Assembly: GCA_938084745.1 (NCBI GenBank)
Contig: CALKEZ010000012.1
Location: 1 to 64,000, forward strand
From: an uncultured Gammaproteobacteria bacterium
Lineage (GTDB): Bacteria > Pseudomonadota > Gammaproteobacteria > Eutrophobiales > Eutrophobiaceae
Direction: 5' to 3'
DNA length: 64,000 nucleotides
Shown here: in pieces, positions 1-64,000 of the stretch
How positions within the stretch are numbered: position 1 is the first letter of the stretch
Layout of the letters: every line of letters begins with the position of its first letter
Position numbers and translations under genes: made by a program
Notes under the pieces: generated by a model
Databases searched by the model: none
The model's input: only the letters and a program-made list of their open reading frames with translations
Told to the model about the DNA's origin: nothing

Positions 1-81
1 TGACCGGTTTATTAGGTATACTTTTGCCTCTGGAATATAGACACTCCGGAATTATCGGAAAATTACCCTTGGGGATGAGTA

Positions 82-876
82 ATGAGTAAAGAACAAGATA
101 AAATATTTTTCAGGAATTTTTCACTGGCACTGGGCGTTATCGCCGTCATGATGGTGGTATTCTACGTCGTCGCACAGTTTGCTGCCTCTAATGATGAGGC
201 GGAAGCTAATATGCGTGCTGCGAAAGTTGCCGAGATCACTGAACCAGTAGGACAGGTTACTGCAGTTGGCGAAGAAGTCGTTGAAGAAATGACGGCTGCT
301 ACGGGCACAGAAGCCAGTGCTGATGTCGGCAAAACTGTTTACGACGGTCTCTGTGTTAATTGTCACGGTATTCCAGCACTGGCCTCCATGATTCCGCAGA
401 CGGGCGATGCAACTGCCTGGACTGCACGAGTCGAAAAAGGCAAGGACACTCTTTATGACCATGCCATTAATGGCTTCGTCGGCGATATGGGCATGATGCC
501 AGCCAAAGGCGGCAACCCGAAACTTAGTGATGACGAAGTCAAAGCGGCTGTCGACTACATTATTGCTCAACTTGATACACCGGCAGCTGAAGCAACTGAA
601 ACTGCTGCAGCAGACAGCGATGCGGGCAAAAAGGTGTATGAGGGTCTGTGTGTCAATTGTCATGGTGTCGCCGCATTGGCGTCGATGATTCCACAAACGG
701 GTGATGCGACAGCCTGGGGTGCGCGTGTTGAAAAAGGCATAGACACCCTGTATGACCATGCCATTAATGGTTTCGTCGGCGAGTTAGGCATGATGCCAGG
801 CAAAGGCGGCAACTTGAAACTCAGTGATGACGAAGTCAAAGCAGCTGTCGATTACATGGTCAAACAAGTTCAGTAA
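82..876 (+). CDS. Membrane-anchored diheme cytochrome c5-like protein
   Basis: Electron carrier, probably anchored in the inner membrane and facing the periplasm. A single hydrophobic segment lies near residues 14-33, followed by an Ala/Glu-rich linker and two class I cytochrome c domains. Each domain has a CVNCH heme site (residues 91-95 and 190-194) and a downstream GMMP segment that supplies a likely Met axial ligand. The WxxRxxxG, MMPxKGG and LSDDEVKAAVDYM signatures are those of cytochrome c5-type proteins. The two domains (residues 81-164 and 180-263) differ at only 15 of 84 aligned positions, so the protein arose by internal duplication. A GGGGATGAG-like ribosome site precedes the ATG. 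The gene stands alone and is followed by a terminator; its redox partners are not visible. Confidence 0.88.
   Translation: MSKEQDKIFFRNFSLALGVIAVMMVVFYVVAQFAASNDEAEANMRAAKVAEITEPVGQVTAVGEEVVEEMTAATGTEASADVGKTVYDGLCVNCHGIPALASMIPQTGDATAWTARVEKGKDTLYDHAINGFVGDMGMMPAKGGNPKLSDDEVKAAVDYIIAQLDTPAAEATETAAADSDAGKKVYEGLCVNCHGVAALASMIPQTGDATAWGARVEKGIDTLYDHAINGFVGELGMMPGKGGNLKLSDDEVKAAVDYMVKQVQ
322..870 (+). repeat. Tandem duplicated cytochrome domain (322-573 and 619-870)
   Basis: Two in-frame copies of an 84-codon heme-binding domain, about 82% identical in protein by my count. The third codon positions have drifted in much of the first two thirds of the unit, while the last 40 or so bases are nearly identical, which fits an older duplication under strong protein-level constraint or partial gene conversion. 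Confidence 0.9.
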
Positions 877-897
877 TCTGGCTAGTTTGTTTAACTC

Positions 898-923
898 AAA
901 AAGGGAGCCCAGGCTCCCTTTTT
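898..923. terminator. Bidirectional rho-independent terminator
   Basis: Perfect inverted repeat AAAAAGGGAGCC / GGCTCCCTTTTT with a 2-base loop, flanked by A and T runs on both sides. It lies between the convergent cytochrome gene and the TRAP lipoprotein gene and can serve both. Confidence 0.9.
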
Positions 924-961
924 GCTCATCTATAGATAACTTATAGATCTCTGGAAAAGAA

Positions 962-2065
962 TTACTCTAATCGTAAACTGGCTTGATACGACTCTTCAGA
1001 TAATTCATCCCAGCTTTCATAACTGTTCCGAAAAGCTTCATAGGCATCATAAACCCGCCTGAATGCCGGATTGGTGGCGGCTTCTTCATCCAGTGTTTCT
1101 CTGGTTAAACGCTTAAACCCGGACAAAACTTCTTTCGGGAATTCGAGTATCTGTACGTTTTGTTTTGTCTTTAATTCAGCCAGAGCCTGCTGATTATGAA
1201 ACTCCATTTGCGCATAGATCCATTCACTATTCGCCGCCGCTGCTATCTCGACAATCTTTTGTAAGTCTTTTGGCAATAACGACCACTTTGCCGCATTTAT
1301 CATAAGCTCAAAAACAGTGCCGGGTTCATGCCAGCCGGGATAGTAATAATATTTAGCGGCACGATTCAGGCCCAATCGCATATCATGAAATGGTGCGACC
1401 CACTCGGTCGCATCAAGCGTCCCGCGTTCAAGCGCCGTGTATATCTCGCTACCCGCCATCAATACCGGATTACCTCCCGCTTTCTTAAATACCTTGCCAC
1501 CCAGACCCGGAATACGCATGCGCAGGCCCTGAATGTCGTCCATTGTATTAATCTGTTTATTAAACCAGCCCCCCATTTGGACACCGGTATTGCCCATCGG
1601 GAATGCGATTAAATTGAACGGCTTATAAATCTCGTTCCAAAGCTCAAGACCACCGGCGTTATACAGCCAGGCATTCATCCCTTTCGCTGTCATACCGAAA
1701 GGCACAGAGGAGAAGAATTGTGCCTCGGGCACCTTACCCGCCCAGTAATAGGGTGAACCATGGCCCATCTCGACCACACCACCAGAAACAGCATCAAACA
1801 CCTGTAAAGCGGGGACAAGCTCGCCACCGGCATAAACATGAATATCCAGGCGTTCATTACTCATTAAACGCACGTCATCCGCAAACCGTTCCGCGCCTTC
1901 CTGAAAGATAGGAAAATTCGCCGGCCAGGTGGTTACCATCTTCCACTTAAAGGTTTTTGTCAGATCAACCGCTGCATTTTTGTTTGCGGCTGGCTCAGGT
2001 GTTCCACCACAAGCGGTGAGAAACAGCGCAAGGGAGATAGTTAAAAAGAGAATGCATTTATTCAT
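962..2065 (-). CDS. TRAP transporter substrate-binding lipoprotein (DctP/TakP family)
   Basis: Extracytoplasmic solute receptor of a tripartite ATP-independent periplasmic transporter, a class that typically binds organic acids. The N-terminus is a lipoprotein signal with lipobox LTAC (residues 16-19), so the protein is predicted to be lipid-anchored rather than freely periplasmic as most Gram-negative TRAP receptors are. The family shows in the TTWPANFPIFQEGAERFADD opening, the GGELVPALQVFDAVSGGVVE segment and the GLRMRIPGLGGKVF region that carries the conserved substrate-carboxylate Arg. The closest recognisable type is TakP-like. No DctQ or DctM membrane partner lies nearby. The ligand cannot be told from the sequence. 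Confidence 0.85.
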   Translation of the reverse strand: MNKCILFLTISLALFLTACGGTPEPAANKNAAVDLTKTFKWKMVTTWPANFPIFQEGAERFADDVRLMSNERLDIHVYAGGELVPALQVFDAVSGGVVEMGHGSPYYWAGKVPEAQFFSSVPFGMTAKGMNAWLYNAGGLELWNEIYKPFNLIAFPMGNTGVQMGGWFNKQINTMDDIQGLRMRIPGLGGKVFKKAGGNPVLMAGSEIYTALERGTLDATEWVAPFHDMRLGLNRAAKYYYYPGWHEPGTVFELMINAAKWSLLPKDLQKIVEIAAAANSEWIYAQMEFHNQQALAELKTKQNVQILEFPKEVLSGFKRLTRETLDEEAATNPAFRRVYDAYEAFRNSYESWDELSEESYQASLRLE

Positions 2066-2124
2066 AATTAAGTTATGCCTTTAATTTCCAAGCCGATTTG
2101 CCATCTACTCACTGCGTTACTCAA

Positions 2125-2679
2125 TCAAATGACGGAGCTTCGATCTGTTTCCCAATATTTCAGTTCAACTTCATCGAATTTTTGTTCAAGTGCTTCCAGT
2201 CCATGCTCTGCTATATGTTCACGTTCAGCAGTACTGATGGGCAATAACCAGGCGACACGAGCATGATTGGCCGGGATTATTTCAATGGTTTGATCGAACG
2301 GGTATGGCAATGACACCAGCCAGGTATCACAATTGGATTTTTCTAACCAGGGCTCGCCGATGGGCACGGTATCGGTGTATTGCAGACCATTAAGCGCATG
2401 ATAATAGGTCACCATGGCTAGCATCTGTACCATTCGATCTGTCTCGAATGGGGAAATAAGAATGAACTCGTGTAATCCGGATTCTTCATTCTCAATATTC
2501 GACGCACCTACCGAACAATAAACCCACAGATTACTTTTCGGGCCTGGAGAAAATCTGACCACCGCGAAATCAGGAATAACATTATTGATGGGACCCGTGT
2601 CCCAGGTCAGAACTTCAAACTCGTGCCCTGCAAAATAAGACTTAAAATGTTCAATAATATTTTCTTTCAATGATTCCAT
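2125..2679 (-). CDS. Suppressor-of-fused (SUFU) domain protein
   Basis: A 184-residue protein that consists essentially of one SUFU domain. The family signature is clearest at the C-terminus: a WLVSLPYPFD strand, then ARVAWLLPISTAEREHIAEHG, then EALEQKFDE. Bacterial SUFU proteins are widespread but their role is unknown; some occur in polymorphic-toxin and immunity settings. There is no toxin gene beside this one. It sits 59 bases upstream of the TRAP lipoprotein on the same strand and could be co-transcribed with it. There is no signal peptide, so it is predicted cytoplasmic. The eukaryotic Hedgehog role of the family does not apply. Confidence 0.8.
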   Translation of the reverse strand: MESLKENIIEHFKSYFAGHEFEVLTWDTGPINNVIPDFAVVRFSPGPKSNLWVYCSVGASNIENEESGLHEFILISPFETDRMVQMLAMVTYYHALNGLQYTDTVPIGEPWLEKSNCDTWLVSLPYPFDQTIEIIPANHARVAWLLPISTAEREHIAEHGLEALEQKFDEVELKYWETDRSSVI

Positions 2680-2854
2680 GATCTACCCTTTGTATAGCTA
2701 GTTAGTAATAAGATTAAGTGTTGCAAAAAATTTGTAATATTGTTTCAGGTTTCTGTTGTTGAGCCGGGACGACGCTGTTGACCAGTCGTCTGCTTACATG
2801 CCGTCGTCTAATTTGTCTATTTTATCATCCCTAACGATCACGGATGATTACACA
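2680..2854. other. Intergenic gap between uvrD and the SUFU gene
   Basis: 175 bases without a credible ORF. It contains several GACGAC/GTCGTC motifs that can pair (for example GACGAC at 2768-2773 with GTCGTC at 2785-2790), but no T-run that would make a clear intrinsic terminator for uvrD. A promoter for the SUFU gene is presumably here; I cannot place it. Confidence 0.4.
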
Positions 2855-5026
2855 TTAGCCAGCCGGTTGCAGGTTCGCGTAACTGGCAACCAGCCATTTG
2901 CACCCGGCATGTTCAAAATTGACTTGTATGCGCGTATGACCACCACTGCCCTCAAGATTAAGGACAATTCCCTCACCAAACTTGGCGTGTGAGACGCGCT
3001 GTCCCAAAGACAGGGAACCATCCCCACTATCAGCGTTATTTTTAGCACTATGTTTAAATAGTGATTCTGTAACACTACCACCAAGTCGAATATCGTTAAG
3101 TAACTCGGTCGGAATTTCATCAATAAACCGTGAGGGCTGCGGATAATAATCCGAGCCATGCATGCGGCGATGCTGGGCGTGCGTTAAGGTTAATGTTTTC
3201 TTTGCCCGGGTGATACCGACATAACAAAGCCGACGCTCTTCTTCCAGTTGCACCAGGTCTTCACTACTGCGTTGGTGTGGAAATAAACCTTCTTCCATGC
3301 CAACCAAAAACACATCGGGAAATTCCAGCCCTTTTGCAGAATGCAAGGTCATCATATGTACGCAGTCCGAGCTGTCACCAGCTTGCGTTTCGCCTGATTC
3401 GAGAGCCGCATGTGCCATAAATGCAGACAGGGCATCCATCTCGGCCAGTTCTTCATCATCACCGATCTCAAACTCACCGGCTGCGGTTACCAGTTCTTCC
3501 AGGTTCTCAACCCGCGCCAGACCTTTTTCGCCTTTTTCTTTTTTAAAGTGATCGATCAAGCCACTTAGCTTGATCACCTGATCGACATGTTCATTCAAGG
3601 TCGCTTCAGATTCTGCTGCAGACATTGTTTGAATTAGATTAATAAATTGTTCCAGCGCATTTAATGCACGCGCACTTAATAATTTATGTTCGAGCACATG
3701 CTGCGCAGCTTTCCATAAAGAACAATTATCTCGTCTTGCCAATGAACGTAGTTCTTCAATCGTGCGATTACCGATGCCTCGAGTCGGAGTATTGATGATG
3801 CGTTCAAACGACGCGTCATCGTCACGAAAACGGGCAAGACGAACATAGGCAAGCGCATGTTTAATTTCAGCGCGTTCATAAAATCGCATACCGCCATAAA
3901 CACGATATGGGACACGGGCCTGCATCAACGCTTCTTCAATCACGCGTGATTGAGCACTGACCCGATATAAAATAGCGTAATCATTAAATGTCTTGCCTTG
4001 ATCGGGTGCTCGTCTTATCTGATCAATCACATAACGTGCTTCATCGGTTTCGTTATAGGCCATATAGATGCCTATGCGATCGCCATCTTCACCATCGGTC
4101 CAGAGATCTTTACCCAGACGCGCATTATTATTCGAGATAAGTTTATTCGCCGCTTTCAGGATAGTTGCCGTTGAACGATAATTCTGTTCGAGCTTCAATA
4201 ACTTCGTGTCATGAAAATCGCGCTCAAAGGCCTGCATGTTTTCGACACGTGCACCACGCCAACTGTAGATAGACTGATCATCATCACCAACAGCAAAGAG
4301 AGTGCTGTCTTTACCCACCAGCAGCCTCAACCAGCTGTATTGCAGCGTATTCGTATCCTGAAACTCATCGACCAGCACATGCTTGAACCGATGCTGATAA
4401 TGTTCGCGAATCGCGCCTTGTTCGCGAAACAATTCAAATGTGCGTAATAACAACTCGGCAAAATCGACCAGGCCCGAACGTTCACAGGCTTCCTGATAGG
4501 TTTTATAGATTTGCACCATCTGCGCTATTGTCATGTCACCATGATCATCGATATGTTCAGGTCTTAGACCTTCATCCTTGCGCGCATTAATAAACCATTG
4601 TGCTTCTCGCGGCGGGTATTGCGATTCATCCAGCATCATCGAGCGGATTAATCGGCGTATGGTACGATATTGGTCTTCGCTATCGAGAATCTGGAAGTTT
4701 TGCGATAAATTCGCTTCCTGCCAATGCGCACGCAATAAACGATGTGCAAGCCCATGAAAAGTACCTACCCACATACCACGAATAGACTGGCCTAGTAGAT
4801 TTTCAATGCGGCTGCGCATCTCCGCTGCGGCCTTGTTGGTGAAGGTTACTGCCATAATACTGTAGGGGCTCGCCTGTCCCGTCTCGATATACCAGGCAAT
4901 ACGGTGCACCAACACCCGGGTTTTACCACTGCCGGCACCAGCCAATACCAGCATATTGCCTGCCGGTGCACCAACGGCCTCTCGTTGATCGGAATTTAGT
5001 GGGTCAAGTACGTGAGAAATATCCAT
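2855..5026 (-). CDS. uvrD: DNA helicase II UvrD
   Basis: ATP-dependent 3'-5' SF1A helicase of nucleotide excision and mismatch repair. Walker A AGAGSGKT lies at about residues 29-36, followed by DEFQDTN and GDDDQSIYSWRGA (motif III), the LEQNYRST and YRVSAQSR segments, the VHMMTLHSAKGLEFPDVF motif and YVGITRAK (motif VI). The C-terminal Tudor-like domain (AKFGEGIVLNLEGSG, KWLVASYANL) is complete. I place the start at 5026 because MDISHVLDPLNSDQREAV aligns with the E. coli N-terminus; an eight-residue upstream extension is possible. The resulting 723 residues match the family length. It is transcribed divergently from pmbA. Confidence 0.96.
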   Translation of the reverse strand: MDISHVLDPLNSDQREAVGAPAGNMLVLAGAGSGKTRVLVHRIAWYIETGQASPYSIMAVTFTNKAAAEMRSRIENLLGQSIRGMWVGTFHGLAHRLLRAHWQEANLSQNFQILDSEDQYRTIRRLIRSMMLDESQYPPREAQWFINARKDEGLRPEHIDDHGDMTIAQMVQIYKTYQEACERSGLVDFAELLLRTFELFREQGAIREHYQHRFKHVLVDEFQDTNTLQYSWLRLLVGKDSTLFAVGDDDQSIYSWRGARVENMQAFERDFHDTKLLKLEQNYRSTATILKAANKLISNNNARLGKDLWTDGEDGDRIGIYMAYNETDEARYVIDQIRRAPDQGKTFNDYAILYRVSAQSRVIEEALMQARVPYRVYGGMRFYERAEIKHALAYVRLARFRDDDASFERIINTPTRGIGNRTIEELRSLARRDNCSLWKAAQHVLEHKLLSARALNALEQFINLIQTMSAAESEATLNEHVDQVIKLSGLIDHFKKEKGEKGLARVENLEELVTAAGEFEIGDDEELAEMDALSAFMAHAALESGETQAGDSSDCVHMMTLHSAKGLEFPDVFLVGMEEGLFPHQRSSEDLVQLEEERRLCYVGITRAKKTLTLTHAQHRRMHGSDYYPQPSRFIDEIPTELLNDIRLGGSVTESLFKHSAKNNADSGDGSLSLGQRVSHAKFGEGIVLNLEGSGGHTRIQVNFEHAGCKWLVASYANLQPAG

Positions 5027-5123
5027 GGAACGGATTGTACGCAAAAGCATCAGACTATTGAATTAAAGTACGAATGAATCAACCGGAATGTTAGAATAAC
5101 TCATTTTAAATCATTGAATAATT

Positions 5124-6473
5124 ATGAAAGCTATCAATACCAGCGCATTGTCTGATAATCGTGAAGAATTCGTCCGCATCATAGATTCTGTTTTAACCCA
5201 GGCAAAAACTATGGGGGCCAGTTCGGCCGAAGCAGATATTGGTGCCGGCGCGGGTTTGTCCGCAAATGTTCGTAAGGGTGCTATTGATAAACTCGAATAT
5301 GAACGTGACAAGGGACTCGGCATCACTGTTTATATCGATGGTCAAAAAGGCAGTGCCAGTACTTCTGACTTCAATGAAGCCGCATTAAAGGATGCCGTGC
5401 AAGCGGCCGTCAATATTGCCAAATACGCGGGCCGTGATGAATGTGCTGGCTTAGTAGAGCCGGAACTAATGGCGAAAGAGGTGCCTGACCTTGATTTATA
5501 TCATCCCTGGTCTATTTCACCCGAGGCAGCTATTGATCTGGCGATTGAGTGTGAACAAGCCGCCTTTGCCAGCGACAAGCGTATCTCTAACTCTGATGGT
5601 TCCGTTGTCAGTACCTACTCGGGAATAAACCTGTATGGGAATAGTAATGGGTTTATCAATGGCTGGAACTGGTCCAGCCACACTATTGATTGTACTGTTA
5701 TTGCAGAAGACAAAAACGGCATGCAACGTGACGGCTGGTATAGCAAGACGCGTGACTACAATGATCTTGAATCGATCAAGGATATCAGCAAGGAAGCGGC
5801 AAGAAGGACAGTCTCTCGACTGGGTGCCCGTAAACTATCAACGCGACAAGTCCCGGTTATATTTGAAGCGCCCGTTGCATCAGGACTTTTTTCGGCTTTT
5901 ATAACGGCTATTTCAGGTGGTAGCCTTTATCGCCGCGCCAGTTTTTTGCTCGATAAAAAAGGCGAACAGGTATTCGCCAGCCATATCAATATCCGCGAAC
6001 AACCCCATATCAAAAAAGCATTGGGTAGCGCCCCGTTTGATAATGACGGCGTTGCCACCCGCGAACGCGAAATCATCAAGAATGGCATACTGCAGGATTA
6101 TGTATTAAGCGGTTACTCTGCCCGAAAATTAGGATTACAAACTACCGGTAATGCCGGTGGTGTACATAATCTGCTCATTGAACCAGGATCAAACGATCTC
6201 GAAAAAATGCTGGCCGAGATGGGTACCGGATTATTAATAACAGACATGATTGGCTTCGGCGTCAACCAGGTCACTGGCGATTATTCACGTGGCGCATCCG
6301 GTTTCTGGATTGAGAATGGTGAGCTGGCCTATCCTGTGGAAGAGATAACCGTCGCCGGAAATTTAATCGAGATGTATAAAAACATCATCAGTATCGGTAA
6401 TGATATTGATCGACGTGGCAATGTGTTAACTGGCTCGGTAATGATCGATGCCATGACGGTTGCCGGGGAATAG
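5124..6473 (+). CDS. pmbA: Metalloprotease-like protein PmbA (TldE)
   Basis: Partner of TldD in the cytoplasmic TldD/PmbA protease, which trims leader peptides and unfolded small proteins (microcin B17 maturation and CcdA turnover in E. coli). The 449 residues match the family's usual 450. Recognised by the VRKGAIDKLEYERDKGLGITVY N-terminal segment, the NSDG motif, and the C-terminal DMIGFGVNQVTGDYSRGASG block. There is no HExxxH motif, as expected: TldD carries the metal site. The usual neighbour yjgA is absent, and tldD is not in the window. Confidence 0.95.
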   Translation: MKAINTSALSDNREEFVRIIDSVLTQAKTMGASSAEADIGAGAGLSANVRKGAIDKLEYERDKGLGITVYIDGQKGSASTSDFNEAALKDAVQAAVNIAKYAGRDECAGLVEPELMAKEVPDLDLYHPWSISPEAAIDLAIECEQAAFASDKRISNSDGSVVSTYSGINLYGNSNGFINGWNWSSHTIDCTVIAEDKNGMQRDGWYSKTRDYNDLESIKDISKEAARRTVSRLGARKLSTRQVPVIFEAPVASGLFSAFITAISGGSLYRRASFLLDKKGEQVFASHINIREQPHIKKALGSAPFDNDGVATREREIIKNGILQDYVLSGYSARKLGLQTTGNAGGVHNLLIEPGSNDLEKMLAEMGTGLLITDMIGFGVNQVTGDYSRGASGFWIENGELAYPVEEITVAGNLIEMYKNIISIGNDIDRRGNVLTGSVMIDAMTVAGE

Positions 6474-6482
6474 CGTTTAATA

Positions 6483-7436
6483 ATGAACATGACCGAAGAC
6501 ATGAACTCAGCATCTGCACAAGCTGCCAAACTGAAAAATGTTATTGATGCCACCAGCAAGATCATTCTCGGCAAGAGTACCGCTATCAAGCTGGCACTCG
6601 CATGCATCATAGCCAAGGGGCATCTCCTCATAGAAGACACGCCCGGCGTCGGCAAAACCACGCTCGCACACACACTCGCGAAGGTGTTAGGCCTGCAGTA
6701 CCAACGCATACAATTCACGAGTGACTTGCTACCCGCAGATATACTTGGTGTTTCGGTTTATAACCGTGATACCAGTAAATTTGATTTTCATCAGGGGCCG
6801 ATTTTTTCAAATGTTCTGTTGGCCGATGAAATCAATCGCGCCACACCAAGGACGCAAAGCGCCTTACTGGAAGCCATGGCCGAACATCAGGTCACCATCG
6901 ACAATGAAACGCGAACATTGCCCGATCCTTTCTTTGTCATTGCGACACAAAACCCGTTAAATCAAATTGGTACTTTTCCATTACCTGAATCACAACTCGA
7001 TCGATTCCTGATGCGTATCGAATTGGGCTATCCAGACAGTACTGCTGAACGTGAATTATTAAACGGCAAGGACCGCAAGGAATTACTGGAGGAGATAGAA
7101 GCCGTATTATCCGCCGCTGAATTAATTCAATTACAAAAAGAACTGGAACAGGTCCACGTCGCAGATGCGATACTCGATTACCTGCAGGACTTACTCGAGT
7201 TCAGCCGTGCCTCTGGAGATTATCTGCATGGGCTATCACCACGCGCGGGCATAGCTGTTTTAAGTGCCGCAAAAGCCTGGGCCTATATTCATGCTCACCA
7301 ACATGTCTTGCCTGAAGATATCCAGGCCATATTGCCTAGCGTCATCGGTCATCGCCTTCAGTTTAATTATGAAGTCTCTGACAAGGAAGTTTTAAAACCC
7401 GCAGAACATTTAATCCAACAGGTTCCCATTCCTTAA
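6483..7436 (+). CDS. MoxR-family AAA+ ATPase
   Basis: Chaperone-like AAA+ ATPase of the MoxR group, thought to assemble or activate partner proteins that carry VWA or DUF58 domains. Walker A DTPGVGKTT is near residues 52-60 and Walker B LLADEIN near 112-118. Sensor 1 is in the VIATQNP segment and the arginine finger in LPESQLDRF. The C-terminal lid is intact, and 317 residues is a normal length. It is the first gene of a three-gene operon: two bases separate it from the DUF58 gene, which in turn overlaps the transglutaminase gene. It starts 9 bases after pmbA, so it may also be read from the pmbA promoter. Confidence 0.92.
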   Translation: MNMTEDMNSASAQAAKLKNVIDATSKIILGKSTAIKLALACIIAKGHLLIEDTPGVGKTTLAHTLAKVLGLQYQRIQFTSDLLPADILGVSVYNRDTSKFDFHQGPIFSNVLLADEINRATPRTQSALLEAMAEHQVTIDNETRTLPDPFFVIATQNPLNQIGTFPLPESQLDRFLMRIELGYPDSTAERELLNGKDRKELLEEIEAVLSAAELIQLQKELEQVHVADAILDYLQDLLEFSRASGDYLHGLSPRAGIAVLSAAKAWAYIHAHQHVLPEDIQAILPSVIGHRLQFNYEVSDKEVLKPAEHLIQQVPIP

Positions 7437-7438
7437 CA

Positions 7439-8425
7439 ATGGCAACACCGGTTGTACTGGAACGACCACCTGTAAACTCCGCTGGCAATACAGGTATTCT
7501 GTCTCAGCACCTGAAACGACAGCGCGTTTATATATTTCCGACCTTTCAAGGCTGGCTTTATCTGTTAATGCTGATCGTCATGTTGCTCGGCGGCATAAAC
7601 TACAATAACAGCATGGCTTTTATGCTGTGTTTTTTATTGGCCAGCCTGGGCCTGGTTTGTATGCTACACACTTACCGTAACCTGACCGGGCTGATATTAA
7701 CCTCTACCAAACCGAAGCCTGTGTTTGTCGGTCAGCAAGCATTGTTCCCGATACAACTGGATAACCGCTTAAGTCAGGCACGTTTTTCTATCAAACTGGA
7801 ATGCAGCGAACCCAACCAAAAAATCTTTCAAAAAAGAAAACGCTACCAGATCAATTCCATTAGCCTCGAAGCCGGAAAACAGTCAAGTTGCCATTACCCG
7901 CTAGCAACGACCCGTCGCGGAAAATTAGCATTAAAACGGTTGAAAATATCGACCCATTTCCCGTTGGGTATTTTTGCTGCGTGGGCTTACTACGAGCCTG
8001 AGTTCTACTGTCTGGTCTATCCTGCACCACAAGGGCAAAAACAATTACCATTAGCAACTCTGCATGAAGAAAATCTTGATTTTGGTATGCAATCCGGCAC
8101 CGATGATTTTGCCGGTTTCAGAAAATACCGGCCTGGCGATCCGGTTAACTCGATTGCATGGAAGGCATTTGCACGAGAACAAGGACTATTGGTAAAACAA
8201 TTCAGCGGCAAAGGGTCACAAACACTAATACTGACCTGGGATAACGTAGCGCCTATGCGTGATACTGAAGCGCGATTATCACAGCTTTGCTATTGGGTGC
8301 TACTTGCTGAAAAAACATCACTGCATTACGGACTAGCGATACCCGACACAAAGATAGAACCCGGCCATGGCACACACCATAAAGAACGTTGTCTTGAAGC
8401 ATTGGCACTTTACGGCAAGCACTAA
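7439..8425 (+). CDS. DUF58 domain membrane protein
   Basis: Membrane protein of unknown biochemical role, conserved beside MoxR ATPases. Two hydrophobic segments lie near residues 39-54 and 58-77. The DUF58 signature FRKYRPGDPVNSIAWKAFAR follows in the C-terminal half and marks a VWA-like fold. The length of 328 residues is usual. Its stop codon shares one base with the start of the next gene (TAATG), so the two are probably translated together. Known MoxR-DUF58-transglutaminase operons suggest a stress or envelope function; this is inference from context. Confidence 0.88.
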   Translation: MATPVVLERPPVNSAGNTGILSQHLKRQRVYIFPTFQGWLYLLMLIVMLLGGINYNNSMAFMLCFLLASLGLVCMLHTYRNLTGLILTSTKPKPVFVGQQALFPIQLDNRLSQARFSIKLECSEPNQKIFQKRKRYQINSISLEAGKQSSCHYPLATTRRGKLALKRLKISTHFPLGIFAAWAYYEPEFYCLVYPAPQGQKQLPLATLHEENLDFGMQSGTDDFAGFRKYRPGDPVNSIAWKAFAREQGLLVKQFSGKGSQTLILTWDNVAPMRDTEARLSQLCYWVLLAEKTSLHYGLAIPDTKIEPGHGTHHKERCLEALALYGKH

Positions 8426-10425
8426 TGTCAAACAAATCTCAACTCAACCTTAACAATATAATATGGCTGGCACTGGGTATAGGCCTGGCGAGCTTCCCTC
8501 ATTGGCAACGTTTACCTGTCTGGATCCCGTTATTGCATCTGGCGTTGTTAATGACGCGGGTTTTGCTTCCTTTTAAATTGCCATTGTTTTGGAAAAAACA
8601 AAAGACTGTTATCAATATCCTCCGTTTAATCGTTATGTTCGGCGGTGTATTTGCCATTTACGGAAGTTACGGCACGCTCGCCGGACGTGATGTCGGCGTC
8701 GCCTTACTGGTCATGTTAGCTGCGCTTAAAGTCTTTGAAAGTAAATCAAGAAGAGACTATTACATCAGCACTTATCTCGGTTATTTCCTGATCATTACAA
8801 ATTTCTTTTATAGCCAGACGATCCCGACAGCAAGCTACATGATGCTTGTCATCGTAATAATGACCGCTGGATTAATTAACTTTAATGATACGGAACAGCA
8901 ATTAACACTGCTACAACGCTTTAAACTATCAAGTACACTTTTAATACAGGCAATCCCGATACTGCTAGTACTTTTTATATTTTTTCCACGCATTAATGGT
9001 CCACTCTGGGGTATTCCCAAAGACGCTTTCACAGGTATAACCGGTATTGACGACCAGATGTCACCAGGCACCATCAGCAAACTGGTGCAATCAAGAGAAG
9101 TTGCATTTCGTGTTAGTTTTGAAGGCGCGATACCGAAACAATCCACACTGTACTGGCGTGGTCCGGTGCTTTGGCAAACAGACGGCCGTAAGTGGACTAC
9201 CGGTAAAAACGAATCTGATCAACGCATGGCGCCGATTGATTATACGGGAGAGCCAATACGTTACGACGTTACTATCGAACCAACCAATAAAAAATGGTTG
9301 TTTGGTCTCGAGATGATATCAACCTTACCTGACAATAGTTATCTAACACATGATTTTCAATTAAAATCACTCGAACCATTGCGCGCACGAAAAGCTTTTT
9401 CATTAACATCGCATAGCACCTATAAGCTAGGAACGCTAAGCGAGACTTATCTTGAACGTGGTTTGAGATTACCCGAAACCGGACATCCTAAAACGCGTAA
9501 ACTTGCATCAACACTACGAGATGAATTTCATGATCCGGAAGCAATTCTCAATGCCGCGCTCAACTGGTTAGAAAAAGGAAATTTTGTCTATACACTTCAG
9601 CCACCGTTAATGACGGAAGACATGATAGATGAATTTTTATTCGATAAACGTCAGGGGTTTTGTGAGCATTACGCTTCTGCATTTACCATACTCATGCGTG
9701 CTGCAGGCATACCGGCGCGTGTTGTTACCGGATATTTAGGCGGGGAACTTAATCCCGTTGGAAATTATTTAATCGTAAGACAATACCATGCTCATGCGTG
9801 GACAGAAGTATGGCTGGAGAAGCAAGGTTGGGTAAGGGTTGATCCAACAGCTATTGTTTCGCCGGGCAGAGTCAATGAGGGCATAGAAAGCAGCATTCCC
9901 GAGGCTATTATCGATATTCCGCTCGGTCTGGAAAATAATGATGCTGCTATACGTGTTTGGCAACGACTCCGCAATACAGTCGATATGATTAACTACCAAT
10001 GGGCACAGTGGGTTCTTGGTTACAGTCCCGAGAGACAAAAACTTTTTTTACAAAGCCTGGGCTTTGATTCGATTGATTGGAAAAAAATAACAGCATTGCT
10101 ATTATTCTTTCTTGGGCTTGTTGTTACCGTAATAGCAACTTATGTTTTTAAAAAAGCACCGCGCTCAACCGACCCGGCGAAAGCCTGTTATGATGTTTTT
10201 TGTAAAAAACTGGCGCGCGCAGGGTTGCCAAGAAAATCACATGAAGGACCTGTTGATTATGCACAACGCCTGTCTAACGAACGAGCGGAACTCGGCAATC
10301 AGGTTAAGTCCATCACAGATTTATATATTTTTGTCCGCTACCGTTCAAATCATGGCAAACTCGCACAACTGAAAAAAGCGATACGTTCGTTCACCCCCAA
10401 TAAAATAATACCTAATCAAAGCTAA
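8425..10425 (+). CDS. TgpA-type membrane transglutaminase-like protein (DUF3488)
   Basis: Integral membrane protein with an extracytoplasmic papain-like transglutaminase domain. The N-terminal third carries several hydrophobic helices up to about residue 190 (DUF3488), and one further helix follows the catalytic domain near residues 553-573. The triad is visible as Cys413 (QGFCEHY), His457 (YHAHAWTEVW) and Asp473 (VDPTA). Pseudomonas TgpA is essential for viability and is the closest characterised relative. The length of 666 residues matches. It is the last gene of the moxR-DUF58 operon and may cross-link or hydrolyse envelope proteins or peptides; its substrate is unknown. Confidence 0.9.
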   Translation: MSNKSQLNLNNIIWLALGIGLASFPHWQRLPVWIPLLHLALLMTRVLLPFKLPLFWKKQKTVINILRLIVMFGGVFAIYGSYGTLAGRDVGVALLVMLAALKVFESKSRRDYYISTYLGYFLIITNFFYSQTIPTASYMMLVIVIMTAGLINFNDTEQQLTLLQRFKLSSTLLIQAIPILLVLFIFFPRINGPLWGIPKDAFTGITGIDDQMSPGTISKLVQSREVAFRVSFEGAIPKQSTLYWRGPVLWQTDGRKWTTGKNESDQRMAPIDYTGEPIRYDVTIEPTNKKWLFGLEMISTLPDNSYLTHDFQLKSLEPLRARKAFSLTSHSTYKLGTLSETYLERGLRLPETGHPKTRKLASTLRDEFHDPEAILNAALNWLEKGNFVYTLQPPLMTEDMIDEFLFDKRQGFCEHYASAFTILMRAAGIPARVVTGYLGGELNPVGNYLIVRQYHAHAWTEVWLEKQGWVRVDPTAIVSPGRVNEGIESSIPEAIIDIPLGLENNDAAIRVWQRLRNTVDMINYQWAQWVLGYSPERQKLFLQSLGFDSIDWKKITALLLFFLGLVVTVIATYVFKKAPRSTDPAKACYDVFCKKLARAGLPRKSHEGPVDYAQRLSNERAELGNQVKSITDLYIFVRYRSNHGKLAQLKKAIRSFTPNKIIPNQS

Positions 10426-10430
10426 CCAAA

Positions 10431-11408
10431 ATGATGGACGATAATTCAACATTACTAAGCAGTGCCGAGATATGCACTCAGGAATTATTCAATGATGTGA
10501 ATTTCAACACCATCATGCCTCTGCTTTCCGATTGTATCATTCAGAATGTTGGCAAAGATGAAATATTGGTAAGGGCAGGCGACACTGGCAATACAGTTTA
10601 CTTAATCCTTTCTGGAGAATTCAAAGTAATGCTTTCGCCTGAACATATAGAACCCGTGACAACACTTGGCCCCGGGCAAAGCATTGGCGAGATGGCCATA
10701 ATTGATCATCAACAGGCCTCTGCTTATGTGACTGCTATCAAAGATTCTCGAATACTCGTGATCGATGAAGACGTCATGTGGTCATTAATTGGCAGTTCAC
10801 ATGCCATTGCCAATAACTTACTCGTCGTTTTGTCGCAGCGTCTACGCCACGGTAATTCTGTAATTAAGAAAATTAAGGGGTTACTTAAGGAATACGAACA
10901 TAATGCAACGGTCGATGCATTAACCAGCCTATATAATCGACGCTGGCTGGATAATATGTTTATTCGTGTCATGCAGCGTTGTCACAAAGACAACGAGGTA
11001 TTGTCGGTCATGATGATCGATGTGGATCGCTTTAAAGACTATAACGACACGCATGGTCACCTGGCTGGTGATATTGCCTTACGCACAGTATCACAAACCA
11101 TCATTCAATATTTACGACCGGAAGATCTGGTCACGCGTTATGGCGGTGAGGAGTTATTTGCATTGCTGCCAGGCCTGAATGCAGCGGCAACACACACAGT
11201 TGCTGAACGACTACGCGAGGCCATCAGTCAAACCAAAATCGCGGATCAGGAGGGTCAACCACTACCCAGCGTTACGATTTCCATCGGCATTGCAGAAATG
11301 GAAGATCATGAAAATCCGCATAAACTTATCGAGCTGGCAGATAAGGCCATGTATAAAGCAAAACATTCAGGACGCAATAAAGTTTGCAGCTTTGTCAGTG
11401 AAGAGTAA
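10431..11408 (+). CDS. Diguanylate cyclase with degenerate cyclic-nucleotide-binding domain
   Basis: Predicted to make c-di-GMP. An N-terminal cyclic-nucleotide-binding fold (about residues 25-140) is joined to a GGDEF domain (about 160-320). The active site is GGEEL at 238-242, and an inhibitory I-site RPED lies at 229-232 with the canonical five-residue spacing, so product feedback is expected. In the nucleotide cassette the phosphate-binding Arg-Ser seen in CRP is replaced: the segment reads GEMAIIDHQQASAYVTA, without Arg. It may therefore bind another ligand or none. There is no membrane segment. It starts 5 bases after the transglutaminase gene and may be co-transcribed. The adjacent second ATG (10434) is an equal start candidate. 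Confidence 0.92.
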   Translation: MMDDNSTLLSSAEICTQELFNDVNFNTIMPLLSDCIIQNVGKDEILVRAGDTGNTVYLILSGEFKVMLSPEHIEPVTTLGPGQSIGEMAIIDHQQASAYVTAIKDSRILVIDEDVMWSLIGSSHAIANNLLVVLSQRLRHGNSVIKKIKGLLKEYEHNATVDALTSLYNRRWLDNMFIRVMQRCHKDNEVLSVMMIDVDRFKDYNDTHGHLAGDIALRTVSQTIIQYLRPEDLVTRYGGEELFALLPGLNAAATHTVAERLREAISQTKIADQEGQPLPSVTISIGIAEMEDHENPHKLIELADKAMYKAKHSGRNKVCSFVSEE

Positions 11409-11508
11409 CACTATAGCTGCGTCACATCCTGATTTAAAAATGAACACTGCATGCAGGGTTTTATAGAATACTGTCGCTGAATATATCCCGCGCTTTATTA
11501 ACTTAACT

Positions 11509-13266
11509 TCATACCGTTTCATGCTCTCGAAACTGTACTTGATGCAGTCTCGCATAGTGATTTTTTTGTTTTAATAAATCGCTGTGCTTACCTTGTTCTA
11601 CAATACGTCCTTTATCAAGCACGATAATATGATCGGCATTCTCAATAGTAGATAAACGGTGGGCAATGATTAACGAGGTACGACCTTTTTTGACATTTTC
11701 CAACGCAGATTGAATATGACGTTCGGAACGAGTATCGAGTGATGAAGTCGCTTCATCTAGAATTAACAATCTGGCATCTTTTAGTAAGGCACGTGCAATC
11801 GCTAATCGCTGACGTTGTCCGCCTGACAAGCGGGTACCGTCTTCACCAATCATAGTGGCCATTTTTTCCGGTAATTCATTAATGAATTCTGTTGCGCAAG
11901 CGGCTTCTGCGGCTGCCCAGACCGCCTCATCCGATGCAGATTCGAGGTCGCCATAAGCAATATTATTTCTTACCGTGTCATTGAACAGCACCACATCCTG
12001 ACTGACGTATGCGATATTTTGACGGAGTGATAATAACGACAACTCGCTTATATCAACATCATCGTAAAGTATCGCGCCACTTTTAAGTTCGTAAAAACGT
12101 GGAATTAAATTGGCAAGTGTTGTCTTGCCGCTACCTGACTCACCTACCAGCGCGATCGTTTCACCGGGTTTAATCACAAAGCTAATCGAATCAAGTGCTT
12201 CAGTTTCTGATTCAGGATAACGATACGATACATTCCTAAATTCAATCTTGCCTTTCACGTTGGTTAAATTCAGATTGCCGGATTGCGGCTCAACATCAGT
12301 ATCCAACAGGTTAAATACACTCTCACATGCAGCCAGGCCTTTTTGTATGTGTTCGTTAATACCCGCCAGTCTTTTTAATGGCCCCAGTATCATGGCAACT
12401 GCTGCAAAAAATGAAACAAAATCGCCGACTAACAAACTGTTGGTCGCTGCTTGTTGGGTTGCAATGTAGATTATGATTGCGAGGAGAAAAGCGGTAATCA
12501 TTTGTATTGATGGACCAGTTGCTGCTGAAGCGCTGATAAACTTCATCGCAAAACGTCGGTGCGAGTTTATCGTATTAAAGAAACGTTTTTTTTCAACTTC
12601 CTGACCACCGTAAAGCTTGATTACTTTTTGCGCGTCAAAACATTCATTCAGAACATGATGTATATCACCCATCGTATCCTGTACCTTACGACTCATTTTT
12701 CGTAAGCGGCGTTTTATTATCAAAATGATAATACCGATAAGTGGCGCGCCCAAAAGGCAAATCAGGGCCATGGCCCAATCGATATAAAACATCCAGCCGA
12801 GTAAACCGACTACCGAGATTGTATCTCTGACCAGGGTTGATATGGCATTAGCAGACGCTTCTTTTATTTGCGTAACGTCATAGGTAAAGCGGGACATCAA
12901 ACTGCCGGAGCGATTGTTGTCAAAAAAGCTGGTGGGATAATCTATCAATCGTACAAACATCGCCTCGCGTAAATCCATTACCACTTTATTCGCAACCCAA
13001 TTCAGCGACACACCACTGACATAGCCGGCCAGGCCGCGAATGGCAAATAGGCCAACAAACATGAAAGGCATCAGGGCGATGGTATCGGGGTCCTTATCGA
13101 TAAAGGCCCCGTTTAAAAGCGGTTGCATCAAGGCCGGAATCGCAGGATCAGTAGCGGCAAGTATTATCATGCTGACTATAGACAACAGAAATACCCGCCA
13201 ATAAGGAACAACATGGCTTAATAGCCTGCGATATAAGATAATATCTGTATTAATTGACGAGCCCAA
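11509..13266 (-). CDS. msbA: Lipid A export ABC transporter MsbA
   Basis: Homodimeric half-transporter that flips lipid A-core across the inner membrane. It has six membrane helices in residues 20-310 and a nucleotide-binding domain after about 340: Walker A GESGSGKT at 375-382, signature LSGGQRQRLAIARALL near 485, Walker B LLILDEATSSLD and the H-loop IAHRLSTI. The 585 residues match E. coli MsbA (582). Its usual partner lpxK is not beside it. It is convergent with the diguanylate cyclase gene and divergent from phosphoribulokinase. Confidence 0.94.
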   Translation of the reverse strand: MGSSINTDIILYRRLLSHVVPYWRVFLLSIVSMIILAATDPAIPALMQPLLNGAFIDKDPDTIALMPFMFVGLFAIRGLAGYVSGVSLNWVANKVVMDLREAMFVRLIDYPTSFFDNNRSGSLMSRFTYDVTQIKEASANAISTLVRDTISVVGLLGWMFYIDWAMALICLLGAPLIGIIILIIKRRLRKMSRKVQDTMGDIHHVLNECFDAQKVIKLYGGQEVEKKRFFNTINSHRRFAMKFISASAATGPSIQMITAFLLAIIIYIATQQAATNSLLVGDFVSFFAAVAMILGPLKRLAGINEHIQKGLAACESVFNLLDTDVEPQSGNLNLTNVKGKIEFRNVSYRYPESETEALDSISFVIKPGETIALVGESGSGKTTLANLIPRFYELKSGAILYDDVDISELSLLSLRQNIAYVSQDVVLFNDTVRNNIAYGDLESASDEAVWAAAEAACATEFINELPEKMATMIGEDGTRLSGGQRQRLAIARALLKDARLLILDEATSSLDTRSERHIQSALENVKKGRTSLIIAHRLSTIENADHIIVLDKGRIVEQGKHSDLLKQKNHYARLHQVQFREHETV

Positions 13267-13435
13267 ACTATTCCCCTTGTAAATCAGCGCCTTATATAGC
13301 TTATAATGCCCTTGAGAATAGAATTGTGCAATGCATTGCTATTATAGTTCGCCGTTGTCTTGAACCGGCCTATGCTATGCAATTAACAAATTTAAGAATA
13401 GTACAAGCCGTCTTCTGAGGATAACCTTTACAACT
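13267..13435. promoter_or_regulatory. Divergent msbA/prk promoter region with a 12-bp palindrome
   Basis: 169 bases between divergent genes. A perfect palindrome GCAATGCATTGC lies at 13328-13339, and a related half (ATGCAAT) recurs near 13377-13383. These are candidate operator sites. CbbR control of prk is plausible from other autotrophs but I cannot assign this site to a named regulator. Confidence 0.4.
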
Positions 13436-14314
13436 ATGTCACTTAAACACCCAATTATCGCCGTTACCGGTTCCTCCGGGGCCGGCACCAGTATTGCCAG
13501 AGATGCTTTTGAAACGATGTTTCACAAGTTTGGTATCAAACCCGCCTTCATAGAAGGCGATTGTTTCCATCGCTATGACCGCGCTGAAATGGAAAGACTC
13601 AGTGCTGAAGCTCAGGCGAAGGGAGAAAACCTCACGCATTTTGGCCCGGAAGGTAATCTTTTCGAGGAACTGGAAGGTTTATTCAGGGAATATAGTGAAA
13701 CTGCGACCGGGCAACGCCGCTTTTATATTCATGATGCCAAAGAAGCAGCGCAACATGGCTTACCGCCCGGCTCCATTACCCCGTGGGAACCCATCGAAGC
13801 AAATTCCGATTTGCTATTCTATGAAGGACTGCATGGTGGTCTGGTAACTGACACCGTGAATGTCGCGCAATTCGTAGACTTGCTAATTGGTTTTACACCA
13901 ATAATTAATCTGGAATGGATGCAAAAAATACATCGAGACCGGGCGCTCCGAGGTTATACGACTGAAGACGCGACTAGACTCATTCTGGATCGTATGCATG
14001 ACTATATGCATTACATTACGCCTCAGTTTTCTCGAACGGATATAAACTTCCAGCGTGTGCCGACGATAGATACATCAAACCCGTTTGCCGCAGACTATAT
14101 TCCCAGTAACGATGAGAGTTTTTGTGTAATTCATATCCGCAATCGCGACAAAATCGAGGTAGATTTTCGCTATTTACTGGAGATGTTAGAAGGCTCAAAG
14201 ATGTCCAGCCCGGAGACCATCGTGGTCCCGGCCGGGAAAATGATATTCGCCATACAATTAATTTTGGGGCCGCTGATATTGAAGTTGCATACCCAAAAGG
14301 GCACTTTTATATAA
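13436..14314 (+). CDS. prk: Phosphoribulokinase (proteobacterial type)
   Basis: Phosphorylates ribulose-5-phosphate to ribulose-1,5-bisphosphate, the Calvin cycle step before RuBisCO. The P-loop GSSGAGTS lies at residues 12-19 (Thr where most kinases have Lys, as is usual in this family). Other family blocks are EGDCFHRYDRAEME, LFYEGLHGGLVTD, NLEWMQKIHRD, YITPQFSRTDINFQRVPT and DTSNPFAADYIPS. The length of 292 residues is typical of the octameric proteobacterial enzyme. The heterotrophic PrkB homologue of E. coli is in the same family, so Calvin cycle function needs RuBisCO elsewhere. A ParA-like gene follows after 42 bases. Confidence 0.95.
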   Translation: MSLKHPIIAVTGSSGAGTSIARDAFETMFHKFGIKPAFIEGDCFHRYDRAEMERLSAEAQAKGENLTHFGPEGNLFEELEGLFREYSETATGQRRFYIHDAKEAAQHGLPPGSITPWEPIEANSDLLFYEGLHGGLVTDTVNVAQFVDLLIGFTPIINLEWMQKIHRDRALRGYTTEDATRLILDRMHDYMHYITPQFSRTDINFQRVPTIDTSNPFAADYIPSNDESFCVIHIRNRDKIEVDFRYLLEMLEGSKMSSPETIVVPAGKMIFAIQLILGPLILKLHTQKGTFI

Positions 14315-14356
14315 TCTAAATGTTGATTTACAACAGTTTAATAACAATGTTTTAAT

Positions 14357-15022
14357 ATGAAAATGCGTACCATACTCGTTCTTAATCCCAAAGGTGGTTG
14401 CGGTAAAAGTACACTTGCTACTAATATTGCCAGCTATTTTTCAATCAACGGCAAAAAAGTAACGCTTGCCGATTGTGACCCACAGGGTTCAAGTCAGGAC
14501 TGGCTCAATGTAAGGCCGGACAATCAGAGCCGAATCAGTTGCGCCGTATTGGATAAAGGCAGTTTACAAGTCCCTGAAGATACCGAGGTATTGATCATGG
14601 ATACTCCAGCAGGGGTCAGCGATGAGCGACTAAGCAAGTTTCTCAGTCGTGCGCAAACCATGGTCATGCCGGTCATTGCTTCTCCAATTGATATTCGTGC
14701 GGCGGAACGTTTTATTCATGAACTTTTTTCATTGAAAGGGTCTATCAATAACAAAATTAAAATCGCGACGGTTGCTAACCGGGTAAGAGAAGATACCTTG
14801 ATAGCGGCGAAACTTGAGTACTATCTGGATCATCTGAAATTACCGAATGGCAAGCAATTACCGTTCATGACGATGTTACGATCCAGCCAGAATTATATAC
14901 ATGCAGCAGATCGCGGTTTAAGTATTTTTGAATTGGCGCCGTCCAAAACATATTACGACCGCGAACAGTGGGAGCCGCTACTCCGTTGGTTAGACAGTAG
15001 TAAAAGCCTGCCTAAAAATTAA
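14357..15022 (+). CDS. ParA/MinD-like ATPase, orphan
   Basis: Small P-loop ATPase of the kind that positions cellular cargo or partitions DNA. The deviant Walker A KGGCGKST is at residues 12-19 and keeps the signature first Lys. The DCDPQGSSQDW segment and the Walker B-like VLIMDTPAG are also present. At 221 residues it lacks a DNA-binding extension and has no ParB neighbour, so a chromosome-partition role is unlikely. The gene sits between phosphoribulokinase and a 2Fe-2S reductase on the same strand; whether it serves carbon fixation is unknown. An alternative start at residue 3 is possible. Confidence 0.85.
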   Translation: MKMRTILVLNPKGGCGKSTLATNIASYFSINGKKVTLADCDPQGSSQDWLNVRPDNQSRISCAVLDKGSLQVPEDTEVLIMDTPAGVSDERLSKFLSRAQTMVMPVIASPIDIRAAERFIHELFSLKGSINNKIKIATVANRVREDTLIAAKLEYYLDHLKLPNGKQLPFMTMLRSSQNYIHAADRGLSIFELAPSKTYYDREQWEPLLRWLDSSKSLPKN

Positions 15023-15067
15023 TCTATAAACCAGTGCAGCAATAGATGCTGTTATTATAAGTTCCTT

Positions 15068-16078
15068 ATGTCATACAAAGTCCAACTTTCTGAACAAGAC
15101 ATTACGTTTAATGTCGAGAAACATGAAACCATACTGGAAGCCGCGCTGCGCCAAGGCCATAGTTTACCTTATGGCTGTCGCAATGGTTTATGTGGTTCAT
15201 GCAAGGCTAAAATCATATCGGGTGATATTTCCTATCCTGACGGTTCACCTGATGGGCTTGGCAAAGACGATAGCAAACAGGGCTTTGCACTACTCTGCAA
15301 GGCACAGGCAAAGAGCGATCTCATCATAAAAGCACGTACCATCGATACCGCAGCGGATATTAAACTGAGACAATTTCCCTGCCGGGTGAGCAAGTGTGAG
15401 AAACTCAGTGACGACGTCATACGTTTAATTCTGGAATTGCCTAAATCAGAACGACTGCAATTTCTGGCGGGACAATACATTGATATTCTTATGCGCGATG
15501 GCAAACGCCGTTCTTTTTCTCTGGCTAACCCGCCTGAGGAAGATCAAAGACTAGAATTACATATCCGTTATTATGATGGCGGCTTATTTTCTGAATACGC
15601 CTTTAAAGATCTGACTGAAAAGACACTATTACGTATTGAGGGACCTCTGGGACAATTCACATTACATGAATCCGATAGGCCTATAATTATGATTGCAGGC
15701 GGCACTGGTTTTGCGCCGGTAAAAAGTTTGATCGAGTACTCACTAAAAAATAATGACCAACGTCCTATAGAATTCTACTGGGGTGCTCGTACAAGCGCGG
15801 ATCTTTATCTTGATGAGATGGCCAAACAATGGTCAGATAATCATAAACACATTGAATACAATCCGGTATTATCCGATTCAAATAAACTCAATGGCTGGAA
15901 AGGTAAGACCGGTTTTGTGCATGAAGCGGTTTTAAAAGATCATGCCGACTTATCAGGCTACGATATCTATGCTTGCGGGCCACCGCCCATGATCAAAGCC
16001 ATAGTGGAATCATTTCCCGCTCATGGTTTAAACAGGGATCGGCTTTTTTCAGATTCTTTTGAGTTCGCGGCCAACTAG
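15068..16078 (+). CDS. 2Fe-2S/FAD oxidoreductase (CDP-6-deoxy-delta-3,4-glucoseen reductase-like)
   Basis: NAD(P)H-dependent electron transfer protein. An N-terminal plant-type ferredoxin domain holds Cys37, Cys42, Cys45 and Cys77 (C-x4-C-x2-C-xn-C). An FNR-type module follows, with flavin-binding RRSFSLANPP and nucleotide-binding GGTGFAPVKSLIEY and YACGPPPM. The domain order is that of AscD/phenol hydroxylase reductases. Similar genes in many Beta- and Gammaproteobacteria are annotated as CDP-6-deoxyglucoseen reductase, but there is no deoxysugar locus here, so the electron acceptor is unknown. It is convergent with hemY, with 8 bases between. Confidence 0.87.
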   Translation: MSYKVQLSEQDITFNVEKHETILEAALRQGHSLPYGCRNGLCGSCKAKIISGDISYPDGSPDGLGKDDSKQGFALLCKAQAKSDLIIKARTIDTAADIKLRQFPCRVSKCEKLSDDVIRLILELPKSERLQFLAGQYIDILMRDGKRRSFSLANPPEEDQRLELHIRYYDGGLFSEYAFKDLTEKTLLRIEGPLGQFTLHESDRPIIMIAGGTGFAPVKSLIEYSLKNNDQRPIEFYWGARTSADLYLDEMAKQWSDNHKHIEYNPVLSDSNKLNGWKGKTGFVHEAVLKDHADLSGYDIYACGPPPMIKAIVESFPAHGLNRDRLFSDSFEFAAN

Positions 16079-16086
16079 GTCGCCTA

Positions 16087-17271
16087 TTACATTCCCGTTG
16101 CCAGTGTAAGGCCCTTTTCATAACACTCGGCAGCAGCGTCACGATTGCCTTCATGTTCGTGTAAACGCGCAAATTCATAATAGGCTTCCGGGTTAGGCTG
16201 CACGTCAAGACTTTCTTTCAAATAATCTCTGGCCTTGCCCCACAATTCATTTCGCATACAGATCCTGCCCAAAGTCAGCAATAATACGGCATCACGCGAA
16301 TGATGATTCAACCACGATTCAGCGGTTGCCTGTTGTTTTATCTGATCAGAGCCGATGACAAGTCCATACAAACGAACCAACATATGATCCCATTGGCGTT
16401 TTAACGCCACTTTCAATAACACTTCACAATCCGAGGTATCATCAAACTTGAGGCGCTCGGTTACATATACTTCAAGTAAATAAAAGTGCTGTTTCAATTT
16501 ACGTGGAATGTTTGTCCAGATCGAATTAAGCGTTTGTTTATCAGAACGGCTACTCGCTTCTTTTAACAAACCGGCATAGGCTTCAAGCTGTTTAGCCTGA
16601 ATCTGTTCGCGCGGATAGAGACTGGTTTTTTCAATTGAAGGAATAATACTTAACACTGATTGCCAATCATTCAGATCGGTATATGTTTCCAGTAAGAGTT
16701 GCTTGACCTGATTTTGTCCTGGTTGTTTATTTTCCAGGTGCTTCAGTGTTGCCAACGCCTGCTCGGTTTGTTTTTCACTCAACTGCAATTCTGCTTGTGT
16801 TATACCGACAGCAAGACTCGCATCAGGATTGTTATCATAGGCCAGTCGCAGATACTGATCGCGACGATCAACTGCATGTAATTCCTGCGCCGCGCGTGCG
16901 GCACAAAGGTAATTAACATAGGGCGCTCGGCTATAAGGCGCGGCCTTGCAGAAGTCGCGCTCAGCCTGTTTCCAGCGCCCTTCTGTCATATTGATTAAGC
17001 CTTGCGTGAGGTATTTTTCAGCTCGGCGCTGGTGCCGGTGTTGTCGCCATATTTTCATGTTCTGCGGCAACTCAACAAAACGTACCAGACTACGCACACA
17101 GAAATAGAGCAGTATAAAACTCAAAAATAATACAATAACAAACAAGGTCGCTGTCGTTTGTATCGTCCAATCCGATATAGTCATCATCACATAGCCGGTA
17201 TCAGTACCAGCCAGGGAACCAATCAGCACAGCCAGCAATAAGGCCAGTAAACTTAACAACAACAGCTTCAT
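16087..17271 (-). CDS. hemY: HemY-like inner membrane TPR protein
   Basis: Tetratricopeptide membrane protein encoded with heme genes; its molecular role is unsettled and it is not the protoporphyrinogen oxidase of the same name. Two hydrophobic segments (about residues 2-22 and 38-62) precede the HemY N-terminal block (RQHRHQRRAEKYLTQGLINM) and several TPR-like helices, ending in the repeat region NPEAYYEFARLHEHEGNRDA. The 394 residues match E. coli HemY (398). It overlaps hemX by 4 bases. Confidence 0.9.
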   Translation of the reverse strand: MKLLLLSLLALLLAVLIGSLAGTDTGYVMMTISDWTIQTTATLFVIVLFLSFILLYFCVRSLVRFVELPQNMKIWRQHRHQRRAEKYLTQGLINMTEGRWKQAERDFCKAAPYSRAPYVNYLCAARAAQELHAVDRRDQYLRLAYDNNPDASLAVGITQAELQLSEKQTEQALATLKHLENKQPGQNQVKQLLLETYTDLNDWQSVLSIIPSIEKTSLYPREQIQAKQLEAYAGLLKEASSRSDKQTLNSIWTNIPRKLKQHFYLLEVYVTERLKFDDTSDCEVLLKVALKRQWDHMLVRLYGLVIGSDQIKQQATAESWLNHHSRDAVLLLTLGRICMRNELWGKARDYLKESLDVQPNPEAYYEFARLHEHEGNRDAAAECYEKGLTLATGM

Positions 17272-18377
17272 TGTAACGGCTCTATTTCAGCATCGGTGTT
17301 GCTGCTGCCACTCATTTCATCCTGGCTTCGTATAAGTGCACGAACCGATTCAAGCGATGAACTGATATCGATGTCTGGAAAGGTCAACTCAAGATCGGTC
17401 ATACGCAGCAATGAGTCATGAATATTTTTAACAGCCGCGTCCGATAAATCAAAATACTCATTTAACCAAATCAGGATATGTTCGACAGACGCTTTCAGGT
17501 TATCTGTGTCACGATTAAAAACAGCAAAGCGTGCATTCGCTAATTCAAGTTTCAGGTTTGCACGCACAAAATAGATTTCTTCCGGCAGTAAACGCGCTTT
17601 ATTAACTTCCGCATTGCGGGTTATTACGACCAGACTTTTTAATTCTTCCCAAACCAGCACAAAAAACTGTTTAATGCTCCCGGATTCTCCCGCAACAACA
17701 TTTTCTTCATCAAGTTCTTTCGGTTTCTCGACCACGACATTCTTTTTCAAGGTGAGTTGATCAACACGATTTATCAAATCGGATAAATATAGACCGAGGC
17801 CACTTAAGTCTGCCTGGTTTAATGACCTAAGTTCATTCATTTCGGCAATCAATTCTTCTCTAACGCCGAGAACGGCCGGATCACTCAGACCATTCAAGCG
17901 TGCATCGGCTGACTCCATGGCTGCCAGGGCAGTAGCCACATCATGATCAAGCTTTAAATTATATGTCGCGATAATCAGCAGGTGCTCTACCTCGGCCAAA
18001 GCATAGTCTTCATTAATATGTATCTCTTGCTCAACCGGCTGATTGATGGTGTTGGCTAACATCTCCTGGCTGATTTGTAAGCTATCCAGCTTTTCTTCAA
18101 TATCGGCGAAACCGGAAGTAGAAGCACGGATACGATCATCTACCTCGGCAAGAATACGCTGATCCATTGAGCCAATCGCATTGACACTATTCTCCAGCAT
18201 AAGCATTCGTTTATAGCCGTATGCGCATGCGCCAGAAAAAAGTAATAGCAACAGAGAAAGTAAAATATAAGTCACTTTATTACTCGACTTACCCGGCACA
18301 CGTTCTTCTGACGTTGACGCTTCAGTCTTTTCTGTTTCTGCTTTTTGTAATGCTTTGTCTTCTATTTCTTCACTCAT
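17268..18377 (-). CDS. hemX: HemX-like membrane protein
   Basis: Bitopic inner membrane protein of the hemCDXY operon. It has a charged cytoplasmic N-terminus, one membrane helix near residues 32-54, and a long helical periplasmic part with heptad-like spacing. Family signatures are the DYALAEVEHLLIIATYNLKL and LARANLKLELANAR-type segments (here FVRANLKLELANARFAVFNR). Often labelled uroporphyrinogen-III methyltransferase, but no methyltransferase motif is present; that name comes from old annotation. It starts 3 bases after hemD ends. Confidence 0.88.
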   Translation of the reverse strand: MSEEIEDKALQKAETEKTEASTSEERVPGKSSNKVTYILLSLLLLLFSGACAYGYKRMLMLENSVNAIGSMDQRILAEVDDRIRASTSGFADIEEKLDSLQISQEMLANTINQPVEQEIHINEDYALAEVEHLLIIATYNLKLDHDVATALAAMESADARLNGLSDPAVLGVREELIAEMNELRSLNQADLSGLGLYLSDLINRVDQLTLKKNVVVEKPKELDEENVVAGESGSIKQFFVLVWEELKSLVVITRNAEVNKARLLPEEIYFVRANLKLELANARFAVFNRDTDNLKASVEHILIWLNEYFDLSDAAVKNIHDSLLRMTDLELTFPDIDISSSLESVRALIRSQDEMSGSSNTDAEIEPLQ

Positions 18378-18380
18378 TAA

Positions 18381-19163
18381 TTACTTTTCTCCTACAAGGT
18401 CCAGAAGTGCTGACAAAAGACCTTCATCATTTTTATCTGTGGCAACCCGCACCTCTGAGATGAAGCCGGATTCTTTTGCAAGATTAACACTTCGAGCCGA
18501 CATAAGAACTAGTGGAGTACTAAATAATTGAGGCCTATCCAGCTCTGCAGTCAGGCTTACCAGATTATTCAGGCCCTCGTTACTCGTTGCAATAACGGCC
18601 CCCGGTTTTATATCTTGCCATATATCATGGCTATCCTTCATCTCGTATTGTGGCAAACAACGTTCGTATACTTCAGCATAATCAACTAATGCGCCTCGAT
18701 CAGTTAAATTATCAGCCAGATATTCACGCCCACCAACACCGCGAATAATGAGGACTTTTTTACCTGCCAAATATTCGCTTTGCAACTCGGGTAGTTTTAA
18801 TAATGTCTCACTATCGGCCTGTATGCCGGCATGCAAAACAGGACCAATTTTTCGCGCGGACAACGCCTCTGCGGTACCTGCGCCAATAGCAACAAATCGC
18901 AAGTGTGCAGGCCAGTTAATTTTCTTTAAATAATGATCAAAAGCGACATTTACCGCATTACGACTGACAAACAGGACAAAATCATAAGATAGCAACGCCA
19001 TGTTATCCGCCAGTATATTGCCCGGGCTATCAACAACTCTGATTTCAATAGTCGGGAAAAGTATCGCTTTACCACCATGCTCACTGATTAATTCAGAAAG
19101 TCGTTTCGACTGTTCTCTTGGCCGGGTAACTAGTATTCTTTTTTTATTAAGTTTTGCTGGCAC
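18381..19163 (-). CDS. hemD: Uroporphyrinogen-III synthase
   Basis: Closes hydroxymethylbilane to uroporphyrinogen III, the branch-point tetrapyrrole for heme, siroheme and cobalamin. The family is poorly conserved, but the ILVTRPREQSKRLSELI start, the FVSRNAVNVAF segment, the FVAIGAGTAEAL block and VLIIRGVGGREYLADNL are diagnostic. At 260 residues it is of normal length. It lies directly after hemC (10 bases) and before hemX. Confidence 0.94.
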   Translation of the reverse strand: MPAKLNKKRILVTRPREQSKRLSELISEHGGKAILFPTIEIRVVDSPGNILADNMALLSYDFVLFVSRNAVNVAFDHYLKKINWPAHLRFVAIGAGTAEALSARKIGPVLHAGIQADSETLLKLPELQSEYLAGKKVLIIRGVGGREYLADNLTDRGALVDYAEVYERCLPQYEMKDSHDIWQDIKPGAVIATSNEGLNNLVSLTAELDRPQLFSTPLVLMSARSVNLAKESGFISEVRVATDKNDEGLLSALLDLVGEK

Positions 19164-19173
19164 GTTAATATAA

Positions 19174-20094
19174 TCACTGCATCAAAGCCTTTAATATTTC
19201 ATCGGCACCGCGTTCCAGTAATCGTTCGGCTAATTCAGTACCAATAGCATCGAACTCGGTCAGGTCACCACTATTTTCCGATTTAATCACATCGCTGCCA
19301 TCAACTCGCGCAACGAGTCCAGTCAGGTTTATTTGATCGCCGGTTATTGTAGCTTGTCCGGCGATAGGCAATTGACAGCCACCGTATAAACGACGGCTAA
19401 AGGCTCGTTCTGTTTTGACGCAGAGTGATGTGTCCTGATCATTCAGTGGCGCAATCAGATCATATACTGCCTGATCACCGGCTCGACATTCGATGCCAAT
19501 GGCACCCTGTCCAATCGCAGGCAGCAAAATCGATTCCGGTAATAGTTGGGTAACTCGCTCATGCAATCCAAGACGGATGATGCCCGCAGCTGCAAGCAGG
19601 ATGGCATCGTATTCATTACTATCGAGTTTACGCAGGCGTGTGCCGACGTTTCCGCGCAAATCTTTTAATCTGATATCCGGGCGCAGCGCGCTTACTTGTG
19701 ATTGACGACGAAGACTCGACGTTCCAACAATAGCGTGTTCCGGCAGTTCTTCAATACTTTTATAATTATTGGAAATAAAAACATCTCTACTGTCTTCACG
19801 TTTCATTATCACGGGCAAGGCAAGCTCATCTGGCAAATCGATAGTCACGTCTTTCATTGAATGCACCGCGATATCTGCCTCGTTCGCCAGCATCGCCTGC
19901 TCAAGTTCCTTGATAAATACGCCTTTCCCGCCAATGGCAATCAATGGCGCATCAAGAAAACGATCGCCTTCTGTTGACATGCTAACCAGTTCAACTTTTA
20001 AATCGGGATGGATGAGCATTAATTGTTGTTTGACAAACTCGGCCTGCCATAAAGCAAGCGGACTATTGCGCGTTGCGATTTTTAATATATTCAC
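19174..20094 (-). CDS. hemC: Porphobilinogen deaminase (hydroxymethylbilane synthase)
   Basis: Joins four porphobilinogen units into hydroxymethylbilane. The dipyrromethane cofactor Cys is Cys240 in RRLYGGCQLPIAG. Other signatures are IATRNSPLALWQAE, the catalytic-Asp block VHSMKDVTIDLP, GTSSLRRQSQ and RGNVGTRLRKL. The 306 residues match the family. It is the first gene of hemC-hemD-hemX-hemY and is divergent from gshB, with a 108-base promoter region between. Confidence 0.97.
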   Translation of the reverse strand: MNILKIATRNSPLALWQAEFVKQQLMLIHPDLKVELVSMSTEGDRFLDAPLIAIGGKGVFIKELEQAMLANEADIAVHSMKDVTIDLPDELALPVIMKREDSRDVFISNNYKSIEELPEHAIVGTSSLRRQSQVSALRPDIRLKDLRGNVGTRLRKLDSNEYDAILLAAAGIIRLGLHERVTQLLPESILLPAIGQGAIGIECRAGDQAVYDLIAPLNDQDTSLCVKTERAFSRRLYGGCQLPIAGQATITGDQINLTGLVARVDGSDVIKSENSGDLTEFDAIGTELAERLLERGADEILKALMQ

Positions 20095-20202
20095 TATGGA
20101 TTCATTTATTCAACTGTGTGTTATTGTTGTTTATTATCATACACTTTGGAAATTTTACAGAAAGCAATTTATAGTTGCTTCACTCAACAGAAAGCATATT
20201 TG

Positions 20203-21150
20203 ATGAAAATTGGAATAATCATGGATCCCATCACAGGGATCAATATAAAGAAAGACAGCTCATTTGCAATGCTTCTGGCAGCGCAGAAACGTGGTTGGGA
20301 TATTCAGTACATGGAACAGAATGATCTGTTTACCATTAATGACATTCCTATGGCAAAAATGCAATCGCTACAAGTCGAGGAAAATCCCGATCAATGGTTT
20401 ACCTTGTCGCATAACCGTACCGAGGAACTGGCAAGTCTCGATATAATATTAATGCGCAAGGATCCGCCTTTTGATCTCGAATACATTTATTCTACGTATA
20501 TCCTCGAACACGCCGAAAGACTGGGATCGCTGGTGGTAAATAGCCCATCGGCCCTTAGACATGTCAATGAAAAGTTTTTTATTACGCATTTTCCGCAATG
20601 TATCGCCCCCACCATGGTCAGCCGGGATATGAACATCTTACTGGATTTTATAGCCCAACATGAAAACACGATCATAAAACCGCTGGAGGGAATGGGAGGT
20701 CATAGTATTTTCAGAGTGAATGCACGTGACCATAATACCAAAGTCATTCTGGAGACTATCACCCGATATGAAACCAGTTACGTTATGGCACAGAAATACC
20801 TGCCTGAAATCGCGGCTGGTGATAAACGCATATTAATGATCAACGGTGAACCGGTGCCCTATGCACTGGCAAGAATACCCGCGGATGGGGAGGTCAGAGG
20901 TAATCTTGCCCGCGGTGGCAGTGGCATTGGCATTGAACTATCGGAACGTGATCGGTGGATATGCCAGCAAGTGGGTCCACGTTTGCGCGAACTGGGTCTA
21001 TTCTTTGTCGGTCTTGACGTCATTGGTGATTATTTAACCGAAATCAACGTCACCAGCCCGACGTGTATTCGTGAATTGGATAGCCTGTATAATATGGATA
21101 TCAGTACACAGCTACTGGACGCATTGGAAAAACTGAAACAGGCACATTAA
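20203..21150 (+). CDS. gshB: Glutathione synthetase
   Basis: ATP-dependent ligation of gamma-glutamylcysteine with glycine. The ATP-grasp protein is recognised by GIIMDPITGINIKKDSSFAM at its start, MRKDPPFDLEYIY, IIKPLEGMGGHSIFRV, MAQKYLPEI and TEINVTSPTCIRE. I chose ATG 20203 (315 residues; E. coli has 316) because the 29 upstream codons have no homology. gshA is not in the window. Confidence 0.97.
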   Translation: MKIGIIMDPITGINIKKDSSFAMLLAAQKRGWDIQYMEQNDLFTINDIPMAKMQSLQVEENPDQWFTLSHNRTEELASLDIILMRKDPPFDLEYIYSTYILEHAERLGSLVVNSPSALRHVNEKFFITHFPQCIAPTMVSRDMNILLDFIAQHENTIIKPLEGMGGHSIFRVNARDHNTKVILETITRYETSYVMAQKYLPEIAAGDKRILMINGEPVPYALARIPADGEVRGNLARGGSGIGIELSERDRWICQQVGPRLRELGLFFVGLDVIGDYLTEINVTSPTCIRELDSLYNMDISTQLLDALEKLKQAH

Positions 21151-21199
21151 GATTGTTCATGATCATTACTCATTCACCCACCGGCAAGCATATTTAAAC

Positions 21200-22216
21200 G
21201 TGGCAGCAGCACAACCCGTTGAACCCGTAATTACCGCGCTCGATAGATTTGGTCTGACCCTGAGTCTTGCCATTTTAGTCCACGCATTGATCATTCTTGG
21301 TATCACTTTTATCGAGGAAGATCGATCGCGCGCACGTTTCGATAACATGGAAATTGTCCTGGTCCAGCAAAAAAGTGTTGAACCTAAAGAAGCCGATATG
21401 CTGGCTCAGGCGAGTCTTGAAGGCGGCGGCGATATTGATGAAGTGATGAATCCAGCCGCACCCATGCCTGCCCCGTTTCCGGATCCCGAGCCGGAGATAA
21501 CCACACCACCACCCATCGAAGCTCAGCCACCCCAACCCCCGGAACCGGCTACGGCAGAAGCTGAAGTACCTGAGCCGGCACCAGTCAAAAAAGATGTGGT
21601 CGAAAAAATAGCCGTTGAGGACATTACAAGCCCGAATCCATTGACAGAGAAAGTGGACACGCCAAGTAAGGAAAAACAGATTGCGGAAACGAAAGAGATT
21701 AAAACAACCGAAACCCTGAGCACGCCGGAAGACGAAAAGACCAGAATTAAAAAGACGATTAGAAAGCCAAGAACGCCGTCGGCCACTGAGTTACTAACGA
21801 ATAGCTTCAAGATAGCTTCATTGAGTGCCGAGATACGCCGTAAAATGGAGGCGAAGGCAAAACGTCCACGTCGGAAATTCATCTCGGCCACGACGAAGGA
21901 ATATAAATACGCTGCCTATATGGAAGCCTGGCGTTCGAAGGTAGAGCGAGTAGGAAACCTGAATTACCCAGATCAAGCCCGAAAACAGAACCTGTCCGGC
22001 AGTTTGGTACTGGATGTGGCATTGAACCCGGATGGTTCTATCAATGAAATTACTATTCGTCGATCATCTGGTGAAAAAGTATTAGATGACGCCGCTATTA
22101 GAATTGTTGAACTGGCGGCACCCTACGGACCATTTCCGCGACATATAAAGGATGAAACCGATATCTTGCACATCATGCGAACCTGGCAGTTCATTAATAA
22201 TAAAGGCTTTCGATAA
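21200..22216 (+). CDS. TonB-family energy transducer
   Basis: Inner-membrane-anchored, periplasm-spanning protein. One membrane helix lies near residues 17-36, followed by an acidic, Pro-rich stretch (about 85-125) and a Lys/Glu/Thr-rich spacer. The TonB C-terminal domain (about 245-335) starts at RVGNLNYPDQARKQNLSG and ends HIMRTWQFIN. The start is GTG, with no strong ribosome site. No exbB or exbD lies near. It occupies the place of tonB3 in the Pseudomonas order gshB-tonB-yqgE, and tonB3 was linked to twitching motility there, so an envelope or pilus role is as likely as iron uptake. Confidence 0.88.
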   Translation: MAAAQPVEPVITALDRFGLTLSLAILVHALIILGITFIEEDRSRARFDNMEIVLVQQKSVEPKEADMLAQASLEGGGDIDEVMNPAAPMPAPFPDPEPEITTPPPIEAQPPQPPEPATAEAEVPEPAPVKKDVVEKIAVEDITSPNPLTEKVDTPSKEKQIAETKEIKTTETLSTPEDEKTRIKKTIRKPRTPSATELLTNSFKIASLSAEIRRKMEAKAKRPRRKFISATTKEYKYAAYMEAWRSKVERVGNLNYPDQARKQNLSGSLVLDVALNPDGSINEITIRRSSGEKVLDDAAIRIVELAAPYGPFPRHIKDETDILHIMRTWQFINNKGFR

Positions 22217-22271
22217 AATTTATTTAACACACCTCTTGAGGAAACGTGAATATCTGCCAATATTATTAACT

Positions 22272-22832
22272 ATGCAAGAAACGAATTTAACGAACCATTT
22301 CCTGATTGCCATGCCGAGTCTCAGGGATCCAAACTTCGAGAAGACGGTAACCTACATCTGTGCCCACAATAAAGACGGCGCCATGGGGATCGTGATAAAC
22401 AAACCGTTGAACATTGATCTTGGCGAAATACTTGAGCAAATGGATATCCCTGCCAATAACCCGACGACGAATAAAGAATTAATCTTTCACGGCGGTCCTG
22501 TGCATACTGATCGTGGCTTTATCCTGCATCAAACCAGCAATCAATGGGATTCGTCGATCGTTGTGTCTGATGATATGTGTATCACCACCTCAAAAGACAT
22601 ACTCGAAGCAATAGCCACTGGCAAAGGCCCCAAAGAATCGCTGATCGCATTAGGTTATGCCGGTTGGGGTGAAGGACAACTCGAACAGGAAATAATGGAT
22701 AATGCCTGGCTATCTGGTCCCGCTGATTTAGACATTATATTCAACACGCCCTATGAGAAATGCTGGTACTCCGCGGCGGAACATTTGGGAATTGATATCG
22801 GAAAACTGTCACACGATATTGGCCACGCGTGA
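22272..22832 (+). CDS. yqgE: YqgE/AlgH family protein
   Basis: Conserved single-domain protein of unknown mechanism (AlgH in Pseudomonas). The signature elements are LTNHFLIAMPSLRDPNFEKT, GAMGIVINKP, FHGGPVHTDRGFILH and GYAGWGEGQLEQEI. Start ATG 22272 gives 186 residues, equal to E. coli YqgE (187); the upstream extension is not homologous. The stop overlaps the GTG start of ruvX by 4 bases (GTGA), so the pair is translationally coupled, as is common in Gammaproteobacteria. Confidence 0.95.
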   Translation: MQETNLTNHFLIAMPSLRDPNFEKTVTYICAHNKDGAMGIVINKPLNIDLGEILEQMDIPANNPTTNKELIFHGGPVHTDRGFILHQTSNQWDSSIVVSDDMCITTSKDILEAIATGKGPKESLIALGYAGWGEGQLEQEIMDNAWLSGPADLDIIFNTPYEKCWYSAAEHLGIDIGKLSHDIGHA

Positions 22833-23263
22833 AGAGCCAGACGCTGCTCTGCTTCGATTATGGTAAAAAGCGTATCGGTACTGCTGTAGGTCAAACCATT
22901 ACCGCCACCGCCACCACCCTTGAGATCATTAAAGTGATTAATGCCAAACCGGATTGGAAAAAGATCCAGAGCTTAATTGACGAATGGAAGCCGGAAAAAC
23001 TGATCGTCGGTCATCCCTTTACACTTGAGGGTGAACGACAAGACATGACCGATGCCGCAGAACGCTTTAGCCGTCAACTGGAAGGGCGTTTTAATCTTCC
23101 GGTGGAATTGGTCGAAGAACAACTTTCATCTTATGAAGCGAGACGCGAATTAAAATCAACGCGCAATCTGGACGCTGTTGCAGCAAGACTTATTCTGGAG
23201 ACATGGTTGAACGAAAATATTGTTCAGAATCATCGACAAACTATGGCAAATAAGCAAGACTAG
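22829..23263 (+). CDS. ruvX: Putative Holliday junction resolvase / pre-16S rRNA nuclease RuvX (YqgF)
   Basis: RNase H-fold nuclease; in E. coli YqgF acts in 16S rRNA 5'-end maturation and was earlier proposed as a Holliday junction resolvase. Motifs: CFDYGKKRIGTAVG (first acidic residue and glycine-rich strand), IVGHPFTLEGERQDMTDAAE, and the LDAVAARLILETWL end with the conserved Asp. At 144 residues the length is normal. It starts with GTG overlapping yqgE and is followed after 6 bases by pyrR. Confidence 0.94.
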   Translation: MKSQTLLCFDYGKKRIGTAVGQTITATATTLEIIKVINAKPDWKKIQSLIDEWKPEKLIVGHPFTLEGERQDMTDAAERFSRQLEGRFNLPVELVEEQLSSYEARRELKSTRNLDAVAARLILETWLNENIVQNHRQTMANKQD

Positions 23264-23269
23264 CGGCCC

Positions 23270-23788
23270 ATGTCAGATGATATTAACGTTAATCAGCTAA
23301 TCAACGAGATGGCCAGCGCCATCCAGTTACATACCACTTCCCATGCATATGATGCGCCGTTGATGATCGGTATAAAAACCGGCGGTGCCTGGATAGCGAA
23401 ACAATTGCATCAACAACTCGGCTACAACGATCCGCTGGGCGAATTAAATATCGCGTTCTATCGGGATGACTTCAGTACACTGGGTATGCACCCGGAAGTT
23501 AGCCCGAGCCAATTACCGACTGATGTTAACAATAGACATATCATTCTGGTTGATGATGTCCTTTATACCGGTCGCACTATTCGCGCTGCCATGAATGAAA
23601 TTTTTGATTACGGCCGACCCGCCAGCATTACCCTGGCTGTATTGGTCAATCGTAGCGGCAGAGAACTACCGATACAGGCGGATATAACCGGAAAAACCAT
23701 GCTTCTGAAAGAAGGAGAACATGTTAAACTCCTTGGCCCAGAGCCCCTGACATTATCCATAGATAATGCCAAAAGTACTGGAACTTAA
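23270..23788 (+). CDS. pyrR: PyrR pyrimidine regulatory protein / uracil phosphoribosyltransferase
   Basis: Phosphoribosyltransferase-fold protein with UPRTase activity. In Bacillus it is an RNA-binding attenuator; in Gammaproteobacteria a regulatory role is less certain. The PRPP motif VILVDDVLYTGRTIRAAMNE and the GIKTGGAWIA and FYRDDFSTLG segments are clear. The length of 172 residues fits. The gene follows ruvX by 6 bases, so no leader long enough for a PyrR attenuator lies directly before it. It heads the pyrR-pyrB-pyrC' set. Confidence 0.95.
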   Translation: MSDDINVNQLINEMASAIQLHTTSHAYDAPLMIGIKTGGAWIAKQLHQQLGYNDPLGELNIAFYRDDFSTLGMHPEVSPSQLPTDVNNRHIILVDDVLYTGRTIRAAMNEIFDYGRPASITLAVLVNRSGRELPIQADITGKTMLLKEGEHVKLLGPEPLTLSIDNAKSTGT

Positions 23789-23797
23789 AATAACGGG

Positions 23798-24778
23798 ATG
23801 ACTGGAAACACAATTCAACTCGATAAAAATGGCAACCTGAAGCATTTTCTTACCACAGAAGGGCTGAGCCAATCGTTACTTCAAAAAATACTCGATCACG
23901 CTGAATCATTTGCCAGTGTCGGTGAAAGAGCCGTAAAAAAAGTCCCTTTATTACGCGGCAAAACTATTGCCAATTTATTCTTTGAACCCAGCACGCGCAC
24001 GCGCACAACCTTTGAACTTGCGGCCAAGCGACTCTCTGCTGACATTCTCAATTTAAATATTGCAACATCAGCAACCAGCAAAGGTGAAACACTGAGTGAC
24101 ACCCTGCATACACTGGAGGCCATGCATTGCGATATGTTTGTTGTACGGCATGCAAATAGCGGTGCGGCACATTATATTGCGACTCAGGTTGCACCGCATA
24201 TCAGCGTTATCAACGCCGGGGATGGACGTCATGCACATCCCACCCAGGCGATGCTGGATATGTTTACCATCCGCCGTCACAAACCGGACTTTAGCAAACT
24301 GCGTGTGGCTATCGTCGGTGATATCTTGCATTCACGTGTGGCTCGCTCCGAGATTCATGCCTTGAACACCCTTGGCGTACTTGAAACACGCATCATCGCA
24401 CCGCACACCTTAATCCCAAAAGATGTCGAAAATCTGGGTGTACAGGTTTATCACGATATGGATCAGGGTCTGGATGGCGTCGATGTAGTGATGATGTTAC
24501 GTCTGCAAAAAGAACGTATGACGGGTGCTTTATTACCCAGCGAATATGAGTATTTCCAGCGCTACGGCTTAACCAGCAAACGGCTGGAAAAAGCAAACCC
24601 GGATGCGATCGTGATGCATCCCGGCCCCATTAACAGGGGAGTGGAAATTGATTCGGATGTTGCCGATGGTGAACGTTCTGTCATCCTACAACAAGTCAGT
24701 CATGGCATCGCCGTTCGCATGGCGGTCATGGCCATGACCATGGGGCGCAATCCGGAAAATGCGGGTGCTACAGAATAA
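23798..24778 (+). CDS. pyrB: Aspartate carbamoyltransferase catalytic subunit
   Basis: Condenses carbamoyl phosphate and aspartate, the committed step of pyrimidine synthesis. The carbamoyl phosphate site [18 protein letters not shown] and the [16 protein letters not shown] block are intact, and MLRLQKERM and [13 protein letters not shown] are present. At 326 residues it resembles the Pseudomonas class, which forms a complex with an inactive dihydroorotase rather than with PyrI. The stop shares one base with the start of the next gene (TAATG), consistent with that partnership. Confidence 0.97.
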
Positions 24779-26055
24779 TGCGTATCTTGATAAAAAACGG
24801 TAGATTACTGGACCCGGCTAACAAACTGGATGGCAAACAGGATTTATTTATTGCAGACGGTAAAATTGTCGGCATTAAAAAGCAACCCGATGGGTTTGAA
24901 AGTGATTTACAACTGGACGCAAAAAACAAAATTGTATTGCCAGGTCTGGTCGATCTTTGTGCGCGCTTGCGTGAACCGGGATATAAGTATAAGGCCTCTT
25001 TTCAAACAGAATGTCATGCGGCTAACAGTAGCGGTATCACCTCGGTTTGTTGTCCTCCGGACACTAAACCCGTTATTGATACCACTGCCGTTGTAGAACT
25101 GATTCATCATCGCACGCGTGAATCAAACCGAACCAATGTCTATCCATTAGCCGCACTGACGCTGGGCTTGAATGGCGAACAATTGTCCGAAATGGATACC
25201 TTGCGACGCGCCGGTTGTATAGGTGTCAGCAATGCGCTCGCTCCGATTGAAAACACGGAGGTATTAAGACGCGCATTTGAATATGCCCATAGTTGCGGTC
25301 TGACGGTGTTCTTTTTTGCAGAAGATAATTCTTTAAAAAATAACGGCGTTGCCCATGAAGGTCCAGTCAGCACACGACTTGGATTGCCGGCCATACCTGA
25401 GACGGCGGAGACAGTTGCACTTAGTCGCGCTTTACTCCTCGTTGAACAAACCAGAGTTAAGGCGCACTTCTGCCGACTATCCACAGCACGCGGCGTTAGC
25501 CTGATAAAAGCTGCACAAGAACAAGGCTTGCCGGTTACGGCAGATGTCGCTATCTGTAATTTGCACCTCACCGAAATGGATGTCGCCGATTACAATAGTG
25601 ACTGTCACCTGCAACCACCTTTACGTAGCGAACGGGATCGCAATGGTTTGATTGAAGGCATTAATAGTGGTGTTATCACGGCAGTCTGCTCGGATCACCA
25701 ACCGCATGATGCTGATGCGAAATCAGCGCCATTTAGTTTGACCGAACCGGGTGCTTCAACCATTGAACATTTATTACCGTTAATACTGCACCTTGTTAAT
25801 CGTAAAGAACTCAAACTCGAGCAGGCGATTTCAGCACTTACCTCAAACCCGGCAAATATACTGAACGTTACCAAAGGCACATTAGCCATTGGCAATGATG
25901 CGGATGTTTGCATACTTGATCTGGACGCGAGCAATAATGTTGATAAACGCCAGCTGCTTAGTGCGGGGAAAAACACCCCTTTTAATGGTTGGGAATTACC
26001 CGGACAGGTCACCCATACTATTTATAATGGCTCTCTAGTATTCAAGCAGGATTAA
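24778..26055 (+). CDS. pyrC': Dihydroorotase-like protein PyrC' (predicted inactive, ATCase partner)
   Basis: Amidohydrolase-fold protein of 425 residues, homologous to dihydroorotase. The metal-binding HxH of active enzymes (PGxxDxHxHLREPG) reads PGLVDLCARLREPG here, with Cys61 and Arg63 in the His places, so the binuclear metal site cannot form normally. The later SDHQPH motif keeps the Asp. This is the state known for Pseudomonas PyrC' (PyrX), which is catalytically dead but needed for assembly of the aspartate carbamoyltransferase dodecamer. Direct coupling to pyrB supports this. An active dihydroorotase must be encoded elsewhere. Confidence 0.93.
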   Translation: MRILIKNGRLLDPANKLDGKQDLFIADGKIVGIKKQPDGFESDLQLDAKNKIVLPGLVDLCARLREPGYKYKASFQTECHAANSSGITSVCCPPDTKPVIDTTAVVELIHHRTRESNRTNVYPLAALTLGLNGEQLSEMDTLRRAGCIGVSNALAPIENTEVLRRAFEYAHSCGLTVFFFAEDNSLKNNGVAHEGPVSTRLGLPAIPETAETVALSRALLLVEQTRVKAHFCRLSTARGVSLIKAAQEQGLPVTADVAICNLHLTEMDVADYNSDCHLQPPLRSERDRNGLIEGINSGVITAVCSDHQPHDADAKSAPFSLTEPGASTIEHLLPLILHLVNRKELKLEQAISALTSNPANILNVTKGTLAIGNDADVCILDLDASNNVDKRQLLSAGKNTPFNGWELPGQVTHTIYNGSLVFKQD

Positions 26056-26056
26056 T

Positions 26057-26944
26057 ATGACCCATCCCGCGACACGCAACACACTTTATGTGGAACAGGC
26101 CGAGCTGTTATCACAAGATGAATATGCTGACCAACAATTTCATATGCGTTTGCAAGCACCGGAAACAGCCATGCATGCCAAGCCAGGTCATTTTATTCAT
26201 ATGCAATGCGATCCGTCTTTATACATGCGTCGACCGATGTCGATTATGCGCAGCAATCCGAAAACCAAAACTATTGATGTGCTTTATAAAGTCCATGGTC
26301 AAGGCACCGACTTATTATCCAGAAGAAAAGTGGGCGACAAGATCGATTTGATTGGTCCTATCGGTCAATCATTCAAGATGGAAGGCTATAAAAAACGACC
26401 GATACTTATCGGCGGCGGCGTTGGTATCCCACCGATGGTCTTTTTGGCAGAACACATTAAAAACACGGCCAAAGATATTAGCCCGTTAGTGATCATGGGT
26501 TCTGAAATTCCATTCCCATTTAAAAGCCGTCCTTCGCAAATCATGTTAAAAGAAATGCCCGCTGATGTGATCGCGGCAATGCCATTATTAGATGACTGGG
26601 GCATCCCTTCACGCTTGACGAGCTTGCAAGATTATCCGGGTTGCTTTCATGGTTACGTTACCGATCTGACCCGTTATTGGTTAGATCAACTGGATGAAGA
26701 ACAACGTAACGAAGTCGAAATATTCAGCTGCGGCCCGACGCCAATGTTGAAGGCCGTCGCTCAACTGGCAAAAGAATATAACTTACCTTGTCAGGTATCA
26801 CTGGAAGAATATATGGCCTGTGCCGTTGGCGGTTGCGCGGGTTGTACCGTGCTGATAGAAACTGACCGGGGCCCAGCAATGAAACGCGTCTGTGTTGATG
26901 GCCCCGTATTTGAAGCACAATCGGTGATCCAGTTTCAGGAGTAA
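26057..26944 (+). CDS. PyrK-like dihydroorotate dehydrogenase electron transfer subunit
   Basis: FAD and 2Fe-2S protein of the PyrK family, which in class 1B enzymes passes electrons from dihydroorotate dehydrogenase to NAD+. An FNR-like FAD domain (RRPMSIMR, near residues 57-64) and a nucleotide-binding GGGVGIPPM segment precede the C-terminal cluster motif with Cys255, Cys260, Cys263 and Cys279. The length of 295 is slightly above the usual 260. No class 1B pyrD is adjacent or in the window, and most Gammaproteobacteria use the quinone-linked PyrD that needs no PyrK. It starts 1 base after pyrC' ends, so it belongs to the pyrimidine operon. Its partner is unknown. Confidence 0.85.
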   Translation: MTHPATRNTLYVEQAELLSQDEYADQQFHMRLQAPETAMHAKPGHFIHMQCDPSLYMRRPMSIMRSNPKTKTIDVLYKVHGQGTDLLSRRKVGDKIDLIGPIGQSFKMEGYKKRPILIGGGVGIPPMVFLAEHIKNTAKDISPLVIMGSEIPFPFKSRPSQIMLKEMPADVIAAMPLLDDWGIPSRLTSLQDYPGCFHGYVTDLTRYWLDQLDEEQRNEVEIFSCGPTPMLKAVAQLAKEYNLPCQVSLEEYMACAVGGCAGCTVLIETDRGPAMKRVCVDGPVFEAQSVIQFQE

Positions 26945-27606
26945 TGACCACCCAATCAAGCGTCGTTACCAGCAATCAAACCGGTGTACATAAAGATCTG
27001 GAAAGCACGATAAAGAAGCATCTTACCCATCGCTACAAAAAGCCCTATCGCCCGTTCAGCATAGACTTGTTTCATCGACTCGATGAAATTCAAAAAAGTA
27101 TAAATAAACCCATCATATTAGATTCAGGTTGTGGCACCGGCGAGAGCAGCGTCAAGTTATCTGAACTCAGCCCAGATGCATTAATCATCGGCATCGACAA
27201 ATCTGAAAAACGTCTCGATAAATTAACGACCAACAATTCTGTTTACCATAAAAACAATCTGATACTCGCCAGAGCCGACGTTGTCGATCTCTGGCGTATG
27301 ATAAAAGAGAGTAATTGGAACATAAAAAAACACTATCTTCTTTATCCCAATCCCTGGCCCAAAAAAGATCAACTAAAACGACGCTGGCAAGGCCACCCGG
27401 TTTTGCCTGAAATGATCAGCCTCTGCGATCAAATAGAATTAAGAACAAACTGGAAGATCTACGCAGAAGAATTTAAACAGGCATTAGAATTCGTAACAAG
27501 GGAGAAAGTATTAATCGAAACTCTCGACGTGAATGATTTTATCAGTCCATTTGAAAAAAAATATTCTGAAAGCGGACATGAGCTTTATAAGGTTTTTTCG
27601 GGTTAA
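26944..27606 (+). CDS. TrmB-like SAM-dependent methyltransferase
   Basis: Rossmann-fold methyltransferase related to tRNA (guanine46-N7) methyltransferase. The SAM motif LDSGCGTGESSVKLSEL is near residues 59-75. The family's catalytic region, usually FPDPWPKxRHxKRR, reads YPNPWPKKDQLKRRWQGHP, with Asn for the conserved Asp and no His. This marks a divergent subfamily, and N7-G46 activity should not be assumed. The start shares one base with the pyrK-like stop. Length 220. Confidence 0.78.
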   Translation: MTTQSSVVTSNQTGVHKDLESTIKKHLTHRYKKPYRPFSIDLFHRLDEIQKSINKPIILDSGCGTGESSVKLSELSPDALIIGIDKSEKRLDKLTTNNSVYHKNNLILARADVVDLWRMIKESNWNIKKHYLLYPNPWPKKDQLKRRWQGHPVLPEMISLCDQIELRTNWKIYAEEFKQALEFVTREKVLIETLDVNDFISPFEKKYSESGHELYKVFSG

Positions 27607-27742
27607 TTCGTATTTTTTAAATTGATTTCGTCTTTTGTGGCGAGCAATCAGACGAAAATCGATGCCCCACTTGCACAAACTCGATTTTTCGCCTACTTTT
27701 AATATTCCAAATTACCCAATTAACACAAAACAGGAAAAACTC

Positions 27743-28009
27743 ATGGCCACCGGTTGGGCTCCAGAAGGCGCGGTTCAGGAACAAATAGATGCCAGTATCA
27801 AAGATGCGATCAAGCAGGCCCGCAGTGAAATACCTGTCGGCGAGAGCTTAACGCACTGTGAAGAATGCGATGCGCTTATCCCCGAGGCGCGCCGCGCAGC
27901 CATTCCCGGAGTCCGCTTTTGTGTACAGTGTCAGACCGAAATCGACCGGAAAAAGACCGTATTTACTGGCATTAACCGCCGTGGCAGTAAAGATAGTCAA
28001 TTACGGTAA
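27743..28009 (+). CDS. Short DksA/TraR-type C4 zinc finger protein (YbiI-like)
   Basis: An 88-residue protein with a C4 zinc finger made by Cys39, Cys42, Cys60 and Cys63 (HCEECDALIPEARR ... RFCVQCQ). It is the C-terminal part of the DksA/TraR fold without the long coiled coil, as in E. coli YbiI. DksA/TraR proteins bind the RNA polymerase secondary channel; for this short form the function is unknown. Start ATG 27743 was chosen because homology begins at MATGWAPEGA and AGGA-like bases precede it; the upstream in-frame codons are not conserved. Confidence 0.88.
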   Translation: MATGWAPEGAVQEQIDASIKDAIKQARSEIPVGESLTHCEECDALIPEARRAAIPGVRFCVQCQTEIDRKKTVFTGINRRGSKDSQLR

Positions 28010-28213
28010 CACCTGATATTGGTTCCGCTGCTTCTGACGTGTTGATCAAAAATCTCACTTGCTGGCTTGGACCTATTCTAAATACCTCTCGTTTCTGCGA
28101 TAATCGCTTTCCTGCCTATTTGGCAGAAATAATAGAAAACCAGAATTAAAACAATTTTTGCCCATTTAACACTTTTAACCCACTAGAAATAAACCTTTTA
28201 AGGAGTATTAGTC
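28010..28213. promoter_or_regulatory. Peroxiredoxin upstream region
   Basis: 204 bases before the peroxiredoxin gene. It holds an imperfect hairpin (CTGCC, five bases, GGCAG) near 28112-28126 and a strong AAGGAG ribosome site at 28200-28205. I could not fit the four-part OxyR tetranucleotide spacing, so the regulator is unassigned. Confidence 0.45.
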
Positions 28214-28819
28214 ATGTCTGTATTAGTTGGCCGCGAGGCGCCTGATTTTACTGCACCAGCTGTATTAGCTGATGGCACTATCGTCGATGAATTTAATCTT
28301 AAAACAGAAATCAAGGGTAAGAATGCTGTCATCTTCTTTTATCCGCTTGATTTCACTTTTGTTTGTCCTTCTGAATTAATCGCTTTCAGCAAACGTGTCG
28401 CCGAATTCGAAAAACGCAATACACAGGTTATTGGCGTTTCTATTGATTCACATTTCACGCACAACGCCTGGCGTAATACCCCGGTCAATAACGGTGGTAT
28501 TGGCGCAGTTGCCTACCCGCTGGTTGCTGATATGACGCACAGCATTTGTAAAGATTATGATGTTGAAACCCCGGACGGTGCTGTTGCTTACCGCGGTTCA
28601 TTTTTAATTGATACCAATGGTGTTGTTAGACATCAAGTTGTTAATGACCTGCCTTTGGGTCGTAACGTTGATGAAATGATCCGTATGGTTGATGCCTTGT
28701 TATTCCATGAAGAACATGGCGAAGTTTGTCCTGCTGGCTGGAATAAAGGTGACGCCGGTATGCAAGCAAGTCCTGAAGGCGTTGCTTCTTATCTTTCAAA
28801 AAACGAAGCTAAACTATAA
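28214..28819 (+). CDS. Typical 2-Cys peroxiredoxin (Prx1/AhpC group)
   Basis: Thiol peroxidase that reduces H2O2 and organic peroxides. The peroxidatic Cys51 is in DFTFVCPSE and the resolving Cys172 in EVCPAGW. The active-site Arg lies in the AYRGSFLID strand. The GGIG sequence (residues 94-97) matches the GGLG sensitivity motif, but the C-terminal YF partner is YL, so strong hyperoxidation sensitivity is uncertain. No ahpF is nearby. The length of 201 residues is typical. A very good ribosome site suggests high expression. Confidence 0.95.
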   Translation: MSVLVGREAPDFTAPAVLADGTIVDEFNLKTEIKGKNAVIFFYPLDFTFVCPSELIAFSKRVAEFEKRNTQVIGVSIDSHFTHNAWRNTPVNNGGIGAVAYPLVADMTHSICKDYDVETPDGAVAYRGSFLIDTNGVVRHQVVNDLPLGRNVDEMIRMVDALLFHEEHGEVCPAGWNKGDAGMQASPEGVASYLSKNEAKL

Positions 28820-28843
28820 TCAGTTTTTATCGTTATGTTTATC

Positions 28844-28869
28844 AAGCCCGGTTTAACCGGGCTTTTTTT
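28844..28869 (+). terminator. Rho-independent terminator after the peroxiredoxin gene
   Basis: Perfect 10-bp stem AAGCCCGGTT / AACCGGGCTT followed directly by a T run. The minus side lacks a T run, so it serves mainly the plus-strand gene. Confidence 0.93.
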
Positions 28870-28875
28870 ATAATC

Positions 28876-30540
28876 TTATTCTGCAATAATTTCTTGCTTG
28901 ATCTCTTCCTCTTTTTGCTGATCAGTAATATTTAACCCTTCAGCAATTTTATGCATCTGCCTTGTTGCCTTGATGCCGAGTTTCGCCATGCGTTTTATAA
29001 GGCTGGCCTGGTGCACCATGGCATCAATCGTCACTATGCCTAATCGACCTTTTGATCCGGTTTTAAAAACTACCAATTTAAAATCTTCATAGACTGTTTC
29101 CATTTCAGAAAATGCAGTGTTTAATACTTCATCATCAAATTCGGTTTTTTCATACAGGGTATCTTCGAGTGTTTTTACTGCCAGTTGCCTGAGTCTGCTC
29201 ATAGCTTCAACGATGTATGATTCTTCATCAGAGAGATGGACTTTCTTTTGCAGATCTACAACATCATGCCCCAGATCCATTAAATAGACATATTGCTGGG
29301 CGATTAACATCATCTTGGGAAGTGACTGTGCAATTTCATCGGAAAGATCCTGTTTACTCAACATCGCAATATAATTTCCGACTGCCGTTGTCAGGTTGAT
29401 AATGATTTTTGTATCATTTTCAAGATTGGTATTGTCTGACGCTTCCTGGCTCAAGATAGAAGTACTTGCCTTGATACTCAGTTCATTAATATTAATTAAC
29501 TCTTTAAACAGGGCGTCTGTTGCAACCGCCGGAATGCTTAAAATGTTTTTATCCAGATACTTTGGTTTGCCTGCAAGCTCAACTTTGGAAACAAATCGCA
29601 ATTGTAGAAAATCTATCAGCCGTTTAGCCAGCGGCAACATCACGATCACCCCCAGTATATTAAATACCGTGTGGAACAGCGCGAGTGTGGTTGCCACTGA
29701 AGGCGTCATCTTTAAAAACGCCTGTATCCAGTCTACTAACCAGAGCATGGGCGTCATAATAATCAGCGCTATAGATGCGGTAATCAAATTGAATAGTATA
29801 TGGCTGGCCGCAACACGTTTTGCTGTTGCTGTCGCGCCCCAAACCGAGATCAATGCTGTTGTCGTTGTGCCTAGATTAGCGCCTATCACCGTTGCGGCAG
29901 CCGCGCCCAAAGACACCATGCCTCCCGCTGCTGCACTTAATATTACGACAACAGCCGCGCTTGATGACTGCATGAGCGTGGTTAACACTAGCCCCAGAAA
30001 CAGGTAAACCATTAATACCTGAACACCACCGCCGACGACACTGGGCAACTGAATACTCGAGCCTAAACCCATGAAGGCTTCTTTTAGCACGCTAATCCCG
30101 AGGAAAAACAAACCGAAACCAAGTATCGCCTGACCAATTGCCGTACGCCGCCCTTTGCCACCACTCATGCGCACAATCATACCGATACCAATCAGGGGTA
30201 ATGCATAAGCTTCCAGATTGATCTTGAAACCGACTAGCGCGACTATCCAGCCGGTCATGGTAGTGCCTACATTGCTACCAAAGATTACCCAGACTGCCTG
30301 TTGTAACTTGATAAGACCGGCATTAGCAAAACCGATCGTGGCGACTGTTATCGCGCTGGATGACTGCAGCAGGGCAGTGATTGAAAACCCGGTAATTAAT
30401 CCGCGACCGGGTGTTTTGGTCCAATGATGAAGAATAGAAATCAAGGCATCGCCCGCCGCTAACTTGAGGCCGTCGGTCATTAACCACATGCCCACCAGAA
30501 ACAGACCCATACCACCTAATAATGCATTGATATATTCCAC
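28876..30540 (-). CDS. Na+/phosphate cotransporter family protein with PhoU-like tail
   Basis: Inner membrane sodium-phosphate symporter-like protein (NptA/YjbB group), 554 residues. Two inverted PNaS repeats show the hallmark QSSSA motifs (TALLQSSSAITVATIGFANA and LMQSSSAAVVVILSAAAGG). Roughly nine hydrophobic segments fill residues 1-310. The remaining 240 residues are helical and PhoU-like. Bacterial members may export or import phosphate. The PhoX-like gene directly upstream on the same strand hints at a shared phosphate role. Confidence 0.92.
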   Translation of the reverse strand: MEYINALLGGMGLFLVGMWLMTDGLKLAAGDALISILHHWTKTPGRGLITGFSITALLQSSSAITVATIGFANAGLIKLQQAVWVIFGSNVGTTMTGWIVALVGFKINLEAYALPLIGIGMIVRMSGGKGRRTAIGQAILGFGLFFLGISVLKEAFMGLGSSIQLPSVVGGGVQVLMVYLFLGLVLTTLMQSSSAAVVVILSAAAGGMVSLGAAAATVIGANLGTTTTALISVWGATATAKRVAASHILFNLITASIALIIMTPMLWLVDWIQAFLKMTPSVATTLALFHTVFNILGVIVMLPLAKRLIDFLQLRFVSKVELAGKPKYLDKNILSIPAVATDALFKELININELSIKASTSILSQEASDNTNLENDTKIIINLTTAVGNYIAMLSKQDLSDEIAQSLPKMMLIAQQYVYLMDLGHDVVDLQKKVHLSDEESYIVEAMSRLRQLAVKTLEDTLYEKTEFDDEVLNTAFSEMETVYEDFKLVVFKTGSKGRLGIVTIDAMVHQASLIKRMAKLGIKATRQMHKIAEGLNITDQQKEEEIKQEIIAE

Positions 30541-30636
30541 TTTTTTAAAGCACCATTAACACAATCTTATCTGTAAAATAGTTTTCGATACCCAAGTTCG
30601 TCAACAAGTCCTTGTCCATGCAAGCGTATTTATAAT

Positions 30637-31764
30637 TTAACTGAATATAACCTCATAGGTAATTCCGTCTTCACTTTTTCCTGACTTACCTCTCTGTGAA
30701 GAAAAATATAAACGTTTACCGCCTGGCGAAAAAGCGGGACCGGTTATCTCTGATTTATCCTGGCCATGCACAGCAACCAGCACATGTGGCTGATAATGAT
30801 GATCGAGCGCAATAATTTGCATGTCACCACCATCTTCCGCAATTAATAATTCACCCGATGGTGACACTTCAATGTTATCAACGCCGCTCAATAAAGGCAG
30901 TTGATAGTCTGCTGCATCATAGACCCTTGAGATTAAACCGGTATTGATAGCATAGCGCCAAACCACGTTATCTCTCTTCGTCGTGAAGAAAACATGTTTA
31001 TTATGATAAACAATTCCTTCACCACCTTTGAATCTTGCCGCTTCCATGATTTGGTAACGCGTAGGTTTTGTTTGTGCCAGTGGGTCCTCTATTTTTTCCC
31101 AATACAAAACACTTTTATTAGCAACCGCGACTTCAAGTAAACCTGCTGACAAGTCTCCTTTATTTTTTGGTTTAAACCGGTAGAGACAACCATCTTTTAC
31201 GTCTTCTGTTAAATAGACGTAACCACTGTCCGGATCGACCGCAGCGGCTTCGTGATTAAAGGACCCCATCGCTGGACGCACTATTGCAGACTTCTTACCC
31301 TCGGGGTCACATTCATAGACCTGGCCTTGATCGCCACATTCTTCACAGGACAACCATGTGCCCCAGGGGGTTTTACCACCGGCACAATTACGCGAGGTAT
31401 GTTCTAAAATAGAATAGGCGTCAACAATTTCGCCGTTACTATTGAATTTAATTGCCCCGGCACCACCCTTTTTTTTGGCTATCTCGCTATTGGAAACATA
31501 GACCCAGCCATTGTCTTCGCTGCTAAAACAGGCTCCGCCATCGGGCGCGTTATGCCAAACAAAGGGTTTATTTTTAATCACTGGCAGACGAGATTGCGCT
31601 ATCTGTCGAATCACGCAGCCGTCGGGTATTTCAATATTATGGTTTTTATCAAGCCAGGTTTGTTTGATGATGCTGCGGGAGTCACTTTTGGCACGGGCCA
31701 TATCAGACATTGCCAATCCGCCAAGTCCTAGCATGGCGTACTGTAAAAATCGCCGTCGTGACAT
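30637..31764 (-). CDS. Tat-exported PhoX-like (DUF839) protein
   Basis: Predicted periplasmic beta-propeller protein of the PhoX/DUF839 family. A twin-arginine signal SRRRFLQYAMLGLGG opens the protein; I start at the ATG just before it (31764), four codons inside the longest frame. The family core NCAGGKTPWGTWLSCEE is intact, as are the FNHEAAAVDPDSGYVYLTED strand and DNIEVSPSGELLIAEDGG. PhoX is a Ca/Fe alkaline phosphatase, but this 375-residue protein is much shorter than PhoX (about 600), so phosphatase activity is not certain. It lies upstream of the Na/Pi transporter gene on the same strand. Confidence 0.85.
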   Translation of the reverse strand: MSRRRFLQYAMLGLGGLAMSDMARAKSDSRSIIKQTWLDKNHNIEIPDGCVIRQIAQSRLPVIKNKPFVWHNAPDGGACFSSEDNGWVYVSNSEIAKKKGGAGAIKFNSNGEIVDAYSILEHTSRNCAGGKTPWGTWLSCEECGDQGQVYECDPEGKKSAIVRPAMGSFNHEAAAVDPDSGYVYLTEDVKDGCLYRFKPKNKGDLSAGLLEVAVANKSVLYWEKIEDPLAQTKPTRYQIMEAARFKGGEGIVYHNKHVFFTTKRDNVVWRYAINTGLISRVYDAADYQLPLLSGVDNIEVSPSGELLIAEDGGDMQIIALDHHYQPHVLVAVHGQDKSEITGPAFSPGGKRLYFSSQRGKSGKSEDGITYEVIFS

Positions 31765-31828
31765 AAATCTGTACATACAAATAGTTTATATCACTTTTAG
31801 CTGATTATATTGCTATAGATGTCTTCAA

Positions 31829-33448
31829 TTAATAGCCCGGTTCATACATATAATTGCGGATGCGCTGTTCCAGATCATCCGGTCTTTCGGTCTTTGTGAG
31901 CTGTGTTTGATAGGCATGCTCGGCAACGGCTAGCGCAATATTATATGAGACTTCGCGTATCGACTTTAACGAGGGATAAATCATGCCTTTATCAAGGTCA
32001 TCCTCTGTCACCAACTCGGCCAATGTCCGTGCAGCAATCAGAAACATCTCGTCGGTGATAACCGGCGCCTTACTGATGATAGTGCCGAGGCCAATGCCGG
32101 GAAAAACATAAACATTATTGCCTTGCCCGGGCGTAATTTTTTTCTCGTTGTAGGTCAATGCCGGGAACGGACTGCCACTGGCAAAAATCACCTTACCCTG
32201 GCTCCATTCATATGCTTCCAGGGCAGTACATTCAGCTCGCGAAGTTGGATTGGATAAGGCGAAGATAGTTGGCCGTTGATTCACGTTAGTCATTGCTTCT
32301 ATCACCGCACGTGTAAATGTATTGGGTGCACCAGTAGCTCCGATTAAAACATTAGGCTTGATAGTATTGATCGCATCGATAAATCCAAGCTGCGGATGTT
32401 CGTGCATATAAGGTTCATTGTGCGGTAATAAACCTTTTCGTTCTTTTACGACCAGGCCTTCCATATCAACAAACCACAACCTTGCCCGTGCTTCACTTTC
32501 CGACAAGCCTTCTTGCTGCAAGGCATAACATAATAGGTCCGCAATACCGGTTGCTGCCGAGCCCGCACCCAAAAACATCACCGTCAAATCTTTAAACTTT
32601 AAACCGGAGAGACGGGTACTGGCATAGACCCCGGCCAACGCAACACCGGCAGTGCCCTGAATATCATCATTAAAACAAAGTGTGTCATCACGATACCTAT
32701 TTAATAAGGCGTAAGCATTAGGGGTAAGAAAATCTTCAAACTGGATCAATGCTTGTGGAAAAATCTCTTTAACACTCTGAATGAATTCATCGACAAGATC
32801 ATTATAGGCTTCGCCCGTGATTCTGCTTTGTTGCAAACCAAGATAAAAGGGATCGTGTAAATACTCCACATTATTGGTACCCACATCCAGCATAACAGGC
32901 AGACACTGATGCGGCGGGATCCCGGCGCAGGCGACATATAAAGCAAGCTTGCCAATCGGGATGCCTATTCCATTTGCACCCAAATCACCCAAACCGAGGA
33001 TGCGTTCTCCATCCGTAACAACGATAACTTTGATGTCTTTATATGGCCAGTTATCGAGTACTTCCCTGATTTCGCCTCTGTCTTCAGCAGTGACATACAT
33101 GCCTCTGGAACGACGAAACAGGTGTGCATACTCCTTACAGGCCTGACCCACGGTCGGCGTGTAAATCAACGGCATTATCTCTTCAATATGCCTGATTACC
33201 AATGTATAAAACAGACGTTCATTACGGGCTTGTAACGCGGTAAGAAAAATATACTTATCGATATCATCATGCTGACGACGCAAATTTTCCAAGGTGCGTT
33301 GTAATTGAATTTCTGAAGAAACAATCCTGGGCGGTAGCAAACCGCGTAGTTTGAACTGGTCTCGCTCTTCGGCGGTAAATGCGGTGCATTTATTTAGCGA
33401 AGCACTGTTCAGTACCTGAAAGCCCGTCAGCGATTTTTTATTGTTCAT
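31829..33448 (-). CDS. maeA: NAD-dependent malic enzyme
   Basis: Oxidative decarboxylation of malate to pyruvate. Signatures: YTPTVGQAC (catalytic Tyr), NGIGIPIGKLALYVACAGI (catalytic Lys region), FNDDIQGTAGVALAG (metal ligands), GAGSAATGIADLL (NAD site) and IFALSNPTSRAECTALEAY. At 539 residues it is the large, malolactic-type form like E. coli MaeA (565). The cofactor call follows this form and is inferred. It starts 8 bases after the PilZ gene, so the two are probably one transcript. Confidence 0.94.
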   Translation of the reverse strand: MNNKKSLTGFQVLNSASLNKCTAFTAEERDQFKLRGLLPPRIVSSEIQLQRTLENLRRQHDDIDKYIFLTALQARNERLFYTLVIRHIEEIMPLIYTPTVGQACKEYAHLFRRSRGMYVTAEDRGEIREVLDNWPYKDIKVIVVTDGERILGLGDLGANGIGIPIGKLALYVACAGIPPHQCLPVMLDVGTNNVEYLHDPFYLGLQQSRITGEAYNDLVDEFIQSVKEIFPQALIQFEDFLTPNAYALLNRYRDDTLCFNDDIQGTAGVALAGVYASTRLSGLKFKDLTVMFLGAGSAATGIADLLCYALQQEGLSESEARARLWFVDMEGLVVKERKGLLPHNEPYMHEHPQLGFIDAINTIKPNVLIGATGAPNTFTRAVIEAMTNVNQRPTIFALSNPTSRAECTALEAYEWSQGKVIFASGSPFPALTYNEKKITPGQGNNVYVFPGIGLGTIISKAPVITDEMFLIAARTLAELVTEDDLDKGMIYPSLKSIREVSYNIALAVAEHAYQTQLTKTERPDDLEQRIRNYMYEPGY

Positions 33449-33456
33449 ATTTATAA

Positions 33457-33873
33457 TCAGCTCGTTGGAAACTCACCTGCATATTTATCTATCCATTCCC
33501 TGGCAGCTTCTTCACTTGTCAGTTTACGGTGCTCGTTCTGCAGCACTTCATTTCGATAATGCTCTATATGGCATATCTGTTCGATCATTCTTAACAGGAA
33601 CGCTTTATCCTTACTCAGGATAAACTCTATGCCAATCTCATAAAGATCGTCTTTTATACGACACCAAACCGCTTTCCCCGTCACTTCAAAATCAGGGTTA
33701 ATACATTCCACTCTTAATTTAACCGACTTTCCTTTCTCAACCGGGTCAGAAGATAAGCATGACACGCCGCCAAAGCTAACGTTGTTCAATGTGCTTAAGC
33801 CATGCTTAAGCTCACCGTCAAGCTGTTCCAGCTGAAATGGAACTGAAGCAGGATGACGGATAAATTCTCTCAA
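33457..33873 (-). CDS. PilZ domain protein with intact c-di-GMP motifs
   Basis: 138-residue, single PilZ domain protein. The RxxxR motif is at residues 2-6 (MREFIRHP) and NxSxxG at 31-36 (NVSFGG), the two elements that bind c-di-GMP; many pilus-assembly PilZ proteins lack them, this one does not. A C-terminal helix (about 100-138) follows the barrel. It lies just downstream of the PilT/PilU genes, separated by a terminator, and just upstream of malic enzyme. It probably senses c-di-GMP; what it acts on is unknown. Confidence 0.88.
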   Translation of the reverse strand: MREFIRHPASVPFQLEQLDGELKHGLSTLNNVSFGGVSCLSSDPVEKGKSVKLRVECINPDFEVTGKAVWCRIKDDLYEIGIEFILSKDKAFLLRMIEQICHIEHYRNEVLQNEHRKLTSEEAAREWIDKYAGEFPTS

Positions 33874-33942
33874 TGTAGAACCTCGGTTAGCTTTTTCATA
33901 ATGTTATTTATTTGTATCGGCATAAATTTATTTTTATTGAAA

Positions 33943-33972
33943 AAATAAAGGGGCATATAGCCCCTTTATTTA
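33943..33972. terminator. Bidirectional terminator between the third PilT-family gene and pilZ
   Basis: Inverted repeat AAATAAAGGGGC / GCCCCTTTATTT around a short ATATA loop, with AT-rich flanks on both sides. It closes the pilT-pilU-pilU2 run on the minus strand and implies a separate promoter for the pilZ gene. Confidence 0.85.
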
Positions 33973-33993
33973 TAGCAAAATTACAATTTGTTT

Positions 33994-35049
33994 TTAGCCG
34001 AAGCTAATCTTGTTTTCAAGGTTGGTCCTCGAATCGGCATTATTTAATGCTTCTTCCAGTTCTATGCGGCCATCTTTATATAAATTGAACAAGGCGGTAT
34101 CAAATGTCTGCATACCTCTTTGCCCACTTTCAGCCATGGCGACTTTAAGCTCATCAAGGTCACCCTTAAGTATTAGTTCCTGGATGTGTGGTGTATTAAC
34201 CAGAATCTCTATTGCTGCGGTACGCTTACCATCAATACCTAACACTAACCGTTGTGAAACGACGGCACGAATATTCATAGACAAGTCCATAAACAATTGA
34301 TTGTGCATGTCTTGTGGAAACATGTTTACCACACGTTCCATCGCCTGATTAGCATTATTCGCGTGCAAGGTCGAAATGGCCAGGTGGCCGGTGTTAGCTA
34401 GCTCGAGTGCCGCTTCCATAGTCGTTCGATCTCGTATCTCACCGATTAAAATAACATCGGGCGCTTCGCGTAAAGAGGCCTTGAGCGCATTGGCATAGGA
34501 TTGCGTATCGACTCCCACTTCACGTTGATTAACAATCGCTTTCAAATTTGGGTGACTAAATTCAACCGGGTCTTCAATGGTTAATATATGGCCTGACATA
34601 TTTTCATTACGATGATTGATCATCGCGGCTAACGTTGTCGACTTACCGGAGCCGGTGGCGCCAACCATTAATATCAAGCCACGTTTATGCATAATCAGTT
34701 CCTGTAAAATATCAGGAACCCCCAGCTGTTCTATGGTTGGTATTTCATTCGGTATACGACGTAACACCATGCCAACTTCGCCGCGTTGACGAAAAACATT
34801 AACGCGAAAACGCGCTTGATCGGCTAGCGGAATAGCAAAATCGCATTCCAGTCTCTCTTCAAAATCTGCAATTTGTTTCTTATTCATGATGCCATAGGCG
34901 GCAGCCTTGGTCAGTTCACCGGTCAGGAGGGTTTTGCCGACAGAAGTCGCTTTACCTTCCATCTTGACTTTGACGGGAGAATTTACTGTCAAGAAAAGAT
35001 CCGACGCATCCTTCTCAACCATTAACCTAAGATAAGGAGTTATATCCAT
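33994..35049 (-). CDS. PilT/PilU-family ATPase, second PilU-like copy
   Basis: Hexameric type IV pilus retraction-type ATPase, 351 residues. Walker A GATGSGKST lies at 130-138, and the His-box region (TGHLAISTLHANNANQ) and the Asp box (LTIEDPVEF) are conserved. It lacks the PilT AIRNLIRE motif (reads HIQELILKGD), so it groups with PilU rather than PilT. The C-terminus is short, without the PilU tail of the upstream gene. It is the third of three tandem paralogues and precedes a terminator. It may be an accessory retraction motor. Confidence 0.88.
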   Translation of the reverse strand: MDITPYLRLMVEKDASDLFLTVNSPVKVKMEGKATSVGKTLLTGELTKAAAYGIMNKKQIADFEERLECDFAIPLADQARFRVNVFRQRGEVGMVLRRIPNEIPTIEQLGVPDILQELIMHKRGLILMVGATGSGKSTTLAAMINHRNENMSGHILTIEDPVEFSHPNLKAIVNQREVGVDTQSYANALKASLREAPDVILIGEIRDRTTMEAALELANTGHLAISTLHANNANQAMERVVNMFPQDMHNQLFMDLSMNIRAVVSQRLVLGIDGKRTAAIEILVNTPHIQELILKGDLDELKVAMAESGQRGMQTFDTALFNLYKDGRIELEEALNNADSRTNLENKISFG

Positions 35050-35101
35050 AACGTATTGATTTTACCTTTATTTATTAGCTAGTTTAAATCTATGGCTACA
35101 A

Positions 35102-36268
35102 TCAACCCATCATGCCTGAGTCTTCTTCAGATTGTTCCAGACTGAGATGTTCCAGGCCATCCAGTGCGCCTTTCTCTTTTGCGCCTTTGCCTTCGAGTTT
35201 AATCCTCAAACGTAATTCGTTCATGGAATCTGCTGAACGTAAGGCATCTTCGAGTGTGATTTTGTCTGCTTCATATAGATCAAACAGCGCCTGATCAAAG
35301 GTCTTCATACCTATTTCATTCGATTTAGCCATGATAGCTTTAATCTCATGCACCTCACCCTTGAGAATCAAATCCGAGATCAGAGGTGAGTTGAGTAATA
35401 TTTCGATTGCCGCAGCGCGACCTTTGCCATCAACTGTTTTTAACAGGCGCTGTGAAATAACGGCCTTAAGATTAAGCGACAAATCCATCAACAACTGCAT
35501 TTTGCGCTCTTCCGGAAAGAAGTTAATGATACGATCCAAAGCCTGGTTAGAGCTATTTGCGTGCAAAGTCGCCATAGCCAAGTGCCCGGTTTCAGCAAAG
35601 GCAATACCAAATTCCATCGTATCCTTGTCGCGTATTTCGCCAAGCAGAATGACATCGGGGGCCTGACGCAGGGTGTTTTTCAGCGCGATTTCCCAATCAT
35701 CACAATCCACCCCCACCTCACGTTGCATGATCACGCAGTTCTTGTGCGGATGAACGTATTCAATCGGATCTTCGATGGTAATAATATGGCCATAGGTATT
35801 GGCATTTCGATAGTCGAGCATCGCCGCCAGCGATGTAGATTTACCTGAACCCGTACCGCCAACCATAATAACCAAGCCGTTCTTGGTCATAACAACATCT
35901 TTCAAAACTTCCGGCAGGCCCAGTTTCTCGAGATTGGGTACTTCGGTTTCAATAACACGGCAGACCAGACCACAGTAGGTTTGTTGGATAAATGCGTTAG
36001 CTCGGAATCGACCGATGCCAACCGGCGCAACAGCAAAGTTACATTCCTTGGTTGCTTCATATTCCTTTAATTGCTTATCGTTCATGACCGCATATGCCAG
36101 TGCTTTGGTATTATCCGGCGTCAAGGGAGTCTTTGACACTGGCGTCATCTTGCCGTGGATTTTCATCGCCGGCGGAAAACCAACCGTAATAAATAAATCC
36201 GAGGCCTTCTTCTCAATCATCAGCTTGAGAAGATCTCGCATAAACTTTATCGCCTGTTCTCTTTCCAT
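35102..36268 (-). CDS. pilU: Type IV pilus retraction accessory ATPase PilU
   Basis: PilT-family ATPase, 388 residues. Walker A GGTGSGKST is at 137-145, with LREAPDVIL-type Walker B (LRQAPDVILLGEIRDKDTME). The AIRNLIRE position reads LISDLILKGEVHEIKAIM, and a charged C-terminal extension (about 355-388) ends in HLSLEQSEEDSGMMG, which resembles the Pseudomonas PilU tail. PilU assists PilT in high-force retraction of type IV pili and depends on it. It follows pilT by 30 bases. Confidence 0.93.
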   Translation of the reverse strand: MEREQAIKFMRDLLKLMIEKKASDLFITVGFPPAMKIHGKMTPVSKTPLTPDNTKALAYAVMNDKQLKEYEATKECNFAVAPVGIGRFRANAFIQQTYCGLVCRVIETEVPNLEKLGLPEVLKDVVMTKNGLVIMVGGTGSGKSTSLAAMLDYRNANTYGHIITIEDPIEYVHPHKNCVIMQREVGVDCDDWEIALKNTLRQAPDVILLGEIRDKDTMEFGIAFAETGHLAMATLHANSSNQALDRIINFFPEERKMQLLMDLSLNLKAVISQRLLKTVDGKGRAAAIEILLNSPLISDLILKGEVHEIKAIMAKSNEIGMKTFDQALFDLYEADKITLEDALRSADSMNELRLRIKLEGKGAKEKGALDGLEHLSLEQSEEDSGMMG

Positions 36269-36298
36269 TCGACCTCTCCCGAATTCAGTATTTAACCG

Positions 36299-37333
36299 CT
36301 AGAAATTATCTCTGTTCGCACATTTCGACAGGGCTTCCTGGCGTGTTACCACATTCTTCTGCACTAATTGTTGCAGGTTTTGATCCAGTGTTTGCATACC
36401 AAACTGTTGACCGGTTTGAATGGCAGAATACATCTGTGCAATCTTGTTTTCACGAATCAGGTTACGTATAGCCGGTGTACCCATCATGATCTCGTGCGCT
36501 GCTACACGACCACCACCTGCTTTTTTCAATAACGTTTGCGAAATTACAGACTTCAGTGATTCAGATAACATCGCCCGTATCATGTCTTTTTCTGCGGCAG
36601 GGAACACATCCACCACACGGTCAATAGTCTTTGCCGCAGAGCTGGTATGCAGGGTACCAAATACCAAGTGACCTGTTTCTGCGGCAGACAAGGCCAAACG
36701 AATAGTTTCCAGGTCTCGCATTTCGCCGACCAGTATGACATCTGGATCCTCACGTAGGGCCGATCGCAACGCCTCATTAAAACCGAGTGTATCGCGATGT
36801 ACTTCACGTTGATTTATTAGACACTTTTTACTTTTGTGTACAAATTCGATGGGGTCTTCAACGGTAAGAATATGGCCGTACTCGGTTTCATTCTTATGGT
36901 TCACCATCGCCGCTAGCGTAGTGGATTTACCCGAGCCAGTCGGGCCGGTGACCAAGACAACACCACGTGGAGTATCTGCGATCTGTTCGAAAATCTTGGG
37001 AGCATTAAGTTGTTCCAGAGACAGAATCTCGGAAGGAATAGTACGAAATACGGCGCCAGCTCCACGATTCTGATTAAACGCGTTGACTCGAAAACGAGCC
37101 AGACCAGGAATTTCAAATGAAAAGTCACACTCCAGAAACTCTTCGTAATCCTTACGCTGTTTGTCATTCATGATGTCATAAACCAGATCATGCACATCTT
37201 TATGATCCATCGTCGGGACATTAATTCGGCGCATATCGCCATCAACACGTATCATTGGCGGCTCACCCGCTGATAAATGCAGATCCGAACTACCATTTTT
37301 TACGCCGAAGGCTAAAAGCTCACCAATATCCAT
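36299..37333 (-). CDS. pilT: Type IV pilus retraction ATPase PilT
   Basis: Cytoplasmic hexameric motor that depolymerises the pilus for twitching motility. Walker A GPTGSGKST is at residues 130-138, the Asp box in LTVEDPIEFVH, Walker B in LREDPDVILVGEMRD, and the retraction motif AIRNLIRE at 288-295 is exact, which separates it from the two PilU-like neighbours. At 344 residues the length is standard. It is divergent from yggS, an arrangement shared with Pseudomonas. Confidence 0.97.
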   Translation of the reverse strand: MDIGELLAFGVKNGSSDLHLSAGEPPMIRVDGDMRRINVPTMDHKDVHDLVYDIMNDKQRKDYEEFLECDFSFEIPGLARFRVNAFNQNRGAGAVFRTIPSEILSLEQLNAPKIFEQIADTPRGVVLVTGPTGSGKSTTLAAMVNHKNETEYGHILTVEDPIEFVHKSKKCLINQREVHRDTLGFNEALRSALREDPDVILVGEMRDLETIRLALSAAETGHLVFGTLHTSSAAKTIDRVVDVFPAAEKDMIRAMLSESLKSVISQTLLKKAGGGRVAAHEIMMGTPAIRNLIRENKIAQMYSAIQTGQQFGMQTLDQNLQQLVQKNVVTRQEALSKCANRDNF

Positions 37334-37516
37334 TCATACCTCCCAATAGGTAATGACAAAGTTGGCTATGCATGTTGCAATATTATTGTTTGTTTTTTCA
37401 TGCACAGCAGGTGAAATTGAAAAACCGTGATTATTCTTAAAATAGCTTTACCCAATAACACTTTAACAATCTTACTTATATTTTAAATTATAGACTACCG
37501 TAATAGACCCTTTTTT
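37334..37516. promoter_or_regulatory. Divergent pilT/yggS promoter region
   Basis: 183 AT-rich bases between divergent genes. Promoters for both directions must lie here; no operator-like palindrome or terminator is evident. Confidence 0.5.
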
Positions 37517-38203
37517 ATGAAAATTACTGACAATCTTGCTCATATACGCCATGAAATAAAACTTCTGGAAAAACGTTACAGTCGTGGCGCCGGGAGTGTC
37601 TGCTTATTGGCAGTCAGTAAAACACGATCGGTTGATGAAATTCTAGCAGCTATTCAGGAAGGACAGCGCCATTTTGGTGAAAATTATTGTCAGGAAGCTC
37701 TGGAAAAGATAGTGGCCATCAAAATTCCCGAGCTGGTTTGGCACTTCATAGGTCCTATTCAATCGAACAAGACGCGTCAGATAGCCGCTCATTTTGATTG
37801 GGTGCATACCGTTGACCGGATCAAAATCGCGCGCAGGCTTGATGAAATGCGACCCGATAATCTACAGCCATTAAATATTTGTATACAGGTCAATATAAGT
37901 GGTGAGGAGAGTAAGGCTGGAATCGCTATTGATGCCCTGCATGATTTTATGGAAGAACTTAAACCCTTCAAACGATTAAAGGTAAGGGGGCTGATGGCTT
38001 TACCTGCACCGAGCAGCAATTTCGACGAACAACGCAAACCATTTGCAATATTAAATCAAAAACTACAGGAATTGAGGTTGGCGAGACCTGAACTAGACAC
38101 GCTTTCGATGGGAACCACGCAAGATATGGCGGCGGCTATAGCTGAAGGCGCGACGATTGTGCGTATTGGTACTGCACTATTTGGTCCTCGTAATTCAGGA
38201 TAA
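37517..38203 (+). CDS. yggS: YggS family pyridoxal phosphate homeostasis protein
   Basis: Single-domain PLP-binding TIM barrel (PLPHP) that buffers PLP and affects amino acid pools; it has no known catalytic activity. The PLP Lys lies in LLAVSKTRSVDEI. The FGENYCQEA, WHFIGPIQSNKTR and MGTTQDMAAAIAEG blocks (the last binds phosphate) are as in the family. Length 228. It starts the set yggS-proC-yggT-yggU. Confidence 0.95.
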   Translation: MKITDNLAHIRHEIKLLEKRYSRGAGSVCLLAVSKTRSVDEILAAIQEGQRHFGENYCQEALEKIVAIKIPELVWHFIGPIQSNKTRQIAAHFDWVHTVDRIKIARRLDEMRPDNLQPLNICIQVNISGEESKAGIAIDALHDFMEELKPFKRLKVRGLMALPAPSSNFDEQRKPFAILNQKLQELRLARPELDTLSMGTTQDMAAAIAEGATIVRIGTALFGPRNSG

Positions 38204-38322
38204 ATCTGGAGTTGAAACAGCGTTCAATCGCCCAAACATATACGGCCGAGATTAATCAAATTCTGATATTATGCTTTTACATCGTTATACTTTTCACATT
38301 AAACACTTCACATTAATTTGAT

Positions 38323-39147
38323 ATGGAAAATTGCAACATTGCATTCATCGGTTGCGGAAATATGTCACGTAGCCTGATCGGCGGATTGATAGCTAATGGC
38401 GTCAAAACCGAACGACTGTTGGCGACCGATCCTGATGCAGGACAACGTCAAAATATTACTCAACAATTTGGCATCCGCACTTTAGCTGATAACAATGAAG
38501 CGGTTGCTAATGCAGATGTCATTGTGCTGGCAGTAAAACCGCAAGTTATGCATAAAGTGGTCAGCGACCTGGCCGAAGCAATACAGGATCGTCCGAGACT
38601 GGTGATATCGATAGCGGCAGGCATAAGACTCGATGCCCTTACTGAATGGCTCGGAAAACCCGGCGCTGTAGTCAGGGTAATGCCAAATACACCCGCACTG
38701 ATTCAGGCTGGTGCAGCTGCCTTATTTGCCAATAAGCAAACTACCGATGTGCAAAAAAATACAGCGGAAGCAATGATGCGCTCTGTTGGTACGGCAATCT
38801 GGGTAGATTCAGAAGAACTTATGGATACTGTCACCGCATTATCGGGTAGCGGACCGGCATATTATTTTTATTTTATGGAAGCCATGGAAAAAGCGGCCGT
38901 TAGTATGGGGCTGAATAATGAGCAGGCCAGATTATTAACGATTGAGACAGCATTGGGTGCAGCCAAGATGGCATTGTTATCGGATTCTGATCTGGCAGAG
39001 CTGCGACAACAGGTTACCTCTCCCGGCGGCACGACGGAACAAGCGCTGAATGTATTTAAAGAAGGCAAACTGGAAGAGTTGGTCTATGCCGCCATGAATG
39101 CAGCAAAGCAACGCTCTGAAGAATTATCGCAATCATTAGGTAAATAA
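38323..39147 (+). CDS. proC: Pyrroline-5-carboxylate reductase
   Basis: Last step of proline synthesis. The NAD(P)-binding IAFIGCGNMSRSLIGGL start, VLAVKPQ, RVMPNTPALIQAGAAAL and the C-terminal LSGSGPAYYFYFMEAM and VTSPGGTTEQAL blocks are all present. At 274 residues it is full length. It is followed after 2 bases by yggT. Confidence 0.97.
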   Translation: MENCNIAFIGCGNMSRSLIGGLIANGVKTERLLATDPDAGQRQNITQQFGIRTLADNNEAVANADVIVLAVKPQVMHKVVSDLAEAIQDRPRLVISIAAGIRLDALTEWLGKPGAVVRVMPNTPALIQAGAAALFANKQTTDVQKNTAEAMMRSVGTAIWVDSEELMDTVTALSGSGPAYYFYFMEAMEKAAVSMGLNNEQARLLTIETALGAAKMALLSDSDLAELRQQVTSPGGTTEQALNVFKEGKLEELVYAAMNAAKQRSEELSQSLGK

Positions 39148-39149
39148 TC

Positions 39150-39731
39150 ATGGGCGGAAATTATTTTGCACAAGCGGCTGTTTATTTGATTGAGATTGTT
39201 TTTGGCTTGTACATTCTGGCGGTCCTGTTACGCTTTTTGCTCGCGCGCGTACGCGCAGATTTTTACAATCCGCTATCCCAGTTTCTGGTTAAAATCACCA
39301 ATCCGGCAATAAAACCCTTACGCCGGCTAATTCCCGGTTATCTGGGTATCGATTGGCCGTCTATCATTCTGTTAATGTTTTTTCAAAGCCTGGAAATACT
39401 GTTGATTAGCCTGGCTACTATCGGAACAATTCCGGCACCGCCAGGATTATTTGTTTTAACGGTAGCCAACTTATTACAAACGGTCATTTACGTGCATTTG
39501 TTTATCATCATCATTCAGGTAGTGATTAGCTGGGTTAATCCGGGCGCCTATAATCCATTAACGGTGATCATGTATCAGCTAAGTGAACCCATTTTGAAAC
39601 CGGCGCGCCGATTAATACCGCCTGCTGGCGGCTTTGATTGGTCACCATTGGTCGTGCTGATCATCATGAATCTGATGCTTATATTGTTAGTATCACCGCT
39701 GATGGATCTGGGCCGACGCTTATCATTATAG
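39150..39731 (+). CDS. yggT: YggT family membrane protein
   Basis: Inner membrane protein of 193 residues with two YGGT domains, each with the pattern of a helix, a FYNPLSQFLVKITNPAIKPL-type turn, and a second helix (the second copy reads YNPLTVIMYQLSEPILKPAR). Four or five hydrophobic segments. E. coli YggT has been tied to osmotic tolerance; the mechanism is unknown. Located between proC and yggU. Confidence 0.93.
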   Translation: MGGNYFAQAAVYLIEIVFGLYILAVLLRFLLARVRADFYNPLSQFLVKITNPAIKPLRRLIPGYLGIDWPSIILLMFFQSLEILLISLATIGTIPAPPGLFVLTVANLLQTVIYVHLFIIIIQVVISWVNPGAYNPLTVIMYQLSEPILKPARRLIPPAGGFDWSPLVVLIIMNLMLILLVSPLMDLGRRLSL

Positions 39732-39735
39732 AACC

Positions 39736-40059
39736 GTGACTTTTCATGAATGGCAGGATGATAAGCTGTTACTCAAACTTCGTCTACAACCACGCTCTAA
39801 AGCTAATGCCATTACCGGATTGCATGGCGACAGATTAAAACTAAGAGTCAATGCAGCAGCAACTGACAACAAGGCAAATAAGGAAGTCATTTACTACATT
39901 GCGAATGAATTCAGCGTCAAACAATCTGATATTGAACTTGTAAGCGGATTAAAGCATCGAGATAAAAAAATAGTCATCAAACAACCGGCTCATATGCCTG
40001 CGTGGTTCAATAATTTATCAGATAGCACCTGGCGAGATTTAGTTTTAATATGTGACTGA
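39736..40059 (+). CDS. yggU: YggU/DUF167 family protein
   Basis: Small cytoplasmic protein (107 residues) of unknown function. The family core is LKLRLQPRSKANAITGLHGD ... LKLRVNAAATDNKANKEVI ... VSGLKHRDKKI. It starts with GTG 4 bases after yggT, and its placement after yggT is widely conserved. No catalytic motif can be named. Confidence 0.9.
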   Translation: MTFHEWQDDKLLLKLRLQPRSKANAITGLHGDRLKLRVNAAATDNKANKEVIYYIANEFSVKQSDIELVSGLKHRDKKIVIKQPAHMPAWFNNLSDSTWRDLVLICD

Positions 40060-40115
40060 AGACCGCGTAGACTATTAACCAAACATTTAATTGAATCCTG
40101 AATACAAAATAACAC

Positions 40116-41270
40116 ATGCAAGAGAGCACCAGACCCGCTGACGATGTTGGTATAGTCGAGTCAAAGACCGCGCATTTTGACGAATCACTTGCGCTCGCGT
40201 CTGGAAATCAATTGCACGGTTTTGATATTGTCTATGAGACCTATGGTGAATTAAATGCAGATCGTTCTAATGCGATATTGATCTGCCATGCCTTAAGTGG
40301 CAATCATCATGTAGCCGGTTACCATACAGCAGAAGATAAAAAACCGGGCTGGTGGGATAACGCGATCGGGCCAAACAAGGCTATCGATACCAATCGTTTT
40401 TTTGTTGTGTCCCCCAACAACATTGGCGGTTGTAGTGGATCTACAGGACCATTGACCACAAACTCGGAGACCGGCAAGCCGTATGGTCCCGACTTTCCTT
40501 TAGTCACGGTTAAAGACTGGGTTAAAACTCAAGCCATGCTGGCAGATCACCTGGGCATAGATGTGTGGGCAGTCGTGATAGGAGGCAGCCTTGGCGGGAT
40601 GCAATGCCTGGAATGGTCAATCGCGTATCCAAATCGGCTTAAACATACTTTTGTGATAGCCGCAGCACCAAAACTATCAACTCAAAACATTGCTTTTAAT
40701 GAAGTAGCACGACAGGCCATACGATCTGACCAAAACTTTAATGAAGGCCATTACTACGAAAATAATAACAAGCCTGAACTGGGTCTGATGCTGGCTCGAA
40801 TGCTCGGCCATATTACCTATCTATCCGATAATGCGCTTGATGAAAAATTTGGCCGCTCACTTCGCGATGGTAAAATAAAATTTGGTTACGATGCTGAGTT
40901 CCAGATAGAAAGTTACTTGCGATATCAGGGACGATCTTTTGTAGAACGCTTTGATGCAAACAGTTATTTATTGTTAACCAAGGTGCTTGATTATTTTGAC
41001 CCTGCCAGTGAAGCCGAGGGGAGTTTGTCAAAAGCCATGAGTCCTGCCACTGCAGAGTTTCTGGTTATCTCGTTCAGTAGTGACTGGCGATTTTCACCCG
41101 AACGTTCACAAGAAATCGTCAGCGCATTACTTGATGCAAACAAGTGCGTCAGCTATATCGAGATTCAATCGAAACAGGGTCACGATTCTTTTCTAATGCC
41201 TATCCCTCGCTACCATCAGGTCATGCGCACGGCACTCGACCGCATCGCAGAAGGACTGAATATTACATGA
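40116..41270 (+). CDS. metX: Homoserine O-acyltransferase MetX
   Basis: Alpha/beta-hydrolase-fold enzyme that activates homoserine for methionine synthesis with an acetyl or succinyl group. The nucleophile is Ser158 in GGSLGGMQ; the Asp and His of the triad lie in the C-terminal FSSDWRFSP and KQGHDSFL segments. The [14 protein letters not shown] and [12 protein letters not shown] blocks are typical. Length 384. Acyl donor (acetyl- or succinyl-CoA) cannot be read reliably from sequence. The stop overlaps metW by 4 bases, and MetW is known to be an activator or partner of this MetX type. Confidence 0.94.
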
Positions 41271-41869
41271 ACCTGAGAACTGATCAGGCCTTGATTGCCG
41301 AATGGATCAAACCCGGTTCACGCGTACTCGATCTGGGTTGTGGTGATGGTACCTTAATGGCCTACCTGCAAGAGCATAAAAATGTAAATGGTTATGGTCT
41401 TGAAATAGACGAAGAAAATATAGTGCAGTGTATTCATCGCGGCGTTGATGTTATACAAACTGATCTGGATAAAGGTTTGTCCGAATTCAAAAAAGATACG
41501 TTTGATTACGTCATTATGACGCAAACGCTGCAGGCCATATATTATCCTGACAAACTACTCCAGGAAATGACACGCGTTGGCCATGAGGCGATTGTTACTT
41601 TTCCAAACATGGGTCACTGGAGAAATCGTTTACAAATTGCGTTTGCTGGTCATATGCCAAAATCGAAAACGCTGCCTTATGAATGGTACAACACGCCTAA
41701 CATTCATTTATGTACCTTGACTGATTTTGAAGCCTTATGTACTTCAAAGAATATTGAAATACTCGAACGCGCCACCGTTGATCATGAGCATCAATCCAGT
41801 ATCGGGATGAATCTGTTTCCTAATTTACTTGGCGAGATTGCAATTTATCGTTTTCGACAAAACGATTAA
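41267..41869 (+). CDS. metW: Methionine biosynthesis protein MetW
   Basis: Methyltransferase-fold partner of MetX, 200 residues. The SAM-like motif [12 protein letters not shown] follows the short N-terminus. Family blocks are [28 protein letters not shown] and [21 protein letters not shown] chose the ATG at 41267, in the ATGA overlap with metX, over the longer upstream frame that runs inside metX. No methyl transfer reaction is proven for the family. Confidence 0.94.
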
Positions 41870-41960
41870 AGCCACCGAATACTTTTAATATTACCTGACT
41901 ATCTACAGCAGCCTGTTAATACCTTGCTTATCACTCGTCAAACAATTTCTGAAAGCACCA

Positions 41961-42143
41961 CTACGTTTTGCAGCTTGAAATTCCCAAAAGGAGATATGCC
42001 GGACACCGGCCTACTGCAGAAGTAACAATCGGCACAATCCCAATCGCACCCCACCATGACTGAAAGTAAACTCCGACAACTATAATAGCCGCGCCCAGAA
42101 TTGCTCTTATTATCCTGTCCGCTTTACCAACATTACAGTTCAT
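41961..42143 (-). CDS. Small DUF2892 membrane protein (YgaP TM-domain-like)
   Basis: A 60-residue protein with the DUF2892 pattern: short MNCNVGKADRIIRAILG start, then two hydrophobic segments (about 14-29 and 32-45), and GRCPAYLLLGISSCKT with two Cys near the end. It resembles the membrane domain of the E. coli sulfurtransferase YgaP but has no rhodanese domain. AAGGA lies 7 bases before the ATG. A perfect FNR/ANR-type box upstream suggests oxygen control. Confidence 0.88.
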   Translation of the reverse strand: MNCNVGKADRIIRAILGAAIIVVGVYFQSWWGAIGIVPIVTSAVGRCPAYLLLGISSCKT

Positions 42144-42173
42144 AACTATTTCCTTATTCTGAATCGATTAAAT

Positions 42174-42213
42174 GTTATAGCTATCGGATCAATTTAGTAT
42201 TGATATGAATCAA
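42174..42213 (-). promoter_or_regulatory. FNR/ANR box and -10 element upstream of the DUF2892 gene
   Basis: TTGATATGAATCAA at 42200-42213 fits TTGAT-N4-ATCAA exactly. On the minus strand a TATAAC element (42174-42179) lies about 30 bases downstream of the box centre, close to the spacing of class II FNR-activated promoters, and the ATG is about 63 bases from the box. The reading is activation at low oxygen. Confidence 0.75.
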
Positions 42214-42263
42214 GAAAAATCGGGAAATTTATTTTGTTTTTGGTGCTATGAAAAACAGTCTGC

Positions 42264-43790
42264 TTATCTTAAAAAAATGTGATACGCAAGATTATCCGAT
42301 TCGTCCCAGTAAGGAATGTCGAGTCGGTCGATAAACGCTTGAAAGTCCTTTCGTTCATTTTCTTTCACTTGAAAACCCATCAACACGCGACCATAGGCCG
42401 CGCCATGATTTCGATAATGAAATAGACTGATATTCCAGCGTTCACCCATTTCTGTCAGAAAATGCAGCAGCGCACCGGAACGTTCCGGAAACTCAAATCG
42501 ATAGATAAGCTCATTCTCAGCTTGTGGTGCATGACCACCGACCATGTGGCGAATATGCATTTTGGCAACGACATCATTGCTAAGGTCAACCACGTTGTAC
42601 CCTTTTTCTTTAAGATGATTTAGCAGTTTGTCTTTTTCTTCAACCCCGTGCTTAAGCTGGACGCCGGCAAAAACATGAGCATCGTTATCGTCTGCATAAC
42701 GATAATTAAACTCCGTTATCAGGCGCGGGCCAAGATCATGACACAAGTGCCGAAAACTGCCTGGACGTTCCGGGATAATGATCGAGAGCAATGCTTCTTT
42801 TTGTTCGCCCAGTGCAGTCAATTCGGCGATATGGCGCAGTCGATCAAAATTCACATTAGCGCCACTAAAGATAGCGACCAATTCCTTGTCTTTTATATTC
42901 TCCTTTGCAACATATTGTTTTAAGCCCGCGAGGGCCAAAGCACCTGCTGGCTCCGGAATTGATCGTGTGTCTTCGAAAATATCTTTTACTGCGGCACAAA
43001 TTTCATCAATGCTGACCAACAAAATTTCATCGACCAGTTCTTTGGTGATTCTGAAATTCTCTTCCCCGGCTTGTTTAACTGCTGCACCATCGGCAAAAAT
43101 ACCGATCTTATCCAGTACAACGCGTTCACCGGCAGCAAGAGCATGGTGCATGCACGGCGCTTCATCAGGCTCAACACCGATGATCTTTATATCGGGATAA
43201 TGTGCTTGGGTATATGCTGCTATACCGGCGATCAGTCCGCCACCACCGACCGGTACAAAAATGATATCGGGTGTAGTCGGATGCTGCTCTATCAACTCAA
43301 CGCCCACAGTTGCCTGACCAGCAATAATTAATGGGTGATCATACGGCGGAATATAACTCATGCCCTTTTCACTCGACAGTTTTAGAGCATAATCCTTGGC
43401 GTCATCATAATTATTACCATGCAAGATTACTTCAGCGCCCATGCGCTTGACCGAATTGACTTTGATCTCTGGCGTTGTCTTCGGCATGACAATAACGGCC
43501 TTAATGTTCAGGCCTTGTGTTGCCATCGCCACACCCTGGGCATGGTTTCCTGCTGACGCCGTGAGCACACCGCGTAGACGATCTTCTTCAGACAAGGACG
43601 CGATCATGTTATAGGCGCCACGCAATTTATAGGAAAAAACCGGTTGCTGATCTTCACGCTTTAACCAGATATTATTATTCAGTCGCAAGGATAATAATGG
43701 CGCGTGATCCAGGTCGGTTCGTTTAGCCACGGCATAGATACGTCGACTGGCTTCTTCAATTAGATTATTGTATTCATCAAACATAGCCAT
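42264..43790 (-). CDS. ilvA: Threonine ammonia-lyase, biosynthetic
   Basis: PLP enzyme converting threonine to 2-oxobutanoate for isoleucine synthesis. The PLP Lys55 is in [10 protein letters not shown], the phosphate-binding loop in [10 protein letters not shown], and two ACT-like regulatory domains fill the C-terminal third ([17 protein letters not shown] and [19 protein letters not shown]), as expected of the isoleucine-inhibited form. The longest frame begins with TTG at 43814; ATG 43790 (509 residues) is the more likely start, with ATG 43784 also possible. Divergent from rpiA. Confidence 0.95.
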
Positions 43791-43838
43791 AAGATAACAT
43801 TTACTCGAGCACAAACATATTTTTCGATGGAGCTAACG

Positions 43839-44492
43839 ATGTCGCAAGACGATAAGAAAAAACAAGTCGCAAAAGCAGCAGTTTCTTATATAGAAGACGG
43901 GACTATTGTTGGCGTAGGCACAGGTAGCACGGTCAATTTTTTCATTGAGGAGCTTGCTAACATAAGAGAGCGAATTGTCGGAGCGGTATCAAGCTCTGAC
44001 GCTAGCGAGGAGTTACTTAAAAAACACCAGATACCGGTCCTGTCATTAAATGATGTGGTCGATATTCCGGTCTATGTCGACGGCGCTGATGAAGCGACAC
44101 AGCAACGCCACTTAATCAAGGGCGGCGGCGGTGCTTTAACCAGAGAAAAAATTGTTGCCGCGGTCAGTAAACAATTCGTCTGTATTATTGATGACAGCAA
44201 GATGGTGCCTATGCTCGGCACATTTCCCTTGCCGCTCGAGGTGATCCCCATGGCACAAGCTTATGTTTCGAGGGAAATCGTGAAATTAGGTGGTCAACCA
44301 AAGTTGCGTGATGGATTTACGACTGATAATGGCAATTATATTCTTGATGTGCATAATTTGAAAATTGATAATCCAATCAGGTTAGAAGAAAGGCTAAATC
44401 AGATAGTCGGTGTCGTCACGAACGGTCTTTTTGCCCAAAGACCCGCAGATATATTGCTTATAGCGAGCGATAAAGGTGTAAAAACCCAATAA
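43839..44492 (+). CDS. rpiA: Ribose-5-phosphate isomerase A
   Basis: Interconverts ribose-5-phosphate and ribulose-5-phosphate, in the pentose phosphate pathway and, in an autotroph, in Calvin cycle regeneration ahead of phosphoribulokinase. Signatures: [50 protein letters not shown] and VVTNGLFA. The start at 43839 is favoured over 43827 because GGAG at 43829-43832 sits 6 bases before it, giving 217 residues, near the E. coli 219. Confidence 0.96.
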
Positions 44493-44526
44493 TTTCAGAA
44501 TTATGTCTCTTATTTAAGACGTAATG

Positions 44527-44569
44527 TTGGCTTAATGGTTGTTGTTTGGCTTAAAATAGAACCATTAAG
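44527..44569. promoter_or_regulatory. Nested direct and inverted repeats upstream of a small membrane ORF
   Basis: Inverted repeat CTTAATGGTT (44531-44540) / AACCATTAAG (44560-44569), 10 of 10 paired, with a 19-base loop, plus a direct repeat TTGGCTTAA at 44527-44535 and 44546-44554. There is no T run, so a terminator for rpiA is unlikely; an operator or leader structure for the ORF at 44610 is possible. Confidence 0.45.
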
Positions 44570-44609
44570 AATAATATCAAAATCTTACATTTTTAGAGGG
44601 ACGTCATAG

Positions 44610-44762
44610 ATGCTTTTTTATATTGTCTATATCTTATCCGTGGTTGTGCTTATTTTGCACTTTACCGGGTTTCTTGCGCGCAGAAACATGGACTGGGTAG
44701 TACTGGTTGCTGCTGTTGCTATATTTGCTGTTAATGTCCTCGACTTTCTCAAGATAATTTAA
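44610..44762 (+). CDS. Small two-helix membrane protein, 50 residues
   Basis: ATG at 44610 preceded by GAGGG at 44596-44600. The frame reads MLFYIVYILSVVVLILHFTG, then a short Arg-Arg-Asn-Met-Asp-Trp loop, then a second hydrophobic stretch ending DFLKII. Two membrane helices (about 3-20 and 28-45) with a positively charged turn are predicted. No family is recognised. It sits alone between rpiA and dtd on the same strand, 34 bases before dtd. The good ribosome site and clean hydrophobic pattern argue that it is real, but it is too short for certainty. Confidence 0.6.
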   Translation: MLFYIVYILSVVVLILHFTGFLARRNMDWVVLVAAVAIFAVNVLDFLKII

Positions 44763-44796
44763 CGTTAATAGCTTAATAGTTTATGCCCAATCATAA

Positions 44797-45234
44797 ATGA
44801 TTGGTTTGTTGCAACGCGTTACTCATGCTTCTGTCGCCGTCAATGGTGACGTTATTGCTTCTATCAATACGGGCTTATTAGTACTGGTAGGCGTTGAGAA
44901 GGCTGACACGGAGCAACAAGCAATACGTCTATATGAAAAACTGATCGCTTACCGTGTTTTTCCGGACGAGCAAGACAAAATGAACCTCAGCCTGAAAGAT
45001 ATAAATGGCAGTTTGTTACTGGTTCCTCAGTTTACCCTCGCGGCAGATACGCACAAAGGCTTACGACCCGGTTTTTCAAATGCCGCAGATCCAGAATATG
45101 GGAAACAGTTATTCGAATTTTTAATTAATCACGCCCGTGAACAATTCAAAAACGTGGAAACCGGTATTTTTGGTGCCGATATGCAGGTCAGTTTGCTGAA
45201 TAATGGCCCGGTTACTTTCTGGCTCCAGACTTGA
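44797..45234 (+). CDS. dtd: D-aminoacyl-tRNA deacylase
   Basis: Removes D-amino acids (and glycine from tRNA-Ala) from charged tRNA. The family motifs are MIGLLQRVTHASVAVNGDVI, PQFTLAADTHKGLRPGFSNA (the SQFTL-type motif with Pro for Ser) and the cross-subunit NNGPVTFWL. Full length at 145 residues. The Ser of the usual SQ motif being Pro is a small departure worth noting. Confidence 0.95.
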   Translation: MIGLLQRVTHASVAVNGDVIASINTGLLVLVGVEKADTEQQAIRLYEKLIAYRVFPDEQDKMNLSLKDINGSLLLVPQFTLAADTHKGLRPGFSNAADPEYGKQLFEFLINHAREQFKNVETGIFGADMQVSLLNNGPVTFWLQT

Positions 45235-45238
45235 AACG

Positions 45239-45415
45239 CTAACGCATTAAGATAACTGCAACGATAACGGAAATGACAAAAATGCATAGCCCGACTATCT
45301 TTTTCCTGCCTGCCAGCATATTTTTTTTAAACCGCATTTTATAAAAGTACTGCAAAGATAAAAAAATAACGATGGCCGAAGCCGAACTCAGCAAACCAAT
45401 TAATTCGTTGCTCAA
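45239..45415 (-). CDS. Candidate TTG-start small membrane protein coupled to hemF
   Basis: An open frame of 58 codons begins with TTG inside the hemF stop (TTGA overlap), which would allow translation by coupling. It predicts two hydrophobic helices (about residues 6-24 and 40-57) around a basic loop ([14 protein letters not shown]). GGAG lies only 2 bases before the TTG, too close for normal initiation, so re-initiation after hemF is the more likely route. No family is recognised. The frame ends 4 bases before the dtd stop region, convergent with dtd. Treat as provisional. Confidence 0.42.
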
Positions 45416-46326
45416 GTCTCCAACCAGTTCTGCGGTTTAAGAAAAACATCATACAATTCCGCCTCAGCCGTGCCAGGCCCCGGCTGCCAGTTATATTCCC
45501 AGCGCACCAATGGCGGTAAAGACATCAAGATAGATTCGGTACGACCACCAGACTGTAGACCAAACAAAGTGCCACGATCATATATCAGGTTAAATTCGAC
45601 ATAACGACCACGGCGATAAAGTTGAAATTCACGCTCACGATCAGTGTAGGCCATATCCGTACGTTTTATAACAATCGGTATATAGGCCTTTAAAAAATGG
45701 TCGCCCACACTTTGCATAAAGGCAAAACAATTTTCAAAACCCCACTCATTTAAGTCATCATAAAACAAACCACCAATACCGCGTGGCTCCTGACGATGCT
45801 TTAGATAAAAATACTCATCACACCATTTTTTATATTTGTCATAAGTATCATCTCCGCCAAAACCGGCACAAGCCGCTTGAGCTTTTTGATGCCAGGAACG
45901 CGCATCTTCCTTAAAACCATAATAAGGAGTCAGATCAAAACCGCCTCCGAACCACCAGACAGGGTCGGCACCTTCCTTTTCAGCGACAAAAAAACGTATA
46001 TTCATATGTGTCGTTGGCACATACGGATTCATAGGATGAATGACTAACGAATTCCCGAGCGCCTGAAATGATCGTCCAGCCAGTTCCGGTCTATGCGCTG
46101 TCGCAGAAGCAGGCAGACTGTCACCATAAACATGCGAAAAATTAATACCACCTTGCTCAAAGATTTTCCCCCTACGCATAACACGGCTTCGTCCACCGCC
46201 GCCGTCACCATCACGCTGCCATTCGTCCTCTTTTAATTCCAGACCGGGGTCCAATTGCACCAGAGTATTACAAATTCGATCTTGTAAGCTCAATAAATAT
46301 TGTTTAATGCTATCAATTTCAATCAT
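45412..46326 (-). CDS. hemF: Oxygen-dependent coproporphyrinogen-III oxidase
   Basis: Aerobic decarboxylation of coproporphyrinogen III to protoporphyrinogen IX. Signatures: [68 protein letters not shown] and [18 protein letters not shown]. Length 304, as in E. coli (299). Its presence shows that heme is made with oxygen as oxidant. It is divergent from hisB. Confidence 0.97.
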
Positions 46327-46401
46327 TTTTATGTCCGTTTGTTGGTAATCACGTCGCTAAAGGTTATCCTATCACGCTAATTTTTTCAGGTGAAAAATCT
46401 A

Positions 46402-46995
46402 ATGGATAATCGTAGCGCGACGGTCAAACGCGACACCAAAGAAACTCAAATTGAAGTTTCATTAAAGCTGGATGGCGAAGGCAAATCCGATCTGAATATC
46501 GGTGTTCCCTTCCTGGAACACATGATCGATCAAATAGCACGTCACGGTCTATTTGATATAAGCATCAAGGCCAATGGCGATCTGGATATAGACGCACACC
46601 ATACGGTTGAAGATGTCGGCATCACCCTCGGTCAGGCCTTTACCAAGGCGCTGGCAGACAAAAAAGGGATACGCCGTTACGCCCATGCCTATGTGCCACT
46701 GGATGAAGCACTGTCTCGGGTCGTAATTGACTGCTCTGGTCGCCCAGGCCTTGATTACCATGTCAATTATCCACGGGCACGCGTGGGTGATTTTGATGTC
46801 GATTTAATTTTTGAATTCTTTCAGGGTTTTATTAACCACGCAATGATGACATTACACATCGATAATCTTCGTGGGCGCAATTCACACCATATCGCAGAAA
46901 CTATCTTTAAGGCGTTTGGCCGGGCATTACGTGTTGCCGTAGAACAGGATCCGCGTATGGCAGGCATACTTCCATCTACCAAAGGCGCTTTGTAG
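46402..46995 (+). CDS. hisB: Imidazoleglycerol-phosphate dehydratase (monofunctional)
   Basis: Sixth step of histidine synthesis. The Mn-binding motifs [14 protein letters not shown] and [18 protein letters not shown] are both intact, with [14 protein letters not shown] near the start. I use ATG 46402, which has AGGTG at 46388-46392 and gives the standard 197 residues; a GTG at 46390 is less likely. No fused histidinol phosphatase. hisH follows after 17 bases. Confidence 0.96.
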
Positions 46996-47012
46996 CCTCG
47001 TCGAGTTGAATC

Positions 47013-47654
47013 ATGTCTAAAGTCGTTGTTCTTGATTACGGCAGTAGTAATTTACGTTCTGTTGCCAAGGCACTGGAAGCCGTCGCTGATTCAGATCATT
47101 CCATTTTGATCAGTAATCAGCCGGAGCAAATACTAGGCGCGGATAAAGTTGTCTTCCCGGGGCAGGGCGCAATCGGGCAATGCATGGCTCATCTTAAAGA
47201 ACAAAGTCTTGATGAGGTCATTCGGGAGTGTCTTTTAAATAAACCCTTTCTTGGTATCTGTCTTGGCCTGCAATCCCTGATGGATCACAGTGATGAAGAT
47301 GGTGGTGTTAAAGGTCTGGGGATATTACCCGGCAACGTCATCCGTTTTACTGATCACCAGGTCGATGAAAATGGTGATATCTACAAGATTCCTTCCATGG
47401 GCTGGAACCAGGTCGCTCAGGAAAAATCACATCCACTCTGGGCAGGCATTGGAAATAACAGTCGGTTTTACTTTGTACACAGTTACTATGTGAAACCCGA
47501 ACTTGAATCTGATATTGCCGGTTCGACTGAATATATTCATCGCTATACCTCTGCAGCTGCCAGAGATAATCTATTTGCGACCCAGTTTCATCCTGAAAAA
47601 AGCCAGCATGACGGTTTACAGTTATTGAAAAACTTTCTTAACTGGAAGGTTTAG
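47013..47654 (+). CDS. hisH: Imidazole glycerol phosphate synthase subunit HisH
   Basis: Glutaminase subunit that supplies ammonia to HisF. The class I amidotransferase triad shows as Cys83 (GICLGLQSL) and the HPEKS His-Glu near the C-terminus (ATQFHPEKSQ). At 213 residues it is complete. The usual followers hisA and hisF are missing: the next gene is on the opposite strand and overlaps the hisH 3' end by 17 bases. Confidence 0.95.
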   Translation: MSKVVVLDYGSSNLRSVAKALEAVADSDHSILISNQPEQILGADKVVFPGQGAIGQCMAHLKEQSLDEVIRECLLNKPFLGICLGLQSLMDHSDEDGGVKGLGILPGNVIRFTDHQVDENGDIYKIPSMGWNQVAQEKSHPLWAGIGNNSRFYFVHSYYVKPELESDIAGSTEYIHRYTSAAARDNLFATQFHPEKSQHDGLQLLKNFLNWKV

Positions 47655-49476
47655 ACTTACGCTTGGGCGATCGTTTTTTATCAACATTAGCGCCTCGTTT
47701 TTTTGTGGAGGCAGACTTTTTCTCTTTTTTCTTTGCTGGTCTATCTGGTGTCTCGGCCTGATCATCCAGACGCGAGATATTCAATTGTCGTCCGGCGACC
47801 CAGACTTTTTTCATCGCTTTAAATAAATCGTGCGGCATGCCGATAGGCAGATCGACTGTTGAATAATTATCGTGAATGGTCACATTCTTGATGTACTGAC
47901 TATCGACGCCGGCTTCGTTGGCAATAGCGCCCACAATATTATTGGTCTTTACATCATGTTCATTACCGACTTCAATGCGGAAACGTTCCATGTCTCGATC
48001 CGGTGTAGATTGACGCGGTGCTCTTGGTTTCTCAGAGTCTCGTGCAGCATCTCTTCGCCCTTCACCGCGAGGCCGGTCTTTCTGGCGTTCACTTCGCGAT
48101 TTATCTCTCTGGCCTTCGTTACCTGATCGTTCTCTTTGTGGTTCCTGTTGTGGTTTCATCAGGAACGGTTGATCGCCTTGGGCTATCTTTGCCAGCGCCG
48201 TCGCAATTTCCATTGCTGAACGACCTGTTTCAAGTTGGTATTCTTCTATGATTGAATGAAACAGTTCAATATGACCAGCGTCCAATGTATCTGTAATACG
48301 CTGTTTGAAACGCTGGATGCGTTCCTGATTAATAGAATCAGCTGTCGGCATGTGCATACGCTCGATCTTCTTACCGGTTACTCTTTCTATCATGCTCAAC
48401 AACCGTTGTTCACGACTTGTTACAAACAAAATAGCTTCACCCTCACGACCGGCCCGGCCCGTTCTGCCGATACGATGCGTATAAGCTTCCGGATCACTGG
48501 GAATATCGTAATTGATAACATGACTGATACGATCAACATCAAGTCCACGTGCGGCAACATCTGTTGCGATGAGCATATCGATCTTGCCGGACTTTAATTT
48601 ACTTATTGTTTGCTCACGCAACTTTTGTGTAATATCACCATTCAATGCGGTACATGCATATCCTCGTGCTGAAAGTTTTTCAGTTAATTCCATGGTTTCA
48701 ATCTTGGTGCGCACAAAAATAAGAATCGCATTAAAAGTCATGCTCTCAAGAATGGTGGTTAAGGCATCAAGCTTCTGTCGACCATTTACCATCAGGTAGC
48801 GTTGGCGAATCGTATCGGCCGTAATACTTTTTGTCTTAATTGTTATTTGTTCAGGATTGTTTAAGTATTTTTTAGAAATTTTGCGAATTTCTGCAGGCAT
48901 AGTCGCGGAGAACAACGCAATCTGACGTTTAGTCGGTAACTGCTCTAGCACCCATTCAACATCATCGATAAAACCCATGCGTAACATTTCGTCCGCTTCA
49001 TCCAATACCAGACAGGTTAATTTTTCCAGTTTCAGCGTACCGCGACGCATATGATCCATAACTCGCCCGGGTGTTCCAACTACCACGTGAACACCACGCT
49101 TGAGTTGTCGTAACTGAACACCATATTCCTGTCCGCCATAAATAGGCAAGACATGGAAACCTTTAAGAAAGGACGCATAGGTTTGAAATGCTTCTGCAAC
49201 CTGAATCGCTAACTCACGTGTCGGTGCTAAAACCAAAACCTGAGGCGTCGTTAGCTTGAGATCAATTTTAGATAACAACGGCAAGGCAAACGCAGCCGTC
49301 TTACCGGTACCCGTTTGAGCCTGTCCAATCACATCACGCCCATCCAATACATGAGGTATAATCTCGGCCTGAATAGGAGAAGGCGTCTCATAACCGACTT
49401 TATCCAGTGCTTTCATTATCGGCTCTGAAAGTGATAAATCGTTAAAATTCAGATTGGGGACGTCAGTCTTGCTCAT
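47638..49476 (-). CDS. deaD: DEAD-box RNA helicase DeaD (CsdA)
   Basis: Cold-shock and ribosome-assembly helicase. Motifs: AQTGTGKTAAF (I), PTRELAIQ (Ia), TPGRVMDH (Ib), LDEADEML (II), SATMP (III), and HRIGRTGRAGREG (VI). A charged Arg/Glu/Gln-rich linker (roughly residues 430-495) leads to a DbpA-type RNA-binding domain (RFRIEVGNEHDVKTNNIVGA), and a Lys/Ser-rich tail ends the protein. 612 residues, as in E. coli DeaD (629). The 3' end overlaps hisH by 17 bases on the other strand. Confidence 0.96.
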   Translation of the reverse strand: MSKTDVPNLNFNDLSLSEPIMKALDKVGYETPSPIQAEIIPHVLDGRDVIGQAQTGTGKTAAFALPLLSKIDLKLTTPQVLVLAPTRELAIQVAEAFQTYASFLKGFHVLPIYGGQEYGVQLRQLKRGVHVVVGTPGRVMDHMRRGTLKLEKLTCLVLDEADEMLRMGFIDDVEWVLEQLPTKRQIALFSATMPAEIRKISKKYLNNPEQITIKTKSITADTIRQRYLMVNGRQKLDALTTILESMTFNAILIFVRTKIETMELTEKLSARGYACTALNGDITQKLREQTISKLKSGKIDMLIATDVAARGLDVDRISHVINYDIPSDPEAYTHRIGRTGRAGREGEAILFVTSREQRLLSMIERVTGKKIERMHMPTADSINQERIQRFKQRITDTLDAGHIELFHSIIEEYQLETGRSAMEIATALAKIAQGDQPFLMKPQQEPQRERSGNEGQRDKSRSERQKDRPRGEGRRDAARDSEKPRAPRQSTPDRDMERFRIEVGNEHDVKTNNIVGAIANEAGVDSQYIKNVTIHDNYSTVDLPIGMPHDLFKAMKKVWVAGRQLNISRLDDQAETPDRPAKKKEKKSASTKKRGANVDKKRSPKRKSKPSS

Positions 49477-49712
49477 GGAGTTACCTTTGGGTATGTGGGG
49501 ATATTAACAACTTATTAGCCAATTTTAGTGAATTATGGCAACAAGCGGGCCGGCAGTATACGGTCTTATCGGCTTGATACAAGCCTAATATTGCTGTCAG
49601 GCAGAAATATCACATTTATTAAAGAAGCCTGAAATGCCTTGTTTTCATTGAAATCAGTCTCGACACACACTAAAGCGGTAGTGTGTCGTTAAACTCAGCT
49701 AGTCCACAGATT
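49477..49712. other. deaD upstream region
   Basis: 236 bases, the longest gap without a gene in the window. It holds a short hairpin GGCTTG-ATA-CAAGCC at 49571-49585 and an imperfect inverted repeat CGACACAC / GTGTGTCG at 49661-49688 just downstream of the acr3 stop, without a T run. A long leader for deaD, as in E. coli, is possible but not shown. Confidence 0.4.
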
Positions 49713-50888
49713 TTAATTCTGCGCGCCTGAAAACCAGCCCCGTGTTTTTTTACAAAACAGAACCAGACCAAGCATTAACGGTACTTCAATCAGAACACCG
49801 ACTACAGTCGCTAACGCTGCGCCGGAGGATAAGCCAAATAACATCACCGCCGTGGCAATAGCAACCTCAAAATGGTTGGATGCACCGATCATGGCAGTAG
49901 GTGCTGCATTTTCATAAGAAAAATTCAGCAAACGCGCGGTACTGTAGGTCATTGAAAAGATAAAAATCGTCTGAATAAATAGCGGGATAGCTATCCAGAG
50001 TATTGTTAATGGATTAGCGATGATGACATCACCCTTGAAAGAGAAAAGTAAAATGAGAGTTATTAGCAAGGCGGTAATTGTCACCGGTGTTAACAGGTGC
50101 AAGAATTTTTTTTCAAACCAGTCTCGGCCTTTATTACTGATAATCCATTTTCTGGAAAAGTAACCCGCGACCAGGGGCAACGCCACATAAATACCAATCG
50201 ATAATAGCAATGCCTGCCAGGGCACCGGCAATTGACCTACGCCAAGCAAAAATCCGCCGATGACCCCAAAGAGGAATAACATGATCAATGAATTAACTGC
50301 CACCATGACCAGGGTGTGTCCGTCATTCCCCCGAGCCAGATAGCCCCAAACAAGTACCATCGCCGTACAAGGTGCGATGCCTAATAAGATGCAACCCGCC
50401 AGATAACTACGCCAAAGCGGCACAGCCAGCATTTTCACGCCATCATGCAGTACCACTGTACCTGAACCATACTCAGCGCCGACGGCCAAATCTAATCCAA
50501 ACGGTAACTTCACATAGTCCAGTGCGGCATCACCTATCAACCCCCTGAACAATATACCTAAAAACAGATAGGCAATGAGGTACATCGTAAACGGTTTAAT
50601 TGCCCAGTTAACAACCAGAGTTAAACCCACCGGCTTAATGCTCTTGCCCGCTTTAACCACTTCAGCAAAATCTATTTTCACCATAATCGGGTACATCATA
50701 AAGAACAGACAAATAGCAATCGGGATAGAAATTACCGGCGCGCCATTAACGACAATACTGAAGCCATCCAGCGTTTTAGCGAACGTCGGTGCAAACTGTC
50801 CCAGCAAGATTCCAATGACGATACATAAACCTACCCAAACTGTTAGATAACGTTCAAATATCCCCATTTCATGGGTACTTTCTGTCAT
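49713..50888 (-). CDS. acr3: Arsenite efflux transporter Acr3 family
   Basis: Inner membrane arsenite exporter with about ten helices, 391 residues. The ACR3 type, not the ArsB type, is shown by [20 protein letters not shown], the membrane Cys in [20 protein letters not shown] and the Glu in [19 protein letters not shown], both required for transport in characterised members. It overlaps arsR by 4 bases and is read as arsR-acr3. Confidence 0.95.
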
Positions 50889-51232
50889 ACACAGATCCTG
50901 TTTTCTGGTCGGTTTTTCATACTCTTTAATTTTTTAATATCCTGTTTGTATTGTGCTTCCTTAAGGCTACCCGCTAGCGTGGCTTGTAATATTTCTTTGG
51001 CCCAGCCCGGTAGCTTTGAATTAACACGATAGTAGATCCACTGTCCTGCACGCCTATCGATCACAACTTGCGTATCTCTTAAAGCCGCCAGATGGCGCGA
51101 TATTTTTGGCTGTATCAAATCAAGGGCATAGGTTAGCTCGCAGACACAAAGCTCACCCGCCTGCATTAACAACATGAGGCTGCGCAAGCGTGTTTGATCG
51201 GATAATAATTTTAATAATATTTCTGGCGTCAT
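50885..51232 (-). CDS. arsR: ArsR-family arsenic-responsive repressor
   Basis: Winged-helix repressor, 115 residues. The metalloid-sensing ELCVCEL motif places Cys29 and Cys31 at the start of the DNA-recognition helix region ([22 protein letters not shown]). A third Cys near the C-terminus (RICV) could add a ligand. It probably represses both its own operon and arsC from the divergent palindrome at 51243-51284. Confidence 0.94.
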
Positions 51233-51242
51233 AATTCTGTAA

Positions 51243-51284
51243 TAATATATGTCTATACATATATACGGATAGACGTATATATTA
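51243..51284. promoter_or_regulatory. Divergent arsR/arsC operator-promoter
   Basis: Imperfect inverted repeat: TAATATATGTCTAT at 51243-51256 and ATAGACGTATATATTA at 51269-51284, around an AT-rich centre. It lies 10 bases upstream of arsR and 28 upstream of arsC, fitting one ArsR operator that controls both. Confidence 0.75.
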
Positions 51285-51312
51285 TGCGCTATTAATCTGG
51301 TGGGGTAAAGGT

Positions 51313-51822
51313 ATGTCCGGGAAGAAATTAAATGTGCTTTTTTTATGCACCGGAAATTCAGCGCGCAGCATTCTTGCAGAAGCGTTGCTACAACGCCGGG
51401 GTTCAGGTCGATTTCAGGCTTACAGCGCGGGTAGCCAGCCTAAGGGCAGGGTTCATCCACTTGCGCTAGAACTGTTGCAATCAAAAAATTATAAAACTGA
51501 TTTGTTTAGAAGCAAAAGCTGGGATGAGTTTGCAAAAGATAATGCGCCAAAAATGGACTTTGTCTTTACAGTCTGTGACCGTGCCGGAAATGAAGCTTGT
51601 CCTATCTGGCCGGGACAACCCATGTCCGCACACTGGGGTATTGAAGATCCCGACAAACCTGAACTGAGTATTGATGAACAGCGACGATTATTTGAAAAGG
51701 CTTATTCGGAAATGGATCATCGTCTAGAAATATTCACCAGTTTACCGATAGATAAGTTGGATAAACTGACATTACAACAGCAACTGGATGAGATCGGAAA
51801 GACATATCCGCAACAAGCCTGA
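51313..51822 (+). CDS. arsC: Arsenate reductase (LMW phosphatase-like, ArsC)
   Basis: Reduces arsenate to arsenite for export by Acr3. The low-molecular-weight phosphatase P-loop CTGNSAR is at residues 12-18, with a second pair of Cys in FTVCDRAGNEACPIWPG, the set expected of the thioredoxin-coupled ArsC of Staphylococcus type or its glutaredoxin-coupled relatives. 169 residues, with a C-terminal helix beyond the usual 130-140. Divergent from arsR-acr3. Confidence 0.93.
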   Translation: MSGKKLNVLFLCTGNSARSILAEALLQRRGSGRFQAYSAGSQPKGRVHPLALELLQSKNYKTDLFRSKSWDEFAKDNAPKMDFVFTVCDRAGNEACPIWPGQPMSAHWGIEDPDKPELSIDEQRRLFEKAYSEMDHRLEIFTSLPIDKLDKLTLQQQLDEIGKTYPQQA

Positions 51823-51830
51823 CTTAAAAA

Positions 51831-53114
51831 CTACCCTTCTCGTTGAATAGCCCGATAGCCAATATCTTTTCTGTAGAACATGCCTTCATATTCAATCTTC
51901 TTTAATGCTGCATAAACGTGTTCTTGTGCCTGAGTGACTGACTCACCGAGTCCGGTTACACACAACACACGACCACCGGCGGTTACCACATCGCCGTGAC
52001 TAACTGTTGTGCCGGCATGGAACACTTTTACGTTTTCATTGTTAACATGCTCCAGACCATGAATAACATCACCCTTGCTTGCGCTTGCCGGATAACCCGC
52101 TGATGCCGTTACCACACCCAGGGCCGCACGTTGATCCCACTCGACAGTGTGCTGATCCAGCACACCGCTGGTTGCAGCAAGACACAAGGCAACAAGATCA
52201 CTTTTTAAACGCATCATGATCGGTTGTGTTTCGGGATCACCAAATCGACAGTTAAATTCCAGTGTCTTCGGTGTGCCATCGTCAGTGATCATTATTCCAG
52301 CATAAAGAAAACCGGTATAGGTTCTGCCTTCGTTTTCCATACCGGCTACGGTTGGAACAATAACTTCCTGCATGATTCGATCATGCATCGCTTGATCGAC
52401 AACAGGTGCCGGAGAATAAGCACCCATACCACCCGTATTGGGTCCGGTATCTCCATCATCGCGCGCCTTATGATCCTGAGAGCTTGCCAAAGGTAATATA
52501 TGCTTGCCATCCACCATAACAATAAAACTGGCTTCTTCACCAACCAGAAATTCCTCGACCACAACCCGATGACCGGCTTCACCGAACTTGTTACCGGACA
52601 ACATATCGTTGATTGTCGTAATGGCTTCCTCTGCAGTTGTTGCAATAACCACCCCTTTGCCTGCGGCTAAACCATCGGCCTTGATTACAATGGGAATAGT
52701 TTGTGATTTTATGTATTCAATCGCCGGTTCAACTTCGGTAAACACGGCATAGGCTGCCGTAGGGATGTTATATTTTTTCAGAAAATCCTTACTGAAGGAC
52801 TTGGAACCTTCAAGAATAGCGGCAGCTTTTGATGGACCAAAACAGGGCAACCCTGCTTTTTGAAACACATCAACCACACCGGCAACCAGCGGCACTTCAG
52901 GTCCAATAATCGTCAAAGCTATTTTTTCCGTTTCCGCAAATGCCCTTAATGCATCGATATCATCTGCATTAATAGCGACATTTGTGACTTTATCTTCAAT
53001 GGCCGTACCTGCATTACCCGGGGCAACAAAAACCTGTTCGACTTGATCGGACTGTGCTGCTTTCCATGCAAAGGCATGTTCACGACCACCGCCACCGACG
53101 ATTAATACTTTCAT
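51831..53114 (-). CDS. purD: Phosphoribosylamine-glycine ligase
   Basis: Second step of purine synthesis. ATP-grasp enzyme with the VLIVGGGGREHAFAWK start, GPSKAAAILEGSKSFSKDFL, VIKADGLAAGKGVV, SSQDHKARDDGDTGPNTGGMGAYSPA and FNCRFGDPETQ. 427 residues, full length. It follows purH on the same strand by 67 bases, the usual purHD arrangement. Confidence 0.97.
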   Translation of the reverse strand: MKVLIVGGGGREHAFAWKAAQSDQVEQVFVAPGNAGTAIEDKVTNVAINADDIDALRAFAETEKIALTIIGPEVPLVAGVVDVFQKAGLPCFGPSKAAAILEGSKSFSKDFLKKYNIPTAAYAVFTEVEPAIEYIKSQTIPIVIKADGLAAGKGVVIATTAEEAITTINDMLSGNKFGEAGHRVVVEEFLVGEEASFIVMVDGKHILPLASSQDHKARDDGDTGPNTGGMGAYSPAPVVDQAMHDRIMQEVIVPTVAGMENEGRTYTGFLYAGIMITDDGTPKTLEFNCRFGDPETQPIMMRLKSDLVALCLAATSGVLDQHTVEWDQRAALGVVTASAGYPASASKGDVIHGLEHVNNENVKVFHAGTTVSHGDVVTAGGRVLCVTGLGESVTQAQEHVYAALKKIEYEGMFYRKDIGYRAIQREG

Positions 53115-53181
53115 CTTGTATAAACTCTGAAAAGGGTAATATGAGATTATGTTAATTTAATAATGAAGTCGTAGCTGCTTC

Positions 53182-54744
53182 TTAATGAAGGAAATGACGC
53201 ATGCCTGTGAAGACCATAGCAATATCATATTCATTCGCCGCCGCTATCACTTCATCATCACGCATAGACCCGCCCGGTTGAATGACGGCTCTGACACCCA
53301 CCTCGGCGGCTGAATCGAGTCCATCACGAAAGGGGAAAAAAGCATCTGATGCCATTACGGAACCGGCTACTTCCAGTTTTTCATCGGCGGCTTTTATCGC
53401 AGCAATACGAGCGCTGTAAATGCGACTCATCTGGCCTGCGCCTATACCGATCGTTTGATTATTTTTTGCATAGATAATGGCATTTGATTTAACAAATTTC
53501 ACCACATGCCAGGCAAAGACCAGGTCGTTCAATTCCTCTGCAGTGGGCGATCGTTTTGTTACTATCTTCAGTTCATCTTTTGTTATTACGCCTCGATCAT
53601 TATCCTGAATTAACAAACCACCACTCACGCGTTTCAAATTTAACTGCTGGATCGCATGTGTGCGTTGGCCTGCTTCAAGCAAGCGCACACCGGCCTTGCT
53701 GGCAATAATCTCGATACATTCCGGCGCTATTGCAGGCGCAATAATGACTTCCACAAACTGCCTGTCTATGATTGCTTGTGCTGTTTCTGCATCAAGTGTT
53801 CGATTAAATGCAATGATGCCGCCAAAGGCCGAGGTCGGATCAGTCGCATAAGCACGATCATAGGCTTCAAGCACGGTGCTGCCGATTGCGACACCACACG
53901 GGTTGGCATGTTTTACAATGACGCAAGCCGTTTCATTAAATGACAATACACATTCCAGTGCCGCATCTGTATCAGCGATATTATTATATGAAAGCTCTTT
54001 GCCCTGGATTTGTCTGGCACTTGCCAGGGTACCGGCCGGCGGATTTGGTTCAGTATAAAACGCGGCCGACTGGTGAGGGTTTTCACCATAGCGCAGTTCC
54101 TGGCGTTTTTTAAATTGTATGGAGTAGGTTAGCGGAAAATCCAAAGCCTGTTTTGACTCATCCAGCGCACCCAGATAGTTTGAAACATTCGCATCATAAT
54201 TTGCGGTATGGGCAAATACTTTTTGCGCTAAACGAAAACGGGTTTTATCACTAACACTGCCATCATTTTCTTTCAGCTCTGTTAAGACAAGATCATAATC
54301 TGATGTATCAACAATAACGGTAACAGCAGCGTGATTCTTCGCCGCGGACCGCAACATAGCCGGACCGCCAATATCGATATTTTCAATAGCGTCTTCCAAT
54401 GTACAATCGGGCTTACTGACTGTCGCTTCAAACGGGTATAAGTTAACAACGACGAGGTCAATCGCATCGATACCATGTTGCTGCATTATTTCATCATCTT
54501 TACCACGACGCCCAAGCAGACCGCCATGAATCTTTGGATGCAATGTCTTGACCCGACCGTCCATCATCTCAGGAAAACCGGTGTGATCAGAAACCTCAAC
54601 AACATCAATATTGTTTTCGGCCAATAATTTTGCCGTGCCGCCGGTGGATAGTATGCCGATACCAAGATCATTTAAGCCTTTACAAAATTCAACGATACCC
54701 GATTTATCAGACACGCTAACAAGCGCGCGTTTTACTGTTGGCAT
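53182..54744 (-). CDS. purH: Bifunctional AICAR transformylase / IMP cyclohydrolase
   Basis: Last two steps of IMP synthesis. The N-terminal cyclohydrolase domain shows [29 protein letters not shown] and [10 protein letters not shown]. The transformylase domain shows [24 protein letters not shown] and the C-terminal [18 protein letters not shown]. 520 residues, close to E. coli (529). Upstream lie fis and dusB on the same strand. Confidence 0.97.
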
Positions 54745-54808
54745 AACATTTTAATTCCTATTGGTAACAACCATTCGAATGAATGATAGGTGTTCTAATT
54801 AAAGCGGA

Positions 54809-55090
54809 TTAATCCAGTTCGTATTTTTTTAATCGACTCCGTAAAGTCACTCGATTAAGGCCAAGTAATTTTGCAGCATGGGTAATATTGCCTTGCGTGT
54901 ATTGCATCACAACTTCAAAAAAGGGCTTCTCTACTTCTTCCAGAAATAATGAATACAAGTTACTTGCCTCATGCCCATCAAGATCATCAAAGTAAGCCTG
55001 CATGGCACGTTGCACATTATCAGCGAGGCATTTTTCCGGGGCTTCGCCACGGTCAGTAGCGGTTTGTTTTCTGAGTTTAGTTTTAATCAT
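54809..55090 (-). CDS. fis: Fis-family nucleoid-associated protein
   Basis: DNA-bending regulator of about 98 residues in enterics, 93 here. The C-terminal helix-turn-helix is QGNITHAAKLLGLNRVTLRSRLKKYEL. Its N-terminal beta-hairpin region is weakly conserved, as in most non-enteric Fis proteins. It overlaps dusB by 4 bases, the conserved dusB-fis operon. Confidence 0.94.
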   Translation of the reverse strand: MIKTKLRKQTATDRGEAPEKCLADNVQRAMQAYFDDLDGHEASNLYSLFLEEVEKPFFEVVMQYTQGNITHAAKLLGLNRVTLRSRLKKYELD

Positions 55091-56064
55091 GCTGCTAATG
55101 TCTGTGGTTCATCGAAAAAATCCTTTAATAACGATATCTGTTCATCAGCTGCATCAATCTGATTTACCATTGCCCGAAATGCATTCGTATTTTGTCTTTG
55201 TTTGCAGTACCAACCGATATGTTTACGCGCAATACGTACACCCTGAACTTCACCATAAAATTCATGTAAGTGCTTAATATGCTTGATTAAGGTGTCACAT
55301 ACTTCGCGTGCTGCTGGTGCCTCAAGTTTTTTCCCGGTCGTCAGATAATGATTAATCTCACGAAAAATCCACGGGTTTCCCTGCGCCGCCCTGCCGATCA
55401 TAATGCCGTCGACATGATAGGTTTTTAGTATTTCCAATGCTGTTTCAGGTGACGTGATATCGCCATTGGCAATGACCGGGATACTGACGCGTGATTTTAT
55501 TTCGCCGGCAGTTTCATGTTCTGCCGCACCGTTAAACGCACAAGCGCGAGTCCGACCATGTACCGTTAAGGCCTGGATACCCGAAGCTTCAGCAATTCTG
55601 GCGATATTGATTGCGTTTTGATTTTCCTTATCCCAACCCGTTCTTATTTTCAGGGTAACGGGCACATCAACTGCCGCAACGACAGACTCCAGAATATCTG
55701 CAACCAGTTGTTCGTCCCTTAGTAAGGCCGAACCGGCCATAACGTTGCACACTTTTTTTGCCGGGCAGCCCATATTGATATCAATAATTTCTGCACCCTG
55801 GTTCACGTTAAATACAGCTGCCGCTGCCATTTGCACTGGATCAGCACCCGCTATCTGAACCGCTCGGGGTTCAGGCTCACCTATGTTAGTTAAACGAAGT
55901 TGTGTCTTGCGCGTATTATACAGCGCCGGGTTTGATGTGATCATCTCTGAAATAACAAGGCCAGCGCCGAGTTCCCGGCATAGTAACCGGAAAGGCTGAT
56001 CGGTGACACCGGCCATAGGCGCGAGCACTATATTATTTTTAAGTCTATGAGGCCCTATAAACAT
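55087..56064 (-). CDS. dusB: tRNA-dihydrouridine synthase B
   Basis: FMN enzyme that reduces uridine in tRNA. Signatures: VLAPMAGVTDQPFRLLCREL, the catalytic Cys region NMGCPAKKVCNVMAGSALL, VTLKIRTGWD, VHGRTRA and IMIGRAAQGNPWIFREI. 325 residues. It probably shares a promoter with fis in the 120 bases before it, as in other Gammaproteobacteria. Confidence 0.96.
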   Translation of the reverse strand: MFIGPHRLKNNIVLAPMAGVTDQPFRLLCRELGAGLVISEMITSNPALYNTRKTQLRLTNIGEPEPRAVQIAGADPVQMAAAAVFNVNQGAEIIDINMGCPAKKVCNVMAGSALLRDEQLVADILESVVAAVDVPVTLKIRTGWDKENQNAINIARIAEASGIQALTVHGRTRACAFNGAAEHETAGEIKSRVSIPVIANGDITSPETALEILKTYHVDGIMIGRAAQGNPWIFREINHYLTTGKKLEAPAAREVCDTLIKHIKHLHEFYGEVQGVRIARKHIGWYCKQRQNTNAFRAMVNQIDAADEQISLLKDFFDEPQTLAA

Positions 56065-56184
56065 GAAACCGCTACGTTAATTAACTCTAGAGAATGGAAT
56101 GATTCTTTTTTTTTGTTGCTTATGATAACGGTTAATTTTTACATGTGAAAGCGGCTTCTTTTTGCCGAATAAAATCAGTGACTT

Positions 56185-57219
56185 TTAAAGGAATCGAAAT
56201 TCGAAGCTGACGGCACCCGCGGTTGGGCCACTGACCTCAAGTACAAAATGCACCGGCACATTGACCGGCATACCTTGATCCAGATCAATACTATCATCAA
56301 GATAATCATCTGGCGTGAACTGCCTGTAACTCATTAAGGCACCTGAAGTATCAAAAAGGGTGAGTTGTACACGCGGGTAGGGTTGACGGACAGCCAACTC
56401 GTTATTCATCGTAGCATTAACCAGTAAGGTGTCTTGATAAGTGGGATGCAACCGTACATCCCGATTAACCAGCTTGATGGCGCGCGCATCCCGTTGCCGA
56501 ATTAATCTGCAATCCAGCTCATTACACAGCTGCTTGGCGTAGGGTTTTAATTGAGGATATTTCATTAAAAGCTGGTCCCGATTAAACCAGGCCAACTGTA
56601 ATGTGAGTACCACAAGCGCAGTTATGCTGGCGCTGGTCCAGAAGAAGGTTGCGATCCAGCGACGCTTCACCGGTGTTTCGGACAAGAGCTCCTCAGCATC
56701 AGGAAAGTCATAATGCGTCTCACCAACTTCCGTTGTTACTGCTTTCTTGCCAAGATTTTCAAGATCTTCTTTTGGCGTATCGGCGCCAATTTCATTGATC
56801 GCCGTATTTAGTTCCAGATCACTATTCGTGGCTTGATTGGTGATAATAACATCTTGTTCCGCTACTGATTCTTCATGCTCATTGGTTTCTACAGCAATTG
56901 CCGGTGAATCTACGTCTATTGCGTTCTCACTATTGCTTTCATCAATCGTGTTTAGCAGGCCATTGTCCGGTATAGGCAGATCAATCTCATCCTCTTCCGG
57001 GATATCGAAGTCTGGCTCTATTACTAACTCGGGTTCGGGTATGGGTTCTGGGTGGATAGTGCTGGGTATTTTATCGTTCGATAATGGCTCATCATAGAGA
57101 TGCTCAAGTGCATTAAACTGAGTATTACAAAAACCGCAACGAACCTGCCCGGATGCCGCAGCAATCTGTTCTGCATAAAGTCGAAACTGTTTTGTGCAAC
57201 CAGGGCAAACTGTAAACAT
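56185..57219 (-). CDS. Zinc-ribbon and DUF3426 membrane protein
   Basis: 344 residues. An MJ0042-type zinc ribbon (CPGCTKQF ... VRCGFCNTQF) starts the protein. A long acidic, low-complexity stretch (about 45-170) follows, then a membrane helix near residues 189-208, then a DUF3426 domain of beta strands with the VNATMNNELAVRQPYPRVQL block. Proteins of this architecture are common next to prmA and have no assigned function. Its stop-start junction with prmA shares one base. Confidence 0.9.
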   Translation of the reverse strand: MFTVCPGCTKQFRLYAEQIAAASGQVRCGFCNTQFNALEHLYDEPLSNDKIPSTIHPEPIPEPELVIEPDFDIPEEDEIDLPIPDNGLLNTIDESNSENAIDVDSPAIAVETNEHEESVAEQDVIITNQATNSDLELNTAINEIGADTPKEDLENLGKKAVTTEVGETHYDFPDAEELLSETPVKRRWIATFFWTSASITALVVLTLQLAWFNRDQLLMKYPQLKPYAKQLCNELDCRLIRQRDARAIKLVNRDVRLHPTYQDTLLVNATMNNELAVRQPYPRVQLTLFDTSGALMSYRQFTPDDYLDDSIDLDQGMPVNVPVHFVLEVSGPTAGAVSFEFRFL

Positions 57220-58112
57220 TAGGTTTTAATACCGTGCAATCGCGCCCATTCTGAATTAAAAACGGGTGCCTCCATCTTAAAACAAGGTGCATATGCCGCC
57301 AAACATTCTTCTGCCTGCACATGCAGTAACCCGGATAAAACTATATTGCCGCCAAGCCGGGTCAGATCTGAAAACCGTTCCACCAGACCTTTCAGCGGAT
57401 TTAATAATATATTAGCAATCAGAATGTCTGTAACGGGCAGTTCGCAGTCATCGACATGACCGACGATAATCCTGGTAGATAAATTATTTTTATGAATATT
57501 GTCTCTCGCCGCCTGTAAAGCCTGCTGATCAATATCAACTGCATACACCTGTTTAGCCCCCAACAATGCAGCCACCATCGCCAAAATCCCTGACCCGCAG
57601 CCATAATCGATCACCGTCTTATCCGCTAAATCGTTCATCGCAAGCCACTCAATACATAATGAGGTTGTGGGATGTGCGCCGGTTCCAAACGCAAGCCCGG
57701 GATCAAGAATCACGGTGGGTATGGTATTGTCTGGCTGATCACACCAGCTGGGACTGATACAGACACGATCAGAAAAAATCAGGGGTTGGTGTTCTGCCTT
57801 GAATTCACTCACCCAGTCCTTGTCTTTCAACAATTCAATTTTATGTTGGTAAATATTGTCGGCACCAATACGATCACGCAAACAGACCAGCATAATATCG
57901 AGATCCGTATCCGGATGGAGCAGGGCCACTACAAGTGTTTTCTGCCAGAGCTTTTTACTCTCATGCTCATCCTCGCCTTCAATATCAAACAAAGGTTCGC
58001 TACTTGATGCTGTTAATGAAACAGAAACTGCACCAAGCTGTTCCAGCAAGTCCGAGAGCTCTTCAGCTTTAGCCTGGTTTGTTTCAAGTGCAAGTTGCAG
58101 CCAACTCATCAC
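57219..58112 (-). CDS. prmA: Ribosomal protein L11 methyltransferase
   Basis: Trimethylates L11 with SAM. The N-terminal L11-recognition domain opens with [20 protein letters not shown]; the methyltransferase domain shows [17 protein letters not shown] and [20 protein letters not shown], with the NILLNPL motif. 297 residues, full length. It overlaps accC by 4 bases, as in the conserved accBC-prmA order. Confidence 0.96.
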
Positions 58113-59452
58113 TTAATACCGAGTTTACTCTCCAGATAATGGATATCCGTACCACCTTCCATAAAAGCCCGATCCTTAACCAAATCCTGATGCAAGGGGA
58201 TATTGGTTTTAATGCCATCGATTACAATCTCTGATAACGCCATAGATAAACGGGCTAACGCCAGCTCTCTGGTCTCGGCATGAGCAATTAACTTACCTAT
58301 CATGGAATCGTAGTGCGGTGGCACTTTATAGCCCTGATAGACATGCGTATCGACACGAATACCGAAACCACCGGGCGGGTGATAATGTTCAATAGTGCCG
58401 GGTGAGGGCATAAACGTTTTTGGATCTTCTGCATTAAGACGACATTCAATCGCATGACCTCTGATTTTGATGTCTTCCTGTTTATAATTTAAGGTTTCAC
58501 CACTGGCGATGTGTAATTGTTCTTTAACGATATCAACACCAGTAACCATTTCAGTAACGGGATGCTCAACCTGAACACGCGTATTCATCTCAATGAAATA
58601 AAACTCGCCGTTCTCATAAAGAAATTCGAAGGTGCCCGCACCGCGATAAGAAATCTTTTTACAGGCCTCGACACAACGCTCACCAATCTGTTTTCTGGTA
58701 GCGTCATCCAAACCCGGGGCAGGCGCTTCTTCGATCACTTTTTGATGGCGGCGCTGCATGGAACAATCACGTTCCCCCAGATAAATCACATTGCCGTGCT
58801 CATCTGCCAGAATTTGGATTTCAATATGGCGCGGGTGCTCAAGAAACTTCTCCATGTAAACCACATCGTTACCAAAGGCTGAAGCAGCCTCTGAACGCGT
58901 CAATGTGATTGACTTGAGCAAACTGGCTTCACTGTGAACAACACGCATACCGCGACCACCACCACCACCGGCAGCCTTGATAATAACCGGGTAACCAATT
59001 TCTTTGGCCGTCTTCTTCAGCCGCACCGGATCATCACCCAGAGGACCATCAGAGCCCGGTACACAGGGGATGCCAGCTTGTTTCATCGCCTTGATTGCAG
59101 AAACCTTATCCCCCATCAAGCGTATTGTTTCCGCTCTGGGCCCGATAAAGATAAAACCGCTTTGTTCTACACGTTCGGCAAAATCTGCATTTTCAGACAG
59201 GAATCCGTAACCGGGGTGTATCGCCACCGCATCGGTGACCTCAGCGGCACTGATTACTGCAGGAATATTTAAATAACTGTCTATAGACGCAGCAGGACCA
59301 ATACAAACAGATTCATCTGACAGAAACACATGTTTCTGATTGCGATCGGCTTCAGAGTAAGCAGCGACCGTTTTAACACCTAACTCTCTGCAGGCGCGCA
59401 GTATACGAAGCGCAATCTCGCCCCGATTTGCAATGACAACTTTATCTAACAT
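58109..59452 (-). CDS. accC: Acetyl-CoA carboxylase biotin carboxylase subunit
   Basis: Carboxylates biotin on AccB in the first step of fatty acid synthesis. ATP-grasp enzyme: [69 protein letters not shown]. 447 residues, equal to E. coli (449). 52 bases follow accB. Confidence 0.98.
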
Positions 59453-59504
59453 GAATAAAAATACTCTAGTGATTCATTATGAAAAACGCTTATCGCAGGT
59501 GCGT

Positions 59505-59975
59505 TTATATCTCGGCGAGGTCAATGACGAATAGCGGCTGACCGTATTCAACAGCTTCACCATTTTCAACCAATGTCCTGATTACTTTACCGCTCACATC
59601 AGATTCGATTTGATTCATGATCTTCATCGCTTCAATAATGCAGAGAACTTCTCCGGTTTTTACGTTTTCCCCTCTACTGACAAATTCGGGCTCTTCCGGA
59701 GAAGGCGATGCGTAATAAATACCGACCATGGGTGATGTAACAACATGACCTTCATCTGCGTGATTGTCAGTTGCAGTGGCACCTTCAACCGCGGGATGTA
59801 ATTTAAGGGCCTCACTCGCGGATGTTGCCTGTGGTATTTGGACCATTGTTTGAGGTGGCGCAATAGTCGAGCCACGACTAATACGGACAGACTCCTCACC
59901 TTCATGAATTTCTATTTCAGCGATGCCAGATTCTTCCAGCAATTCGATTAATTTTTTTACTTTTCTAATATCCAT
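59505..59975 (-). CDS. accB: Biotin carboxyl carrier protein
   Basis: Carrier of biotin for acetyl-CoA carboxylase. The biotinyl Lys is residue 118 in EAMKIMNQI. The N-terminal dimerisation stretch MDIRKVKKLIELLEESGI is followed by an Ala/Thr-rich linker (about 35-75). 156 residues, as in E. coli. First of accB-accC-prmA, 26 bases after aroQ. Confidence 0.97.
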   Translation of the reverse strand: MDIRKVKKLIELLEESGIAEIEIHEGEESVRISRGSTIAPPQTMVQIPQATSASEALKLHPAVEGATATDNHADEGHVVTSPMVGIYYASPSPEEPEFVSRGENVKTGEVLCIIEAMKIMNQIESDVSGKVIRTLVENGEAVEYGQPLFVIDLAEI

Positions 59976-60001
59976 TCTAAAATTTATTACTTTAATTTAA
60001 A

Positions 60002-60436
60002 TTAGTGTAAGTGGCGTTCTGCACCTAGCAGAGCGAGTTCATAACCATAGGAACCGAGACCGCTAACAACGGCAACCGCGATATCGGACAAATATGAATG
60101 CTGCCTAAATTCCTCTCTGGAAAAAACATTCGAAAGATGTACTTCTATAAAAGGAATTTGTGTTCCCAGCATGGCATCGCGGATAGCGATACTGGTATGC
60201 GTGAAAGCGCCTGGATTGATCAGAATAAAATCAACACCAGCTTTCTTGGCCGCGTGGATATGATCAATCAGCTCGTGCTCGGCATTGCTTTGAAACGCGG
60301 AGAGTTCATGGCCATTGTTGCTGGCTAACTCAAGCAGGCGGGCATCGATTTCGGCAAGTGTTGTGGTGCCATAGACTTCCGGCTCACGCTCACCTAGTAG
60401 GTTGAGATTTGGGCCATGTAGAACTAGAAACTTCAA
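60002..60436 (-). CDS. aroQ: 3-dehydroquinate dehydratase, type II
   Basis: Third step of the shikimate pathway. Signatures: [18 protein letters not shown] with the catalytic Tyr, [34 protein letters not shown], and [17 protein letters not shown] with the His. 144 residues, complete. It directly precedes accB, an order found in many Gammaproteobacteria. Confidence 0.97.
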
Positions 60437-60549
60437 GAAATTCCCCTAAAAAATACGTGTTTCGTGTTTTAAGCGATTTTGGCCGCCTTTTTACAGATGT
60501 TAACAGTATTTAAACGGAAATACGAACTGCTTATTAACACTATTTGAGT

Positions 60550-61110
60550 TTAAAGGAGTGATTGAATGACCGATTCTGCTTCATTCTTTGATAGTGGACC
60601 ACGCCGCGTGAAGGCAATTTTTCCATCGCGACCGATGATAACAGTGTATGGCAGGGCACCGATACCATTACCTAATTTTTTCGCAATCTTGATAACATCA
60701 TCGCCACCCACCAAGGATGGATAGTTAACCTTAAATTCAGCAAGAAAACCACGCACTTCTTCCGCATGTTGCAAGGCAATGCCAACAAACTGCAAGCCTT
60801 CACTCTGATAATGATGTTGTAACTGGGTAAACGCAGGAATTTCTTCGCGACAGGGCGTACACCAGGTCGCCCAAAAATTGATAGCAACGACTTTGCCTTG
60901 CCATTCTGACAAATAGCGTAATTCACCCTCCACATCAGCCAGACTAAATTCATCGGCATAAGCTCCAATAACATCTTCCGGTGACAACGGTTTTGCTCGC
61001 GTCACGTTCAGCGGCTCTTCTGCTACCGTATATTGTTGCAATTGGTAACCACCGAGCGCTGCCACTAGCGCGATCACACATACAGAAAGAATAAGTTGCC
61101 AGTGTTTCAT
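60550..61110 (-). CDS. TlpA/ResA-type thiol-disulfide protein
   Basis: Membrane-anchored periplasmic thioredoxin-like protein. An N-terminal signal anchor (about residues 5-24) is followed by the redox fold with active site WCTPC (Cys84, Cys87). The LVGGDDVIKIAKKLGNGIGALPYTVIIG segment has the cis-Pro. 186 residues. It overlaps dsbD by 4 bases, so DsbD is its likely electron donor; targets could include cytochrome c apoproteins. Confidence 0.93.
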   Translation of the reverse strand: MKHWQLILSVCVIALVAALGGYQLQQYTVAEEPLNVTRAKPLSPEDVIGAYADEFSLADVEGELRYLSEWQGKVVAINFWATWCTPCREEIPAFTQLQHHYQSEGLQFVGIALQHAEEVRGFLAEFKVNYPSLVGGDDVIKIAKKLGNGIGALPYTVIIGRDGKIAFTRRGPLSKNEAESVIQSLL

Positions 61111-62936
61111 AAAGAAATAGCTGTGTTTATATGTTTCACAAAATCGCCGGCCTTGACGAACCCGACCAGACGATGTGATTTTATCTCGGCACTCTCGGTA
61201 TTAAAAAAGAGTATTGCAGGCGGACCAAACAAATCAAACCGTTTTAAAAACTGCTTATGACTCTCGTTGTTTTCAGTAACATCTACTTTCAACAAGATGA
61301 ATTGTTTCAAGACTGTTTGCACTGTGGGATCACTAAACGTATAGACTTCCATTTCTTTACAAACAACACACCAATCCGCATAAAAATCAAGCATCACCGG
61401 CTTACCCTGTTTTTGCGCACGTTGTAATTCTTTATCCAGCTCATCAAGATTTGCTACGTATTGAAACGGCAAACTCCCTGTTTCAGCCACATTTGTTTTT
61501 GTCGCAAACGGCCTTAAGACTGTTCCGCCACCATTAGCCGCAGCTACAATTAACACGATGCCATAAACCAGTATAACCAGGCCAAAACCCTTCCATAAAC
61601 GTTGCCAATGTGTCGTTGTTGCATCGACTCGATCAAGTGCACCCATAAAGATTGCTGTAGTAATAAATAATGCGGCCCATAAAATCAAGACCATGGCTGG
61701 CGGCAGAACCCGTTCCAAAAACCATATCGCAACACCCAGCATAAGTACGCCGAAGATTTGCTTTATGGTTTCCATCCAGGCACCGGCACGAGGCAATAAC
61801 TCACCTGAGGTAGCACCAATAATTAACAAAGGCACACCAAAACCGAGGCCCATTGCAAACAAGGCCATGCCACCTAAAACAGCATTGCCGGTTTGACTAA
61901 TATAGAGCAGCGCACCTGCCAATGGCGGAGCGACACAGGGACCAACAATAATCGCTGATAATAGGCCCATAACGGCAGCACCTTTTAATGTGCCACGACC
62001 GGCCTGATCCTTACCGGATGATAATTTGCTTTGCCAACTGGAGGGCAATTGCAATTCATAAAAACCGAACATAGAAAAGGCGAGCAACACGAAGACACCA
62101 CTGAAAAGACTCAAGACCCATACGTTTTGTGAAGCTGCTTGCAGGTTGAGGCTAAACAAACCGGCAAGCACGCCAAGCACCGCATAGGTTAACGCCATTG
62201 CGATGACATAACTTATCGAGAGCATCACGCCTCGGCTACGGGTAATTCGATCACCCTCGCCAACAATAATACCGGACAAGATCGGAATCATTGGAAAAAC
62301 GCAGGGGGTTAGTGACAGCAACAAACCAAAACCAAAAAAAGAAAGCATATTTAAAAACAGGTTTTTATCTTTCAGCGTTTGGGTAATTGCATCCTGTTCA
62401 GAGATTAATGCCATTTGTCTGGCGTCAGCACTCGGCGAAGCTGAATCAAACGTTGCAGGCAATTTAATTAGTAAGGTTTTCTTTATCGGTGGATAACAAA
62501 CAGAATTTTCCTTACAGCCCTGATAGGCAACATTCAGCCTGAATTCATGTAATGTCTGGTCGTCAAACGAGACCGTTGCCAAGGCGTGATTCTGACCGTA
62601 ATAAACCTCGACTTCTCCAAAAGCGGGATCTTCTTTTACTTTGCCCGTCGGAAAATTAAAGTCGCCTATCGTGACAGTCGCGTTATCCGTGCCTGCTGTA
62701 AATTTATTCTTATAAAGATAATAGCCCGGTTCTATTTCCCAATACAGGTTCAGTTGGCCGTTAGAGAGCACTTCGGCATCAACCCGAAAGGCAATGTCCG
62801 GATCCAGAATGTCATTGTCAGAGGATGATGTTTTAAACGAAAAAAAATCGCTTAACTTGCCAACGGTGTCGCCGGCATGCAAACAAAGAGAAAACAGGAG
62901 CGTGATACAAAATAACGCATTACGAATTAAGATCAT
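61107..62936 (-). CDS. dsbD: Thiol:disulfide interchange protein DsbD
   Basis: Carries reducing power from cytoplasmic thioredoxin to the periplasm. A signal peptide (to about residue 22) precedes the alpha domain with CKENSVC; eight membrane helices carry the Cys pair in LTPCVFPMIPIL and GPCVAPPLAGALLYI; the C-terminal gamma thioredoxin domain has WCVVC (Cys523, Cys526). 609 residues, near E. coli (565). It overlaps cutA and the TlpA-like gene by 4 bases each. Confidence 0.95.
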   Translation of the reverse strand: MILIRNALFCITLLFSLCLHAGDTVGKLSDFFSFKTSSSDNDILDPDIAFRVDAEVLSNGQLNLYWEIEPGYYLYKNKFTAGTDNATVTIGDFNFPTGKVKEDPAFGEVEVYYGQNHALATVSFDDQTLHEFRLNVAYQGCKENSVCYPPIKKTLLIKLPATFDSASPSADARQMALISEQDAITQTLKDKNLFLNMLSFFGFGLLLSLTPCVFPMIPILSGIIVGEGDRITRSRGVMLSISYVIAMALTYAVLGVLAGLFSLNLQAASQNVWVLSLFSGVFVLLAFSMFGFYELQLPSSWQSKLSSGKDQAGRGTLKGAAVMGLLSAIIVGPCVAPPLAGALLYISQTGNAVLGGMALFAMGLGFGVPLLIIGATSGELLPRAGAWMETIKQIFGVLMLGVAIWFLERVLPPAMVLILWAALFITTAIFMGALDRVDATTTHWQRLWKGFGLVILVYGIVLIVAAANGGGTVLRPFATKTNVAETGSLPFQYVANLDELDKELQRAQKQGKPVMLDFYADWCVVCKEMEVYTFSDPTVQTVLKQFILLKVDVTENNESHKQFLKRFDLFGPPAILFFNTESAEIKSHRLVGFVKAGDFVKHINTAISL

Positions 62937-63265
62937 GATTTTCCGGTATTTGTACTAATCCAGTCCAGGTACTCGGCAGAGCCAATGTGAATAGGGACAG
63001 CAATAATTTCCGGAAGTTCGTGCGGATGGAGTTTTTTGATACGCTGTTCAAGATCATCATAGGCCGCAACGGTAGTTTTAATAACAAGCATGTATTCATT
63101 CGCTTTATCTACTTTACCGACCCATGAGAAAAAAGACTGAACATCGGAAATAACATTTACACAAGCGGCCAACTTCTCGGTGACCAGATCCTGAGCGATT
63201 TTTTTTGCCGATATTGAGCCCGGACAATTAGTAAGAACCAGTAAATATTCGGGTTTTTTAGCCAT
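62933..63265 (-). CDS. cutA: Divalent cation tolerance protein CutA
   Basis: Small trimeric protein tied to copper tolerance and beside dsbD in E. coli too. Signatures: LTNCPGSISAKKIAQDLV, KLAACVNVISDVQSFFSW, YMLVIKTT, and HPHELPEIIAVPI. 110 residues. First gene of cutA-dsbD-tlpA. Confidence 0.95.
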   Translation of the reverse strand: MAKKPEYLLVLTNCPGSISAKKIAQDLVTEKLAACVNVISDVQSFFSWVGKVDKANEYMLVIKTTVAAYDDLEQRIKKLHPHELPEIIAVPIHIGSAEYLDWISTNTGKS

Positions 63266-63373
63266 TATGTTCCCTGATACAATTTATATTTGTCCTTGCA
63301 TATTAGTATTCTGCCCATACATCAATAATAATGCCACTCTGGTCAACCAAACCAAGCCTCGGAGCTTCACCTT

Positions 63374-63802
63374 TTGTTTAAATTATTATTTATTCTATTC
63401 CTTACTATTCCATTAATCGAGATCACGATTTTAATCGAGATCGGCAAAGTCGTGGGGGCCGCCTACACCATAGCGCTTGTCATAGGCACGGCAGTACTTG
63501 GCGCAGCCCTGCTACGTCAGCAAGGGATATCAACCCTGATGAAAGTTCAGGCAAGCATCGACCAGGGAAATCTGCCTGCCGCAGAGCTCATAGAAGGCAT
63601 GATGTTACTGGTCGCGGGCGCATTGCTTTTAACACCCGGTTTTTTTACCGATATATTCGGTTTTTTAATCTTAATCCCGACCTTGCGTCATCGCATCGCT
63701 CAAAAATTTCTCATCAGCTTCATACAATCCCGAATCAAGACTCAAGAAACTGATTCAGGCAATATCATTGAAGGTGAACATTGGGAGTCCGACTCAAAAT
63801 AA
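63374..63802 (+). CDS. fxsA: FxsA family membrane protein
   Basis: Cytoplasmic membrane protein with three or four hydrophobic segments; E. coli FxsA relieves phage F exclusion in its overexpressed form. The family block PLIEITILIEIGKVVGA, ALLRQQG and LTPGFFTDIFGFLILIP are all present. It starts with TTG; GGAG at 63361-63364 is 9 bases before. 142 residues. Often it adjoins groESL; here it precedes a trmH-like gene. Confidence 0.9.
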   Translation: MFKLLFILFLTIPLIEITILIEIGKVVGAAYTIALVIGTAVLGAALLRQQGISTLMKVQASIDQGNLPAAELIEGMMLLVAGALLLTPGFFTDIFGFLILIPTLRHRIAQKFLISFIQSRIKTQETDSGNIIEGEHWESDSK

Positions 63803-63811
63803 AACTTCAAT

Positions 63812-64000
63812 GTGAATACTGAACAACGATCAAACATCATCACTAAACTGGCTGATGTCATTAATGATGATCGCGTCAATCTATTAAAAGAAGTACTTGA
63901 ACATCGCACTCGATACCTGACGGTTGTACTCGACGACATCTATCGCCCCCAAAATGCAAGCGCGATCATACGCACCAGCGAATGTCTCGGCATACAAACC
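63812..64000 (+). CDS. trmH: tRNA (guanosine-2'-O-)-methyltransferase TrmH, 5' part only
   Basis: GTG start 9 bases after fxsA; the frame stays open to the window end (63 codons). The segment EHRTRYLTVVLDDIYRPQNA, then SAIIRTSECLGIQ matches the N-terminal SpoU/TrmH signature (motif 1 Arg in IIRT). The rest, with the knot motifs, is outside the window, so the exact enzyme is provisional. Confidence 0.8.
   Translation, partial: MNTEQRSNIITKLADVINDDRVNLLKEVLEHRTRYLTVVLDDIYRPQNASAIIRTSECLGIQT

Follow-up and report, generated by a model that had tools for sequence, protein, structure and literature searches.

The window analysed here, a stretch of 64,000 nucleotides from an uncultured gammaproteobacterium, contains a small membrane-protein gene preceded by a perfect FNR/ANR-type palindrome. 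This locus raises the question of whether the palindrome controls the gene and, if so, which protein reads it and in response to which signal.

The small gene and its promoter region

The gene (41961..42143, minus strand) encodes a 60-residue membrane protein with a profile match to PF11127 (YgaP-like_TM, DUF2892). As the earlier note had proposed, membership of this family is clear, with scores of 73.3 and 75.4 bits against a curated Pfam cut-off of 25.3. The 60 residues match PF11127 only, a rhodanese domain is absent, and a PDB sequence search gave no match up to E = 1. In the structure model, which has a mean pLDDT of only 66.9, helices span residues 7–26 and 30–44 (H7-26 and H30-44), and the protein is probably a two-helix membrane hairpin. 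Fourteen columns are invariant in 17 aligned sequences, among them C47, P48, and Y50 of the conserved CPxY motif. The protein is the sole PF11127 member found in the draft genome (2.2 Mb, 87% complete).

It is the only gene between ilvA and metW. The threonine ammonia-lyase gene ilvA (42264..43814 from its outermost start, minus strand) is the upstream neighbor on the same strand and ends 120 bp before the DUF2892 gene, while metW (41267..41869, plus strand) is the convergent downstream neighbor. A terminator-like hairpin was flagged within the DUF2892 frame (42050-42031, minus strand; one found versus 0.3 expected in shuffles). Among the genomes compared, a DUF2892 gene between ilvA and metW is present only in this one. 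A true metW, 81–89% identical, was found in seven of the 11 congeners searched, and none of these seven matches PF11127 anywhere; therefore, the gene is either extra in this genome or lost elsewhere. In two of the seven (G043 and G039), ilvA (89–90% identical) ends within about 20 nt of metW, compared with 394 bp here, and the absence of a DUF2892 gene at this site therefore leaves no same-site ortholog for footprinting.

The palindrome lies within the 120 bp that separate ilvA from the DUF2892 gene. The 14-mer TTGATATGAATCAA, which reads TTGATTCATATCAA on the gene strand, occupies positions 42200-42213, is assigned to neither strand as an operator, and agrees letter for letter with TTGAT-N4-ATCAA, as previously claimed. 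It is separated from the ATG by 56 bp. Based on the base composition of the window, about 0.11 perfect boxes are expected by chance per 64 kb and about 3.8 per genome. The window contains two, and the second (56275-56288), within a 344-residue ORF, is probably due to chance. A scan of the whole genome, which the earlier note had suggested, revealed 29 perfect boxes, as against four matches to the reversed pattern. Fourteen of the 29 precede a gene, 13 are inside ORFs of more than 200 codons, and two (L049 and L060) are unclassed. One box counted among those preceding a gene (L002, C5:83259) has the same 14 letters as the box of the DUF2892 gene, on the opposite strand relative to its gene; it is located 60 bp ahead of a 302-residue ORF that appears cyclase/FHA-like by eye.

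Two overlapping hexamers downstream of the box are candidates for the −10 element. The earlier note had placed TATAAC about 30 bases past the box centre. The hexamer is indeed found there (42174..42179, minus strand; 30 bp between centres, 20 bp gap after the box), but it scores 2.8 bits and lies 2 bp closer to the box than the preferred spacing of this genome. TAACAT (42172..42177, minus strand; 32 bp between centres, 22 bp gap) fits better, with 4.7 bits, and is most likely the −10 element; the scores use rounded frequencies for E. coli. For the 16 box–gene pairs of the genome, including L002, the −10 score is maximal 22 bp after the box, a spacing that places the box at −41.5. Nine of the 16 pairs exceed 3 bits at this gap, compared with three at a gap of 21 bp and at most four at any other gap. 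When the site under study was excluded, eight of 15 pairs still exceeded 3 bits at 22 bp; in 2000 shuffles of these 15 pairs, the mean was reached twice and the count never. The gap-22 hexamer of the DUF2892 gene by itself had a p value of 0.02 in shuffles. The promoter of a heavy-metal ATPase gene (L014) shares this build, with TATAAGAT as compared with TATAACAT at the DUF2892 gene.

For both TAACAT and TATAAC, the −35 position shows at most three of six matches at spacers of 15–19 bp, in line with the weak or absent −35 element of class II promoters, and a scan of the minus strand between 41840 and 42320 revealed no consensus sigma-70 promoter. With the box centred at −41.5, transcription is predicted to start at a G at 42165 (minus strand), giving a 22-nt leader. 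AAGGA (42151..42155, minus strand), 7 nt ahead of the ATG, is the likely ribosome-binding site.

It is therefore likely, judging from sequence, that the DUF2892 gene has a class II FNR-activated promoter and is an ordinary member of the low-oxygen regulon. In this mechanism, the intergenic stretch of 120 bp downstream of ilvA would contain the FNR-dependent promoter. At low oxygen, a [4Fe-4S]-loaded FNR dimer would bind the palindrome centred at −41.5 and transcription would begin near 42165. The bound FNR would contact RNA polymerase next to where sigma-70 sits and thereby activate the DUF2892 gene alone, whose promoter would need FNR since it combines a fair −10 element (TAACAT) with the lack of a −35 element. 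The 60-residue CP-x-Y membrane protein would thereby belong to a low-oxygen regulon along with the cbb3 oxidase and further genes that carry a box. The box, the genomic excess of such boxes, the −10 geometry, the regulator genes, the regulon context, and the gene family are observed; binding, activation as its direction, oxygen as the signal, and the identity of the acting FNR-like protein are what we infer from this arrangement.

The same region could be read in two other ways. If the box were a product of chance, transcription of the gene would depend on a constitutive promoter of low strength or on transcripts running on from ilvA. Some 3.8 perfect boxes are indeed expected by chance, 15 of the 29 boxes lie outside a recognised promoter position, and the DUF2892 gene shares the strand of ilvA, 120 bp past its stop. 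Nevertheless, this explanation is very unlikely: a chance box is expected in a given 100 bp with a frequency of only about 0.00017, the distance from the box to a −10 element matches the preferred spacing of the genome as well, and the minus-strand scan described above found no consensus sigma-70 promoter. Alternatively, FNR might repress the gene, as it does at some promoters. A box centre at −41.5 together with a missing −35 element is, however, the activating arrangement of class II sites, and repression thus appears highly improbable.

Crp/Fnr proteins and boxed genes of the genome

The genome encodes four Crp/Fnr proteins above the Pfam cut-off, in addition to one weak match. The protein encoded on contig C33 is an FNR according to NCBIfam (258.5 bits against a cut-off of 228). 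It contains a C-x2-C-x5-C cluster, a fourth cysteine aligned to that of a solved FNR, and an ETVSR helix, i.e., the [4Fe-4S] cysteines and the E..SR helix of a canonical FNR. The earlier note had made its reading depend on the presence of an FNR/ANR homologue, which this protein provides. A second FNR-like protein (C56:4461-5249, L018) scores 226.3 bits, just below the same cut-off of 228; its N-terminal cysteines are kept, and its helix is ETISR. Of the other two, the C8 protein is CRP-like, whereas the C6 protein has no cysteine cluster, carries VHMNR instead of E..SR, and matches only FnrL, weakly (75 versus 300 bits).

In addition to fnr, contig C33 carries ccoN, ccoO, ccoP, and ccoG, all above their cut-offs, and a perfect box lies between a ccoI-like ATPase gene and a small DUF6455-type ORF just ahead of ccoN. 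The contig also carries napA and a NapC/NirT-type gene, both scoring above their cut-offs, as well as napB-like and napF-like genes that fall short of theirs, and another box precedes an ORF that stands before the nap genes on the same strand. Across the genome, the products of boxed genes include two P-type ATPases (the ccoI-like one and a further heavy-metal type), a c-type cytochrome, polyphosphate kinase 1 (PPK1), a PPK2-family protein, an MlaC-like protein, and a glutamate-type dehydrogenase.

Perfect boxes lie 64 bp ahead of the PPK1 gene (L006, C12:73237) and 62 bp ahead of the PPK2-family gene (L003, C5:113873), hinting that polyphosphate metabolism may be under low-oxygen control. No statement on FNR control of a polyphosphate kinase was found in the parts of the literature covered by our search, including the available text of PMC6446978. 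A distance of 2 kb separates two further perfect boxes (L054 and L055, C40:16943 and 19016); in their vicinity are the glutamate-type dehydrogenase gene, an ORF resembling a P-type cation ATPase by eye, and a small ORF whose ATP-synthase match is weak (25 bits, under the cut-off).

DUF2892 genes across the class

Within the order, PF11127 is present in 11 of 48 genomes. Within the family, the closest relative is that of G027 (68% identical), which has a 9/10 box, TTGATATATATCAT, 85 bp before the start codon, followed by TATCAT at a gap of 23 bp. In another family relative, G025, GTGATTAAAATCAC is accompanied by TATAAA near a gap of 21 bp, as judged by eye. The best box matches of L026 (73% identical) and L027 (69%), both closer than G027, are 7/10 and 6/10, respectively, and the congeners that carry the gene elsewhere (L022 and L023) show 7/10 matches. 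A 9/10 box within 200 bp was found for two of 26 scanned relatives (L029 and L046) and was absent from 24, L022 and L023 included, in a scan whose start-codon motif missed L020 and L025, relatives with box-like sites.

A DUF2892 search of the class was positive for 222 of 369 genomes. A total of 130 places in the class (30 loci and 100 stretches) were read, leaving out seven listed places with long frames, several others, and the unlisted ones. Upstream regions were collected for 136 DUF2892 genes, 129 from the class sample and seven from the family, including the gene studied here; L103, in which no start was found, was dropped, and L113 was kept despite having less than 120 bp upstream. These rows are not fully independent, since certain genomes are represented by two places and certain genera by two genomes. 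In the set of 135, the site under study was left out and L022 and L023 were included as negatives; in the set of 133, all three (L019, i.e., the site under study, L022, and L023) were left out. The 299 control genes were drawn from 20 of the surveyed genomes.

A box of at least 9/10 at 20–120 bp precedes 10 of the 135 DUF2892 genes but only one of the 299 control genes (Fisher p = 5e-5), although the control windows may sit somewhat too far upstream because the outermost start codon was used. When one of two congeners was dropped, p was 1.6e-4. The true palindrome gave 13 hits in the 133 regions at 20–250 bp, compared with 0–3 for nineteen scrambled ones. At 8/10, there was no significant excess over the same distance (29 of 133 versus 45 of 299 controls, p = 0.06). 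Since the 9/10 box is in excess but 125 of the 135 surveyed relatives have none within 120 bp, the link between box and DUF2892 gene recurs in a minority. A separate search of the 369 genomes for a box combined with a DUF2892-like start pattern hit six, and after translation only the hit of the present genome proved to be a DUF2892 gene.

A different association was more frequent. A Crp/Fnr gene on the same strand, ending at most 300 bp upstream, accompanies 45 of the 136 DUF2892 genes but none of the 299 controls; examples are L245:3651-4565, L246:4103-5006, and L250:4200-5229. The model used for these neighbors was built from seven proteins, four of which lie beside DUF2892 genes, so a few of the 45 hits were themselves members of the model. 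The helix [RH]E..[ST]R is present in all 45. Full-length proteins were recovered for 14 of the 45, and none of the 14 has the N-terminal cluster of FNR. Instead, the motif CxLTx[SAT]C or something close to it is present in 11 of the 14; of its two cysteines, one is conserved in all 14 proteins and the other in 13. A 9/10 box within 120 bp is found in five of the 45 loci with such a neighbor and in five of the 90 without; in L136, L140, L169, and L219, all with a neighbor, part of the box falls within the terminal portion of the regulator gene.

These pairs bear on which protein acts at the present promoter. The box might be bound by another Crp/Fnr member with the same half-site, the candidate being the C56 protein, in which case the gene would respond to NO or to a thiol/sulfur species instead of oxygen. 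The C56 protein matches the C33 FNR in its cysteines and in its E..SR helix, dedicated Crp/Fnr genes recur beside DUF2892 genes as described above, and there is the NnrR precedent from Bradyrhizobium discussed below. However, the locus studied here has no neighboring Crp/Fnr gene, the C8 protein is CRP-like, the C6 protein lacks the cysteine cluster and E..SR helix, and another box of the genome is located at the cbb3 oxidase genes. We consider control by another Crp/Fnr member unlikely, and the C33 FNR is favoured as the acting protein over the other FNR-like protein. A broader proposal is that DUF2892 genes constitute a recurring Crp/Fnr-controlled module, with its own regulator in about one third of the surveyed loci and handed to global FNR elsewhere, as here; the regulator would sense a thiol, sulfur species, or NO, and the membrane protein would serve the redox response that goes with this signal. 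This proposal is possible but rather doubtful at present.

If the class II FNR promoter proposed here is correct, a small membrane protein that is widespread but functionally uncharacterised gains a named signal in this organism and therefore a concrete condition under which it can be tested. Because the link between DUF2892 and Crp/Fnr proteins seems to recur across the class, the survey suggests that the promoter illustrates, on a small scale, a more general pattern. Indeed, the pairing of Crp/Fnr and DUF2892 genes is a more interesting lead than the promoter itself.

Comparison with known systems

A literature search that covered titles and abstract openings, with supplements outside its scope, found no description of an FNR-box DUF2892 promoter or of a paired Crp/Fnr regulator. 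The nearest, albeit weak, precedent for a Crp/Fnr-controlled DUF2892 gene appears to be the NnrR-dependent operon blr5774-blr5775-bsr5776 of Bradyrhizobium diazoefficiens, in which, according to the available part of the account, the DUF2892 gene is third after an oxidoreductase gene and trxC, and the box TTGATCTTGCTCAA is listed at −459 (PMC6710368). The two systems share a DUF2892 gene and a Crp/Fnr-type regulator with a listed box, whereas here the gene is solitary and its box lies at 56 bp. The Acaryochloris marina gene AM1_0449 resembles the present gene in its low-oxygen neighborhood, as this DUF2892 gene lies beside low-oxygen-induced genes and is likely cotranscribed with petC and psbA1; however, it is cyanobacterial, and the accessible part of the account mentions no FNR box (PMC5295598).

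Other relatives are connected with sulfur. E. coli YgaP, the namesake of the PF11127 membrane domain, is a rhodanese encoded in the ygaVP operon; the portion of the report at hand describes YgaV as a sulfide-responsive SqrR/BigR homologue that controls YgaP, acts on anaerobic and sulfide responses, and has a regulon that rarely overlaps that of FNR (PMC9774250). The PF11127 membrane domain is thus common to both proteins, but YgaP is a rhodanese under YgaV, while the 60-residue protein lacks a rhodanese domain. The DUF2892 protein Dsui_0042 of Azospira suillum PS differs in being induced, about 10-fold, during sulfide oxidation, and its deletion, in the section of the study available, slightly delayed the onset and left the rate unchanged (PMC5358917). 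Within the class, a perfect box in G403 (L248) is followed by a DUF2892 gene, a metallo-beta-lactamase-type gene, a BLH-domain flavoprotein gene, and a sulfate-permease-type gene, which is possibly a low-oxygen sulfide operon. By analogy with this cluster, the Azospira induction, and the YgaP tie, a sulfur role of the DUF2892 protein is only suggested. In the present genome, the gene is alone between ilvA and metW, and nothing among its neighbors concerns sulfur beyond metW as a methionine-pathway gene. Accordingly, of the links drawn by the earlier note, low-oxygen control by FNR/ANR is well supported by sequence and the tie to anaerobic metabolism would follow from FNR control, but the evidence for a sulfur tie comes from relatives only.

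Overall, the locus most closely resembles the class II FNR/ANR promoters of E. coli FNR and Pseudomonas ANR: it has the TTGAT-N4-ATCAA box, a −10 element at 22 bp, no −35 element, and an FNR with the cysteine cluster in the same genome. It differs in its target, a small membrane protein, and in being a promoter known from sequence. Such a small membrane protein is not known to be part of FNR regulons. The locus is very probably a genuine class II FNR-type promoter, with TAACAT in place of TATAAC as its most likely −10 element, and adds one further member to the known FNR regulon.
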